Assembly: GCA_905235305.1 (NCBI GenBank)
Contig: CAJOLC010000019.1
Location: forward strand, 24,583-88,582
Length of the DNA: 64,000 bases
Reading direction: 5' to 3'
Origin: an uncultured Bacteroidaceae bacterium
GTDB taxonomy: Bacteria > Bacteroidota > Bacteroidia > Bacteroidales > Bacteroidaceae
Shown: positions 1 through 64,000 of the stretch, piece after piece
How the letters are laid out: each line of letters opens with the position of its first letter
Numbering within the stretch: position 1 is the stretch's first letter
Notes under the pieces: generated by a model
Databases searched by the model: none
Seen by the model: only the letters and a program-made list of their open reading frames with translations
Told to the model about the DNA's origin: nothing
Position numbers and translations under genes: made by a program

Positions 1-95
1 TGCAGGGGCGAGACGCTGCCACAATGCAGTCGGCTGGCCTCTTCCTTGCTGAAGTTCAATATGTTGAACGTATCGGGTGAGAAGTTTGTTGTCAT
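1..95 (-). CDS. N-terminal fragment of ClpC/ClpA-type ATP-dependent protease ATPase (runs off left edge)
   Basis: Reverse strand from ATG at 95 reads MTTNFSPDTFNILNFSKEEASRLHCGSVSPL, which fits the Clp N-domain start (FS..I..SKEEA.RL...I.P.H). Confidence 0.55.
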   Translation of the reverse strand, partial: MTTNFSPDTFNILNFSKEEASRLHCGSVSPL

Positions 96-290
96 ATCTT
101 TCGTTGTCGTTTTCTGTCCTCGGATGCTTATGTGCCGAGGCGCTTTGTAGTAGGAATGTCTGATATCTGTTGTCTGAATACGTTCTACAAATACTGTGCC
201 AAAACCAATCCTCCTGCATAAATACGATGAACAAATATGCCAGATCGCCTTCCGCGGCCTTCCGCGTCAGCAGACATAGCAGGGAGGGTT

Positions 291-360
291 GCTTGAACAT
301 ACATGTATATTCAATTGCACATACATGTACATTCAATTGCACATACATGTATGTTCAAGC
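291..360. repeat. 70-bp near-palindromic repeat of three 22-bp units (ACATACATGTAyATTCAATTGC); second copy at 32508-32573
   Basis: CATACATG at 298, 320 and 342 (period 22). Outer arms GCTTGAACATACATGTAT / ATACATGTATGTTCAAGC are inverted repeats. Confidence 0.9.
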
Positions 361-554
361 AACGCATACTGACGGAGGCAAGGAGCAAGGTGCTTGGCTC
401 GAGTGGCGAAAGGGCATCTAATGACCGATTCGGGTTGAACCGGGAGGTACACCTCCGGGGTTGTTTCTATACTAAAGGCAATTCGGGGCAACGTTTTTCT
501 ACGTAGGCGACAACTTTCTACATTAAAAAAGTCACAATCCCTTCGCCCTATACA

Positions 555-1949
555 TTATTGTATATGACATCGCTTCAGTCCTTCTCGATGTCCTCCATCC
601 TCCATGTCTTCGTCGAGCCTTCCTTTCCAGAGGTAGTTGTCCGTCTCACGGGCGGCGACATTGCTCAACATGAGCAGGCAGACGAGGTTCGGAATAGCCA
701 TGAGCGCATTCATGGTGTCGGTGATGTTCCAGATGACATCAAGGCTGATGATGCTTCCGAAGAAGAGAGCCACGATGTAGAGGATGCGATAGAAGCGGTT
801 GACGCGTCTGTGCTCGATGTAGTTGACGGCACTCTCGCCGTAATAGCTCCAGCCGAGGATGGTGCTGAAGGCAAAGGTGATGATGCCGAAGGTGAGCAGC
901 GGCGCACCGACGTACGGTATCTTGGAGAAGGCAACTTTCGTCAGCGTAGCTCCATCAGCATAGCTGATGTCCGGGTAAGCTAAGATGCTGCTGACAAGCA
1001 TCAAGCCTGTGAGGGCACAGATGACGACGGTGTCCCAGAAAGTGCCTGTGCTGGAGACCAAAGCCTGCCTTACAGGGTTGCGTGTCTGTGCAGCAGCCGC
1101 CACAATGGGAGCACTGCCCATGCCGCTCTCGTTGGAGAAGAGTCCGCGGGCTATGCCATAGCGTGCAGCCATCATGACCGTAGCTCCGACAAAGCCGCCG
1201 CCTGCTGCGGTGGGATTGAAAGCGGACTCCGCGATGAGCTTCAGGGCAGGCCAGACATACTCGGCATTCATAAAGAGAATCACCAGACAACCCATCACGT
1301 ACAGGCCTGCCATGAAGGGAACAAAGAAAGTGCAGACGCGGGCAATGGACTTCACACCGCCCATGATGACACTTGCCGCCACTATGCTGACGGTCAAGCC
1401 TACTGCCCAAGCAGGTATGCCGAAGGTTTCCGATGCCAGAAGAGCGATGGAATTGGCCTGGACGGTGCAGCCGATGCCGAAGCTGGCGAGAGCCGTGAAG
1501 GCGGCAAAGGCGAGTGCCAGCCACTTCATGCCAAGGCCGAGTTCGAGGGCATACATCGGGCCTCCGTAGGTTCGTCCGTCGCTTCCGCGGGCACGATACT
1601 TGACGGCAAGCAAACCCTCGGCGTACTTTGTAGCCATGCCGAAGATGCCTGTCAGCCAGCACCACAGCACGGCACCAGGTCCGCCAAGTGCCACAGCCGT
1701 TGCCACGCCTACGATGTTGCCCGTTCCGATAGTGGCTGCCAGGGCCGTTGCCAATGCTCCGAACTGCGACACATCGCCTTTTGCCCCTTTGTCCTTCTCG
1801 ACAGAGAGGCGGATGCCCGTCAGCAGTCGTCGCTGCGGAATACGTAGCCTGAAGGTGAGGAACACGTGTGTGCCGAGCAACAACACGACCATCGGCCATC
1901 CCCAAAGCAACGAGCTGAGCAGCGTAAAAAGATTGTTTATTTCGTCCAT
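555..1949 (-). CDS. Alanine/glycine:Na+ symporter (AGCS family)
   Basis: 464 aa multi-TM ORF with AGCS motifs (GALATALAATIGTGNIVGVATAVALGGPGAVLW; NESGMGSAPI). Confidence 0.93.
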   Translation of the reverse strand: MDEINNLFTLLSSLLWGWPMVVLLLGTHVFLTFRLRIPQRRLLTGIRLSVEKDKGAKGDVSQFGALATALAATIGTGNIVGVATAVALGGPGAVLWCWLTGIFGMATKYAEGLLAVKYRARGSDGRTYGGPMYALELGLGMKWLALAFAAFTALASFGIGCTVQANSIALLASETFGIPAWAVGLTVSIVAASVIMGGVKSIARVCTFFVPFMAGLYVMGCLVILFMNAEYVWPALKLIAESAFNPTAAGGGFVGATVMMAARYGIARGLFSNESGMGSAPIVAAAAQTRNPVRQALVSSTGTFWDTVVICALTGLMLVSSILAYPDISYADGATLTKVAFSKIPYVGAPLLTFGIITFAFSTILGWSYYGESAVNYIEHRRVNRFYRILYIVALFFGSIISLDVIWNITDTMNALMAIPNLVCLLMLSNVAARETDNYLWKGRLDEDMEDGGHREGLKRCHIQ

Positions 1950-2099
1950 CCCACTTCTTGCGACTTAATCATTTCGCCGTGCAAAGTTACGAAAAAAGTC
2001 TGAAAGAATGAAGAATGAAGCGTGAAGAATGAAGAATTTGCTACCGCCAAAGGGTATCGTCCTTTACTTCTTTAATTCCAACTTTAGTTTCAATAGGCA

Positions 2100-2245
2100 A
2101 CTACTCGTTAGTAAATCGCAAATTACTCGTTAGTAAATGACGATTTATTCATTAGTAAATTGGCAACTACACGTTAGTAGTTTGTTCACGACACGTTTAC
2201 TTCTGCAAACTGACGTGCTTGGATTGCAAAGTAAACGTGTCTGAA
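2100..2245. repeat. 22-bp phased intergenic repeat array (7 phases)
   Basis: Cores at 2104, 2126, 2148, 2170, 2192, 2214, 2236 (CTCGTT, CTCGTT, TTCATT, CACGTT, CACGTT, CGTGCT, CGTGTC), exact 22-bp spacing. Confidence 0.8.
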
Positions 2246-2283
2246 CTTCATGTATAACCGACATCAGTCTGACCGATTACTCA

Positions 2284-3330
2284 TCAGCTGAAGTTTCTGA
2301 AGATACTAAGATAATCCGACAATCTCCACGCGAGGTACAGCAAGTAGGCCAGCATCATGGTGCAACCTTCCAGGCGCGACAGCCTGTAGGCACTGCGTGT
2401 GAAGAGCCAGAAGAGCAGGACACTGGCCGTAAGCACCGTGAAGTCCACTATGCCAAGGCCTGTCACGGCAAGCGGCTTCGCAGTTGCACAGACACCGAGG
2501 ATGAAGAGAATGTTGAAGATGTTGCTGCCCACGACATTGCCGATGGCAAGTCCGCTCTGGCCTTTACGGGCAGCTACGACGCTTGTGGCGAGTTCGGGCA
2601 GACTCGTACCTCCTGCAACAATCGTCAGTCCGATGACGGTTTCGCTCACGCCTGCCAAGCGAGCCAGGCCACAGGCTCCATCGACAAACAACTCTCCGCC
2701 TCCTATCAAGGCTCCCAATCCCAACACGATGGAGAGGACGATGACAGCCGTCGGCATCCGTTCCTGCGCAGACTGTTCGTCCCGATGCTTCGCCATGTTG
2801 AACGAATACGCCATGAACACGGCAAAGAGACTGAGCAGAACCAACCCATCGACTCTGGTAAGTACGCCGCTCGTGCCCTCCAAGCGTTGATCATTGAACA
2901 TTGACCATTGACCGTTGGACATTGACCATTGACCGTTGAACACTCGCCAAACGTCATGGTCGAGCGCAAGAATTGAGAGGACGACACTGGCCAGGAGGCA
3001 CAACGGGATGTCCCTCTTGACGGAAGATTTCTGTATGAGAATGGGGCTGATGGCAGCCGAAGCACCGGCTATGACCAGTGTGTTGAACAGATTGCTCCCG
3101 ACGATGTTGCTCACGCTTAGTGCCGTGGCCGAACTGTCTGCCGAGAGATTTGCCAAAAGGCTCACGATGAACTCAGGAAGCGACGTGCCGAAGGCCACTA
3201 TCGTCAAGCCAATCACCAGCTCGGATATGCCGAACCGAGTGGCCAAGCCCACTGCCCCGTCGGTCAACTTGTCTGCACCGACAAGCACCAGGACACCGCC
3301 TATTATTATATATATAATGTATGTAAGCAT
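2284..3330 (-). CDS. Calcium/sodium antiporter (CaCA family, YrbG-like)
   Basis: 348 aa; duplicated alpha-repeats GTSLPEFIVS / GTSLPELATS and GNVVGSNIFNILFILG. Confidence 0.93.
   Translation of the reverse strand: MLTYIIYIIIGGVLVLVGADKLTDGAVGLATRFGISELVIGLTIVAFGTSLPEFIVSLLANLSADSSATALSVSNIVGSNLFNTLVIAGASAAISPILIQKSSVKRDIPLCLLASVVLSILALDHDVWRVFNGQWSMSNGQWSMFNDQRLEGTSGVLTRVDGLVLLSLFAVFMAYSFNMAKHRDEQSAQERMPTAVIVLSIVLGLGALIGGGELFVDGACGLARLAGVSETVIGLTIVAGGTSLPELATSVVAARKGQSGLAIGNVVGSNIFNILFILGVCATAKPLAVTGLGIVDFTVLTASVLLFWLFTRSAYRLSRLEGCTMMLAYLLYLAWRLSDYLSIFRNFS
2887..2942. repeat. Heptanucleotide tandem repeat (TTGACCA-like, 8 units; 21-bp higher-order period) inside the CaCA gene
   Basis: ttgatca|ttgaaca|ttgacca|ttgaccg|ttggaca|ttgacca|ttgaccg|ttgaaca; encodes NGQWSMSNGQWSMFNDQ. 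Confidence 0.9.
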
Positions 3331-3499
3331 AGATTGAAAAGGTTAAAAGGTAAAAAAAATGAAAAGGTAAAAATGAATAGCCTCTCCCCAACCCTCTCCG
3401 AGGAGAGGAGTTTTCGCGGCTATGAGGCACTCCCCCAAAGGGGGAGCGGGGAGGGGGCTTTTCTTAACTCTTAGCTATGGACTATATACGATTTACTGG

Positions 3500-4934
3500 T
3501 TATTTGCTGTGAACTACGAGCAAGATGTCGCCTTTCTGCAACTCCAGTTGTCCGTTTGGCACAATGAAACTGCCTGCTCGCTTGACCATCATCACCAGAG
3601 TTCCCTTTGGGAAGTGCATGTCCGACAAGCGGTTGCCGCCCGTCAGGTCATACTCCGTCAGCGTCTGCTCCGTGAGGCTTGAACCAAGTTCCTCGGGAAA
3701 TTCTACGCCAAACTCGTTGTCCGCCTTCGGTTCGTCCGTTGCCAGTCCGAGCCATCGGGCTGCCCTGGTGATGGTCATGCCTTGCAACGACATGGACAGA
3801 AGCGTGATGACAAAGACGACATTGAACAGAAAGTTGGCGTCTTCGATACCGGCTATGACCGGATAAGTAGCGAAGATGATAGGCACAGCACCTCGCAATC
3901 CTACCCACGAAAGGAACATCTTGGCATTCCTCGACACATGGAAAGGCTGAAGACAAATAAATACGGAAAGCGGACGAGCCACGAACATCATAAACAAACC
4001 TATGGCTACGCTGGCAAGAAGTACGTCCACCATGTCGCTTGGGTCTGCCAGTAGGCCGAGCGTCAGGAACATGACAATCTGCAGGAGCCACGTTATTCCC
4101 TGGAAGAAAGTATTGGTCTCGCGTCTGTACGACAGTCGGTTGTTGCCCACGACAAGGCCTGCTACATAGACTGCAAGATAGCCGTTTCCTTTCAGAAGGT
4201 CAGTGAAAGTGAAGATGATAAGTATGCAGCTGAGCATAAGCACTGGATAGAGCGAAGCATTAGGAAGGTTAATCCGATTGACAATCCTCACTAATGCAAG
4301 GCCTCCCAAGTAGCCCAAAAGTCCGCCGACAGCCAGCTGTCCGACGATTTTCGTGGCTAAGTCCATGCCCGAAAACTCGTCCGCCGATACTATCATCCCC
4401 ACGAGTGCGACCGTCAGCATGTATGCCATCGGATCGTTCGAACCGCTTTCCAACTCAAGCAAAGGCCTGAGATTATGCTTCAAACCAATGCCACCCGAAC
4501 GCAACAAGCTGAATACGGAAGCCGAATCTGTGCTGGAAACTGTTGCCGCCAACAACATCGACATGGGCAAAGTCAGGCAGATGTCGAGCCGAGTATATGT
4601 GGAAAGAACGTAGATGAGTAGTCCTGTGATGCCTGTCGTCAGCATGACTCCCAACGTGGAAAGCATGCTGTGCCATCACTGGTCGTATGTCACGAAACTT
4701 CGTGTCCATTCCTCCCGAGAAAAGAATGACAGAAAGGGACAGCATACCAATGAGTTGGGCATCTTCATGGTTGTTGAACTCCAGTCCAAGCCCGTCGCTG
4801 CCGAAAAGCATACCAGTGAAAAGGAACAGCAACAATGTGGGTATGCCAAAACGATAGCCCCACTTACTGATGACAATGCTGGCAAAGATAAGCACTGCAC
4901 CAAGGAAGAAAATGTTTTCTGGTGTGAATTTCAT
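3500..4934 (-). pseudogene. Potassium/proton antiporter (CPA1, NhaP2/CvrA-like, C-terminal TrkA_C/RCK domain), split by a frameshift near 4668
   Basis: ORF from 4934 (MKFTPENIFFLG...FRDIRPVMAQ) continues in another frame as LSTLGVMLTTGITGLLIYV...; C-term LSDMHFPKGTLVMMVKRAGSFIVPNGQLELQKGDILLVV is TrkA_C-like. Confidence 0.8.
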
Positions 4935-5608
4935 AATACAATGAAAGTATATAATAATGAAAAATAAAGCCTCCCCCACCCTTCCTAAAGAAAAGGTGAA
5001 AAGGTAAAAAAGTGAAATGGTAAAAACTCGTCAACTTGTCAACTCGTCAACTTTTTCCCTCATTTTAGAGGGGTCTTGGGAGGTTTTTCAACAAAGGAGT
5101 CGCCTCAACGCTATGACATAATAAAGGCGTGGAGACGTAGATGTCCAGTCCGAAAAAGCAACGTCGGAGACAAAACGGACAAAGATATAATCGTGAAAGT
5201 TCAGCAGTTTGCCTGCCGAAGAACGTGCCCCTTGATTGCCAAGTCTGCCGCGATGTGTGGGCAAAAGGCGGAATGAACGGGACGAGGCAAAGCGATGGGA
5301 AGCAGGAACTGAGAGAGAGACTCCCCCGACACCTCCAAAAGGAGGGGAGATATGTTCCCACGAAGAAAGCGCCTCCTTTAGGAGGGGTTGGGAATAATCC
5401 TCTGCCTTGAAAGGCGAATTAAAAATGGAAGAATGAAAGAATAAAAGAATGAAAAAGCAAAAAGGCAAAGGCAGGATATGACGAACCAAGAATGAAGAAA
5501 TGAAAGAATAAAAGAATGAAAAGGCATAACCTTTCTTATTCTCTTGTTCTCTGGATTTCACATTCATGCCTTTTATTATTTCATTCCTTCATTCTATTTA
5601 AGTCTGCT

Positions 5609-6883
5609 TTATCCGCAGAAGCTAAGCAGTATGCCTGCAGCGACGGCACTGCCAATGACGCCTGCAACGTTTGGTCCCATTGCGTGCATCAGCAGGAAGT
5701 TACGCGGATCGGCCTTCTGACCTTCAATCTGGCTGACACGGGCTGCCATAGGAACAGCACTGACACCAGCCGAGCCGATGAGCGGATTTATCTTCTCCTT
5801 GAGGAAGAGGTTCATCAGCTTTGCCATGAGAACTCCGCCTGCGCTGCCAATGCCGAAGGCAACGATGCCGACGCAGAGGATGGTAATCGTCTGGAAGTTC
5901 AGGAAGGCGCTTGCTGTGGCAGTGGCACCAACGGTTACGCCCAACATGATGACAACTATGTTGTTCAGCTCGTTCTGTGCGGCCTTGCTAAGACGCTCCA
6001 CAACGCCACTCTCCTTGAAGAGGTTGCCGAGCATGAGGCAGCCGATGAGTGTTCCGGCAGAAGGAACAATGAGGCTGACGACGATGGCAACAATGATGGG
6101 GAAGATAATCTTCTCCTTCTTGCTGACCGTACGCAGCTGGCTCATCCTTATCTTGCGTTCCTTTTCAGTTGTAAGGGCACGCATGATGGGCGGCTGAATG
6201 ACGGGAACCAATGCCATGTAGCTGTAGGCAGCGACGGCAATGGGACCGAGCAACTCGGGAGCAAGCTTGGATGTCAGGAAGATGGCCGTAGGGCCGTCGG
6301 CGCCTCCGATGATGCCGATAGAAGCCGACTGCGCAGCAGTGAAGCCAAAGATGTCAATCTGTGTAACCAGGAAGGTAGCGAAGATGCCGAGCTGGGCTGC
6401 AGCACCAAGGAGGAGACTCTTCGGGTTTGCAATCAGAGGACCGAAGTCCGTCATGGCACCTACCCCAAGGAAGATGAGGCAAGGATAGACACCAGCCTTC
6501 ACTCCGATGTAGAGGACATCGAGCAGACCACCGTGGGCCATGACGTAGCCATAGCTGTGGTAGTTGGGGCTGGCAGGGTTCAGGAACTCATTGTTCCACA
6601 TATCGGAGTCGAAGAGCCCTGCGCCTGGCAGGTTACTCAGTATCATGCCGAAGGCAATAGGCAAGAGCAACAGGGGCTCGTACTCTTTCTTTATGGCAAG
6701 ATAGAGCAGGAAGCAGCCGATAAGGATCATAACGGCATTCTTCCACCCTTCTTCCTGTATGAAGAATGTGACGAAGCCCATCTCGTTGAAGAACTTGTTC
6801 AGGCCTTCCTCCAGGTTGAAGTCTGCAGCCATCAGAGGCGCAGCAACGAGAAAAAGCAAGAGCAGACTAATATACTTTTTCAT
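5609..6883 (-). CDS. Sodium-ion-translocating decarboxylase beta subunit (OadB/MmdB)
   Basis: 424 aa; [52 protein letters not shown]. Confidence 0.95.
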
Positions 6884-6911
6884 AATCTGATAAGTCGTTT
6901 AGCCGTTTTGT

Positions 6912-7631
6912 TTATTCAATTTCAATGAGGGCCTGACCACTCTGAACCTGTGCGCCAGCATCGACAAGGATGGCCTTTACGGTTCCTGCAAACTCTGCCG
7001 TGATGTTGTTCTCCATCTTCATGGCTTCCATGATGAGCACCGTGTCGCCTGCATTGACGCTGTCGCCCACCTTGACAGTCACTTTGTTGATAGTGCCGGG
7101 CAATGGAGCTGTGACAGTCTTGGCACCGGCTGCGGGAGCAGGAGCGGCAGCAGGAGCAGGAGCTGCGGCAGGAGCGGCTGCGGCTGCAGCTGGGGCTGGC
7201 TTCTGTTCTGGCTCGGCCTTTGCAGCCACGGCATCTGCCACCATCTCCACGAGCACGTCGCCCTGGTTGACGCTCTGTCCGGATGTGACAGCCACGCGCT
7301 GTACCGTTCCATCGACTTCGCTCACAATGTCGTTGGCCATCTTCATGGCTTCGATGACGAGGAGCACATCGCCGCTCTTCACATGCTGACCGGCTGCTAC
7401 ATTAATCTTTGTGACCGTGCCGGGCAGTTCGCTGTTGACGTTCTTCGGGCCGCCGGTCTGTGCTGCCGAACCTGCAGAGGCTGCCTGCGGGCGGGGTGCC
7501 TGACTCTTCTTTTGGGGTACTTCTACTTGATAGGTCTGACCGTTGACGGTTACATTCATCTGTACGCCGTTGAGGTCTTCTACGGTGGCTGTGTAATCCT
7601 GACCACCTATCTTGAACTTGTATTCTTTCAT
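6912..7631 (-). CDS. Biotin carboxyl carrier protein with two biotinyl domains
   Basis: Two EAMKM motifs ([26 protein letters not shown]) joined by an Ala/Pro-rich linker. Confidence 0.93.
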
Positions 7632-7667
7632 TAGTTTGAAGTGTGAAATGTGTGATTAAAGGTTTGC

Positions 7668-8000
7668 TTAGAGCCTTGGGTTGAGTTGTGCGCCCCAGGC
7701 TGTCTGATAGGGAGCAATGGTGAGGACGTGGCTTTCGCTGTTGTCCCTTTCCTGGAAGTACAGGTGGAGAGCCATCGCCACTGCTGCCTTATCCGCTTCG
7801 CTGGCTTTGACCTGAGTGCCTGCCTGCACGCTCTTCGTGCCGGAAGTCTTTGCCACGTTTGCTTTAGCGCTTGTATTCTTGGCGACAAACGAGAAGATGC
7901 CGAGGATGAGGACCAGGATGATCAGGATGGCAAACACCACCAGAATGGAGATGCCCGCCAAGAGCCATATCTGAGGATCTGATATAGAAAGTAATCTCAT
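7668..8000 (-). CDS. OadG-family (gamma/delta-type) subunit of Na+ decarboxylase
   Basis: 110 aa with one N-terminal TM (GISILVVFAILIILVLILGIFSFVA), located in the mmd operon. Confidence 0.8.
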   Translation of the reverse strand: MRLLSISDPQIWLLAGISILVVFAILIILVLILGIFSFVAKNTSAKANVAKTSGTKSVQAGTQVKASEADKAAVAMALHLYFQERDNSESHVLTIAPYQTAWGAQLNPRL

Positions 8001-8006
8001 GATGCT

Positions 8007-9578
8007 TTACAGAGGGATGTTGCCGTGCTTCTTGGCAGGGTTAGTCAGTTTCTTGTTCTCGAGTTGGGCAAGGGCGCGGATGATGCGGAAGCGGGTGTTG
8101 CGCGGTTCAATCACGTCGTCGATGTATCCATACTTGGCAGCCTGATAGGGATTTGCGAAGAGGTCTTCGTACTCCTTCTGCTTCTCTGCCATGTAGGCCT
8201 TAGCCTCTTCTACCTTACCCTCGTCCTTGAGGGCCTTGGCTTCCTTGGCGTAGAGCACGCTGGCAGCACCGCTTGCGCCCATGACAGCTATCTCGCTCGA
8301 CGGCCAAGCATAGTTCAGGTCGCCACGAAGCTGCTTGCAGCTCATCACGATGTGACTGCCGCCGTAGCTCTTGCGCAGTGTGACGGTGACTTTGGGGATA
8401 GTGGCCTCGCCGTAGGCATACAGCAGCTTGGCGCCGTGCAGGATGACGGCGTTGTACTCCTGGGCAGTGCCCGGGAGGAAGCCCGGCACATCGACGAGGG
8501 TCACGATGGGAATGTTGAAGGCGTCGCAGAAGCGGACGAAACGGGCACCCTTGCGGCTGCTGTTGCAGTCGAGCACGCCGGCGAGCTGCTTGGGCTGGTT
8601 GGCAACGATGCCGACACTCTGGCCGTTGAAGCGGGCGAAGCCGATGATGATATTCTTGGCATAACCCGGCTGCACCTCGAAGAACTCACCGTTGTCGACG
8701 ATGCCTGCTATCACCTGATACATGTCGTAAGGCATGTTGGGGTTGTCGGGAATGATGTCGTTGAGGTAGTCCTCCATGCGGTCGATGGGATCGGTGCAGG
8801 CCACGCGGGGAGTCTTCTCGAGGTTGTTCTGCGGGATGTAGGAGAAGAGTTGCTTAATCATGGCGATGCACTCCTCTTCGCTCTTGGCCGTGAAGTGCGT
8901 GACGCCGCTCTTTGTGGCATGAACGCTTGCGCCGCCGAGCTGTTCCTGAGTAACCACTTCGCCCAGAACGGCCTTCACAGGACCAGGACCTGTTAGGAAC
9001 ATATAGCTGCTTCCCTCGACCATGAAGGTGAAGTCCGTCAGTGCGGGGCTATAAACGGCACCGCCTGCGCACGGACCCATAATGGCACTTATCTGGGGAA
9101 TCACGCCAGAGGACATGATGTTGCGCTGGAAGATTTCAGCATAACCTGCAAGGGCGTTGATGCCTTCCTGCAGACGTGCGCCGCCAGAGTCGTTGAGTCC
9201 GATGACGGGAGCACCGACCTTCATGGCGATGTCCATCACCTTGCAAATCTTGCTTGCCAGCATCTCGGAGAGAGAACCAGCGGAAACCGTGAAGTCCTGA
9301 GCAAAGACATAAACAAGGCGACCACCGATAGTGCCGCTACCTGTTACGACGCCGTCGCCCAGATATTGCTTCTTCTCCATGCCGAAGTTCGTGCAGCGGT
9401 GCTTCACGAACATATCCAACTCCTCGAAGCTACCTTCGTCGAGCAGCAGGTTGATGCGTTCGCGAGCTGTGAGCTTGCCTTTCTCGTGCTGCTTCTCGAT
9501 AGCCTTTTCGCCGCCGCCTATGCGGGCTTTGGCGCGGAGCTCCATAAGCTCCTTAATCTTTTCTGTTTGTGTACTCAT
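8007..9578 (-). CDS. mmdA: Methylmalonyl-CoA decarboxylase alpha subunit / acyl-CoA carboxyltransferase
   Basis: 523 aa carboxyltransferase; [40 protein letters not shown]. Confidence 0.94.
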
Positions 9579-9705
9579 CTTTGTGATTTAGTATTTGACG
9601 ATTTACGTTTTTTCAATTCGCGTGCAAAGATACAATTTTTTACGTTATGTTGTACTCTTGATGCCGTATTTTTTCCTTTCCTTACACATTATATATTATA
9701 ATATG

Positions 9706-10596
9706 TCACTTTGCCCAGAGCAATGTTCCGTCTGAAGACTGTCCTTCCGCATCGACAGACAACTGAGTGACGCGACTGTTGTTGTAGAACGTTACTTCTG
9801 CCTCCCCTTCATCGTTCAACTTGAGGTTGGGATTCCAATAGAGTGTGCGACGATAGTCTTTCTTGTCTTCCGAAGGCTTTTGCTTGCTGTAATCAGGCGA
9901 ATAGAACTGTGCAGGATAGGCAAAGCCAGGAATTACATAGCGGCGGTCGCGATATGTCAACCGGCGGGAGCCACTACGGAAGGGATAGCGGACAAGCGTT
10001 GTCTTAGGCTCGTTGCTGCCATAATACATGCTGTTGCCATACTGTCGAGGACTGTAATCAGAGTAAAAGACATACATATCCCAGACGCCATTGCCTTGAT
10101 ACTCCAGTGCCTCACCAGGGGACATGTCGAAGTCGTGGGTCGAGCGAAGATACTTTCTGACATATATGGAATCCTCCGGTATAGAGTCGCCTCGCATGGC
10201 GAGAATCATTCTTCGGGTAAATCCGACGCCGTTGCGAACCTCGAACGTCTTTTCCTGCCCTTCTCCATATTTCCTTTCAATGACGCCTACGCCGAAGTCT
10301 GCCGTCAAGACCTGCATGAAACCCAATCCTATGAGCACGCCGCTCACGTCGGAGGGCTTGTCTGTGTCGGTCCGTCGCGTATAGGCCGTGAACCAGATTG
10401 TATCGCCAAGTTGATAAGAGGTGTTGTCCATGTGGACGAAGACTTTCTCCTGCGGAATGGTACGGCCAAAGGCGGCTTGCCTCAGAGCGAACTTTTCGAG
10501 GGCCGATTCCTCGGCAAAGGCGAGGATGGGCAGCAGGAAGAAAAGGATGACAATCCTCATCTTCATGTCGCACATTATGTCCCGCATAGATAGCAT
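9706..10596 (-). CDS. Secreted MG2/carboxypeptidase-regulatory-like protein, apparently with a large internal deletion
   Basis: Signal peptide then KVFVHMDNTSYQLGDTIWFTAYTRRTDTDKPSDVSGVL; C-term TLYWNPNLKLNDEGEAEVTFYNNSRVTQLSVDAEG. These blocks normally bracket a much longer Bacteroidales protein. Confidence 0.6.
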   Translation of the reverse strand: MLSMRDIMCDMKMRIVILFFLLPILAFAEESALEKFALRQAAFGRTIPQEKVFVHMDNTSYQLGDTIWFTAYTRRTDTDKPSDVSGVLIGLGFMQVLTADFGVGVIERKYGEGQEKTFEVRNGVGFTRRMILAMRGDSIPEDSIYVRKYLRSTHDFDMSPGEALEYQGNGVWDMYVFYSDYSPRQYGNSMYYGSNEPKTTLVRYPFRSGSRRLTYRDRRYVIPGFAYPAQFYSPDYSKQKPSEDKKDYRRTLYWNPNLKLNDEGEAEVTFYNNSRVTQLSVDAEGQSSDGTLLWAK

Positions 10597-10807
10597 AAAA
10601 ATGGTTTACTGCTGAAAGGCGCTACAAATTTAGGAATTTTATTCCTGTTCACAAAGAAAAACGTGCAGAAAGAGCGGACGCCGCACTTTTCAACTTGTCA
10701 TGGAAAAGACTGTTTTGCTTACCTTTTAACACTTCGGTTTTAGACGCTCTACGGAGCAGTTTTGATGGAAATACGTCATCTTTACCGACTCAGTACAGGT
10801 ATTTCAT

Positions 10808-10915
10808 CAACACAATATAGTGCATTGACAAACGCAATAGTGTGGGTTGACAAACGCAATAGTGAGGGTTGAATGACTCGGCACGTTAAGTTGAGCGATT
10901 AAGAACGTCGAATCA
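10808..10915. repeat. 22-bp phased intergenic repeat array (TTGACAAACGCAATAGTGnGGG family)
   Basis: CAATA(TA)G at 10813, 10835, 10857; GTTGA at 10846, 10868, 10890; period 22. Confidence 0.85.
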
Positions 10916-11289
10916 CCCATCGAAATAGGCCTATCTGACCGATTTACTGTCCTAAATCGGAACATGTTATTGCCCTCATCGGGAAGCCAAAAACGTAAGT
11001 CGAACACAATCAAAAGGTTACGAAAATTCAAAAATACGGCGTTCTTTTCGGCCTCGGCAGACGTCGGGCATTTTCGCGCTATTCTCAGCGAGTCGGGAAA
11101 ACGCAAAGTGTCAGTAATCCTTCCTTATTCCGGGCAAAGTGTCAGAATGTCATCACAGACGATTTGCCCTTCCATTATTTCATTATTCCAATTTTAATTC
11201 GTACCTTGACCTACGGTCGAGCTACGGCCTTCGCTCGGAAATAAAAGGAAAAACTTGCGTCTTCCCTTTGTATTTCGCTCGCTTTTTCG

Positions 11290-11297
11290 TACCTTTG
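11290..11297 (+). promoter_or_regulatory. Bacteroidetes -7 element (TACCTTTG) upstream of MATE gene
   Basis: TAnnTTTG match within a dispersed promoter repeat. Confidence 0.65.
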
Positions 11298-11331
11298 CAA
11301 ACGCTAAGAAAGCAAAGCCTTTCAGGATAGT

Positions 11332-12696
11332 ATGCAACAGCACGTACCCACAGAACTCGGCACGAAGCCCATCGGCCAGCTGCTTTGGCAGTATTCCCTG
11401 CCCGCCATCATCGCGATGGTGGCATCCTCAGTGTATAACATCGTGGACAGCATCTTCGTGGGTCAGGGCCTCGGCGACATCGCCATCAGCGGCATGGCAG
11501 TGGCAAGCCCCTTCATGAACTTGTCGGCAGCCTTCGGAGCCATGGTCGGAGTGGGTGCAAGCACCGTGATAAGCGTCCGCCTCGGCCAAGGAAAGTACGA
11601 GGAGGCACAGCACATCCTGGGCAACACCATCAGCCTGAACATCCTGCTCGGCATCCTCTTCACGCTGGCTTGCCTGCCCTTCATCGACGACATCCTGCGC
11701 CTCTTCGGTGCGAGCGACGTCACCCTGCCCTACGCGCGGGAGTACATGCTCATCATCCTGCTTGGCAACATGGTGACGCACCTCTACTTCGGATCGAACG
11801 CCATCCTGCGCAGTGCCGGCCATCCACGCTCGGCAATGGGATGCACATTCCTTGCCATCATCGTCAACTGCCTGCTCGATCCGCTCTTCATCTTCGTGTT
11901 CCGTTGGGGCATACAGGGTGTGGCGTGGGCCACCGTCATAGCGCAGGCCATCGCCTTCTGCTGGCAGTTGCGGCTCTTCAGCCGGCCCACGGAACTGCTC
12001 CGCCTACGCCGCGGCATCTATCGCCTCAGGCTCGACATCGTCCGCCAGAGCCTTGCCATCGGCCTCAGCCCGTTCCTCATGAACTGCTGCGCCTGCCTCG
12101 TCGTGCTCATCTGCAACAACCGTCTGCTCCAATATGGCGGCGACATGGCCATCGGCGCCTATGGTATTGTCAACAGGGTCGTCTTCTTGTTCTCCACTAT
12201 CGTGTTCGGCCTTTCGCAGGGAATGCAACCCATCATCGGCTACAACTGGGGAGCGAGGCAGAACGACCGCGTGTTCCGTACCCTGCGCTACGGCATACTC
12301 ATCGCCACGGCCATCACCACGGCGGCCTTCCTGACTGGCGAACTCATCCCTGCACCCGTGATTCACATCTTCGGAGCCGGTGAGGAACTGACCGAGAAGG
12401 CTGTCCGCGCCTTCCGCATCATCGTGGTGGCCTTCCCCTTGGTCGGTGCCCAGATGGTCATCGGACACTTCTTCCAGAGTATCGGCCACGCAGCGAAGAG
12501 CATCTTCCTCAGCGTCTCCAGGCAATTGCTCTTCCTCCTCCCCATGCTCGCCCTGCTGCCGCAATGGTGGGGGCTCGACGGCGTATGGCTCGCAATGCCC
12601 GTGAGCGACACCCTCAGCGTCATCACTGCCACCGGCATGCTGCTCTATATGATGAGGAAAATCAAACGCCATGAAACGCATCGGACTGCTGAGTGA
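11332..12696 (+). CDS. MATE family efflux transporter
   Basis: 454 aa; LLWQYSLPAIIAMVASSVYNIVDSIFVGQGLG, AFGAMVGVGASTVISVRLGQGK. Confidence 0.95.
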   Translation: MQQHVPTELGTKPIGQLLWQYSLPAIIAMVASSVYNIVDSIFVGQGLGDIAISGMAVASPFMNLSAAFGAMVGVGASTVISVRLGQGKYEEAQHILGNTISLNILLGILFTLACLPFIDDILRLFGASDVTLPYAREYMLIILLGNMVTHLYFGSNAILRSAGHPRSAMGCTFLAIIVNCLLDPLFIFVFRWGIQGVAWATVIAQAIAFCWQLRLFSRPTELLRLRRGIYRLRLDIVRQSLAIGLSPFLMNCCACLVVLICNNRLLQYGGDMAIGAYGIVNRVVFLFSTIVFGLSQGMQPIIGYNWGARQNDRVFRTLRYGILIATAITTAAFLTGELIPAPVIHIFGAGEELTEKAVRAFRIIVVAFPLVGAQMVIGHFFQSIGHAAKSIFLSVSRQLLFLLPMLALLPQWWGLDGVWLAMPVSDTLSVITATGMLLYMMRKIKRHETHRTAE

Positions 12697-13162
12697 CACC
12701 CATGCCTACTGGGACGACCGCTATCTCCACCACTTCGAACAATGCGACGAGATATGGCACGCCGGCGACATCGGCTCGCTGGAACTGGCGATGCGCCTCA
12801 ATGAGTTCCGTCCTCTAAGAGCCGTCTTCGGCAATTGCGATGGCGGAGATTTGCGAAGGCTCTACACCGAAAAGCTCCGATGGACATGCGAAGGAGCCGA
12901 CATCCTCATGACACACATAGGCGGTTACCCAGGCAATTACGACCCACGCATCAGGCGGCAAGTGTTCGAGAAACCGCCCAAACTCTTCATCTCAGGACAC
13001 AGCCACATCCTGAAAGTGCAGTATGATGAGCGGCTGAAACTGCTTCACATCAATCCAGGGGCAGCAGGCCTTCAGGGATGGCACCAAGTCCGTACCCTCG
13101 TCCGCCTCACCGTAGACAACGGAAACTTCAGCGACCTCGAAGTCATCGAAATACCTCGTTAA
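12671..13162 (+). CDS. YfcE/MJ0936-type metallophosphoesterase
   Basis: 163 aa; GLLSDTHAYWD, HAGDIGS, FGNCDG, FISGHSH. Overlaps the MATE 3' end. Confidence 0.92.
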   Translation: MKRIGLLSDTHAYWDDRYLHHFEQCDEIWHAGDIGSLELAMRLNEFRPLRAVFGNCDGGDLRRLYTEKLRWTCEGADILMTHIGGYPGNYDPRIRRQVFEKPPKLFISGHSHILKVQYDERLKLLHINPGAAGLQGWHQVRTLVRLTVDNGNFSDLEVIEIPR

Positions 13163-13296
13163 GGCTTTTTATTGCCCTCGAAAACATGTTCTTCAGCATA
13201 AATTAGGGCATTTCTTCAGGGAAAATGACATTTTTTACTACAAATCCTTGCAGGAATGGCAGAAATGTCCTATCTTTGCAACGGATTATATAAGGT

Positions 13297-13599
13297 ATGA
13301 AGAAGTTTTATATCATAACACTCACCTTAGTGATGGCCTTCGCCCCGCTTCCCATCTTGGCAGAGCCAGCCAGTGATGGCATCGAAATGAGCGTATCGGG
13401 CATATCGCTTAGCATCAAGGACGGAAACGTTCATATTGTAGGTGCGAATGGAGAAGTTATGGAGATCTTCAACCTGACAGGTGCCAAGGTTACGACTGTA
13501 CGCATTGACAGCAACGACAAAACCTTTGCACTGAATCTTCAAAAGGGCTGTTACCTTATTAAAGTCGGCAAGATTGTCCGCAAAATCTCCATACAGTAA
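13297..13599 (+). CDS. Small secreted protein consisting of a signal peptide plus a T9SS type A sorting-domain-like tail
   Basis: 100 aa; GEVMEIFNLTGAKVTTVRIDSNDKTFALNLQKGCYLIKVGKIVRKISIQ resembles Por_Secre_tail. Confidence 0.65.
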   Translation: MKKFYIITLTLVMAFAPLPILAEPASDGIEMSVSGISLSIKDGNVHIVGANGEVMEIFNLTGAKVTTVRIDSNDKTFALNLQKGCYLIKVGKIVRKISIQ

Positions 13600-13612
13600 C
13601 AGCCTTCTTTTA

Positions 13613-13640
13613 CCCCTCTCCGCAAGAGAGGGGCGTTTTA
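13613..13640 (+). terminator. Rho-independent terminator
   Basis: CCCCTCTC-CGCAA-GAGAGGGG followed by CGTTTTA. Confidence 0.75.
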
Positions 13641-13688
13641 TGTCCGCTGAGATTTAAACCTTCATCTATTGTTCATGTCTAATTTACT

Positions 13689-14231
13689 GTGATGATAGAC
13701 GAGGAAGCACTCAATAGACAACTGCATGAAGCAGCTACCAAAGAAGCAGCTTTCACACGACTCGTACGCGAGTACCAAGAGCCGCTTTACTGGCAGATAC
13801 GCCGAATGGTTGTGGTTCACGATGATGCCGACGATGTCCTCCAAAACACCCTCATCAAGGCATGGAGCGCAATAGACAGCTTCCGAGGCGAATCCCGCCT
13901 GCAAACCTGGCTCTTCCGAATTGCCATCAACGAGTCGCTCAACTTCCTCAATAAAAAGAAAACGGTGCAGAGCCTCGACCAAGAAAACGGAAGCCTTGCC
14001 GACGTGCTTGCCAGCGACAGCTTCTTCGATGGCGACGAAGTGCAAAGACAGTTCCAGACAGCCATCAACGCGCTGCCCGAAAAGCAACGACTCGTCTTCA
14101 ACCTGAAGTACTTCGACGAGATGAAGTACGAAGACATGTCTGACCTGCTCGGCACAAGCATCGGAGCTCTCAAGGCATCATACCATCATGCAGTCAAAAA
14201 AATATCCGCCTTTTTTGACAATTGCGATTAA
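13689..14231 (+). CDS. RNA polymerase sigma-70 factor, ECF subfamily
   Basis: 180 aa; DDADDVLQNTLIKAWSAIDSFRGESRLQTWLFRIAINESLNFL and C-terminal sigma4. Confidence 0.93.
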   Translation: MMIDEEALNRQLHEAATKEAAFTRLVREYQEPLYWQIRRMVVVHDDADDVLQNTLIKAWSAIDSFRGESRLQTWLFRIAINESLNFLNKKKTVQSLDQENGSLADVLASDSFFDGDEVQRQFQTAINALPEKQRLVFNLKYFDEMKYEDMSDLLGTSIGALKASYHHAVKKISAFFDNCD

Positions 14232-14264
14232 ACCTTTCATATTATATAATATCAAATAGGTAGA

Positions 14265-14612
14265 ATGAAAACTCAAGACTATAAGCAACTGACCGCAGAG
14301 GAGCTGGAGACAAAGCTCTTCGAACGTTTTGGCGCAGAGAACCATTTCACTGTTCCCGAAGGCTATTTCAATGGTCTTTCTGACAGAGTGATGGGTCGCA
14401 TTGCTGAGAGGAAGAACCGTCGCAAACTTATATGGCGATGGGCCGCTGCTGCCGTTCTGGCTGGTTGTGTTGCCGCCGGAGGCATGCTCTTCGAGAGTCA
14501 TTACAAAGCACAGCAGCTCGAAGCAGAGAACATTCAGTACATCGAAGATGCCCTCGACTATTCAATGATTGACAATATGAGCATCGCATCATATCTAACC
14601 GAAGCAGAATAA
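14265..14612 (+). CDS. Single-TM hypothetical protein, candidate anti-sigma factor
   Basis: 115 aa directly downstream of ECF sigma; central TM RWAAAAVLAGCVAAGGMLF. Confidence 0.65.
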   Translation: MKTQDYKQLTAEELETKLFERFGAENHFTVPEGYFNGLSDRVMGRIAERKNRRKLIWRWAAAAVLAGCVAAGGMLFESHYKAQQLEAENIQYIEDALDYSMIDNMSIASYLTEAE

Positions 14613-14614
14613 AC

Positions 14615-15085
14615 GTGAAGATGAGAAGAATCATACTTACATTCAGCCTTTTGCTTGTCGGAATCATCATGATGGCACAGCGGCCCCAGCGAGGCAAGTT
14701 CAACCCGCAGGAGTTCAAGACAAGGCTTGAAAGCTATGTTACTCAAGAGGCAGGCTTCAATCAAAGCGAAGCCCAAGCCTTCTACCCCATCTATTTCGAG
14801 ATGAAGAGCAAGCAACGCAACCTGAATCATCAGATTTTCCAACTCAAGAGGAATGCCCCCTCAGCCGAGGCTAACGACCAGGACTTTGCCATCGTAATCC
14901 AGAAGATAAAAGACCTCGGCGTGGAAATTGCACAGTTGGAAGTCACCTATTACAAGAAGATGTGTAAGGTCGTTTCACCCGCAAAAGTTTACAAGGCAAT
15001 GTGTGCTGAGGACAAATTCCACAGGGAAATGCTCGAGAACTTTGACGGAGGAAGGAACCGCCAGCAAGGACACAGACCCAGATAA
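14615..15085 (+). CDS. Periplasmic Spy/LTXXQ-like protein
   Basis: 156 aa, signal peptide, helical Gln/Lys-rich body, C-terminal His/Arg tail. Confidence 0.5.
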   Translation: MKMRRIILTFSLLLVGIIMMAQRPQRGKFNPQEFKTRLESYVTQEAGFNQSEAQAFYPIYFEMKSKQRNLNHQIFQLKRNAPSAEANDQDFAIVIQKIKDLGVEIAQLEVTYYKKMCKVVSPAKVYKAMCAEDKFHREMLENFDGGRNRQQGHRPR

Positions 15086-15127
15086 CCCGAAACAATAACA
15101 GGCTTTAAGGTAAAAGAAGTTTCGTGG

Positions 15128-15170
15128 GAAGAGTAGAAAAGTCGACAGATGACTTCTACTCTTCTTTTTT
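15128..15170 (+). terminator. Rho-independent terminator (overlaps mazG 3' end)
   Basis: GAAGAGTAGAAAAGTC / GACTTCTACTCTTC followed by TTTTTTT. Confidence 0.75.
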
Positions 15171-15941
15171 TGCCTCGTTCCAAAGCTCATCCATCTGGGC
15201 AAGTGTCATGTCCTTCAGTTGCAAACCAAGTTCCTTAGCCTTCTGCTCCACATAATTAAAACGGCTGATGAACTTCTGGTTCGTATGTTCCAGGGCATTG
15301 TCGGGATTGATGTGGTAGAGACGAGCCGCATTGATGAGACTGAAGAGGAAGTCACCATACTCGGCCGTCTGCCTCTCCTTGTTGTCCTCCCTCATGAGTT
15401 CCGCCTCCAGTTCGCCAAGCTCTTCACGTACTTTCCCCCAAACATCTTCCCTTTTCTCCCAGTCGAAACCAACGGCGCGGGCTTTGTCCTGAATCCGATA
15501 AGCCTTGATGAGCGAAGGCAACGAGCTGGGGACACCGCCCAGGACAGTCTTGTTGCCATCCTTCTCCTTCTGCTTTATCTGCTCCCAAGCCATCACTACG
15601 TCGCCGGCTGTCTTTGCAACGGCATCGCCATAGACATGAGGATGACGGAAGATAAGCTTGTCGCAAAGCTTGTTGCAGACATCGGCAATGTCGAACTGCC
15701 CCTTCTCGCTTCCTATCTTTGCATAGAATACAATGTGAAGCAGCACATCTCCCAGTTCCTTTTCAATGTTTGGGACATCGTCCTTGAGCAGAGCATCACA
15801 TAGCTCAAATGTTTCCTCTATCGTATTCGGACGCAGGCTTTCATTCGTCTGCTTATGGTCCCATGGGCACTTCTCCCTCAGTTCATCCATCACATCGAGC
15901 AATCGCCCGAATGCTTTCAACTTATCTTCCTTTGTATGCAT
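15156..15941 (-). CDS. mazG: Nucleoside triphosphate pyrophosphohydrolase MazG
   Basis: LLDVMDELREKCPWDHKQTNESLRPNTIEETFELCDAL, GDVLLHIVFYAKIG. ATG at 15941 preferred over the longer ORF start. Confidence 0.94.
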   Translation of the reverse strand: MHTKEDKLKAFGRLLDVMDELREKCPWDHKQTNESLRPNTIEETFELCDALLKDDVPNIEKELGDVLLHIVFYAKIGSEKGQFDIADVCNKLCDKLIFRHPHVYGDAVAKTAGDVVMAWEQIKQKEKDGNKTVLGGVPSSLPSLIKAYRIQDKARAVGFDWEKREDVWGKVREELGELEAELMREDNKERQTAEYGDFLFSLINAARLYHINPDNALEHTNQKFISRFNYVEQKAKELGLQLKDMTLAQMDELWNEAKKEE

Positions 15942-16154
15942 ATCTATACTTCTATTTCTGCACAAAGTTACACCTTTTTGTGCAAAAAGCCCTTTTAATC
16001 GAGGCTTTTCGTTGCACAAACAGCAAAAAAGTGAAGAAAAACTTGCAAGAGTGAGGAAAAACTCAGTACTTTGCGTCGTCAAAACATTAAAAAACACACT
16101 TAAAACCTATTGCCTATCGACAGACATTACTCCTAAACCAAAGTTTGAGACGTA

Positions 16155-16745
16155 ATGAACAACTTATCTGCAATGACCGACCATGAGTTGGCCAGATTGT
16201 ACGAAGAAGGTAACGACAGTGCATTTGATGTTTTGCTCGCCCGGCATCAGGCGTATATCTATTCCTATATCCTCTTTTTGGTGAAAGACAGCGATGTGGC
16301 GAACGACTTCTTCCAAGACACGTTCCAGCGCGCCATTATAGCCATCCGCAACCACAAATATCAGACAAACGGCAAGTTCAGTGCGTGGTTAACGCGTATT
16401 GCACACAACCTGATCCTCGATCAGGGACGCAAGAGCGAGACCACACAGACTGTTCGTGAAGATCAAGTAGCGCCAAGAATACTCAACAGCATGCGGCTGA
16501 GCGAAGCTACTCGAGAGGATGAGATGATAGACAGTCAGACGCGAGATCACATCCGTCATCTGCTCGACTACCTTCCCGAGCCGCAAAGGGAAGTTGTCAT
16601 CATGCGTTTCTATGAAGACCTCAGCTTCAAGGAGATTGCACAGCTGACTGGTGTCAGCATCAATACAGCCCTTGGCCGCATGCACTACGCACTCATCAAC
16701 CTGCGCAAGCTCATCGGAAACCGGCAGTTCAGCCTTGTAGGCTAA
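16155..16745 (+). CDS. RNA polymerase sigma-70 factor, ECF subfamily (RpoE-like)
   Basis: 196 aa; DVANDFFQDTFQRAIIAIRNHKYQTNGKFSAWLTRIAHNLILD; sigma4 LSFKEIAQLTGVSINTALGRMHYAL. Confidence 0.94.
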   Translation: MNNLSAMTDHELARLYEEGNDSAFDVLLARHQAYIYSYILFLVKDSDVANDFFQDTFQRAIIAIRNHKYQTNGKFSAWLTRIAHNLILDQGRKSETTQTVREDQVAPRILNSMRLSEATREDEMIDSQTRDHIRHLLDYLPEPQREVVIMRFYEDLSFKEIAQLTGVSINTALGRMHYALINLRKLIGNRQFSLVG

Positions 16746-16797
16746 ACAGACAATACACTCGTTAAACAAACACCACAGACGTGTCACCTCGAAAGAA

Positions 16798-16895
16798 GTG
16801 GCACGTTTAATTTATAAACTTAACACGTCGAATTTGAAAAGATAACACGTTAACTTTGCCAACATGACACGTTAACTTTCTAAGATAGGTACAGG
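16798..16895. repeat. 22-bp phased intergenic repeat array (CACGT core)
   Basis: CACGT at 16802, 16824, 16846, 16868; degenerate continuation TACAGG at 16890. Confidence 0.88.
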
Positions 16896-17053
16896 TATTC
16901 TGCAAAACAGCTTAAGCTAGTTGGGCAAATAGGTTAACCTTGTTAAACAAAAAGCAAAACCTGTTTATACATTTTCGCGAAAAGTGGTAATAAAATTGTA
17001 GAGAGAACGAGTACGAATTGAAGATTGAAGATTGAAATTTGAAAGCTAAAGAA

Positions 17054-17638
17054 ATGGGCATTCAGCAGGCAAACATAGACGACTCTGCGCTTATCAAGGG
17101 TATCTTGGATGGGCAGACTGAGTTGTTCCGACTGCTTGCTGAACGATATGCAGAACGCCTACTGAGGATGGTTAGACGGCTTGTCCCCTCGAAAGAAGAT
17201 GCTGAAGAGGTGACGCAGGATGCTCTGCTGGAAGCATACAGGAGCCTTTCACGTTTCGACAGGAAGCAGTCGAGCCTACAAACCTGGTTGATGCGAATCG
17301 CCTATCACATGGCACTGAAGCACTACAGACAAAGCAAAAAGTCCGTCCATATCGCAGATGCTAAGCAAGAATGGCTCAACAACATGACCGACGACGAAGC
17401 CGACGAAATCCTTTCCGACACTTCAACAGACCGACTCTCTTTACTCGAACAAGCCATAGAACAGCTGAAGTCAGACGACAAAATGCTGCTCAGCTTCTAC
17501 TACTACGATGACTACTCAATAAAAGAAATCTCCCAAATAACCGCTCACGACGGAGGTTATCTCCGCTCTCGGCTGCAATGGATAAGGAAGAAACTAGCCG
17601 TAACCATCAAAGCACTTGAGAAGAATGAAAAACGATAA
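17054..17638 (+). CDS. RNA polymerase sigma-70 factor, ECF subfamily
   Basis: SKEDAEEVTQDALLEAYRSLSRFDRKQSSLQTWLMRIAYHMALKHYR. ATG at 17054 preferred over TTG 17039. Confidence 0.92.
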   Translation: MGIQQANIDDSALIKGILDGQTELFRLLAERYAERLLRMVRRLVPSKEDAEEVTQDALLEAYRSLSRFDRKQSSLQTWLMRIAYHMALKHYRQSKKSVHIADAKQEWLNNMTDDEADEILSDTSTDRLSLLEQAIEQLKSDDKMLLSFYYYDDYSIKEISQITAHDGGYLRSRLQWIRKKLAVTIKALEKNEKR

Positions 17639-18023
17639 CAAACATAAAGACGAAGCCTTGCGTACTGTGATTGAAGGCAAGATGAGGACTTCCGAAGAAT
17701 CAAGGCTTTCTGGCGATTTCGTCGAACGCTTGATGCAAAGGATTGAGGCAGAGGAAAAGGCTGCTGAGAGGCTGCCGGCAAACACCTGGCTGAGGGTCGT
17801 CAGCAGGGTCTCTGCCGTGGCTGCCGTCCTGCTTGTCGCTTACTTCATTACGCTCCATCTACCCTCCTCGCAAAAAACGGAACAGACCTATACATATTAT
17901 AATATGGCATCCCTGCCCAAGAGTAGCACCCTCGAGCAAGTGTACACAAGCCACCGCGGGCAGAAGAATAGCAATCAACTCAGTTACACACAATTCAAAC
18001 GCATGATTTATGAACACAAGTAA
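17625..18023 (+). CDS. Single-TM protein, candidate anti-sigma factor
   Basis: Overlaps ECF sigma stop; TM VVSRVSAVAAVLLVAYFITLHL. Confidence 0.6.
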   Translation: MKNDNKHKDEALRTVIEGKMRTSEESRLSGDFVERLMQRIEAEEKAAERLPANTWLRVVSRVSAVAAVLLVAYFITLHLPSSQKTEQTYTYYNMASLPKSSTLEQVYTSHRGQKNSNQLSYTQFKRMIYEHK

Positions 18024-19104
18024 GTTCTTCGGAATAGCCCTCATGGGCACACTCCTACTTTCATCCTGCTATCAGCCGGACGTCGTGATGCACACAAACA
18101 TCAGCGACGACTCCTGGACGCCCTGCAAGCGCGAGATAACCTATAGCAACGTGATGCCTCGGCAGATGCGCGATTCCCTCTGGGGAGAAACAAGCATCGG
18201 CTGGTCGCACCCTTTGCCGGAATGCCTCAACGTAGATGCCTTCATGAGCACACACACGGAAATTGGCAAGGATGACACTGTCAGCACAACATTCTGGTCG
18301 ATATGGGGGTCGGCAGAAGAAATGAGTGAACAGATACCTCTGCAGCTGAACGGCACCCGCCTACGCTCGAAAGCCAGTCTCAAGAAACAGTTCCGATGGT
18401 TCCACACAAACTACATCTTCACCGAAACCTTCTTCTGCGTGGGCGACACATTCAAGCTTGCCGACACACTTTATGCCGACAAAGCCCTCATAAGCTACTG
18501 GTTTACGGGAGAGCCGAACCTCGTGAAAGGACTCAGCGGTGCAGAAGCATCGCAGAAACTAAGCGAGATAGAACCGGCCATCAACCGTTGGCTGAACGAC
18601 AATCTGCTCGCCGTCGGCTTCGACTATATCGTGAACCACTACGAATCTATCCCTTCTCCACCAGTTAGCAAGGAACGCTTCGTCGAGCTTCACGACTCGC
18701 TTGTACAGTTCATCATTGCAGCAGGCGACGACCTGCTGAGCTTTAAGCCCGAGGATAAACTCCACGCCTTCTTCCACTCCGATGCATACGACATCTTCTT
18801 CAATGACGAGACAACTCTGGGCAAGGGACTGACTGGTGAACTTGAGAACAAGCTAAACATCTTTTGGTTCAACGTGCCCTACACCCTCACGATGCCAGGA
18901 ACTGTCATAGATGCAGGCAATGGCTCCCTCCAAGCTGACGGTTCAATCCTCTATTCCTTCACAGGAGAAAGACTCATTCCGAAAGACTACACCATAACAG
19001 CCACTTCAAGAGTCACAAACATCTGGGCATACATCGTCAGTCTCTTCATCATCCTTATTGCCCCCGGAAGCATGCTTTACCGACAGAAGCGAAAAATGTC
19101 GTAG
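18010..19104 (+). CDS. Hypothetical lipoprotein with C-terminal transmembrane helix
   Basis: Lipobox LLLSSC near N-terminus; C-terminal IWAYIVSLFIILIAPGSMLYRQKRKMS. Confidence 0.65.
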   Translation: MNTSKFFGIALMGTLLLSSCYQPDVVMHTNISDDSWTPCKREITYSNVMPRQMRDSLWGETSIGWSHPLPECLNVDAFMSTHTEIGKDDTVSTTFWSIWGSAEEMSEQIPLQLNGTRLRSKASLKKQFRWFHTNYIFTETFFCVGDTFKLADTLYADKALISYWFTGEPNLVKGLSGAEASQKLSEIEPAINRWLNDNLLAVGFDYIVNHYESIPSPPVSKERFVELHDSLVQFIIAAGDDLLSFKPEDKLHAFFHSDAYDIFFNDETTLGKGLTGELENKLNIFWFNVPYTLTMPGTVIDAGNGSLQADGSILYSFTGERLIPKDYTITATSRVTNIWAYIVSLFIILIAPGSMLYRQKRKMS

Positions 19105-19169
19105 TTTTTTCACAAGATTATATCTTTGTATTGTATAATTTTATATCTTTGCATCAGAATAACTCCATA

Positions 19170-19985
19170 ATGATGCAAAGATATTTTATTTCATTATTTC
19201 TAAGTCTATCCTCACTCGTCTGCCTGGCTCAGCCACATGTTGCAGCCCATCGCGGATACTGGAAGACTGAGGGAAGCGCACAGAACTCTATTGCATCTCT
19301 GAAGAAAGCAGCAGAGATAGGCTGCTGGGGCAGCGAGTTTGACGTGTGGCTGACTGCCGACGGCATACCCGTAGTGTATCATGACAGCACGATAGATGGC
19401 ATTCGCATTGAGGATACAACCTATGCCACACTGATGAACCATCGGTTGCAGAATGGGGAGTTCCTCCCTACCCTTCAGCAATATCTGCAGGAAGCCAAAC
19501 TTCACCCAAACTGTCGTCTTATTTTTGAGATAAAGCCTCATCGGGGTGAGAAGCGCGACGGTATGATTGCCGAGCTGTCTGTTGAGCTAGTAAATATGCT
19601 TGGACTTGCCGACAGAACCGACTATATTTCGTTCAGCAAGCATGTCTGCAAGAAGGTTCACGAACTGGCACCTGAGGCTAAGGTCGCATACCTGAACGGC
19701 GAACTCTCGCCCAAGGAAATCAAGGAGCTGGGGTGGACAGGCATTGACTACAACACAAAAATCTTTGAAAAGAATCCAGATTGGGCGCTGGAAGCCAAGA
19801 AACTTGGACTTGAAGTCAACGTGTGGACTGTAGATGGCGATGACGCACTCAAGCGTTTTGCCAAGATGCCTGGCATTGACATCATCACTACAAATGAGCC
19901 GCAAGTGCTCATGAACATAACCCGGGAAATGAATACATTCACCGACTGTCAGCAAAAGATTGAAGATAAATATAGAATTCATTAG
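19170..19985 (+). CDS. Glycerophosphodiester phosphodiesterase family protein
   Basis: AAHRGYWKTEGSAQNSIASLKKAAEIGCWGSEFDVWLTADGIPVVYHD. Confidence 0.94.
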   Translation: MMQRYFISLFLSLSSLVCLAQPHVAAHRGYWKTEGSAQNSIASLKKAAEIGCWGSEFDVWLTADGIPVVYHDSTIDGIRIEDTTYATLMNHRLQNGEFLPTLQQYLQEAKLHPNCRLIFEIKPHRGEKRDGMIAELSVELVNMLGLADRTDYISFSKHVCKKVHELAPEAKVAYLNGELSPKEIKELGWTGIDYNTKIFEKNPDWALEAKKLGLEVNVWTVDGDDALKRFAKMPGIDIITTNEPQVLMNITREMNTFTDCQQKIEDKYRIH

Positions 19986-19987
19986 AT

Positions 19988-20521
19988 ATGGCTAAGTACA
20001 ACATCACGGAAAAATCCGAGAAAGTAAAGAAGGCTTTGTACAGAAACGCTATCACACCTGCCTTCGTTGAAGAGGTAGCAAGGAAAATCATCATGAGGCT
20101 GATGGTCGAACAGAAGTATCGTGACCCCAGTTACTCTGCAAGACATTTGTCGAAAGACATTAATGTCAACATGCGCCACATCAGTGCAATTGTCAATCTA
20201 CGTTTCCAGCAGAACTACTCAGGCCTTGTAGCTGAGATGCGCATATGCGAGGCAAAATACATGCTGCAAGACAGGAGTTTCGACAATATGACCGTAGAAG
20301 ACATTGCAATTAAAGTGGGGTTCACGACTCGGCAAAGCTTCTATGCCACATTCTACAAGCTGTGTGGCATAACACCTAAGGAATATAGAGTTGCTAATGG
20401 CTTCATACCCAAAGCAGAACTCCCCCCTGTGCCTAAACCAAAGAAAAAAAAGACCAAGAAGGCAGCAGCAAAAAGAAGTAAGAGAATAGCCTCGCCGAAT
20501 AATCCCGCCACTAAGAATTGA
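19988..20521 (+). CDS. AraC-type HTH transcriptional regulator with Lys-rich C-terminal tail
   Basis: RICEAKYMLQDRSFDNMTVEDIAIKVGFTTRQSFYATFYKLCGITPKEYR then KPKKKKTKKAAAKRSKR. Confidence 0.88.
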   Translation: MAKYNITEKSEKVKKALYRNAITPAFVEEVARKIIMRLMVEQKYRDPSYSARHLSKDINVNMRHISAIVNLRFQQNYSGLVAEMRICEAKYMLQDRSFDNMTVEDIAIKVGFTTRQSFYATFYKLCGITPKEYRVANGFIPKAELPPVPKPKKKKTKKAAAKRSKRIASPNNPATKN

Positions 20522-22475
20522 TGCTTTCAATGACTAACTCCCCGATTTCTGTAACCAGCGAACGCTTTGCCGACCTGCAGCTATTACGATATGAAGTGCC
20601 TGGCTTTGAGACTTTGCCGCTCCGTCAGAAACTATTTGTATATTATCTTTCCGAGGCAGCATTGCTTGGAAGAGACATTCTATGGGATCAGAATTGCCGA
20701 TATGGACTTCAAATCCGCAAAGTTCTCGAAGCCATCTACACTTCCTATGACGGCCCTAAGGATTGCCCCGACTGGCTCGCCTTTGTCGTTTATCTGAAAA
20801 GAGTCTGGTTCTCGAACGGCATTCACCATCACTACAGCTGCCAGAAGTTCCAGCCTGGCTTCAGCAAAGACTGGTTCATGGAAAGGCTGAAAGGAACGGA
20901 AAGCTGACTGCTGATGGCAATCCTGGCAGCCCACCCTCTGTCGCCGACCTCATCTTCAATCCCGACCTAATGCCCAAGCGTGTCAATCATGCTGACGGCG
21001 AGGATTTGCTGCTCACCTCCTCATGTAACTACTATGCAGAAGGCATCACCCAGGCCGAAGCAGAAGCATTCTATGCCAAGGTCAAGAAAGGTGTCGACCC
21101 GAAGCGGCCTCCCATGATCGGCATGAACAGCCGTTTGGAACGCTCCTCCGATGGCACTCTCTATGAGAATGTCTGGTATAGCAAGGGGCTTTATGGCAAA
21201 GCCATCGAGCGCATCTGCGAGATGCTTGGCAAAGCACGGCAGTATGCAGAGAACGACAAGCAGAAAAGCGTCATCGACAAACTCGTGGAATTCTATCAGA
21301 CAGGGAACCTTGCAGCCTTTGATGAATACGCCATCCTATGGGTGAATGAAACAGAGAGCGAAGTCGATTTTACCAATGGCTTCACTGAAGTCTATGGCGA
21401 CCCGCTTGGACTGAAAGCAAGCTGGGAGGGCTATGTCAACATTATCGACTACGGAGCAACACAAAGAGCCAAAGCCCTCAGCGACAACGCCGGATGGTTT
21501 GAAGAGAATTCTCCTGTAGATGAGCGCTTCAAGAAGAAGGAGTGCAAGGGTGTGAGTGCGAAAGTTATCAGTGCTGCCATGCTTGGAGGCGACCTCTATC
21601 CCAGCAGCGCTATCGGCATAAACCTGCCCAACAGCGACTGGATCAGAGCTGAATATGGCAGCAAGAGTGTCACGATTGCCAACCTGACTCGTGCTTACAA
21701 CCTGGCAGCAAAAGGCAGCGGAATGCACGAAGAGTTTGTCATCGATGAAGAAACAAGAGCAATCATAGACAGGTATGGCGATGTCTGCGACGATCTCCAC
21801 ACCGATCTTCATGAGTGTCTGGGGCACGGCAGCGGCAAGTTGCTGCCCGGGGTGGACGCTGATGCCCTCCGCTCATATGGCAGTACCATCGAGGAAGCAA
21901 GAGCCGACCTCTTTGGATTATACTACATTGCCGACCATAAACTCGTGGAGTTAGGACTGACGCCAAGCGAAGAAGCATACAAATCGCAATACTACACTTA
22001 CCTGATGAATGGCTTGTTGACACAAATGGTTCGCATTGAAGAAGGTCATCAGATTGAGGAAGCTCACATGCGTAACAGGGCACTCATCTCCCGCTGGACA
22101 CTCGAGCATTATCCAGAAGCAGTACGAATCGCCCTAGTCGATGGCAAGCATTATGTCAAAATCCATGACTACAGTCTACTCCGAAAAGCCTTTGGCGAAT
22201 TGCTTGCCGAGGTGCAACGCATCAAGAGCGAAGGCGATTATGAAAAGGCAAGGCAGCTTGTTGAGGGGTATGGCATTAAGATTGACACAAAGTTACATCA
22301 TGAAATACGCGAACGCTACCAGAGACTCGACCTGGCACCCTATAAAGGATTTATAAATCCAACCTATGAACTCGTCCGTGATGACGATGGGAACATCACA
22401 GATGTCATCGTCAGATACGGCGAAGAATACGATAAACAGATGTTGCGCTACAGCCATGACTACAGTACACTCTAG
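20521..22475 (+). pseudogene. Dipeptidyl peptidase III (M49), split by a single-base frameshift near 20905
   Basis: N-part ends ...IHHHYSCQKFQPGFSKDWFMERLKGTES*; the other frame continues KLTADGNPG...IFNPDLMPKRVNHADGED...HECLGHGSGKLLPG. Confidence 0.9.
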
Positions 22476-23040
22476 TTCAGGTCACGAAGTGAGCATTCCA
22501 GAATATGAAATCGACATAAAGAAAGAGCTGCGTGCAGGCATGAACGGCATTCTCTCTGCAAGGATGAGGGAGGCTGGCATGCCCTTCAAGCTCATCTACG
22601 GCGTTGAGTTGCCCAGGCTGCAAAGCATTGCCAGAGATTTCCCCACAGATGCCGGACTTGCAAATCATCTGTGGCAGCTGAACATTCGTGAGACAAGGCT
22701 TCTTGCCATCATGCTGATGCCAGCAGAAGACTTCACCATTGAAATGTCAAGGAAATGGGCAGAGACAATAGTAACTGCCGAAGAAGCACAGGTCCTGGCT
22801 AGTGTGCTCCTCCCGAAGACTGACGGGGCAAAGGAAATCTGCAAGATATGGCTCGAAGGAGGCAAACCCTTTCCCGCCATTAGCGCCTGTCTCTGCTTGC
22901 GGCATTTACTTGTAAAGGGAGAGGACTTGAGCGCCGAGGAACATATCTTCATTCAGTTCAAAGAGAAAGTGCACAAGCCAAATCTTCACCTTAGGAAAGC
23001 CATACAAGCACTTGAAGCAGCCTTCAAGGAACAAATTTGA
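22456..23040 (+). CDS. DNA alkylation repair (AlkD-like HEAT repeat) protein
   Basis: LPRLQSIARDFPTDAGLANHLWQLNIRETRLLAIMLMPAEDF..., HEAT-like helices. Confidence 0.7.
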   Translation: MTTVHSSSGHEVSIPEYEIDIKKELRAGMNGILSARMREAGMPFKLIYGVELPRLQSIARDFPTDAGLANHLWQLNIRETRLLAIMLMPAEDFTIEMSRKWAETIVTAEEAQVLASVLLPKTDGAKEICKIWLEGGKPFPAISACLCLRHLLVKGEDLSAEEHIFIQFKEKVHKPNLHLRKAIQALEAAFKEQI

Positions 23041-23073
23041 ATATATTAATTTTGTATTTCAAATAATTAGTCG

Positions 23074-23081
23074 TACCTTTG
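23074..23081 (+). promoter_or_regulatory. Bacteroidetes -7 element (TACCTTTG) upstream of fur-family gene
   Basis: TAnnTTTG with TTTTG about 20 bp upstream. Confidence 0.6.
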
Positions 23082-23091
23082 CACTTTGGTT

Positions 23092-23580
23092 ATGGACAAG
23101 AAACAAGCGCCTCTCGGTTCATTGCACGAAAGACTGACGTGCTACATGAAAGAGAAATCCATGCGAAAGACTCCCGAAAGATACGAGATTCTGCGTGTGG
23201 CAGGGCTTGCTAACGGCATCTTTACCATCGATGAGCTCATGCAGCTGATGAAGACACATGGCGAGTTCCAGGTAAGCAGAGCTACTATTTTCAATACGAT
23301 GGAATTGTTTTGCGATGCAGGTTTAGTCATCAAGCACCCGCTTGCCACTGCTGCCCATTATGAGATGCGGACAGACAACAACCCGAAAGCCTATGTCATT
23401 TGCAGGCAGTGCAACACCATAACAAAGGTCTCGACAAGCACTGCGAGGCTTGCCTTGCAGAGCCTACATGTCCGATATTTCAGCATAGAAGCCAAGCTTG
23501 TCTATATGCATGGACTCTGCCGAAAGTGCCAGGCCAAGAAGAGACAGGAGGCGAGAAAGAATAAAGAATCAAAGAAATAA
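23092..23580 (+). CDS. Fur family transcriptional regulator
   Basis: RKTPERYEILRVAGLANGIFTIDELMQLMKTHGEFQVSRATIFNTMELFCDAGLV; CRQCN and CRKCQ motifs. Confidence 0.9.
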   Translation: MDKKQAPLGSLHERLTCYMKEKSMRKTPERYEILRVAGLANGIFTIDELMQLMKTHGEFQVSRATIFNTMELFCDAGLVIKHPLATAAHYEMRTDNNPKAYVICRQCNTITKVSTSTARLALQSLHVRYFSIEAKLVYMHGLCRKCQAKKRQEARKNKESKK

Positions 23581-23600
23581 GGAAACAGATACTAAGAAAT

Positions 23601-24869
23601 ATGGCAAAAGGAAAGGTAGATGCTCTTCTGGGCATTGTTTTCGGTGACGAAGGAAAAGGTAAAGTCGTAGATGTATTTACGCCGAGATATGACATTGTGG
23701 CTCGCTTTGCAGGTGGCCCTAATGCCGGACACACTATTATCTTCGAGGGAAAGAAGTTTGTGCTTCGCAGTATTCCGAGCGGCATCTTCGATGAAGGCAA
23801 GCTCAACATTATCGGCAACGGATGCGTAATTGCTCCAGACCTCTTCATGCAGGAGGCAAAGGAGCTGGAAGGGGCAGGCTATGACCTGAAGAGCAGGCTG
23901 CACATCAGCAAGCGTGCCCACCTCATCCTGCCCACACACAGAGTGCTCGACAGAGCCTTCGAGGCAGCAAAGGGCAAGAACAAAGTGGGCACGACGGGCA
24001 AGGGCATTGGTCCAACCTATAGCGAGAAGGCAAGCAGGACGGGACTTCGCGTAGGCGATATCCTCGAGAACTTCGGGGAAAAGTATGGCGCACTGAAGGC
24101 TCGCCATGAACAGACGCTTCGTGACCTGAACTATACCGACTACGACATCACGGAGGAAGAGAAGCTCTGGATGCAAGGTATCGAATACATGCGTCAGTTC
24201 CCCCTCACCGACACGGAGATTGAACTGGGCAAAGCGCTTCGGGAAGGCAAGTCCGTGCTTGCTGAAGGTGCTCAGGGCACGATGCTCGACATAGACCACG
24301 GAACCTATCCCTACGTATCTTCGAGCAACACCGTGAGCGGAGGTGTCTGCACAGGCCTGGGCGTTGCGCCGGGCAGCATCGGCGAAGTGTTTGGCATCTT
24401 CAAAGCCTATTCCACGAGAGTGGGCAGCGGACCGTTCCCTGTTGAGCTCTTCGACGAGACAGGCGACAAGATTCGCGAAATAGGTCATGAGTATGGAGCT
24501 GTGACGGGCAGAAACCGTCGCTGCGGATGGCTCGATCTCGTTGCCCTGCGCTATGCCATCATGATAAACGGCGTGACTCAGCTCATCATGATGAAGAGTG
24601 ACGTGCTCGACGACTTCAAGGAGATTAAGGTCTGCACGAAGTACACCAAGAATGGCGTCGTGACTGATGAGATGCCCTATGACACGGAAGGCTGGCAAGC
24701 TGTATACGAGACACTGCCGGGCTGGCAGACCGACCTCACGCAGATGACAAGCGAAAGTCAGTTCCCGCAGCAGCTGAAGGATTACATCGCATACATCGAA
24801 AAGGCGACGGGCACGCCCATCACCATTGTCAGCGTTGGTCCGGACCGAGCACAGACTATCGAACGATAA
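23601..24869 (+). CDS. purA: Adenylosuccinate synthase
   Basis: ALLGIVFGDEGKGKVVD, GPNAGHTI, GTTGKGIGPTYSEK. Confidence 0.97.
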   Translation: MAKGKVDALLGIVFGDEGKGKVVDVFTPRYDIVARFAGGPNAGHTIIFEGKKFVLRSIPSGIFDEGKLNIIGNGCVIAPDLFMQEAKELEGAGYDLKSRLHISKRAHLILPTHRVLDRAFEAAKGKNKVGTTGKGIGPTYSEKASRTGLRVGDILENFGEKYGALKARHEQTLRDLNYTDYDITEEEKLWMQGIEYMRQFPLTDTEIELGKALREGKSVLAEGAQGTMLDIDHGTYPYVSSSNTVSGGVCTGLGVAPGSIGEVFGIFKAYSTRVGSGPFPVELFDETGDKIREIGHEYGAVTGRNRRCGWLDLVALRYAIMINGVTQLIMMKSDVLDDFKEIKVCTKYTKNGVVTDEMPYDTEGWQAVYETLPGWQTDLTQMTSESQFPQQLKDYIAYIEKATGTPITIVSVGPDRAQTIER

Positions 24870-24875
24870 GCCCTC

Positions 24876-25700
24876 ATGCGTCGGCTACTTCTCATCCTAT
24901 ATACTTCGCTCTTCGTTTCCTCGCTTCTCCACGCCCAGCTCTATGAACTTGGCGTCAAGCAGGTCATCGAGGCCCTGGCAGTAGATTCATTGGATAAGGC
25001 AGAGGGGCTCATTCGGGAGACTATTAAGCTCGACCCCATGAGGAAGTCCAACGCCGTGCTGTATCAGTACCTGGGCGGCATCCTACAGCATCGGGGTGAG
25101 AACGAGAAGGCTCTGGAGGCATACAGCAAAGGCATCGACCTGTCGCCCGCCACAATCGGCCTGTACCTCAACCGGGCTTCCCTTTACCTTGGGCAGATGA
25201 GCGACGAACGGGCTCTTGAGGACTACAACAAGGTGCTTGACGCCGAGCCCGACAATGAGGAGGCACTCTTTTACCGGGCATTCATCTACTCCGGAAGCAG
25301 GCGATACAAAGAGGCTCGTGCCGACTACACCCATCTGCTGAGGCTCAATCCCATGCACGAAGACGGGCGGCTGGGATTGGCAGTGCTGAACAGCAAAGAC
25401 GGCAGGCCTCGCGAAGCACAGGAACAGCTCGACGCCTTGATAAGCCTCTACCCCACCCATGTCAAGCACTACCTGGCCCGATGCGGCTATTATGAAGGGC
25501 GAAAGGAGTACGAGAAAGCGCAGAGGGACATCAACATGGCGATAGAACTGGAGCCCGACAATCCCGATTGCTACCTGACGCGTGCCTCGCTCTACCTGGC
25601 GATGAAGAAGCGGAAACTGGCGCAGCAAGACTGCCGCACAGCCATCAGCCTCGGCGCAAGCCCCGAGCAAGTCGCACCCATCCTGGGGGCTTTACAATAA
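24876..25700 (+). CDS. Tetratricopeptide repeat protein
   Basis: Signal peptide plus multiple TPRs (GENEKALEAYSKGIDLSP, ERALEDYNKVLDAEPDNEEALFYRAF). Confidence 0.9.
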   Translation: MRRLLLILYTSLFVSSLLHAQLYELGVKQVIEALAVDSLDKAEGLIRETIKLDPMRKSNAVLYQYLGGILQHRGENEKALEAYSKGIDLSPATIGLYLNRASLYLGQMSDERALEDYNKVLDAEPDNEEALFYRAFIYSGSRRYKEARADYTHLLRLNPMHEDGRLGLAVLNSKDGRPREAQEQLDALISLYPTHVKHYLARCGYYEGRKEYEKAQRDINMAIELEPDNPDCYLTRASLYLAMKKRKLAQQDCRTAISLGASPEQVAPILGALQ

Positions 25701-25874
25701 CTAACTTTGTCAGTAACTCCTCCCCCATATAAGCGTACGCATTTGGGGATGTCGGGCGTCGAATGCCGTGCCTCACATTGACGGAATGTAAGCAGAAATG
25801 CATGGAATGCCGTCATAGTGTCAGAAATTGCACACATCGGAAAGTGCCGAAAAAGCCCCCTCATTACGTCGATT

Positions 25875-25945
25875 TTGCCGACGCAGTATAGTGCGTTGAC
25901 CGACGCAATATAGTGCATTGGCAAACGCAATATAATGCATCGTAG
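25875..25945. repeat. 22-bp phased intergenic repeat array, same family as 10808-10915
   Basis: ACGCA at 25881, 25903, 25925; unit TTGACCGACGCAATATAGTGCA. Confidence 0.85.
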
Positions 25946-26270
25946 ATTCCCCCGTGCTGAATTGGTGGAAATATCACGTCGAAAAGTGTGCAATATTGCG
26001 ATGAAATGGTCGTTTTTGCCATGTGCAGTTGGCAATACAGCAAGTTGCGACAAAAAGGCCGACGCGCTGATATATCTCCAACAACCTGTGGCAGAAGTAG
26101 TTGCAAAATCGATTTAAGACATTATTTTTGCTCGGGGGTCGAAAAGTAGGGCAAGGAGCAAAAAAAGCGATTCTGACGCGTCCCGAGAAAAGTCGCGTGT
26201 AAGCAAAAAGGCTGAAATGCTTACATTTTGACAAAGGGACTAGGGACAGACTTGCCCACTAATCACGACC

Positions 26271-27083
26271 CTACTTCTGCATCACTGCCTTGAAGTACCC
26301 GACGCTCTCTGCTATGCCGATGAAGGGGTCGCTCATGTCCTTCTCGTACTCGAGGCTGAGGGAGCCTTTGTAGCCCACCTTGCGGAGCATCTTGACAAAC
26401 TTCTGGAAGTCGATGGCGCCACGCCCCAGCTCGATGGCATGGCCTGCTTTCGTGCCTTCGGTGACGTCCTTCAAATGGATGTCGAAGACGCGTTTGCTGT
26501 ACCGCTTCAGGTCCTGGATGGGGTCGGCTCCAGCACGCAAATCATGTCCGATGTCGAGACAGATTCCCAGCCTCGGGTCGCGGTCCTTGACGTCGTTCCA
26601 GATGGAAGTCGCATCGGGGTAGAGTTTCATGTCGGGCCCATGGAGATGGATGGCATAGCGGATGCCCGTCTCCTTGACTTTCTGTTCTACCCTGTCGAGC
26701 ACGTCAAGGCGAGGCTTCTCGTCGCCCCACACGCCCGGCACACCCACGATGAGGTCTACGCCTACCCTCTGGGCATAGGCAAAGGCTGCGTCGACTGCGT
26801 CGACATCTTTCATGTAGATAGGTCCCACGGCATAGCCCGTCACGCCCGCTGCCGCCAACTTCTCCTTGAACTCGGCAATCTGTGCGGCATCAGCATTGAT
26901 GGGCAGGTGGAAGTCCTTGATGCAAAGGTAGCGGACGTCAATCTTCTGCATGAAGGAGAGCGTCTTCTCGATGTCGAACTTGACGAAAGTATAACCCGCC
27001 ATGCCGAGATGGAACTCTTCCGAAAGAAGGCTGAAAGCGTAAAAGAATGACAGGATGAACAGGGAAAGCGTACGAAGTCTCAT
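26271..27083 (-). CDS. Sugar phosphate isomerase/epimerase (TIM barrel)
   Basis: LGICLDIGHDLRAGADPIQDLKRYSKRVFDIHLKDV, signal peptide. Confidence 0.88.
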   Translation of the reverse strand: MRLRTLSLFILSFFYAFSLLSEEFHLGMAGYTFVKFDIEKTLSFMQKIDVRYLCIKDFHLPINADAAQIAEFKEKLAAAGVTGYAVGPIYMKDVDAVDAAFAYAQRVGVDLIVGVPGVWGDEKPRLDVLDRVEQKVKETGIRYAIHLHGPDMKLYPDATSIWNDVKDRDPRLGICLDIGHDLRAGADPIQDLKRYSKRVFDIHLKDVTEGTKAGHAIELGRGAIDFQKFVKMLRKVGYKGSLSLEYEKDMSDPFIGIAESVGYFKAVMQK

Positions 27084-27163
27084 AATTTATCTTTTTTGCT
27101 TACAAATATATAAATAATTCTTCAATTTTTCATTCTTTCGTCCCTTCATTTTTCATTTTTTTA

Positions 27164-27171
27164 TATCTTTG
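27164..27171 (+). promoter_or_regulatory. Bacteroidetes -7 element (TATCTTTG) upstream of the TIR-like cassette
   Basis: TAnnTTTG 14 nt upstream of ATG 27186. Confidence 0.6.
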
Positions 27172-27185
27172 CAAAAAAGAAGTAC

Positions 27186-27713
27186 ATGAATACGCATAAA
27201 ACATACGTTGCCTACGACGCAGAAGGCGTGCTCGATCATGAGAAGTCGAACCTGAAAACCTTCCGGCAACTCCATGCATGGCAGAGGATGCGTCCGGAGC
27301 GCTTCCGCTTCCTCAACATGGACGAGATAAACTTCTCGAGCGAACACGATGACTGGGTGGACTCGACAGTCAAGAACCGCCTGCTTGCCTTCATGGCTCA
27401 GGCCGACAACCTGCTTGTACTCGTCTCGCCCATCACGAACGTCGAGAGCCCCATCCTGAACTGGCAGATCAGCAAGGCCGTCAATCGCTTCCACCTGCCC
27501 GTCATCATTGCCTATGTCGGCGAGGAACAACTGGGAGACACGTCCATAGAAAAGAACTGGACGAAGTTGCCAAACAAGATACGCAAGTACATCGGGCGCG
27601 ATTCGGCCCGCATGTGCCACATCCCCCTCACGCAAGACAAACTGGAACGCGCCCTCGGAACCTTCTCCGTCGGAGCACAGACATACCCCTGGAACTCGAC
27701 AACAATATTCTAA
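27186..27713 (+). CDS. TIR-like domain protein (Thoeris ThsB / DUF1863-like)
   Basis: KTYVAYDAEG...WVDSTVKNRLLAFMAQADNLLVLVSPITNVESPILNWQISKAVNRFHLPVIIAYVG: Rossmann-like TIR pattern. Confidence 0.68.
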   Translation: MNTHKTYVAYDAEGVLDHEKSNLKTFRQLHAWQRMRPERFRFLNMDEINFSSEHDDWVDSTVKNRLLAFMAQADNLLVLVSPITNVESPILNWQISKAVNRFHLPVIIAYVGEEQLGDTSIEKNWTKLPNKIRKYIGRDSARMCHIPLTQDKLERALGTFSVGAQTYPWNSTTIF

Positions 27714-27772
27714 ACAGGATAACGCAGAATCTCTTAATCCCTTATTTCCTTAGTCTCTAAATCCCCCCCCTC

Positions 27773-28588
27773 ATGAACGGACAATACATCAAACGCATTG
27801 AGATAGATGCCCTCTGGAACGGACACAAGCACATCTGCTGGGATCTTCAGCCGGGCGTCAATATCCTTTCGGGCGTGAATGGCGTAGGCAAGAGCACTAT
27901 CCTCAATCGCGTCATCACGCACCTGCTGGACATCAACAAAGATACCCGGAAGAACGACGGCATCCATCTCACCATCTTCCCCGACGGAGCCAAGAGTATC
28001 AACTTCGAAGTCATTCGCTCCTTCGACAGGCCCATGCTATCGAACGAACTGATGAACAGGATGACTGACAACCAGATGCAGACAGAACTCGACCTGCACC
28101 TCTTCTACCTCGGGCGCAAATGGCTCGACTATCAAGTCAATCTCTCCAATCGCATGGTAGAACTCTTTTCCAGCAACGACCCAGAGGCTACTGCCAAAGT
28201 ACAGGCACTTGCCATGGAAAAGACACACTTCCTTGACATGATAGACGACCTCTTCCACGAAACAGGCAAGACAATCAAGCGCGATCAGAACGAGCTATAC
28301 TTCAACAGCTACGACGAGATGATATCCGCCTACAAGCTCTCTTCCGGCGAGAAGCAAATGCTCATCATCCTGCTCACCGTGCTTGTTCAGGACCGCAAGC
28401 CCTTCGTCCTCTTCATGGACGAGCCGGAAATCTCCCTGCACGTCGAATGGCAAAAGCGACTGATTGACCTCATAATGGACCTCAACCCCAACATGCAAGT
28501 CATCCTCACCACCCACAGTCCTGCCGTCATCATGAACGGATGGGGAGACAGGGTAACGGACGTCGAAGACATTGTAGTCACCCCATAA
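27773..28588 (+). CDS. AAA/ABC-type ATPase (OLD/AriA-like, compact)
   Basis: Walker A GVNGVGKST, signature SSGEKQ, Walker B FVLFMDEPEISLH, H-loop LTTHSP. Confidence 0.9.
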   Translation: MNGQYIKRIEIDALWNGHKHICWDLQPGVNILSGVNGVGKSTILNRVITHLLDINKDTRKNDGIHLTIFPDGAKSINFEVIRSFDRPMLSNELMNRMTDNQMQTELDLHLFYLGRKWLDYQVNLSNRMVELFSSNDPEATAKVQALAMEKTHFLDMIDDLFHETGKTIKRDQNELYFNSYDEMISAYKLSSGEKQMLIILLTVLVQDRKPFVLFMDEPEISLHVEWQKRLIDLIMDLNPNMQVILTTHSPAVIMNGWGDRVTDVEDIVVTP

Positions 28589-28645
28589 GGCCAGGAATGA
28601 AAAGGCGAAAGGCAAAGAATGAAAGCATGACAACGTAGGTGGCCT

Positions 28646-29683
28646 ATGGCAAAGCGTCTGCAGGAACAACTCAATTCCCAGTACTTCGAGCTTGCATCGA
28701 AGCTTCGCCCCAGAAATGCGGCGCGGAAGATTGTGGCATACGTGGAAAGCTACGACGACGTCTTCTTCTGGCGCTCTGTCCTGCAAGATTTCGAGACGAA
28801 GCAAGTTCAGTTCGAAGTGATGCTTCCCTCGCGACTGACCCTCAGCAAAGGCAAGAAAGCCGCCTTGATGAACAAGCTCGGCCCCCGTCTTGGCGATTAC
28901 ATGATAGCATGCGTGGATGCTGACTACGACTACCTCATGCAAGGTGCCACCGAGACAAGCCGGACGCTTCTCTCGTCTCCCTACATTTTCCACACGTATG
29001 CCTACGCCATAGAGAACTACCAGTGCTATGCTCCGGCGCTGCACACAGCCTGCGTGATGAGCACACTCAACGACAGGACAATCGTCTCTCTCGAGACATT
29101 CATGGAGGAATATAGCAAGATTATCTGGCCCCTCTTCGTCTGGAGCATCTGGGTACACAGGAACGGGCAGGCATCTGAATACAGCATCACAGCGTTTGGA
29201 AGGACTGTTACCTTCCACGACATCAATCCCTATCACCCAGAGAATGCACTCGAACACCTGCGAGAACGCGTCAATAAGCAAATAGGCTGGCTGCAACGTA
29301 AATACCCCAAAGCCAAAGAAAGCTACCTGAAGCTGCGCCAGACTCTGCAGGAAGAGCTCGGGATTCGCCCGGCAGAAACCTATTTGTACATCCAGGGACA
29401 CGCATTGATGGACGGCGTAGTCCTGCCACTTCTGAACCCAATCTGCAATATGCTGAGGAGGGAAAGAGAGAAGGAGATATCACAACTGGCACTTCACGGG
29501 CAACAGAAACAGAATGAGCTCTCCGGCTATCGGCACAGTCAATCGGCAATCGACCTCATGCTTCGCAAAAGCGTCGAGTTTAAGCAAAGTACTCCATATA
29601 AGCATCTGTCGGCAGACATAGAACGACTCATTGAGCGCGTCCTCAATAAAACTACCCCTTCCTCCAATGACCTACATCAATAA
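28646..29683 (+). CDS. DUF4435 (TOPRIM-like, AriB-related) protein
   Basis: VAYVESYDDVFFWRSVL, ACVDADYDYL, TYAYAIENYQCY are DUF4435 landmarks. Confidence 0.78.
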   Translation: MAKRLQEQLNSQYFELASKLRPRNAARKIVAYVESYDDVFFWRSVLQDFETKQVQFEVMLPSRLTLSKGKKAALMNKLGPRLGDYMIACVDADYDYLMQGATETSRTLLSSPYIFHTYAYAIENYQCYAPALHTACVMSTLNDRTIVSLETFMEEYSKIIWPLFVWSIWVHRNGQASEYSITAFGRTVTFHDINPYHPENALEHLRERVNKQIGWLQRKYPKAKESYLKLRQTLQEELGIRPAETYLYIQGHALMDGVVLPLLNPICNMLRREREKEISQLALHGQQKQNELSGYRHSQSAIDLMLRKSVEFKQSTPYKHLSADIERLIERVLNKTTPSSNDLHQ

Positions 29684-29742
29684 ATTATGTACGCGCGAGG
29701 AGATTATTGCATAACGAGCATTGCAGAATGAATAAAAATCCG

Positions 29743-29750
29743 TACCTTTG
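29743..29750 (+). promoter_or_regulatory. Bacteroidetes -7 element (TACCTTTG) upstream of fabD
   Basis: TAnnTTTG with TTG about 19 bp upstream. Confidence 0.6.
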
Positions 29751-29785
29751 CAGCCCGATAAGTACATCTTAAACAAGAAAAAACT

Positions 29786-30685
29786 ATGAAAGCATTTGTA
29801 TTCCCCGGTCAGGGAGCACAGTTTACGGGTATGGGCAAAGAGCTCTACGACACGAATCCTAAAGCAAAGGAACTTTTCGAAAAGGCAAACGAGATACTTG
29901 GTTTCCGCATCACAGACATTATGTTCGAGGGCGATGCCGAGGAGTTGAAGCAGACAAAGGTTACGCAACCTGCTGTATTCCTCCATAGTGTCATCACTGC
30001 AATCTGCTTGGGCGAAGCCTTCAAGCCCGACATGGTGGGCGGCCACAGCCTTGGAGAATTCAGTGCCCTCACAGCTGCCGGAGCTCTTTCATTCGAGGAC
30101 GGGCTGCGCCTTGTCCATGCTCGTGCCCTGGCAATGCAGAAAGCCTGCGAAGCCGCACCAGGCACTATGGCAGCCATCATTAACCTTCCCGACGAGACTG
30201 TCGAGCAGACTTGCGCCGAAGTAACAGCAGAAGGCAAGGGCGTAGTAGTGCCTGCCAACTACAATTGCCCAGGGCAGCTGGTCATCAGTGGCAATATCGA
30301 GGAGGTGAACACTGCTTGCGAGAAGCTGAAAGAGGCTGGTGCAAAGCGTGCCCTTGTACTGCCCGTCGGCGGTGCCTTCCATAGTCCTCTCATGCAGCCG
30401 GCTAAAGATGAGCTTCAGTCTGCCATCGAAAAGACAGAGTTCCACACGCCATCCTGCCCCGTCTATCAGAATGTAGATGCCAAGGCTCACACGGATGCCG
30501 CCGAGATTAAGCAGAATCTTATTGCTCAGCTCACTGCAAGCGTGCGCTGGACTCAGGAGGTGCAGAACATGCTCGAAGCAGGTGCGACAGAGTTTACGGA
30601 GTGTGGCCCTGGCCGCGCCCTGCAAGGTATGATAACGAAGATTGCCAAAGGAATCGAAGGCATCACCATCGACGGCATTCAATAG
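29786..30685 (+). CDS. fabD: Malonyl-CoA:ACP transacylase
   Basis: AFVFPGQGAQFTGMGKELYD, GGHSLGEFSALTAAGAL. Confidence 0.97.
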   Translation: MKAFVFPGQGAQFTGMGKELYDTNPKAKELFEKANEILGFRITDIMFEGDAEELKQTKVTQPAVFLHSVITAICLGEAFKPDMVGGHSLGEFSALTAAGALSFEDGLRLVHARALAMQKACEAAPGTMAAIINLPDETVEQTCAEVTAEGKGVVVPANYNCPGQLVISGNIEEVNTACEKLKEAGAKRALVLPVGGAFHSPLMQPAKDELQSAIEKTEFHTPSCPVYQNVDAKAHTDAAEIKQNLIAQLTASVRWTQEVQNMLEAGATEFTECGPGRALQGMITKIAKGIEGITIDGIQ

Positions 30686-30746
30686 AACTCCCCTGCCCCG
30701 CTTAGGGAGAATGATAAATAGTAAACCGTAAATCGTCAAATCGCAA

Positions 30747-32390
30747 ATGGCGTTGACCATCTATCAGGTCTTCACCCGTCTCTTTGGTGCCGACAAGGCT
30801 ACCTGCATCCCTCGCGGAACGAAACGCGAGAACGGGTGCGGCACGATGCAAGACTTCACAGCCAAGGCTCTGGAACACATCCGGGCACTTGGCTGTACCC
30901 ATATCTGGTACACTGGAATCATCGAGCACGCCAGCAAGACGGACTACTCTGCCATAGGCATTCCTGCCGACAACACAGATGTCGTGAAAGGCGAAGCAGG
31001 CAGCCCGTATGCCATACGCGACTATTATGACGTAGACCCTGACATTGCGAAAGACCCCGCGAAACGAATCCACGAGTTCGAAAGGCTTGTGGAGCGGACG
31101 CATAAGGCTGGCCTGAAAGTCATCATCGACTTCGTCCCAAACCATGTCGCCCGCCAATACCATTCGGACGCCAAGCCTGTAGGGGTTCGCGACCTTGGGG
31201 AAGACGACAACAGGAACTGCTCTTTCTCGCCCACGAACAACTTCTACTACGTCGCCGGGGAAGCGTTGCACCTCGATGGCATCCTGCCAGAGAGCACCTA
31301 CCAGGAGTTTCCGGCGAAGGCGACAGGCAACGACAACTTCACATCCTGGCCGTCGAAGAACGACTGGTACGAGACCGTGAAGCTCAACTACGGCATCGAT
31401 TACGTCGGAGGCAGGCAGGGGCACTTCTCCCCCATCCCAGACACTTGGCACAAGATGTTGCACATCCTGCTCTACTGGAGTGCGAAGGGCATCGACGGCT
31501 TCCGTTGTGACATGGCCGAGATGGTGCCGGTTGAGTTCTGGGAATGGGCGCTGCCGCAGGTCAAGAGCCAGTATCCGCACATCATTTTCATTGCCGAAGT
31601 CTATAATCCCAGCCTATATCGCGACTACATCCACCGCGGGCATTTCGACTATCTGTACGACAAAGTCGGGCTCTACGACACGCTGCTCAACGTCTGCCGG
31701 GGGCAAAGCACGCACAGCATCACAGCCTGCTGGCAGGCAGTCGACGATATTCGCAGCCACATGCTGGGCTTCCTCGAGAACCACGACGAGCAGAGACTGG
31801 CCAGCAGCTTCCTGCTTGGCAAAGCCGAAAAAGCCTTGCCTGCGCTCCTCGTAAGCAGCCTCATGCCATCGCCCTTCATGCTCTATTTCGGACAGGAACT
31901 GGGCGAACGGGGCATGGATGCCGAAGGTTTCAGCGGACTCGACGGGCGGACCACTATCTTCGACTACTGGTCTGTGCCCACCATACGGCGCTGGCGCAAC
32001 AAAGGTCGCTTTGACGGCAAGCTGCTGACGGCAGAAGAGCTGTCGCTCCAAAAGGCATACCAAAGCATCCTTCGGCTGCGGGAAGAGCCGCTCTATGCAG
32101 ATGGCGGCTTCTACGACCTGATGTATGTCAACCCACATCTATGGCAGCAGTACGCCTTCATCCGTCATTCGGGAAAGCATTTTTCACTCATCGTCGCCAA
32201 CTTCTCCGAACATAAAGAGACGATTCAGCTCAATCTCCCGGCTCATCTGTTTGAGTTCACGGGCATCAGGGAAACGGCAAGTCTCCGGATGACTAACTAT
32301 CTGGATGGAAGCAAAGTAAGCCTCCCGTTCAATTCCAGCGAGCCTCTCCGGCTGACGCTGCCAGCCAACTTCGGAATCATCCTGCACTAA
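30747..32390 (+). CDS. Alpha-amylase family glycoside hydrolase (GH13)
   Basis: VIIDFVPNHVARQY, GIDGFRCDMAEMVP, FIAEVYNP, FLENHDEQRLAS. Confidence 0.94.
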   Translation: MALTIYQVFTRLFGADKATCIPRGTKRENGCGTMQDFTAKALEHIRALGCTHIWYTGIIEHASKTDYSAIGIPADNTDVVKGEAGSPYAIRDYYDVDPDIAKDPAKRIHEFERLVERTHKAGLKVIIDFVPNHVARQYHSDAKPVGVRDLGEDDNRNCSFSPTNNFYYVAGEALHLDGILPESTYQEFPAKATGNDNFTSWPSKNDWYETVKLNYGIDYVGGRQGHFSPIPDTWHKMLHILLYWSAKGIDGFRCDMAEMVPVEFWEWALPQVKSQYPHIIFIAEVYNPSLYRDYIHRGHFDYLYDKVGLYDTLLNVCRGQSTHSITACWQAVDDIRSHMLGFLENHDEQRLASSFLLGKAEKALPALLVSSLMPSPFMLYFGQELGERGMDAEGFSGLDGRTTIFDYWSVPTIRRWRNKGRFDGKLLTAEELSLQKAYQSILRLREEPLYADGGFYDLMYVNPHLWQQYAFIRHSGKHFSLIVANFSEHKETIQLNLPAHLFEFTGIRETASLRMTNYLDGSKVSLPFNSSEPLRLTLPANFGIILH

Positions 32391-32507
32391 CCTCGGCAGG
32401 GCAGGACAAGCCTGCCTGCCACACACCGCAGTTCGCCTCGGCCGCCCGAAGCGAATGCTGCCCTCTCCAACCCTCTGCGTCGTCCGACATGGCACAGAGG
32501 GTTCTTT

Positions 32508-32573
32508 GCACATACATGTACATTCAATTGAACATACATGTATATTCAATTGCACATACATGTATGTTCAAGC
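32508..32573. repeat. Second copy of the three-unit 22-bp palindromic repeat (see 291-360)
   Basis: CATACATG at 32511, 32533, 32555; flank similarity extends on both sides. Confidence 0.9.
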
Positions 32574-32652
32574 AACGCAACGTGGAGGGGGCAAAGAGCA
32601 AGGTGCATTAAGCGGGCGTCAGAGGCATCCGGCGGACCGCTTTCAGGCAGGT

Positions 32653-33432
32653 TTAGCAATGCTCTTCGCCTTCTGCGTAATTCTCGAGGAAGAGGTGCTC
32701 GCCGTCATAGACGGCATAAGTGAACTGAGAAATCCAGTCGCCAAGGATGAGGATACGTGTCCGGTGACTCAAGACAAGGTCGAGCTCGATGTGACGATGC
32801 CCGAAGATGAAGAAGTCGACGTCAGGGTGTTCCTTCAAGTACTGCTTTGCAAAGATGACGAGCGGCTCCTTGTCTTCGCCCTGATAAGGTGCCTCGGCAG
32901 CTTCTCCAGACAGGGAAGGCTCACGCTTCAGGCGGCTGTGCTTGGCCCAGTTAAGTCCGAAAGGCATTCCCAAAGCAGGGTGCAGCCAGCGGAAAAGCCA
33001 TTGGCAGAACGTGTTGTGGAAGATTCCTCGGATGAACTGGAACTTCCAGTCCTTGTCGCCCAACCCATCGCCATGAGCAAGATAGAACGTCTGGTCGCCT
33101 ATCTCGAGCGTGAGAGGCTGACGATGCAATATCATGCCACACTCCTTTTCCAGGTAGTCGAGGCACCAGATATCGTGATTGCCGGTAAAGTAATGCACCT
33201 CGATTCCCATGTCGGACAGTTCGCTAACCTTGCCCAGGAAACGCGTGAATCCCTTAGGCACTACGGTCTGGTACTCGAACCAAAAGTCGAACATGTCGCC
33301 AAGCATATAGATGGCCCCCGCCTTGTCCTTTATCTCATCGAGGAAGCGCACCAGCCTCCTTTCCTGCTGACGGCGGTGGGGAATGGCAAGACTGCCAAGA
33401 TGCGCATCACTTATAAAGTAAATGTTCTTCAT
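32653..33432 (-). CDS. lpxH: UDP-2,3-diacylglucosamine diphosphatase
   Basis: NIYFISDAHLG, LGDMFDFWFEY, GNHD, FGHRHIE. Confidence 0.92.
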   Translation of the reverse strand: MKNIYFISDAHLGSLAIPHRRQQERRLVRFLDEIKDKAGAIYMLGDMFDFWFEYQTVVPKGFTRFLGKVSELSDMGIEVHYFTGNHDIWCLDYLEKECGMILHRQPLTLEIGDQTFYLAHGDGLGDKDWKFQFIRGIFHNTFCQWLFRWLHPALGMPFGLNWAKHSRLKREPSLSGEAAEAPYQGEDKEPLVIFAKQYLKEHPDVDFFIFGHRHIELDLVLSHRTRILILGDWISQFTYAVYDGEHLFLENYAEGEEHC

Positions 33433-33458
33433 CGCACGATATGCTGAGTTTGTATAGA

Positions 33459-33797
33459 TTACAGGAAGCCTAACTCCATCTTCGCTTCTTCGCTCATCAT
33501 GTTCTTGTCCCACTCGGGTTCGAAGACAAGGCTGACTTCCACCTTCCTTATGCCTGTGATGGCCTCAAGCTTCTGCCGCACGTCCTCGACAATGAAGTCG
33601 GCAGCAGGACAATTGGGTGCCGTCAGGGTCATGTCGACACTCAGCATGGTGTTCTCCTCGCTGAGTTCTATGCGATAGATGAGTCCCAGGTCGTATATGT
33701 TGACAGGGATTTCGGGGTCGAAGACTGTCTTGAGCACCTCGATTACGCGTTCCTGCATCTCCAATTCAGTGTTGGCATTCATCTGTTTCTCCTCCAT
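33459..33797 (-). CDS. MIP18/SufT-like (DUF59) iron-sulfur assembly protein
   Basis: VIEVLKTVFDPEIPVNIYDLGLIYRIEL, MTLTAPNCPAADFI. Confidence 0.92.
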   Translation of the reverse strand: MEEKQMNANTELEMQERVIEVLKTVFDPEIPVNIYDLGLIYRIELSEENTMLSVDMTLTAPNCPAADFIVEDVRQKLEAITGIRKVEVSLVFEPEWDKNMMSEEAKMELGFL

Positions 33798-33804
33798 GTT
33801 TTCA

Positions 33805-34485
33805 CTAAATCTTTCCATTTTCATGGTAACTGTAATAGGCGTCGCCTGCAAAGATGACGTGGTCCACAAGCCTGATACCCACAGCCCTGCAGGCATCGTT
33901 CACTTTCTTGGTGAGGTTGTCATCGTCGCGGCTTGGCTGAGTCCTGCCGCTCGGATGGTTATGGCATAGCACGACGGCAACGGCCTGACCGAGGATGGCG
34001 TGACGTAGCAGGCAACGGACATCGACCGAGGCCCCAGCTATGCCGCCTCTGCTAAGCAGGACCGAGCCCTTGACTGCCATACCCTGATCGAGCAAGAGCA
34101 AGTGGCATTCCTCAATCTGAAGGTCCTGAAGAAGCGGACGGAAGTAGTCGACCGTGTCAGTAGTGTCTTTGATCCGCATCCGCTTAGGCAGGTCCTCCTT
34201 CAGACGCAGGTTGGCAAGTTGGCAGGCGGCAATGATTGTCACGGCCTTCGCTTCGCCAATGCCTTCGTAACGCATCAGTTCCTGTACGGACACCTTGGCA
34301 AGCGACATGAGACTGTCTCCATAGTCGGAAAGGATGCCTCGCATGATGTCGACAGCCGACTTGCCAGGCACGCCGCTTCCTATAAGGATGGCCAGCAGCT
34401 CAGCCTTGCTGAGGGAACCTGCGCCGTTGGCAAGCAAACGCTCGCGAGGCCTGTCTTCCGGAGCCCAACTCTTTATTGCTTTCAT
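33805..34485 (-). CDS. radC: RadC family DNA repair protein (JAB domain)
   Basis: RPRERLLANGAGSLSKAELLAILIGSGVPGKSAVDIMR, VVLCHNHPSGRTQPSRDD. Confidence 0.95.
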   Translation of the reverse strand: MKAIKSWAPEDRPRERLLANGAGSLSKAELLAILIGSGVPGKSAVDIMRGILSDYGDSLMSLAKVSVQELMRYEGIGEAKAVTIIAACQLANLRLKEDLPKRMRIKDTTDTVDYFRPLLQDLQIEECHLLLLDQGMAVKGSVLLSRGGIAGASVDVRCLLRHAILGQAVAVVLCHNHPSGRTQPSRDDDNLTKKVNDACRAVGIRLVDHVIFAGDAYYSYHENGKI

Positions 34486-35573
34486 TCGTAGAAATTCTCT
34501 TTAAACGCCTGCAGCTCCTCGTTCCTGCCACACACGCACCTCAGCCACCAGGCTCGGATGAAACCAGTGCCGTAGCCAATCAACTGGATGAAACTTGCCC
34601 AAATCGACAGGAAACCTATCTTTACACTGTGGTTCCGGATGGAACTGTCCACGAAGACAAGCAACGAGAAAAGCAGTAAAGGAAGCAAAGCAAGCAACAT
34701 AATCGCCGCGCCAAGGTAGGCAACAACGAGCCCCATGTTGCATCCGGTGGAACTGAAGGAACCTGTATATAGTCCGAGACCCGTAAAGAACAGGCCGACG
34801 AGGAACAGGAGCAGACAAAGGAAGACACCAATCGTGAACACGGCTGGCAGCAGATGGACGAGCTTCAGACTGCCCGGGTGACGCTTCATAAGGTTGATGC
34901 GGGCTATTCCCGAGTTGTTAACTTGCTTGAAGAACTTCTTGAAATCGGTGCGGCGCTTGTGCCAAACCCATGCTTCAGGGAAGAGTCGGCAACTCGCTCC
35001 ACTCTTGTAGATGCGCAGGCTCAAGTCGATATCCTCGCCGAAACGCATGGAGGAGAAGCCGCCGAGCTGTCGGAAGAGGCTGCGACGAATGCCCAGATTG
35101 AAGGAACGCGGATAGAACTTCTTGTCCATTTGCTTCTTTCCGCCACGAATGCCTCCTGTGGTTATGAACGAAGTCATGCTGTAACTGATGGCCTTCTGCA
35201 CAGGTGTGAAACCCTCGTGGGCACGGTCCGGACCGCCCCAAGCATCACATTCCTGCCTGTTTAGCTCAGCCTCTACCTCTTTCAGAAAGTCGGGAGGCAG
35301 GACACAATCACTGTCGAGGAAGATGAGATATTCGCCCTGGCTATGCTCTGCTGCCAAGTTCCTGGTCGGTCCTGGCCCACTGTTCTCCTTCGTGTAATAG
35401 CGGAGCTGAAGCTTGCCGGCATACTTATGGACAACACTTTCGCAGGGGTTGGTCGAACCGTCCTCAACGATGATGACCTCCATATCCTTGAGCGTCTGTC
35501 CAGTCAGGCTTTGGAGCAGTTCATCGACCTCATCCGGACGATTATATACGGGCACTATAATTGAGTACTTCAT
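34482..35573 (-). CDS. Family 2 glycosyltransferase
   Basis: YSIIVPVYNRPDEVDELLQSLTGQTLKDMEVIIVEDGS, two C-terminal TMs. Confidence 0.93.
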   Translation of the reverse strand: MKYSIIVPVYNRPDEVDELLQSLTGQTLKDMEVIIVEDGSTNPCESVVHKYAGKLQLRYYTKENSGPGPTRNLAAEHSQGEYLIFLDSDCVLPPDFLKEVEAELNRQECDAWGGPDRAHEGFTPVQKAISYSMTSFITTGGIRGGKKQMDKKFYPRSFNLGIRRSLFRQLGGFSSMRFGEDIDLSLRIYKSGASCRLFPEAWVWHKRRTDFKKFFKQVNNSGIARINLMKRHPGSLKLVHLLPAVFTIGVFLCLLLFLVGLFFTGLGLYTGSFSSTGCNMGLVVAYLGAAIMLLALLPLLLFSLLVFVDSSIRNHSVKIGFLSIWASFIQLIGYGTGFIRAWWLRCVCGRNEELQAFKENFYE

Positions 35574-36281
35574 TTACTTGCTTATTAGGAAAATGGCAGG
35601 AATCTTGCTTAGGTCGGGCAGCTTCGTTTTCTTCCATTCTGCAATTGAGAGGGTTCGGATATACTCGTCATTGGTCGTGATGCCGGCAGCTATGCAGAGG
35701 CGCGTCTGAGGGCGAAGGGTGCTGACGAGCGCCTGGAACATCTTCCCGTTGCGGTAAGGTGTCTCGATGAACAGTTGAGTCTGTCCTTCTGCCCATGCTC
35801 TTGACTCGAGGGCCTTCAGTCGTTTTGCCCTATCCGAAGCATCGACAGGCAGATAGCCATTGAAGGCGAAGCTCTGTCCGCCCAGTCCGCTACTCATCAC
35901 AGCCATAATCATACTGTTCGGCCCCACAAGGGGAACAACTCGCAAGCCTTCCCGCTGGGCAATCTTTACGATGTCGGCACCTGGGTCGGCTACTGCAGGA
36001 CAACCTGCTTCGCTGATGACGCCGACAGGTTTTCCCTCGCGGAGCGGCTGCAGATACTGGCTGAACTGCTTCTCGTCGGCATGCTTGCCCATCTCGAAGA
36101 ATGTAGTGTCGTCAATGGGGAAGGCTTTGTCGGTCTGCCTGAGGAAGCGTCGAGCCGAACGGATATTCTCGACAACGAAGTGCCGGATGCCCATGATAAC
36201 CTCATGATTGTAAGGCGGCAGGACCTGTTCTATCGAGGTCTCGCCAAGCGTTACGGGTATGAGGTAGAGTGCTGCGGGCAT
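35574..36281 (-). CDS. SAM-dependent methyltransferase (RsmI-like, tetrapyrrole methylase fold)
   Basis: PVGVISEAGCPAVADPGADIVKIAQREGLRVVPLVGPNSMIMAVMSSGL. Confidence 0.88.
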   Translation of the reverse strand: MPAALYLIPVTLGETSIEQVLPPYNHEVIMGIRHFVVENIRSARRFLRQTDKAFPIDDTTFFEMGKHADEKQFSQYLQPLREGKPVGVISEAGCPAVADPGADIVKIAQREGLRVVPLVGPNSMIMAVMSSGLGGQSFAFNGYLPVDASDRAKRLKALESRAWAEGQTQLFIETPYRNGKMFQALVSTLRPQTRLCIAAGITTNDEYIRTLSIAEWKKTKLPDLSKIPAIFLISK

Positions 36282-36310
36282 GGCCTTAATTGAGAATCAA
36301 GGGTTAGGAT

Positions 36311-37669
36311 TTAAGAGTTGATAGAGGCTACGATGTCTTCCGGGCGGGTGAGTTTCTGCTCGCCGCTTATCATATTCTTGAGCATCACCATTCCCGCCTG
36401 CATTTCCGTCTCGCCGGTCATGATGACGAAAGGTATGCCTTTCTGATTGGCATACTGCATCTGCTTCTTCATCTTGCTGGCATCGGGATAGATTTCGCAG
36501 CGAATGCCTTGCCTTCGGAGCTGTGAGATGATGGGGAGCGAATAGTCGGTCTCCTTCTCGCCAAAGTTGATGAAGAGCACTTGGGTTGCTGTCGTGACAG
36601 CTTCCGGGTAGAGGTTCAGCTGGTTGAGAACGTCGTAGATGCGATCTGCACCAAAGCTAATCCCTACTCCACTCAGTCCAGGCATGCCGAAGATGCCTGT
36701 CAGGTTGTCGTAGCGACCGCCTCCCGTGATGCTTCCTATCTCGACATCCAGGGCTTTCACCTCGAAGATGCAGCCCGTATAATAGTTGAGCCCGCGGGCA
36801 AGCGTCAGGTCGAGTTCGAGTTGAGAGTTTTGAGTTGAGAGTTTTGAGAGCACGTATTCCACCTCGTCTATGCCTTTCTGTCCCACCTCGCTGCCTGCCA
36901 GGGCCTGGCGCATCGTCTGTATCTTCTCTGCATTCGAGCCGCTGAGGTTGATGATGGGCTGCAGCTTCTGGATGGCTTCTTCGCTGATGCCGTCCTGGCG
37001 CAGCTCTTCGTTCACGGCGTCGAGCCCTATTTTGTCGAGCTTATCAATAGCCACCGTGATGTCGACTATCTTGTCGGCTTCGCCAATCATCTCGGCGATG
37101 CCGGAGAGAATCTTGCGGTTGTTAATCTTGATACAAACGCGGATTCCGAAGCGGCGGAACACTTCGTCGACGATTTGCATCAGTTCCACTTCGCAGAGCA
37201 GCGAGTCGCTTCCCACGACGTCGGCATCGCATTGATAGAACTCACGGTAGCGGCCTTTCTGCGGACGGTCGGCGCGCCATACGGGTTGAATCTGATAACG
37301 ACGGAAAGGCAAAGCCAGCTCCTCCCTGTGCTGCACGACATAGCGGGCGAAGGGGACTGTCAAATCGTATCTGAGACCCTTTTCGCAGAGCTGAGCAGCA
37401 AGGTGGCCCGTAGCGCCAGAGGCAAGGTCTTCGGCAGAGATGCCACGCAGGAAGTCTCCGCTGTTCAGTATCTTAAAGAGAAGTTTATCGCCCTCCTCGC
37501 CATACTTGCCCATCAGGGTCGACAGGTTCTCCATTGCAGGCGTCTCGATTTGTTCAAATCCGTAGAGCGAATAGACCTCGCGAATCGTGCCGAAGATGTA
37601 GTTGCGGCGCGCCATCTCCTGTGGTCCGAAGTCGCGGGTACCTTTGGGTATACTTGGTTTCTGTGCCAT
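36311..37669 (-). CDS. hisS: Histidyl-tRNA synthetase
   Basis: [56 protein letters not shown]. Confidence 0.97.
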
Positions 37670-37694
37670 GATCTGAATTACTAATAAGAGATTT

Positions 37695-37738
37695 GCGAAT
37701 GCAAAGGTACGAATAAGCGTGGGAAATACAAAGGGAAA
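37695..37738 (-). promoter_or_regulatory. Promoter-bearing 44-bp repeat upstream of hisS (inverted copy at 38087-38130)
   Basis: Reverse complement TTTCCCTTTGTATTTCCCACGCTTATTCGTACCTTTGCATTCGC contains TACCTTTG (-7). Confidence 0.85.
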
Positions 37739-37815
37739 GCAGAAGTTTTTCGCTATTTATCCGGGCGAAGCCCTGAGGCAAGTCGCCCAATTAGGTTAAG
37801 GGATTTGATAAAGTT

Positions 37816-37910
37816 AACGTGCCGGGTCGGGTGATTCAACGTGCCGAATTGGGTGATTCAACGTGCTGGGTCGGGTGATTCAACGTGCTGGGTCGGGTGA
37901 TTCAACGTGC
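37816..37910. repeat. 22-bp phased array, 5 copies of AACGTGCTGGGTCGGGTGATTC
   Basis: AACGTGC at 37816, 37838, 37860, 37882, 37904. Confidence 0.95.
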
Positions 37911-37924
37911 TTCGTGTATTTTGG

Positions 37925-38006
37925 GCGCCCGCCAAAAATGTTCACGGCGCACGCCGAAAGAAACCGTAGCGCACGCCGAAAACAGTCACGGCGGCCGCTA
38001 CGAACC
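37925..38006. repeat. Second, sequence-distinct 22-bp array (GCGCACGCCGAAAnnnnnCACG), ~3.5 units
   Basis: GCGC/GCGG at 37925, 37947, 37969, 37991. Confidence 0.88.
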
Positions 38007-38086
38007 AAATTCCACATAGGAACGACATCCTTCGAAATATGTTACGGCAAACAAACTTCGCTCGGAAATATTAAGAAAACCCGTGA

Positions 38087-38130
38087 TTTCCCTTTGTATT
38101 TCCCACGCTTATTCGTACCTTTGCATTCGC
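38087..38130 (+). promoter_or_regulatory. Promoter-bearing 44-bp repeat upstream of SbcC-like gene
   Basis: Perfect reverse complement of 37695-37738; TACCTTTG at 38116-38123. Confidence 0.85.
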
Positions 38131-38145
38131 TAAAGACTGTTAACC

Positions 38146-40880
38146 ATGCATTTCTTCAGGAAAAAAGATAAGGATGAGGGACAAAGGGCAGATGCCGGCA
38201 GCCAACAGATAGCCAAGGAGAGTCAGCCAAGTCAGCCCGTCGAAGGCGGCATAAACTTCATCATCGACGACGTCCCAACCATGCACCCCAGACGCGACAG
38301 CCGTATTCTAAACTCTACACAACTGCAACGCGTCAAGGATGCCAAGAAGCTGGCCGAGACAAAACTGGCAGGTCTGGAAGAGAACCTGGAACGCCTCAAG
38401 GCTCAACAACAATGGCTCAGACGCTATCAGGAGACTAGCATGGCCCTGGAGAGAGAGAAGAGGCACCTCTTTGAACTCAATAAGCAAAAGGCTGTGATGG
38501 CAAAGGAATCGAGCATGCTGGAACGCTACGACATGTTCGAAGGCATTCATGGCGTCTACCAGAAGCTCGCCGTGGTGAAAGAACAAATAGGCAGAGACAA
38601 GCGAGGACTGAGCCTGCTGGAACGGGAAGCCGACGGGAACAGGCAAAAGATGACAGAACAGGAGAAGAGACAAAGGCAGGCGGGGGAGCAATTCCAAAAC
38701 GCCACGACAAGTCTGCGGGACGTCGTCGACCACGTCTGCAGTGCCCAGGGACTGACGGGAAACAACGAAGCCCTTGAAGCCGAAATGGCCTTCCTGCTCG
38801 ACTATAATAATAAGGTAAAAGAGGAGACGAAGGCTCTTTCCTCCCTTATAGCAGAGAAAGAAAGGGGAACCGAAGCACTGCGAAGTGACCTGGAACGTCT
38901 CCGAAGCAAACGACAAAGCATGGAAATCCACGAAAACATGCTTTGCCATGGCGAGGCGGTCCTCTTGCAGCTCAGACATCTGGAAGACAGGGACAAGAGA
39001 CGCACCGAATTCCAACAGCGAAGCAGGCAAGCCATAAAACGTCAGGAAGAAGAGAACGAGCTGCTGAGCAAGACTTTCTCACAGTTCCAGGACCTCGTCT
39101 CCATGACAGAAACAGCAGAGGCCGAGCTGAGCATGCACCGCTCGTACATTCAGGGCAGGGACGGCTGATGCTTCAGGAAAGAGCCCTCATGCTGAAAGGC
39201 CGCAGGCAAATGCTGCTCTCAGCCCTCTCCCTCTGGAGACGCATCAGCACGGGCTACGAGAGTATCGAAGAGAAGAGTAAGAAGGTGACCCAGCTTCGGC
39301 TGCACATACAACACCTGGAAGATGGTGTCCACAACCTGGAAGAACAGGCAGGAAAAGCAGGAAGACTCTGCAAGGAAAAGGAATATACCTACCTTCTGAG
39401 CAAAGGTCAGGACATCATTCAGCTGCGTGCCGACCTCAAGGAAGGCGTCAGCTGCTCTGTTTGCGGCGCAACGCATCACCCCTATCACAGCGACACGATA
39501 CTCGACCAAAGCAAGCTCATAGGCGAAATGAAGACCGACTATGAGATGCTTGCCTCGGAAGCAAATGCAAAGGCTCAGCAGCTCGCGGAAGCACAAACCG
39601 AGCTGGCAACCGCATTGGGTCAGCTCAGCGCAGAAGAGGAAGCACTCAACACCATCCGAATCAGGCAGAACGAGGACACGTTGGAGTGGAAACTCTACTC
39701 CAGTCTCGACCCTACCTTTGCCGAATGCTCTGAGAGTACGAATCTCGACGCAAGGACTGCCTTGATTCGTCAATTCATCGAGAATGTCAGCCGAGATGCA
39801 GAACAGGCTGAGAAGGAACTCGAGACCTTCACCTTTCACCAAAGCAGCATCGCCAAAATCAGCGAGGAACTTCAGAAGCTCGAACAGAAGAAGAGTGAAG
39901 TGAATGTCCGCCTGAGCGAACTAAACACCGGCCTGCAAGTGCTGAGCCGCGAGGTGGAACAAATAGGCCAACGGCTCGAGAGCATCAATAAACAGTTCAC
40001 CCGTCTCTACGAAAACATGATGCAGGCAGTCACCATCAAGGACTGGTACACCATTTGGCAGAGGAATCCCGAGCAGCTCTACGAGCAGATACAAAAGCTC
40101 GTCACGGATTGGTTCTCCACAGAAAAGGACATCGCAGAGAAGCAAGCCATCCTCGACACAGAGAATGCAAACCTCGAAGGGATGAGACTATTGCTGCAAT
40201 CCCTCACGAGAACCATGGCTGTCACTCAAAAGCGTGCAGAAGTCGTGGAAGGACGAAAATCAGAGAATCTCAAGGCATACCAGCAATTGATTCCGGACAT
40301 GAATGCCAAGGGCCTGCATCAGAAACATCTTCAGATTGTGAGAGAAGCCGGGGAACGTCTCGAGAAAGAACGGGAGTCATTGGCTGGCATTCGCCATGAC
40401 AACGATATGATGCAGGGCCGGCACGACTATTATCTGGAACATATTGCAAGGTTGGAAGGCGAGCAGAAGGAACTCGGAGAGAGACTCGACCTGTGGATGC
40501 ATGCTTTCAACCTGCAACATCCGCCTGTCCAACTGAACGAGCTTGACGATGTCTTTGCTGACGGGAAGGATTGGAGCAAGATTCGGAACCACCTGAAACA
40601 GATGAACAAGGAAATGCTCTTGTGTCAGGCAAAGGTAGAAGACCTGAACAGCCGCCTCATTGCTCTCGACACGGAAGACGGGCGTTGCAGTATGTTGACG
40701 CCTGACATTCAGGAGAATATCGCTGCCAAACAGCAGACCCTGACCAAGCAAAGAAGTGAAACGATGATGTTGATTGCCCGTCTGTCGGTTCAGCTTGAAG
40801 ACCACGAACGTGCTCTCTCGGCAGAACGCAACTCCGCAGAAATGTCGGCACGCAACCTGCCTGAAATCAACCTGGCTTAA
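38146..40880 (+). pseudogene. SbcC/Rad50-like coiled-coil protein with zinc-hook CxxC but no visible ATPase head; frameshift near 39163
   Basis: ORF 38146-39168 continues in another frame from about 39163 to 40880; CSVCGATHHPY hook at about 39453. Confidence 0.7.
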
Positions 40881-40990
40881 ATCTTAAATAAGTATAAACT
40901 TGAACTCTTGACACTCTACTGTAAACTATTTTTCGTACCTTTGCAGTCGAATCGACATTTTATCTACATTCTTAAGTAACATACATTCAC

Positions 40991-41809
40991 ATGAGACGTA
41001 CACTCACTCTCTTCATTGCTGCCAGCTTTGCCATCGGAAGTCAGGCGCAAGCGCTTTACAAGGGCACCAAGTACCACGCTCCAATCAAGGTGGAGAAGAA
41101 ATGGAAAGGATACAACCCGGGAGATGTTGAATTCCACGACGAATCTCCTTCCTCGGAAGGCTCTATGATATATCACAACATCATTCCCGAGCCTGCACCA
41201 TACATCCAGGAGAATGCTCTTCGGGTTCTTCAGACACTGTATTGGGGGCCTAAAGACAAGAATGTGCCTCGCTTGAAGCGCATTATCTACACGATTAAAG
41301 ACTATGACGGTATCAGCGAGAAGTATGGAAACGGCGACTATGTCGGCATTCGCTACAGCACAAAATGGATCGAGCGATGCTTCGCCGGCAATGATACCTT
41401 GCGACTTGACTATGAGACACGCGGGGTTCTCTATCACGAGCTTACCCATGCTTACCAGCTTTCTCCCGAAGGATGTGGGCAATACGATGGCAAGAGCGAG
41501 TACTGGCTCTTCATCGAGGGACTGGCCGACGCTGTTCGCGTGGCATGTGGATGTTTCGACCAGGACTTCAGCAGTAAGGACCGCACACGTGGCGACTCAT
41601 GGCGCAAGGGCTATCGTGTGACCGGTTATTTCCTCTACTGGCTGCAACTTAATAAGGACAAGGACTTCATCCGCAAGTTTAATCGCTCTGCAGTTGAGCT
41701 GAATCCCTGGTCGTGGGACAGGGCGATGAAGCACATTCTTGGCGACAAGCCAGAGAACACGACTGATGCCCTGTGGGATGAATACCAAAAAGCTGTCGGC
41801 GACAAATGA
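40991..41809 (+). CDS. Basic secretory protein-like metallopeptidase
   Basis: Signal peptide; [13 protein letters not shown]...[12 protein letters not shown]. Confidence 0.85.
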
Positions 41810-42462
41810 GTAGCGCTCTCGTAGTTCTTTCCGGGGGGCAGGACAGTACGACCTGTCTCTTCTGGGCTCTCAAGCACTTCGACGAAGTGAGAGCTCTCAG
41901 CTTCCGCTATGGGCAGAGGCATGTAGTAGAGGTGGACATTGCAAGACAGCTGTGCGAGGAAGCAGGCGTTCCATGGGAATGCATGGATATCAGCTTCATC
42001 TCTCAGCTCAGCCCTTTGTGCAGTTTAACGAATACAGAACTCGACGTCGAAGCAGAAAAGAAGGAGGGCGACCCTTATCCCACGACATTTGTGCCTGGCA
42101 GGAACCTCTTCTTCATCTCTGTCGCCGCCATATATGCCCACAATCACGGCATCTTTGATGTCATCACGGGCGTAGGGCAGGCTGATTTCAGCGGCTATCC
42201 CGACTGCAGGGACGGGTTCATCAAAAGCCTGAACACGACGCTCAACCTTGCTATGGACGAGCAGTTTCGCCTGCATACTCCACTGATGTGGCTCGACAAG
42301 GAGCAGACATGGGCACTTGCCGACGAGCTGGGCGTGCTCGATACTGTCCGATACCGTACGCTGACCTGCTACAACGGCATTGTGGGCGATGGCTGCGGAC
42401 ACTGCCCGTCCTGCAAACTGCGTCGCGAGGGGCTGCAGAGGTTCTTAAGTCACAAGGCATGA
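41806..42462 (+). CDS. queC: 7-cyano-7-deazaguanine synthase
   Basis: [31 protein letters not shown]. Confidence 0.97.
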
Positions 42463-42493
42463 CCGAATATCACAAAACCAATAACTTCAAGAG

Positions 42494-42946
42494 ATGGATT
42501 CATTAAAGGCATTAGGCAAGAAGAGCGAGATTCCCCGTGACTACGACCCGGGAGTGCTGGAAGCATTCGAGAACAAACACGTCGAGAACGATTACTGGGT
42601 GCGTTTCAACTGCGCAGAGTTCACGACGCTCTGCCCCATTACAGGTCAGCCGGACTTCGCAGAGATTCGTATCAACTACCTGCCCGACAAGAGAATGGTG
42701 GAGAGCAAAAGCCTGAAGCTCTACCTCTTCTCGTTTCGCAACCACGGCAGCTTCCACGAGGACTGCGTCAACACCATCATGAAGGACCTCATCGCCCTCA
42801 TGAATCCCAAGTACATCGAAGTGCTCGGCATCTTCGTTCCCCGTGGTGGCATCAGCATCTACCCCTATGCAAACTACGGCCGGCCTGGCACGAAGTACGA
42901 GGAGATGGCACAATATCGGATGCTCCATCACGACATCCAAATGTAA
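42494..42946 (+). CDS. queF: preQ1 synthase (NADPH-dependent 7-cyano-7-deazaguanine reductase)
   Basis: [43 protein letters not shown]. Confidence 0.97.
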
Positions 42947-42958
42947 AGATTCTTTCAC

Positions 42959-42986
42959 AAGCCGCCTTCTCAGACGGCTTTTTTTG
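42959..42986 (+). terminator. Rho-independent terminator downstream of queF
   Basis: AAGCCG...CGGCTT followed by T-tract. Confidence 0.8.
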
Positions 42987-43147
42987 TGTCCGGCGGCACT
43001 TTCCTACCCTCGGAGCAAAATATGAGCTTAAATCGCGTTTTGCTTTGCCAGCGGGCTTTTCAGAGGTCGACACGGACGGTGAGAAGCAAACAAAGTATCA
43101 TCCCGACCGGTGATACTGGCAAAATCGGCACAAGAATATGGCGAAAA

Positions 43148-43290
43148 CGACACGTCTCTGCGCCCGACGTCACACGAGGAATTGGCAAAGATCTCGTGTC
43201 GCGTTTGCAAAGATGACGTGTGAAGTCTTGGCACGACACCCGTCGAGCTCGCGTGCATCTCACGTCTCGCGACTCAGAACGACGTGAAAT
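43148..43290. repeat. Degenerate 22-bp phased array (CACGTC/CGTGTG cores)
   Basis: Cores at 43151, 43173, 43195, 43217, 43261, 43283, all in 22-bp register. Confidence 0.6.
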
Positions 43291-43333
43291 GCGTGTTTTT
43301 TTGTCAAGATTTTTCCGGAGAATTCTCAGCGCA

Positions 43334-45535
43334 TTACTTCAGCATATCCTTGAAGTGCTGGGTTATCTGACGGAAGAGATGGGCGCGCGTGTTGCCTCCG
43401 TAGATGCTGTGATTGCGGTTGGTGTAGGTCAGTTCACGGAAGTCCTTGTCGGCCTGGACGAGTGCCTCGGTGTATTCTGCCGCGTTGCGGAAGTGGACAT
43501 TATCGTCGGCGAGGCCGTGGACGAGCAGTAAGCTGCCGCTGAGTTTCGAGGCACGACTGATGGGACAAACGTCGTAGCCATCGCCGTTCTCGTTAGGCGT
43601 ACGCATGTATCTCTCGGAATAGACCGTGTCGTAATACCTCCAACTGGTGGGGGCAGCGACAGCCACGCCAGCGGCAAACACGGGCCGGCCCTCGCTCATA
43701 CTCATCAAAGTGTTGAAGCCGCCGTAGCTCCAGCCCCAGATGGCGATGTGGTCTTTGTCGACATAACTCTGCTGGCCGAGCCAGATGGCAGCTTCCACCT
43801 GGTCGCGACTCTCGAGCTGTCCGAGCTTGAGATACGTGCACTGCTCGAAGGCCCTGCCTCGTCCGCCCGTACCTCTGCCGTCCACACATACCGAGATGAA
43901 ACCTTCCTGTGCCAGATACTGCTCGTAAAGACAGCCGCCCATATTGCCCGCGTTCCAGCTGTCCACCACTTGCTGGCTGCCGGGGCCGCTGTATTGGAGC
44001 ATGACGACAGGATACTTCCTGGCAGGATTGAAGTCAGGAGGCAGCACCATGAAGCCGTTGAGCTGTATGCCGTCGGAGGTCGTGAAGGTAAAGAACTTGC
44101 GTTCGCCGAGCCTCAGCCCTGCAAGCTTCTGGCGAAGACCGGCATTGTCCTCGAGCGTCTTGAGCGTTTTGCCCGAGGCATCGCATAGTGTCGTGACGGA
44201 TGGCGTGCCCAGATCGCTCCACGTGTTTATAAAGTAACGGAAGCCGGTGGAAAAGATGGCGTTGTTCGTCCCGGCCTGAGAAGTGCTCAGGCGCGACACT
44301 TTGCCCTTGCCGTCGCTTCTGTAGACACTCTTCCGGAGCGGGCTTTCCTGATTGCTTGCAAAGTAGGTGACTCCAGTCTTTTCATCATAGCCATAGAAGT
44401 TCTTGACCTCATAATCTCCGCTCGTCAACTGCCGACGAAGCGTCCCGTTAAGGTCGTAGAGGTAGAGATGCTTGTATCCGCTCCGCTCGCTCGTCAGCAC
44501 AAATCCGCCGGAAACAGTCTTGAAGCTGGTCACGCTCTGCTCAGGCACATAGCATTCCGCCTGCTCGCGAACGATGACGCGACACTCCGTGCTGCGGGGA
44601 TTGGCCAGATAAATGTCGAGCTGATTCTGGTGGCGGTTGAGGGTGAGAATGAGCAACTTCTCCGCATCGTCTGTAAAAAAGATGCGAGGTATATAGCCGT
44701 CCGAGGGGATGGGAAGCTGCATCTTGCGGATGGCGCGACTTTTGATATCGAAACTATACACGCCTACCACGCTGTTCTTTGCTCCGGCAATGGGGTATTT
44801 GTAGTCGTACGAACCCGGATATTGGGCGTAATCCTTCTTCTCGGGACTCATGCCCTTGTACCAGGGGAAGCTGAACATCGGCACTTCCGACTCGTCGTAA
44901 CGTATCCAGGCAATCATCGTGTTGTCGGCATTGAAGTCAAAAGCACGGGCGAACGAGAACTCCTCTTCGTTCACCCAATCGGGCTTGCCGTTGATGATCT
45001 TGTTAAACTCGCCGTCCTTCGTGATTTGGCTCTCGCTGTTATTGAAAAGCAATTTGACCAGGAAGAGGTTTCCCTCGCGCACGAAAGCTACCATCGTGCC
45101 ATCCCTGCTCCAGAGAGGTTGTTCCTGAGGTCCCCCTTCGCTCAGGTGAGCGAGAGTGCGGTTCTTTACATTATATATATAATATTCTGCCGTCTTGCTA
45201 TGGCGGTAGATACCCTTTGTCTCCGTTCCTACGAGGATGTTCTTCTCGTCGGGCGACATCAGATAACTGTCGATCTTGTCAATCTTGACGCGATTCTTGA
45301 TGTTGTTCACGTCGAAAAGCACACCGGTTTCTGCTCCCGTACGGAAGCTGTGGACGACAATCTGCTTGCCGTCTGCCGAGATTTGGCTGTAGGTTTCACC
45401 GTCGAGGAGCGGCGTCACGCCGTAGATACCTTTCTGTGAATACACGCCATTAGTAAGGTCTCGAAGTGTCAATCCATCGGCCCACGCGAGGGAGATTGCA
45501 CATAAGAGCACCAAAAGAGTTACGACTCGTCTCAT
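43334..45535 (-). CDS. Dipeptidyl peptidase IV (S9 family)
   Basis: 733 aa; IWGWSYGGFNTLMSMSEG, HGLADDNVHFRNA, CVDGRGTGGRG. Confidence 0.95.
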   Translation of the reverse strand: MRRVVTLLVLLCAISLAWADGLTLRDLTNGVYSQKGIYGVTPLLDGETYSQISADGKQIVVHSFRTGAETGVLFDVNNIKNRVKIDKIDSYLMSPDEKNILVGTETKGIYRHSKTAEYYIYNVKNRTLAHLSEGGPQEQPLWSRDGTMVAFVREGNLFLVKLLFNNSESQITKDGEFNKIINGKPDWVNEEEFSFARAFDFNADNTMIAWIRYDESEVPMFSFPWYKGMSPEKKDYAQYPGSYDYKYPIAGAKNSVVGVYSFDIKSRAIRKMQLPIPSDGYIPRIFFTDDAEKLLILTLNRHQNQLDIYLANPRSTECRVIVREQAECYVPEQSVTSFKTVSGGFVLTSERSGYKHLYLYDLNGTLRRQLTSGDYEVKNFYGYDEKTGVTYFASNQESPLRKSVYRSDGKGKVSRLSTSQAGTNNAIFSTGFRYFINTWSDLGTPSVTTLCDASGKTLKTLEDNAGLRQKLAGLRLGERKFFTFTTSDGIQLNGFMVLPPDFNPARKYPVVMLQYSGPGSQQVVDSWNAGNMGGCLYEQYLAQEGFISVCVDGRGTGGRGRAFEQCTYLKLGQLESRDQVEAAIWLGQQSYVDKDHIAIWGWSYGGFNTLMSMSEGRPVFAAGVAVAAPTSWRYYDTVYSERYMRTPNENGDGYDVCPISRASKLSGSLLLVHGLADDNVHFRNAAEYTEALVQADKDFRELTYTNRNHSIYGGNTRAHLFRQITQHFKDMLK

Positions 45536-45558
45536 TGTTCAAATAGGTAATTTTGATG

Positions 45559-45566
45559 CAAAGATA
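45559..45566 (-). promoter_or_regulatory. Bacteroidetes -7 element (TATCTTTG) upstream of DPP IV
   Basis: TAnnTTTG on reverse strand. Confidence 0.6.
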
Positions 45567-45609
45567 CGAAAAAAAACAAGATAATGAGTTACGAAACAAA
45601 TTAATTTCG

Positions 45610-45617
45610 TAACTTTG
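45610..45617 (+). promoter_or_regulatory. Bacteroidetes -7 element (TAACTTTG) upstream of nhaA
   Basis: TAnnTTTG. Confidence 0.6.
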
Positions 45618-45647
45618 CCACCGTTTCACACAAACAATCACGTCAGA

Positions 45648-47006
45648 ATGAAGAACAATTATCCTTTTTTGAGTATGCTCCGCAAGTATGTGAACAGCAG
45701 CGTACTCCTTGTAATAGCCTCCGTAACTGCACTCATCATAGCAAACAGCCCGTGGGGTGACATCTACCGAACGATTTGGGAACTGCCCATCAGCCTCAGC
45801 ATCGGCGGCTTCAACTTCTTTAGCCACGACGGACATGCCATGTCGCTGGGTACCTTTATCAACGACTTCCTGATGGCCATCTTCTTTTTAAGCGTCGGAC
45901 TTGAGATTAAGCGGGAAGTGCTCTGCGGAGAGCTGTCGAGCCTGAAGAAAGCTCTTGCACCAGTCATCGGCGCATGCGGAGGAATGCTGCTTCCCGTGAT
46001 AGTCTTCTTCCTGGTTTGTCCGAAAAACCCGGTAATGGAGCGTGGCATGGCCATTCCAATGGCAACGGACATCGCTTTCTCACTGGGATGCCTGAGTGTC
46101 TTCAGCAAACGATGCCCCCTGGGACTGAAGGTCTTCCTTGCCACCCTTGCCGTAGCCGACGACCTTGGCGGCATTCTCGTCATCGCAATACGCTACACGG
46201 AACACCTGAACATGGGATACATCCTGGCTGCCTTCCTGATTGTCGGCATACTTTGTATCGGCAACTGGAGGGGCGTACGCACAAAAGCCTTCTACATCAA
46301 CACGGGTCTCATTCTCTGGTATTGCATGCTGAACAGCGGCATCCACTCCACGATAGCAGGCGTCGTACTGGCCTTCTGCATCCCCGCCAACATTCCCAGG
46401 GGCACGAAGTACTACATCGAACGCATCCGCCATCAGCTCGACCACTTCCCCTCGACCGTAGTCACCTATGCCGACCGCAACAAACCTGTCGTGCTGAGCG
46501 ACGACGAGATTGCGCTCCTGAAGAGTGTGGAGTCTTCCTCCGACCACCTGGTCAGCCCGCTTCAGGACATGGAGGACATGCTGAAGATGCCCGTCAACTA
46601 TCACATCATCCCGCTCTTTGCCTTTGCGAATGCAGGCGTGAACCTGGCGGGAATGAGCCTGATGAGCCTCTTCTCGGGTGTCGGCCTGGCAGTATTCCTT
46701 GGATTGCTCATCGGCAAATTCTGCGGCGTGTTCAGCTTCACATGGCTTGGCATCAAGCTCGGCATCATCCAGATGCCGGAGAATGCCAACTGGAAGTCTT
46801 TTGCCAGCATATGTATGCTGTGCGGAATAGGCTTTACGGTAAGTATGTTCATGGCAGCGCTGAGCTATCCCTCAGCCGAACATGCCGACCTGCTTAACGA
46901 CGCGAAGCTGGGCATCCTATGCGGCACGATAGCGAGCGCGATAGTCGGATGCTTCATGCTCAACGCGTTCCTGCCGAAGGAAAACCCCGACGAGACTAGC
47001 AAATAA
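45648..47006 (+). CDS. nhaA: Na+/H+ antiporter NhaA
   Basis: FINDFLMAIFFLSVGLEIKRE, GMAIPMATDIAFSLG, LAVADDLGGILVIAI. Confidence 0.96.
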   Translation: MKNNYPFLSMLRKYVNSSVLLVIASVTALIIANSPWGDIYRTIWELPISLSIGGFNFFSHDGHAMSLGTFINDFLMAIFFLSVGLEIKREVLCGELSSLKKALAPVIGACGGMLLPVIVFFLVCPKNPVMERGMAIPMATDIAFSLGCLSVFSKRCPLGLKVFLATLAVADDLGGILVIAIRYTEHLNMGYILAAFLIVGILCIGNWRGVRTKAFYINTGLILWYCMLNSGIHSTIAGVVLAFCIPANIPRGTKYYIERIRHQLDHFPSTVVTYADRNKPVVLSDDEIALLKSVESSSDHLVSPLQDMEDMLKMPVNYHIIPLFAFANAGVNLAGMSLMSLFSGVGLAVFLGLLIGKFCGVFSFTWLGIKLGIIQMPENANWKSFASICMLCGIGFTVSMFMAALSYPSAEHADLLNDAKLGILCGTIASAIVGCFMLNAFLPKENPDETSK

Positions 47007-47024
47007 AAGAAAGCCCCCTTTAAA

Positions 47025-47072
47025 GAAAGAAAGCCCCCTTTATAAAAAAAGGGAGCTTTCTTTCTTTTATAA
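47025..47072. terminator. Long hairpin terminator between convergent nhaA and GH92 genes
   Basis: AAAGAAAGAAAGCCCCCTTT...AAAGGGAGCTTTCTTTCTTTT; left arm partly duplicated just upstream. Confidence 0.8.
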
Positions 47073-47101
47073 CGGCGATGACCTTCCTGCCTCACCTCTC
47101 C

Positions 47102-49303
47102 TTATGGGAGAGATGGGGCAAGGGTTATCCTGAGTTCTTTGCCTTCGGCGAGGTCCTTGTGCTTCACGAACCAGCCCTGCAAGGGGACTCCGCCTATCGT
47201 GACGCTCTTTATCTTCTCGCCCTTTCCTTCCTTGATGATGTCGAACGACTTGCCGCTCCCCAGGGTGAAGTGCACTTTGTCGAAAAGCGGTACCGTCACG
47301 ATGTACTCGGGGTCGGCCGGCGAATAGGTGTATATGCCTATGGCGTTCAGCACATACCAGCTCGACATCTCGCCTGCATCGTCCATCCCCGCGTAGGCCA
47401 AGCCTTCCTTCCCCATTCCGTAATACTTGTGCATCAAGGTGTTCAGCACGTGCTGTGCCTTCTCCTGCCTGTCGACAAAGTAGTAGGCATAGGGGATGCT
47501 GTGCCCGGGCTGGTTACCATGGCAGTAGAGGCCAAGATAGCCTGTGCAGTTAAAGGCGGGATAGCCTCCGTTCTTGACGGTGAAGAGGGAGTCGAGCTTG
47601 CGCTCTGCTGCCTCCTTCGACGGATAGAGCGATACCATTCCCGACGGGTCGTGAGGTGCGAAGAAGAGTGAGTTCCAGGCGTCTGCCTCGCGATACTGAT
47701 ACTGATAATACGGATAGTTCGGACGGAAGTCCTCTATCCAGACGCCTTTCCCGTCGCGAAGCACCTTGCCGCGCCAGAAGCCAGTCGAGGGGTCGAAGAG
47801 TGTCCTGTAGTTCTGCGAATGACGGAGGAGCAGCTGTTCATTCTCCTTATCTCCAAGTTCACGAGCGACGAGTGCTGTTGCATAGTCGTCATAGGCGAAC
47901 TCGAGCGTCTTGGTGACTGCACCTTTATACTCGTCGCCTGTCGGGACGTTCACGGTATCTTTCTCGGAAATCCATCCGCGCTCCAGGTACTCGTCGAGAT
48001 AAGGGCGACCGCCTCTGCCCGGCACCGTGGCACTCTTTAGCATGAGAGCATAAGCACGCTTCAAGTCGAAGTCGCGGATTCCCCTGAGCCATGAGCCTGC
48101 CACGAAGGTGCTGGCGTGGTCGCCGTGGAAGAAGGTCGGCATGTAGCCACCATGAGCTTCGCCTCTTTCGATGCAGGAGCGGATGATGTCGCGGGCGACA
48201 TCGGGTGTCACCATGCCGAGCAGGATGAGCTTATTGCGGTAGGTGTCCCAGAAGGAAGGATTGGTGTAGTAGTTGAAGTCGCCCTTAGCGACGCCGCCTC
48301 TATCGCTGGGATATTCGCCGTTCACGTCGGTACGGAGGTGGGGGAAAAGGAATGTCTTGTAGAAGGTCGAGTAGAGCATCTGCTTCTCTGCCAGCGTCCC
48401 GCCTTCCACCTGGATGTGACTCAGGATGTTCTCCCACGTCTTGTCTGCATCGCTGCGGACAGTCTCGAAGCTCTTTCCCTCGAGTTCTGCCTTCAGGTTC
48501 TCCTTGGCATTCTCGATGCTGACGAACGAGAATCCTATCTTGAGTTCCAAAGGTTTCGACCCTTTGGGCTTCTTGAGCTTCACGAGACCTACGGGACGGG
48601 ACCCTTGCCCCCTGCCCCTTGCTCCTTGCTCCCCGGCCGGCTCTTCCGTCACGCTCTCGATGTCTTCCGACAGCTCAGCATAGAAATAGATGCGTCCTTC
48701 GCCATCCTGGAAGCCTTCGAAAGAGTTCTTCCCAGCCTGCTTCAGTTCCCATCTGCGCGGCATGCTGTTTGAGCGGGAGATGTCGATGAGCACGCCCCTG
48801 TGGTCGCCCTTTCGGAAAGTATAGCGATGATAGCCGCAACGAAGCGTCGTGGTCAGCTCCACATTCACGTTATATCTGTCGAGCTGCACACGATAATAGC
48901 CTGGATGCGCCTCCTCATTGTCGTGGCGATAGGGCGAGGCATAGCTCTGCGGCGTAGGATTACCCTCATCCGTAACGGGCAGGATCGGCAGGTGGAGCAG
49001 GTTCCAATGCCCCTTACTCGTATGGGCAAAGCCGTAGATGAGAGAGTCTTCGTACTGATAGCCCGACCCGGAGCGATACATTGTGACGGGAGTGAGCTGA
49101 ACCATTGCATTCGGCAGGGCAGCTCCGGGGAATGCCTCTGCGCCCCATTGTCTTTCGCCGGGTTTAGGCACGAAGCCCAGGTCTTCGGGCGTCCATAGCG
49201 TCGTAGTGCCTACAAAGGGATTAACATACTGGGTCACGCTTTCCGCCATGGCAGAAAGGGAAACAAGAAGACACGAAACTGAGATGATTAGTGACTTATG
49301 CAT
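47102..49303 (-). CDS. GH92 family alpha-mannosidase
   Basis: YVNPFVGT, TVNVPTGDEYKGAVTKTLEFAYDDYATA, GNQPGHSIPYAY, DDAGEMSSWYVLNAIGIY. Confidence 0.96.
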   Translation of the reverse strand: MHKSLIISVSCLLVSLSAMAESVTQYVNPFVGTTTLWTPEDLGFVPKPGERQWGAEAFPGAALPNAMVQLTPVTMYRSGSGYQYEDSLIYGFAHTSKGHWNLLHLPILPVTDEGNPTPQSYASPYRHDNEEAHPGYYRVQLDRYNVNVELTTTLRCGYHRYTFRKGDHRGVLIDISRSNSMPRRWELKQAGKNSFEGFQDGEGRIYFYAELSEDIESVTEEPAGEQGARGRGQGSRPVGLVKLKKPKGSKPLELKIGFSFVSIENAKENLKAELEGKSFETVRSDADKTWENILSHIQVEGGTLAEKQMLYSTFYKTFLFPHLRTDVNGEYPSDRGGVAKGDFNYYTNPSFWDTYRNKLILLGMVTPDVARDIIRSCIERGEAHGGYMPTFFHGDHASTFVAGSWLRGIRDFDLKRAYALMLKSATVPGRGGRPYLDEYLERGWISEKDTVNVPTGDEYKGAVTKTLEFAYDDYATALVARELGDKENEQLLLRHSQNYRTLFDPSTGFWRGKVLRDGKGVWIEDFRPNYPYYQYQYREADAWNSLFFAPHDPSGMVSLYPSKEAAERKLDSLFTVKNGGYPAFNCTGYLGLYCHGNQPGHSIPYAYYFVDRQEKAQHVLNTLMHKYYGMGKEGLAYAGMDDAGEMSSWYVLNAIGIYTYSPADPEYIVTVPLFDKVHFTLGSGKSFDIIKEGKGEKIKSVTIGGVPLQGWFVKHKDLAEGKELRITLAPSLP

Positions 49304-49628
49304 ATATCAAGTTTTAAATTAAACATTGCCATTTATGAATGGGAGACACATCGGCAGTTCCTGCCGGAGCTTTGCTTCCGATATGAACTCTCCATAACTT
49401 CTATTTATATTAGACAATTCTCCCCCGAAAAGGTTTATTGCAAAGGGATGAAAAACGTATACATATTTAATATTAAAGCAGTCACCAATGATAACGATAC
49501 TGCTTCTCTGGGGGGGTACTGACATGAAATGACAGCTGAAATGGCATTTTACTAACTCGAGGCTTGATGATTTCGGAAAAAAAAGCTTATCTTTGCACCA
49601 AAAGGAAATAGAGAACAGGCACAAGCGA

Positions 49629-50054
49629 ATGACTACAACAGATAAAAATGCATTAATGGATTTCTTCCTGCGTGATGAGTTTGCACGGCAGAACGGGATA
49701 GAGATAGTAGAGATAGAAGAAGGCTATGCCCGAACACAAGTACTCATAGAACCTCGGCACATGAATGCCGGCGGTTATGTGCAGGGAGGCGTGCTCTTCA
49801 CCCTGGCGGACCTGGCCTTCGCAGCCGCCACCAACAGTCATGGCACCCTCACTGTAACCTCCACAGCCAACATCACGTTCACTCGCAAAGCCAGCGCCGG
49901 CATCATTTCGGCTCAAGCGCAGGAACTCGTCAACAGCCGTCATGTACCCTTCTGCGAGGTACGCGTCACAGACGATGCAGGCAATCTGCTTGCCATCTTC
50001 ACAGCCAGCGGCTATCGCAAAGAAGGAACAAAATCAATACCAGAAGCAGTATGA
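49629..50054 (+). CDS. PaaI family hotdog thioesterase
   Basis: HMNAGGYVQGGVLFTLADLAFAAATNS. Confidence 0.92.
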   Translation: MTTTDKNALMDFFLRDEFARQNGIEIVEIEEGYARTQVLIEPRHMNAGGYVQGGVLFTLADLAFAAATNSHGTLTVTSTANITFTRKASAGIISAQAQELVNSRHVPFCEVRVTDDAGNLLAIFTASGYRKEGTKSIPEAV

Positions 50055-51346
50055 AACGAATAGGAATAGACATCGGAACCAGCTCCATCTGCGGCGTGCT
50101 CTATGACGAGAATGGGCAGCTGCTACGTTCGCTGACACGCGTCAACGAAGCACCTATAGTGGGCACTCCATCGTGGTCATTTCAGCAGGATGCCGAACAG
50201 ATATTGGACATAGTAAAGCGTCTGCTGGACGACCTCATGGCAGACGATGTTGCCTCGATAGGCTTCTCCGGACAGATGCACGGCATGCTATATGTGAATG
50301 CCTCGGGACAGAGCGTCAGCCCGCTCTATACATGGCAGGACGGAAGCGCAGCGCAGGAATATGCCGATGGCAAAAGCTATGCCAAGTGGCTGACCGAACG
50401 TACGGGCTACGAGATTGCCGCAGGTTATGGCCTTGCCACACACTTTTACCACCTCAAGCAGCAGAGTGTGCCGGCATCGGCCGTCAAGCTCTGCACCATC
50501 ATGGACTACGTTGCCATGAGTCTTTGCGGGCAAAGCTGGCCGCTATGCGAGCCATCGAATGCTGCCAGCCTCGGCTTCTTTAATAAAAGAACATTGCAGT
50601 TCGACCGCGAAGCCTTGCGACTGGCAGGCATCGACGAAAGCATTCTGCCGGAAGTGCGTCCAGCCGGAACGCAGGTCGGACTCTATGGGAAAGTACCTGT
50701 CTATGTCCCTATCGGCGACAATCAGGCAGCCTACCTCGGTTCGGTGACAGATAAAGCGAGCTCCCTGCACGTGACCATTGGCACCAGCAGTCAGCTCTCT
50801 ATCTACTCAGACAAATATATAGAAGTGCCACCTCTCGACACTCGCCCCCTCCCCGGAGGAGGCTATCTGTTGGTGGGAGCAGCCCTGTGTGGCGGATGCT
50901 CATATGCCTTGCTCAAGGATTTTTATGCTCAGGTGGTGGAGATGTTCACAGAGAAAAAGCTTTCCGATGCGGAGATCTACGGAAAGATGTACCAGACGGC
51001 CGCCAAAGAGACTGACGGGCTGACGGTTCAGACCACATTTGACGGCACTCGACAAGATGCCTCCTTGCGTGGCTCCATAGCTGGCATCAGCCTCAGGAAC
51101 TATTCTCCCGACCGTCTGACGACAGCCTTCCTGAAGGGCATCTGTCAGGAACTGCACGGATTCTACGAGCATTTGCCGGCAGCAATCAGTGGCAGCAGGA
51201 AAGTGATCGTCGGCTCAGGCAACGGCCTTCGAAAGAATGCCCTACTGCAGCAATTACTTTCAGAAACCTTCGGCCTGCCTGTCCTCATGACAGATCACGA
51301 GGAAGAAGCTGCCATGGGAGCAGCCATCTGTCCCGCCTGCACATGA
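50051..51346 (+). CDS. FGGY family carbohydrate kinase
   Basis: IGIDIGTSSICGVLYD, GFSGQMHGMLY, VGSGNGLRKNALLQQLLSETFG. Confidence 0.9.
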   Translation: MKRIGIDIGTSSICGVLYDENGQLLRSLTRVNEAPIVGTPSWSFQQDAEQILDIVKRLLDDLMADDVASIGFSGQMHGMLYVNASGQSVSPLYTWQDGSAAQEYADGKSYAKWLTERTGYEIAAGYGLATHFYHLKQQSVPASAVKLCTIMDYVAMSLCGQSWPLCEPSNAASLGFFNKRTLQFDREALRLAGIDESILPEVRPAGTQVGLYGKVPVYVPIGDNQAAYLGSVTDKASSLHVTIGTSSQLSIYSDKYIEVPPLDTRPLPGGGYLLVGAALCGGCSYALLKDFYAQVVEMFTEKKLSDAEIYGKMYQTAAKETDGLTVQTTFDGTRQDASLRGSIAGISLRNYSPDRLTTAFLKGICQELHGFYEHLPAAISGSRKVIVGSGNGLRKNALLQQLLSETFGLPVLMTDHEEEAAMGAAICPACT

Positions 51347-51400
51347 TTTCATGGCATTTCTGACACCCCCCTCGTTCTTACATGAAGAACATTGTATTAC

Positions 51401-51432
51401 AAAAAAAAGAGAGTCCCCAACAGGACTCTCTT
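51401..51432 (-). terminator. Rho-independent terminator downstream of tRNA-Thr
   Basis: Reverse strand AAGAGAGTCC-TGTTGG-GGACTCTCTT followed by T-tract. Confidence 0.82.
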
Positions 51433-51444
51433 AATGTTTTTCTG

Positions 51445-51517
<73 letters not shown>

Positions 51518-51632
51518 AAATGCGGTTGCAAAGGTAAGAAAAAAAGTGAAAACGGAGAAATGAAAACCGAAAAATTATTGGTTTTCTACAATAATTTGTG
51601 TACTTTTGCACTAAGAATAAGCATTAGAAACT

Positions 51633-52637
51633 ATGAATAAGAAGTTCCTCTGGCTGCTTGCAGCACTGATTCTCATTACCGGCGGAGCTGCATCAATGTC
51701 ATATTATTTGCTTTCAGCAAGGGTTCCTGACTCGGGCGAGGCACAGGGAAAGCTGATATACGTCGACAGAGATGACACGGCAGACAGCGTCAAGACGAAA
51801 TCCGGCTTAGGTTGGCGATGGGATTTATACAGCAAAGTCATGAGCTTTCGCCCGAGGACCGGCCGTTATCATGTCATGCCCGGGATGACTTGCCTGCAAT
51901 TGTATCGCCAGCTTCGCAACGGTACGCAGGAACCCATGAACCTGGTTGTGCCCACGTCACGCACTATATGCAAGCTGGCTTCCGCCCTTTCGCAGAGCTT
52001 GATGATTGATTCTGCCGAGATAGCCGGTGCCTTGACCGACAGCTCATACTGCTTCACACACGGCTACACCACTGCCACCATCCCCGCCCTCTTCATTCCG
52101 AACACCTACGAAATCTATTGGGACATATCCCTGGACAAGTTCGTGGAGCGCATGGAACGCGAGAACAACCGCTTCTGGACGGCAGACAGGAAGGCCAAGG
52201 CGGAAGCTCTCGGCATGACACGCGAGCAGGTGGCGACACTGGCAAGCATCGTTGACGAGGAGACTGCAAACAATGCCGAGAAGCCGATGATTGCAGGTCT
52301 TTACCTCAACCGGCTGCGTATAGGAATGAAGCTGCAAGCCGACCCGACGGTGAAATTTGCGGTGGGCGACTTCACGCTCCGTCGCATCCTGAACAAGCAC
52401 CTGCTCGTCGAGAGTCCGTACAACACATACCTCCACGAAGGCCTGCCGCCAGGACCCATTCGGATTCCCAGCATCGCCGGCCTGGATGCAGTGCTGAACC
52501 ATGTGGACCACCCTTATTTATATATGTGTGCCAAAGAGGATTTCTCCGGCACACACAACTTTGCAAAGACGCTTTCTGAACATTATCAGAACGCACGCCG
52601 CTATGTAAAGGCCCTGAACGAACGTGGAATACGCTGA
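51633..52637 (+). CDS. mltG: Endolytic transglycosylase MltG
   Basis: LASIVDEETANNAEKPMIAGLYLNRLRIGMKLQADPTVKFA, YNTYLHEGLPPGPIRIPS. Confidence 0.95.
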   Translation: MNKKFLWLLAALILITGGAASMSYYLLSARVPDSGEAQGKLIYVDRDDTADSVKTKSGLGWRWDLYSKVMSFRPRTGRYHVMPGMTCLQLYRQLRNGTQEPMNLVVPTSRTICKLASALSQSLMIDSAEIAGALTDSSYCFTHGYTTATIPALFIPNTYEIYWDISLDKFVERMERENNRFWTADRKAKAEALGMTREQVATLASIVDEETANNAEKPMIAGLYLNRLRIGMKLQADPTVKFAVGDFTLRRILNKHLLVESPYNTYLHEGLPPGPIRIPSIAGLDAVLNHVDHPYLYMCAKEDFSGTHNFAKTLSEHYQNARRYVKALNERGIR

Positions 52638-52674
52638 GACATTCCACGCCTGCTTAGTCAATGTTATAGCATGG

Positions 52675-52745
52675 AGTGATTGCAGCATCATGAACCTGCA
52701 ATTGAATATTCATGAACCTGCAATTGCAGCATCATGAACCTGCAA
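52675..52745. repeat. 22-bp phased intergenic array, 3 copies (CATGAACCTGCAATTGnAGCAT)
   Basis: CATGAACCTG at 52689, 52711, 52733. Confidence 0.93.
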
Positions 52746-52842
52746 AGGGGATAGGCTGCTAAACATGGAGAAGAGGCTGGATGGATGAGGTCGGGAAGTA
52801 GGATCAGGGGGATAGCAGACACGCTTTGACGCGGAAGGCTTT

Positions 52843-54651
52843 CTATTTCTTCCAGACGAAACGGTAGGCAAAGCGGCGGTTGGGGGCAGTGTCGCCAGTG
52901 GTCGAGATGCTGATGATGTCGTCGGGATTGCTGGGATTGTCGGCCCATTTAAAGGCGAAGGAGAACGCTTTCCCTGTCTTTCCGAGAAGTTTTCGAGGCA
53001 CTGCCAACTCAACCACATTGCCCCGAGTGGCAAAGGGATAAGTGCCTTCTGCCGGACTGATGATGCAGTCGTAGGTTCCGTCTTCGTCGGTGTCGATGTA
53101 GAGAAGCATCCAGTTCGGGTCGGTGAAGGGCGTAAGAGCGTCGGCAGTTTCTGCGGCAAAGTAGACGTTCACCTTGTCGACGGCAACAAGCAGGCGCGTT
53201 ATGTCGTTGCGTCCACTGCTGTCCGTATAGTGATGGTCGCCGTAACCGTCATAGTCTCTATGCAGGACATCGCCACGCGTATCAAGGTAACAGCTGTCCG
53301 GCAGCCATTCGTCGAGACTGCCGTCCACTGTTATCTGCTGGTATCCACTGTGAATAGGCATGGGCTGCACGCCTTTATAGCGGCGGATGTTCTGCACCAT
53401 CTGCATATAATAATTGTCGGTCCAGCCGTCTTTCATCGGAGCGATGGTGCGGTTGAACTCAGCATTGTATTGGTCGACGAAGTAGAAAGGATTGTCTTTC
53501 CTGCCAAGGAAGTCAAGGTGCATCTCAGCTTGTCCGCTGGGATCCTTGCCGTTGCGATACTTCCCGGCCGTCCATTCGTTCCAATCATTAAGGTAGATGA
53601 AGTCAGGATCAACCTGCAAGGCTTCGTCCCAGCGTTCTTGGAAATAGATTCCATACTGCGAGAGAGGCTGTCCGTCGGATGCCAAAGGCATATCCTTCCC
53701 ATCGAGAGGCGGTTCGCCGGACGCCCGCTTCCAGCTCTTTCCCACAATGCTCAGAGGATGCTGTGCAGGCGTGACGGCCATCTGCTCCATGCGTCCCTGG
53801 TGCCTGGCACACAGTTCCTCGGGACTGAGGGCAGCCACTTCCTTGTCGTTCAGCTGGTAGCCAAAGCTCCATTTGTCTTCGCCTCCGACGTATCGCTCGC
53901 CAGCCCATTCGTAATAGCCCCACCACATGTTCCTCAGCGTAAAGAAGGTTTTGACCTCTTCGCTGTAGTCTTTGTTCTGCTGACCGCCATTGGGATTGGC
54001 ATCGACACTTGGCGTTGCATTGTAAAGAAGCAAGGGTTTGCCGTCGAAATAATACCAGCAATCCTCGTATCGCCGCGTCTTGTAATAGCGTTCGTAAAGG
54101 CTTTGCACCACGTCAATCACGTTACCGTTGAACGCCCAGAAGCAGAATTTAGGCACTTTGTTACCCAAAGCCTTCATCTCCTGCATGGTTTGGAAGAGGA
54201 CTTCCCATTCGTCCCAATAGCAGACGGCATTCGTCACGTCCATGATGAGCACGTCAACTCCGGCATCGGCAAGCATCGAAAGGTCGTGGAAGCACACATA
54301 TCTGTCCTTGCTGAGGAAGTAGCCATACTCGGGTTCGCCCCAGTGATAAGTGGCATAAGGAATGTCTGGATTGCCTCTCGTACACATGGAATCAGCCTCG
54401 ATGCACTTCGTCACGTCGTAGGTATAAGGCTGTCCGTCGTGATGATCGGCAGTGTGCCATGTGATGTAGAAGATGCCTACATGGCGTTCTTTGTCAGTCT
54501 TGATAGGATACTCCTCAGCAGTCGGCAACCTGCGGCCCAAGGCATCGATGGCAACCCAGCTCCTTTCCATGCCTCCGCCCTGTAAGGGAAACGCTTCTTG
54601 CCCCCATAGAGAGGCAGCAAGAAACAACAAACAGGGGAGATACTTTCTCAT
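52843..54651 (-). CDS. Secreted putative glycoside hydrolase (GH71/GH99-like barrel) with C-terminal CBM9-like domain
   Basis: HVGIFYITWHTADHH, LADAGVDVLIMDVTNA, YLNDWNEWTAGKY; C-term ITVDGSLDEW...LLYIDTDEDGTYDCI. Confidence 0.7.
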   Translation of the reverse strand: MRKYLPCLLFLAASLWGQEAFPLQGGGMERSWVAIDALGRRLPTAEEYPIKTDKERHVGIFYITWHTADHHDGQPYTYDVTKCIEADSMCTRGNPDIPYATYHWGEPEYGYFLSKDRYVCFHDLSMLADAGVDVLIMDVTNAVCYWDEWEVLFQTMQEMKALGNKVPKFCFWAFNGNVIDVVQSLYERYYKTRRYEDCWYYFDGKPLLLYNATPSVDANPNGGQQNKDYSEEVKTFFTLRNMWWGYYEWAGERYVGGEDKWSFGYQLNDKEVAALSPEELCARHQGRMEQMAVTPAQHPLSIVGKSWKRASGEPPLDGKDMPLASDGQPLSQYGIYFQERWDEALQVDPDFIYLNDWNEWTAGKYRNGKDPSGQAEMHLDFLGRKDNPFYFVDQYNAEFNRTIAPMKDGWTDNYYMQMVQNIRRYKGVQPMPIHSGYQQITVDGSLDEWLPDSCYLDTRGDVLHRDYDGYGDHHYTDSSGRNDITRLLVAVDKVNVYFAAETADALTPFTDPNWMLLYIDTDEDGTYDCIISPAEGTYPFATRGNVVELAVPRKLLGKTGKAFSFAFKWADNPSNPDDIISISTTGDTAPNRRFAYRFVWKK

Positions 54652-54688
54652 GACAAAGAAATAAAACCACCCTTGGTGAAAGGGATCA

Positions 54689-56491
54689 TTACTCTTTATT
54701 CGCTCTCTTTCGCTCCAAATGGTCGAGGATAACCTTACGCATTCGCATACTCTTCGGCGTAACCTCTACATATTCATCTGCCTTGATGTACTCCAAAGCC
54801 TCTTCGAGCGAGAAGATTGTGGCAGGGATGATGTGCGCCTTCTCATCGGTACCGCTGGCACGGACATTGGTAAGCTGCTTTGCTTTGCAGACATTGATGA
54901 CGATATCATTCTCGTGAACATGCTCGCCGACCACTTGGCCCGCATAAACCTGGTCTTGAGGCTCGATGAAGAAACGGCCACGATCCTGCAAATGATCTAT
55001 GGCGTAAGCGTAGGCATTGCCAGTCTCAAGAGCAATGAGAGAGCCGTTGACGCGACGGTTGATGTCGCCCTTGTAGGGTTGATATTCCTTGAAGCGATGG
55101 GCGATGATGGCTTCGCCCTGACTTGCCGTGAGCATATTCGTGCGAAGACCTATAATGCCTCGGGAAGGGATGAGGAACTCGATGTTGACACGCTCGCCCT
55201 GACTCTCCATGCTTGTCATCTCGCCTTTCCGCCTCGTCACCATGTCGATCATCTTCGACGAGAACTCTTCCGGCACGTTGATTGTCATTTCTTCTATGGG
55301 CTCGCACTTCACGCCGTCTATCTCTTTATAGATGACCTGCGGCTGTCCGACCTGTAGTTCGTAGCCTTCGCGGCGCATCGTCTCAATGAGAACAGAGAGA
55401 TGCAAGACGCCGCGACCAGAGACTATCCAACGGTCGGTGTAGCCCTCGGGTACTTCGACACGCAGGGCAAGGTTCTTCTCCAGCTCGCGCTCCAGACGTT
55501 CACCTATGTGGCGGCTCGTGCAGTACTTTCCTTCTTTGCCGAAGAAAGGCGAGTCGTTGATGGTGAAAAGCATGGACATCGTCGGTTCGTCGATGCTGAT
55601 GGGAGGCAAAGGTTCAGGATTCTCGAAGTCGCAAATGGTGTCGCCTATCTCGAAATGCTCCAGCCCGACGATGGCACAGATGTCGCCCGAGCTGACTTCT
55701 GCAGTCTTCTGGCGTCCCATGCCTGTAAAAGTATGAAGTTCCTTGATGCGAGTCTTCTCGGTTTGACCATTGCGGTGAGCGATGGTGATGTTCATGCCTT
55801 CCCTGAGCGTGCCGCGATGAACCCTGCCCACTGCTATGCGACCTGTATAGGTACTATAGTCAAGGCTGGTGATGAGCATCTGGGGCGTGCCTTCCAGCAC
55901 CTCAGGCTCGGGGATATATTTGAGGATGCAGTCCAGCAGATAAGTAATGTCCCCGGTCGGTGTGTTCCAATCTTCTGCCATCCAGCCTTGCTTTGCAGAG
56001 CCATAGATAACAGGGAAGTCGAGCTGGTCCTCAGTAGCATCCAGGTCACACATCAAGTCGAACACCATCTCGTAGACTTCTTCCGGACGGCAATTTGGCT
56101 TGTCGACCTTATTGATGACGACCACAGGTTTCAAGCCAATCTGCAGTGCCTTCTGCAAGACGAAACGTGTCTGCGGCATCGGCCCCTCGAAGGCATCGAC
56201 CAGCAGCAAGCAGCCGTCTGCCATGTTGAGCACACGTTCCACTTCGCCACCGAAATCGCTGTGTCCCGGCGTGTCAATGATGTTTATCTTCGTATTCTTG
56301 TAATTGATGCTGACGTTCTTGGAGAGGATAGTGATGCCACGTTCCCTTTCCAGTTCGTTGTTGTCGAGCATGAGTTCGCCTGTCTGCTGGTTCTCTCGGA
56401 AGAGATTACCTGCCAGAAGCATTTTATCCACGAGTGTCGTCTTGCCGTGATCGACGTGTGCAATGATTGCTATATTCCTGATGCTTTGCAT
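54689..56491 (-). CDS. typA: Translational GTPase TypA/BipA
   Basis: [37 protein letters not shown]. Confidence 0.97.
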
Positions 56492-56619
56492 ATACTTTTC
56501 AATTTCGGCGGCAAAATTACAAAAAATCCTTCAAATACTATAGCTATTTGTTTAAAGAATTTCATTTTGCTGGCGAAGAACTAACAAGAGATACGAGAAA
56601 CATACTCTGAATCGTACAC

Positions 56620-57060
56620 ATGAACAGACTTCAGAACATTATCTGTCTCACTTCTCTTCTCATCTTCTTTCTGGTGTCTACTGAGCAGATTGATATCTTG
56701 GCCAGGCATGTCTTCACGTCAGGTTGATAACGGCTTACCTGCAGAAACGGGTATGGCTATAGTCTTTCAAATCCGCGCCAGACTACTATTCCGATGTACG
56801 AGGACTACCAGGCCACGGGCAAGCCACGCTTGATAAAGACCTACGAGAGCAAAGAATCCGGCGGCATCTACCTGAACCGCTTCCCGAAACTCGAGACAGG
56901 TAGGAATGATATTCTGCACGGGCTCAGCAGCGACGACAAAGATGTTTGTAAAAGCGACGCGTCCCTATGGGCAGAGCGACGCGTCCCTATGGGCAATGCG
57001 ACACGTCCCTATGGGCAGAGCGACGCGTCCCTTTTGGCAGAGCGACTATAGGATTTAAAA
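56620..57060 (+). pseudogene. Degraded gene remnant(s)
   Basis: Signal-peptide-like MNRLQNIICLTSLLIFFLVS... stops early; second fragment MYEDYQATGKPRLIKTYESKESGGIYLNRFPKLETGRNDI runs into a tandem repeat. Confidence 0.4.
56954..57041. repeat. Four tandem 22-bp units GCGACGCGTCCCTATGGGCAGA
   Basis: Units start at 56954, 56976, 56998, 57020. Confidence 0.97.
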
Positions 57061-57240
57061 AACGTCACATGTCAAGCTGGGCAATTGGGCTGCAGTCAAT
57101 ATAAACTTTCTCAGGCCGTTTTTTCGCCGGACACCAATAGTTCATTCTTAGCCCTTATATCTGCCCGAGAGTCGGAAAGCATCACCGGAGGCTTTTGTCA
57201 CAAACAAATCCCACGGCTTCACAGGCGCATCCTGCCCGAT

Positions 57241-58566
57241 TCACACGGACAGTTTCAGAATTCGACTGGTGCTTTCGGTAACCCTGTAACGATTGTCGCT
57301 GCGATGTCCGATGAGCCAGATGATGTCCTCACCATGGGTCGCCACAAACGTCTCTGCTTTCTCGAAGCGACTCAACTTGACATCAGTGAGGAAATCACTT
57401 ACCAATTTCCTCCCTTTCATGCCGAATGGCACAAAGGAATCGCCTTCACGAACCAGCCGTACTTCAATGGGCTTCGTCAGCAGGTCTGCATCAAAGTAGG
57501 CAATATTGCGGCCGGTCTCGCCGATGCATGACACCAACTCTTCACGGATCTGCGGTGGGGTTTTGACTTTTGAAAGCTGAATTTCGGTTTGTATTAGTGC
57601 ATCACGGTCTCGCAGGACACTGTGCGACTTCGACGACCACATCTTGCCCACCTCGCTTTTTGCCGACAAAAGCATCTCCTCCTCCTGAGAGTTATTGAAT
57701 CCCTTTCCCACAAGCCATTCATGCAATAACGACTGATGATGGCCTGCCAAGGCAGAAAGGGGGAATCGGCCTTCCGTAATTCCAAGCTCCCGCGACGTCG
57801 CCTCTATACCTTTCTGATAATAAGGCAGGCTCTCCCTGACGATGTCTCCGGCAAGACAAAGATGGCGGACGGCAGCCGGGTTGAGTTCCCGGAGCAAAGG
57901 CATGACGTCCAGGCGAATGCGGTTCCTCAAGTAAGTGCGTTCGTTGTTCGAACTGTCCGTGACGTACGACTGCCCCCGCGACTTCAGATATGCCAGGATC
58001 TCTTCTCGGTTCAGGCAAAGCAACGGGCGGATGATGCCGTCACGCCATGCCGGCATACCAGTCAAACCGCGCAATCCGGTGCCTCGAATCAGGTTGAGGA
58101 TCAGCGTCTCCGCCTGGTCATCACGATGGTGAGCCACCGCAACACACGCCTCGTCTCGGTCGGTTTCCAGGGGGGAATCCTGCGACTTGCCTTGTCGGAC
58201 CTCCTCCGACCTTTCCTCCTCACGGACACGTTCTAACTCCTCGCGGAACCAGGCGTAACGAAGTTCGCGGGCAGCCATCTCGATGCTCACGCCATGCTGT
58301 CTCGCATAGTCCTCCGTTTCGAAGTGACGAATGGCCAAGGGTACACCGTTCTGCCGACACAGTTCCTCCGCAAAAGTCTGGTCACGGTTCGACTCCTCAC
58401 CGCGCAGATGAAAGTTGCAATGCAGGGCCTTCACCTTGTAACCCAGTTCCTTCATGATGAGGAGAAGGGCAGTGGAATCAGCACCTCCGCTCAACGCGAC
58501 GAGAACTGCAGACCGAGGCCTCAGCAGAATCTCCCTGTCGATATACGCCTTAACCTTCTCAATCAT
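57241..58566 (-). CDS. tilS: tRNA(Ile)-lysidine synthetase
   Basis: VLVALSGGADSTALLLIM, ALHCNFHLRGEESNRDQ, VAHHRDDQAETLILNLIRGTGLRGLTGM. Confidence 0.96.
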   Translation of the reverse strand: MIEKVKAYIDREILLRPRSAVLVALSGGADSTALLLIMKELGYKVKALHCNFHLRGEESNRDQTFAEELCRQNGVPLAIRHFETEDYARQHGVSIEMAARELRYAWFREELERVREEERSEEVRQGKSQDSPLETDRDEACVAVAHHRDDQAETLILNLIRGTGLRGLTGMPAWRDGIIRPLLCLNREEILAYLKSRGQSYVTDSSNNERTYLRNRIRLDVMPLLRELNPAAVRHLCLAGDIVRESLPYYQKGIEATSRELGITEGRFPLSALAGHHQSLLHEWLVGKGFNNSQEEEMLLSAKSEVGKMWSSKSHSVLRDRDALIQTEIQLSKVKTPPQIREELVSCIGETGRNIAYFDADLLTKPIEVRLVREGDSFVPFGMKGRKLVSDFLTDVKLSRFEKAETFVATHGEDIIWLIGHRSDNRYRVTESTSRILKLSV

Positions 58567-60232
58567 TTCCCTTGCAGCAGTTGTCGTGCATTCTCCTTTG
58601 CCGCTTCCGTCACATTACTGCCGCTGAGCATGTGCGCAAGTTCGGCAACTCGACCTGCCTCGTCCAGTCGCTTGATGTGTGTCAGGGTGCGACTTCCCGT
58701 GTCTTCCTTGTAGACAAGATAATGCGCATCGCCTTTAGCGGCTATTTGTGGAAGGTGAGTGATGGCAAGGACTTGCTGACCAGCACCCTTGCTCATCTGC
58801 GACATAATTTGTGACATCGAGCTTGCCACCTTGCCGCTGACGCCGGTATCTATCTCGTCGAAGACAATCGTCGGCAGATGCCTCTTCTTGCTTGTCAGTG
58901 CTTTCAGGGCAAGCATCACTCTCGACATCTCGCCGCCACTTGCCACGTCTGCCAACGGCCTTGGAGCCATGTTCTTATTGGCAGAGAAGAGGAAGTTCAC
59001 ATTGTCTGTGCCTGAAGGCAGCAACTCCTCTGCTTGCGTCACTTCGGCCCTGAACTCAGCTGCCGGCATATCCATCGACACAAGTGCCTCTGCCACAAGT
59101 TTCTCCACCTGCTTCGAGGCGCTCCGGCGACCGGCAGAAAGCTTCTCGGCAAGGCTCTTGGCCCCTGAGGTCTCGGCATCTATCAGCTCTCGGAGTTCCT
59201 TTATAGTCTCCTCGGAACCTGAGATTTGTGAAAGTCGCGAACGAATATCCTCGGCAAGGCTGGCAAGTTCTTCCGACGAGCCGACATGATGCTTCTGTTC
59301 AAGGGAGAAGAGACTGTCGAGCCGCTCCGTCACTTGTTGAAGGCGGGCAGGGTTGTACTCCACATCTTCTGCAAGGCTATTGACGTCGCGGGCAATATCT
59401 CTCACCTCAAGCAGGACACTTTCAAGGCGCTCCCTGTAGTCCCCCACGCGAGGATATATATCACTTATCTGCTGCATGGCATGCGTCGCACTGCGCAAAG
59501 CATCGATGACGCCGCCTTCCTCACTGTCATTGCCGTTAAGCAACGCATCAATTCCAGAGAGAGCCACCTTGATATCCTCTGCATGCGAGAGTGTACTCTG
59601 CAGCTCCCTCAGCTCTTCATCTTCCCCGGGCAGGGGTCTGAACTCGTCAATCTGGTCGAGTTGATAGCGTAAATAATCCTCCTCGTCTTGTCTCTTCGCC
59701 AGGTCTTCTTCGAGAGCCTTGAGCTTGCGACGCGCCTCGACGATTCGCATGTAGGAAGCATGATACTGACTTATTATGTCCTGATGCCCAGCCACTGTGT
59801 CCACGATGCCCAACTGGAAAGCAGGATTCTCGAGCAACAAGTTGCTGTGCTGCGAGTGGATGTCGAGTAAACAAAGGGCAATCTTGCGAAGGACTGAGGC
59901 GCTGACAGGTGTGTCGTTGACGAAAGCACGGCTCTTCCCATTCGACGAGACCTCTCTGCGGAGGATACATTCCGTGGGTTCATAGTCGAGCTCATTCTCC
60001 TCGAAGACACTTTTCATATCATAACCTTCGATATTGAAGATGCCCTGCATTTAGCAGTCCCGGGCATGATGGCACCTGAATCTGCCCGCACTCCCATCAG
60101 CAGACCAAGGGCCCCGAGAATGATGGACTTGCCTGCGCCCGTCTCTCCCGTCATGACAGAAAAGCCGTGTTGGAAGTCTATGTCAAGCGACTCAATGAGT
60201 ACGTAGTTATTAATGGTCAGATGCGTTAACAT
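58563..60232 (-). pseudogene. recN: DNA repair protein RecN, split by a frameshift near 60050
   Basis: MLTHLTINNYVLIESLDIDFQHGFSVMTGETGAGKSIILGALGLLMGVRAD... (60014-60232) continues as GIFNIEGYDMKSVFEENELDYE... in another frame. Confidence 0.93.
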
Positions 60233-60241
60233 AATAACAGT

Positions 60242-63200
60242 TTATAGTTCATATTTCTCGATTTGCTTCAAGAACTCAACAGCCTCGGAGATTGTCTTGA
60301 CATCGTCGACGAGAAGACTCATCTTACCCTTGTCGAGCTTGAAATGACATCGGTAAGCATTGGCTTTTGCAAAGTCCACTACTTGTCCGAAGACACGTCC
60401 GTTGTAGAAAGGATTGTCGGCATCAGGACCAAAGAAAAGCCTTGCATGGCCTGCTTTCAAGACGAAACGCTCGCAGCCAAAGTGCTTGCCAAGACGGCGG
60501 AGCGTCACGACTTTCAGCAGATCGTCCGCCTCCTGTGGCAAGGGACCGAACCTGTCGACAAGTCTCCCTCGGAACAGCTCCACATCTTCATCCCGCTCCA
60601 TAGCATCGAGTTCTCGGTAAAGAAGCATCCTCTCGCTTGACGTCGGGACATATTCCTCGCTGAAGTACATGGGCAGATTGCTGTCGAGCTGACAGTCATC
60701 CACGACCTCGTTGCTTGCAGAAACACTGCCATCCCTGACCTCTTCTGCATAGAGCTCATGAAACTCCTCGTTGCGAAGCTCTGTTACCGCCTGGGAAAGT
60801 ATCTTCTGATAAGTCTCGTAACCAAGGTCGGCAATGAAGCCGCTCTGCTCAGCGCCAAGCAAGTTCCCTGCGCCACGAATGTCGAGATCCTGCATCGCTA
60901 TGTGTATGCCACTGCCAAGGTCGCTGAAGTTCTCGATAGCTTGCAGCCTACGTCTTGCATCAACATTGAGCACAGACAGTGGCGGCGCAAGAAGATAGCA
61001 GAAAGCTTTCTTGTTAGAGCGCCCTACCCTGCCTCGCATCTGATGAAGGTCGGAGAGGCCGAAGTTGTGTGCGCCATTGATGATGATGGTGTTGGCATTG
61101 GGGATGTCTAGGCCACTCTCGATTATAGTTGTGGAGAGAAGTACGTCATATTCATAGTTCATGAAGTCAATCATCACCTTTTCCAGCTCCTCTGGCGACA
61201 TCTTGCCGTGAGCCACTGCCACACGACAATCCGGCACATGCTTACGAACGAGCTCGGCAAGTTCCGGCAACTGGCTTATGCGGTTGTTGACGAAGAACAC
61301 CTGTCCGCTTCTGCTCATCTCGAACTCGATGGCCTCTGCTATGACTTCGGCACTGAACTGGCAGAGCTGCGTCTGTATAGGATAACGATTGGGGGGCGGC
61401 GTTTGGATGACGCTCAGGTCTCTTGCTCCCATCAGGGAGAACTGCAAGGTGCGAGGTATTGGCGTGGCTGTCAGGGTTAGGGTGTCGACGTTGGTCTTGA
61501 GCTGGCGTAACTTCTCCTTTGTAGAGACACCAAACTTCTGCTCCTCGTCAATAATGAGAAGCCCCAGGTCTTTGAACTTGACAGTCTTGCCGATGAGCTT
61601 ATGCGTACCTATTATAATATTGACACTGCCGTCCTTCAAGCCTTCGAGCACCTGCTTCGTCTGTTGAGGCGTACGAGCACGCGTCAGGTATTCAATCTTG
61701 ACGGGAAAGTCTTTCAGGCGGCTCCGGAAGGTTTGGAAATGCTGATAAGCCAGCACGGTCGTCGGGACGAGAATTGCGACCTGCTTGTTGTCGGCACATG
61801 CCTTGAAGGCAGCCCTGACTGCCACTTCCGTCTTGCCAAAGCCGACATCGCCACAGACAAGTCTGTCCATTGGCCTTTGTCTTTCCATGTCGGACTTGAC
61901 ATCTTGTGTGGCTTTGAGTTGGTCGGGTGTATCTTCATAAAGGAAACTCGCCTCGAGTTCGTGTTGCATGAAGCTGTCGTGGCTGAAGGCGAAGCCCTTT
62001 TCCTCGCGGCGACGCGAGTAGAGCAGGATGAGGTCGCGAGCAATGTCCTTAATCTTCTTCTTCGTCCTTTCCTTCATGCGTTCCCAGGCACCAGTCCCGA
62101 GACGGCTGACGCGGGGCGGCTCGCCTTCTCGGCCTTTGTACTTGGAGACTTTGTGAAGGGAATGGATGGAGACATAGACATTGTCGCCAGCCGAATATGT
62201 TATCTTGATGACTTCCTGCATCTGGTCGCCATTCTGCATCGTGACCAGACCTCCGAAACGTCCTACACCGTAATCAATGTGGACCACATAGTCGCCTATC
62301 TCAAACTGCTGCAGCTCCTTGAGCGTCAGTGCAACCTTACCTCCTGTGGCTTTATCGCTGCGAAGGTTGTAGCGATGGAAGCGGTCGAAGATCTGATGGT
62401 CCGTAAAGATGGCGACATTGAGGTCATCGTCGATAAAGCCTGCATGCAGAGCATGGCTGACAGGGGTGAACCGTATGCCTGTCTCCTTATCGTGGAAGAT
62501 GCTCTCCAGGCGGTCGGTCTGCTTTTGGCTGTCGGCCAAGATATAGAGGTCCGTGCCGTTGTCCTGCAACTTCTGGAAAGCAGAGATCAGCAAGTCGAAG
62601 TTCTTCTGGAAGAGGGGTTGCGGGTGTGTGTGGAACTGGATTGAGGAATGAGGCTCAGAACTCATGGCCGCCATCGGCTTTAATTCGATGCGGCGGAAGC
62701 CCACTATCTGCTGCTTGAATGCTTCTGGCTCGACGAGCACCTGCTCCTTCGACAATGCCTCGGAAGCCTCCTCCTGCTGAACCGTAATGGCCGACTGGCT
62801 AAAGCCTGCCTTATATGTCTGCTCCACCGTTTCGCAGAGGAACAGCAGGTCCTTCGTGACAAGCACCGCATCTTCTGGCAGGAACGAGAGGAAGCTCTCA
62901 CGGCCTATGTCCCCGCCATCCATTTCAGGCACAATCGTGATGCTCTCCTGACGCTCATTGCTGAGCTGACTGTGCACCTCGAAGGTCCGTATACTGTCCA
63001 CCACATCGCCGAAGAAGTCGATACGGTAAGGCAGCTCGTGCGAGAAGGAATAGACATCGATGATGCTGCCACGAACTGCAAACTGTCCTGGCTCGTAGAC
63101 ATAATCCGTCCTCCTGAAGCCGAAGCTGAACAACGTCTCCTGCACGAACATGATATCGACGCGTTCACCCACACTCAGGCTCAAAGTCTGCTCCCTGAGC

Positions 63201-63625
63201 TTCTGCTTCGTTACAACAAGCTCCGAGAGGGCTTCAGGATGCGACACGACAAAAAGAGGCAAGCTGCCGGCTGAGAGCCTGCTGAGCACCTCAGTCCGCA
63301 GAATCTCCTGCCCTGCATTGCGCGTACCGAACTTGATGGCACGCCTGTAGCTGCTCGGGAAGAAGAGCACCTGCTCATCCCCCAACAGACGCGTCAGGTC
63401 GTGATAGAAATAGCCCGCCTCTTCCTCGTCATCGAGCACGAAGACATAAGGCACATTCAGCACCTGCGGAGCCTTCCCTGCCAGCGACGCGAACACAAGA
63501 GGAGCCAGGCTTCCCTGCAGTCCGGAAAGCTGTATCGACTTATTGGTTCCCTTTTGCAGTGCAAGTGCAAGGGACTTCACGCCTGGATGCCGGGCAAAGA
63601 TGTCCAGCAGTTTCTGTATCTCCAT
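60242..63625 (-). CDS. mfd: Transcription-repair coupling factor
   Basis: [61 protein letters not shown]. ATG 63625 preferred given the promoter position. Confidence 0.96.
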   Translation of the reverse strand: [1127 protein letters not shown]

Positions 63626-63633
63626 TTTGACGG

Positions 63634-63641
63634 CAAAGATA
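63634..63641 (-). promoter_or_regulatory. Bacteroidetes -7 element (TATCTTTG) 8 nt upstream of mfd ATG
   Basis: Reverse strand TATCTTTGCCGTCAAAATGGAG. Confidence 0.65.
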
Positions 63642-63891
63642 CGAATAAGCAAGCGAAATACCAAATTTATTTGAGTATTTCCGAGCGCGAGCACCTTCAG
63701 CCAAAGACCAAAACACGAATAAGCAAGCCAAACACCACATTTATCCTTTTATCCCGAATCAGCCATCATGATTTAAGCTTCGGAGGCCGTCGCCCGAAAG
63801 ACACAGCCATGAAGGCTCCTTCATTCCTTTATTCTTTCATCCCTTCTATCCCTCACTCCTTCATTTTTTCATTTCTTCATTCTTTCATTTC

Positions 63892-64000
63892 TCACTGATC
63901 TGCCATGAGGTTCAGGACGCTCACCACGTCGGCAATGTCGACCTTTGTATCCCCATTGACATCAAAGATTGGGTCTTTCGACTCGCTTGCCATGGCATTA
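63892..64000 (-). CDS. C-terminal fragment of a protein ending in a dockerin-like repeat (runs off right edge)
   Basis: Reverse strand ...MASESKDPIFDVNGDTKVDIADVVSVLNLMADQ*. Confidence 0.75.
   Translation of the reverse strand, partial: NAMASESKDPIFDVNGDTKVDIADVVSVLNLMADQ

Follow-up and report, generated by a model that had tools for sequence, protein, structure and literature searches.

The window analysed here, a 64,000-nucleotide stretch of DNA from an uncultured Bacteroidaceae bacterium, contains three consecutive genes on the + strand together with a promoter element and two flanking genes:

27186..27713, + strand: gene 1 (175 aa), a protein with a ThsB/TIR-like fold and a glutamine (Q94) at the position of the catalytic glutamate; a predicted pseudo-TIR, accessory and lineage-restricted
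27773..28588, + strand: gene 2 (271 aa), a compact AriA-like ABC/OLD-type ATPase with Walker A GVNGVGKST, signature LSSGEKQ, Walker B DEPE and H-loop THS
28646..29683, + strand: gene 3 (345 aa), a DUF4435 (AriB-like) protein with TOPRIM-type acidic residues
27164..27171, + strand: -7 promoter box of the Bacteroidota type, TATCTTTG, located 14 bases before the start codon of gene 1
26271..27083, - strand: divergent sugar isomerase/epimerase-like gene, an upstream neighbour conserved in the genus; outside the module
29786..30685, + strand: fabD, a housekeeping neighbour with its own -7 box at 29743-29750; outside the module

The initial annotation had described three collinear genes with gaps of about 57-59 bp, preceded by a -7 element and flanked by a divergent isomerase gene and fabD, and its coordinates and strands proved accurate: 59 bp separate genes 1 and 2, and 57 bp separate genes 2 and 3. 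Boxes of the -7 pattern TANNTTTG are enriched in the 64-kb window, with 48 found against 21 expected, and a scan of the + strand between genes 1 and 3 revealed none. Since the next + strand box is that of fabD, the three genes probably form one operon. All of them are under purifying selection (omega 0.06-0.10), and because all three are conserved across dozens of species, a chance arrangement of open reading frames can be ruled out for the trio.

Genes 2 and 3 resemble AriA and AriB of the PARIS defence system, as had been proposed from the sequence. Gene 2 has every motif first ascribed to the 271-residue ATPase (Walker A, an SSGEKQ signature, Walker B and an H-loop), and the Walker A lysine, the signature serine and glycine, the Walker B aspartate and glutamate and the H-loop histidine are invariant in 109 relatives. 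It is recognized by the PADLOC AriA model PDLC04164 (E=1e-60), and the best PDB match of its profile is solved AriA (8ux9/8v45, E about 1e-18). Gene 3 is recognized by the PADLOC AriB model (E=4e-58). Its acidic residues E34, D91, D93 and D95 are present in 115 of 115 Bacteroidaceae family members, the first three also in 16 of 16 copies examined from outside the family, and GKK 69-71 and H252 are invariant or nearly so. The TOPRIM acidic residues of AriB, an E26-type glutamate and a DxD motif, thus have their counterparts here, with E34 taken as the E26-type glutamate by inference and not by alignment to E. coli AriB. The AlphaFold model of gene 3 (pLDDT 85.7) gave no significant match to the PDB in Foldseek, and E. 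coli AriB was not among the PDB matches of its profile at E<=1. For this reason, the putative TOPRIM fold is assigned from the motifs and the DUF4435 and AriB family profiles. The published detection rule for PARIS asks for an AAA_15 or AAA_21 ATPase adjacent to a DUF4435 protein, with score thresholds of 32, 27 and 27 (PMC9122126); the pair satisfies it with 73.1 bits for AAA_15, 74.1 bits for AAA_21 and 162.5 bits for DUF4435 (PF14491, cut-off 27, E=1.8e-47).

In E. coli PARIS, AriA sequesters the TOPRIM nuclease AriB, and a trigger leads to release of AriB, its dimerisation and cleavage of tRNA-Lys (PMC12409363, PMC11455837). The pair shares with PARIS, for example that of E. coli B185, the order of an ABC/OLD-type ATPase followed directly by a DUF4435 protein, the ATPase motifs, the TOPRIM-like E...DxD residues and the PADLOC assignments to AriA and AriB. 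It differs in that gene 3 is too diverged for its profile to reach solved AriB, and in that the ATPase has 271 residues against the 464 of AriA. The missing part, about 180 residues, falls between Walker A and the signature (about 137 residues compared with about 315 in 8ux9), so gating by the short ATPase may differ from that of solved AriA; as a class mark, the long insert is a trait of the solved examples and stands outside the published detection rule. The ATPases of Septu (PtuA) and those associated with retrons belong to the same superfamily, but their profile and PDB matches to gene 2 are weaker, and the partner here is a DUF4435 protein, not a PtuB HNH protein or a retron.

A further difference from PARIS concerns distribution. 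Defence systems are normally patchy, being gained and lost quickly, and a patchy distribution with linkage to mobile elements is typical of PARIS, if not strictly defining. The pair, by contrast, behaves as a core and largely vertically inherited feature of one bacterial family. A DUF4435 relative was found in 146 of the 151 sampled Bacteroidaceae genomes, representing 28 of 30 genera, compared with 145 of the same genomes for the housekeeping control purA, and in essentially all loci long enough to show it, the gene just upstream is the ATPase. Elsewhere in the order, relatives occur in 13 of 195 genomes and are all weaker, with partial conservation in two outside families (5/8 and 2/5 genomes); elsewhere in the phylum, none was found in 148 genomes. 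The conservation of the trio across Bacteroidales that the initial annotation had suggested looking for is seen for the pair within Bacteroidaceae; gene 1 is present in 9 of the 151 genomes. G121 and G135, both nearly complete and both from genus g3, have no ortholog of the pair and represent natural deletions; the pair is thus not strictly essential. In genus g8 (loci L159 and L209; genomes G007 and G035), only a very diverged pair was seen, with about 30% identity and a very long branch, reflecting either fast evolution or replacement.

The neighbourhood of the pair is likewise that of a chromosomal gene. Convergent trkA-dxs lies downstream in about 40 loci, Paraprevotella included, and a DMT/EamA transporter lies upstream in g4, g6, g9, g13, g22, g23 and Bacteroides finegoldii, while the precise position in the chromosome varies from genus to genus. 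The gene 3 and purA trees have 6 of 33 splits in common, against 0.1 expected, and their deepest split is the same (support 99 and 100). As the correlation between gene 3 and purA distances is 0.45 when g8 is left out and 0.17 when it is included, the gene 3 tree is only partly congruent with that of purA, and inheritance is mainly, though not provably solely, vertical. On these trees and neighbours, the pair has probably been inherited since the Bacteroidaceae ancestor. A search of 50,697 phage records for the pair returned no match. Full-length plasmid matches were confined to two Bacteroidaceae records labelled as plasmids, from B. finegoldii and Phocaeicola massiliensis; a plasmid-borne pair was set aside, as the former carries meaB and other chromosome-type genes and the latter is unannotated. 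The idea of a special anti-phage cassette of three genes is borne out only in part by these results: the pair is no mobile defence unit but a family-wide core to which gene 1 is an add-on, and the conserved chromosomal module offered as a closing alternative, with shared housekeeping neighbours and 146 of 151 genomes, is the better reading. The near-universal vertical conservation at the same locus that had been named as evidence against a defence cassette is found for genes 2 and 3 as far as conservation goes, but the site varies by genus and gene 1 does not take part. We found no report of a family-wide conservation of the pair in the literature, of which part was covered.

Gene 1 was correctly recognized as having a TIR/ThsB-like fold. 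It scores 28.8 bits against ThsB_TIR (PF08937, cut-off 21.2) and E=2.9e-26 against PADLOC ThsB, and in the PDB a profile of 26 homologues matches, at E<0.001, exclusively proteins of ThsB/TIR type: 9uv0 (ThsB, 1.8e-5), 8v6t (EcThsB2, 1.2e-4) and 3hyn (2.9e-4). The AlphaFold (AF2) model has a pLDDT of 93.5, and its top Foldseek match is again EcThsB2 (8v6t, TM ~0.63). The active site is altered, however. Q94, within LNWQI, aligns with the catalytic glutamate (motif x-E-I/M) of 9uv0, 8v6t and 3hyn, and a glutamine occupies this position in 48 of 49 homologues, the sole glutamate belonging to the most distant one. ThsB needs its catalytic glutamate, E85, and has no activity as E85Q (PMC10022894); judged by the PDB profile alignments, E85 would correspond to Q94. 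Because glutamine replaces the catalytic glutamate and the same exchange inactivates ThsB, gene 1 is predicted to be a pseudo-TIR with its enzyme site switched off, one that most likely acts through binding and not catalysis.

How closely gene 1 belongs to the pair is a separate matter. Its 9 genomes come from its own genus (5/9) and one other genus only. In its own genus, it is usually the gene that precedes the ATPase; in G078 and in four genomes of the second genus, g2, it lies away from the pair among unrelated genes. Placed on the tree of the pair, presence of the TIR requires four changes of state, against a random mean of 14.4, and effectively three, since the absence at L058 is a contig-end artefact. 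Relocation of the trio as a single unit was considered and rejected: sister genomes agree in having the isomerase on the upstream side and trkA-dxs on the downstream side, which places the change at the locus past gene 3; the TIR gene is simply present or absent at that site. Gene 1 is, then, an optional genus-level neighbour, a lineage-restricted accessory. It could even be a passenger, a functionally unrelated though conserved TIR-fold gene that stands upstream by historical accident, as its rarity, the broken adjacency in G078 and g2 and a spacing to the ATPase that ranges from about 5 to >330 bases would suggest. Against this stand an adjacency maintained over about 35% protein divergence, the shared predicted promoter, a length fixed at 175 aa across homologues and an omega of about 0.08 relative to close relatives, indicative of purifying selection. 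We give the passenger reading, which is compatible with our reading of the pair, an appreciable but minority chance.

Taking the locus as a whole, the explanation that we favour, with somewhat better than even confidence, is a vertically inherited PARIS-like switch in which an ATPase gates a nuclease, consisting of a two-gene core with a genus-specific pseudo-TIR. Such an ATPase-gated RNase is the most likely activity because the ATPase and nuclease residues are conserved. We infer complex formation, gating, trigger, RNA substrate and any part played by the TIR as follows. The ATPase would bind the nuclease and keep it inactive until an intracellular cue, which might be a phage protein, stress or a nucleotide state, alters the ATPase; the freed nuclease would then cleave RNA, as AriB cleaves tRNA, resulting in growth arrest or RNA processing. 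One genus-level lineage would in addition have acquired a ThsB-type TIR gene, catalytically dead and placed right before the pair within the predicted operon, and its product may bind a ligand or partner and tune the switch while making no signal itself. As to how this arose, we tentatively suggest, at less than even odds, that a single capture near the base of Bacteroidaceae brought in the pair, which was then fixed in the core as a permanent switch, either innate-immune or for housekeeping RNA cleavage, and that one lineage recruited the dead TIR as a non-catalytic regulator.

Because the pair is a core feature of the family, its cue and purpose may be either general stress or housekeeping, as for Cran1, or those of a permanently retained immune switch; its function may be abortive infection as a core trait or RNA processing as a housekeeping task. 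Cran1 is an archaeal class 5 OLD-family ATPase-nuclease that is non-defensive and essential to the cell cycle (PMC12796447). The likeness lies in a defence-type ATPase/TOPRIM protein kept as a chromosomal gene with an apparently non-immune function (PMC12796447); the difference is that Cran1 is a single fused archaeal protein that cannot be deleted, whereas here two bacterial proteins are involved that some genomes lack. With this precedent, a domesticated housekeeping function, in which the pair would be a non-immune RNA/DNA processing or cell-cycle enzyme of PARIS ancestry, draws support from retention at the level of purA, from strong purifying selection and from a housekeeping neighbourhood with no defence-island context seen at the loci read. 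We nevertheless regard it as the less likely reading, as the pair is naturally absent from the nearly complete G121 and G135, gene 3 is evolving at about 2.8 times the rate of purA, which is more typical of conflict genes, and second, mobile-looking pairs exist in Bacteroidaceae. These second AriA/AriB-like pairs (L143:4937-7050, L144:5124-6977 and L145:5869-7823) have 22-30% identity and occur in three genomes in which the core pair is present as well. Their neighbours are other ATPases, repeats of SDR-like genes or genes for sugar nucleotides, and in appearance they are mobile PARIS proper.

Gene 1 also invites comparison with Thoeris, since its TIR fold has its best PDB matches in ThsB (9uv0) and EcThsB2 (8v6t). 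Thoeris combines a ThsB bearing the catalytic glutamate with an adjacent ThsA. Here, the glutamate is replaced by Q94, no ThsA-type neighbour was seen at the loci read, and a search of the module's own assembly (88% complete) for ThsA of the SIR2_2 type gave no match. On the evidence of the glutamine and of the ThsA searches, the locus is not Thoeris. The fused signalling cassette of the initial annotation, with a ThsB-type TIR whose NAD+-derived signal would control a PARIS-like effector, is very improbable: the trio is indeed collinear under one predicted promoter, and within one genus-level clade the TIR keeps its place beside the pair, with about three state changes on the tree, but the TIR is optional, lacks the catalytic glutamate for such a signal in 48 of 49 homologues (an exchange that kills ThsB), is missing beside the pair in most of the family, lies apart from it in G078 and four g2 genomes, and has no ThsA-type SIR2 found in its own assembly.

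Bacteroidaceae are a dominant family of the human gut and rumen. A PARIS-like pair that matches purA in universality would represent either core immunity or a defence module that has been domesticated for a cellular task. On account of it, rule-based callers of PARIS would register a defence system in nearly all Bacteroidaceae genomes. Among Bacteroides and Prevotella, such calls may therefore mostly represent the core pair and inflate the apparent prevalence of PARIS; B. thetaiotaomicron jmh43, called PARIS-positive by DefenseFinder (PMC12135933), is a possible example, if its call corresponds to the core pair. A TIR with a conserved Glu-to-Gln exchange is, in turn, a useful case of a pseudo-TIR retained by selection.

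Two further groups of relatives emerged from the loci examined. In other Bacteroidales families (L125-L134), there is a DUF4435 subfamily with the motif IDSDxRYL, in which an arginine takes the place of D95; its members are paired with short ATPases and are partly conserved within genera g33 and g106. Stand-alone TIR genes at L137:5998-6525 and L140:6048-6569 (both Gln-type) and at L142:6069-6587 (Glu-type) lie among housekeeping genes without ThsA and constitute a small family of solitary TIR-fold proteins.
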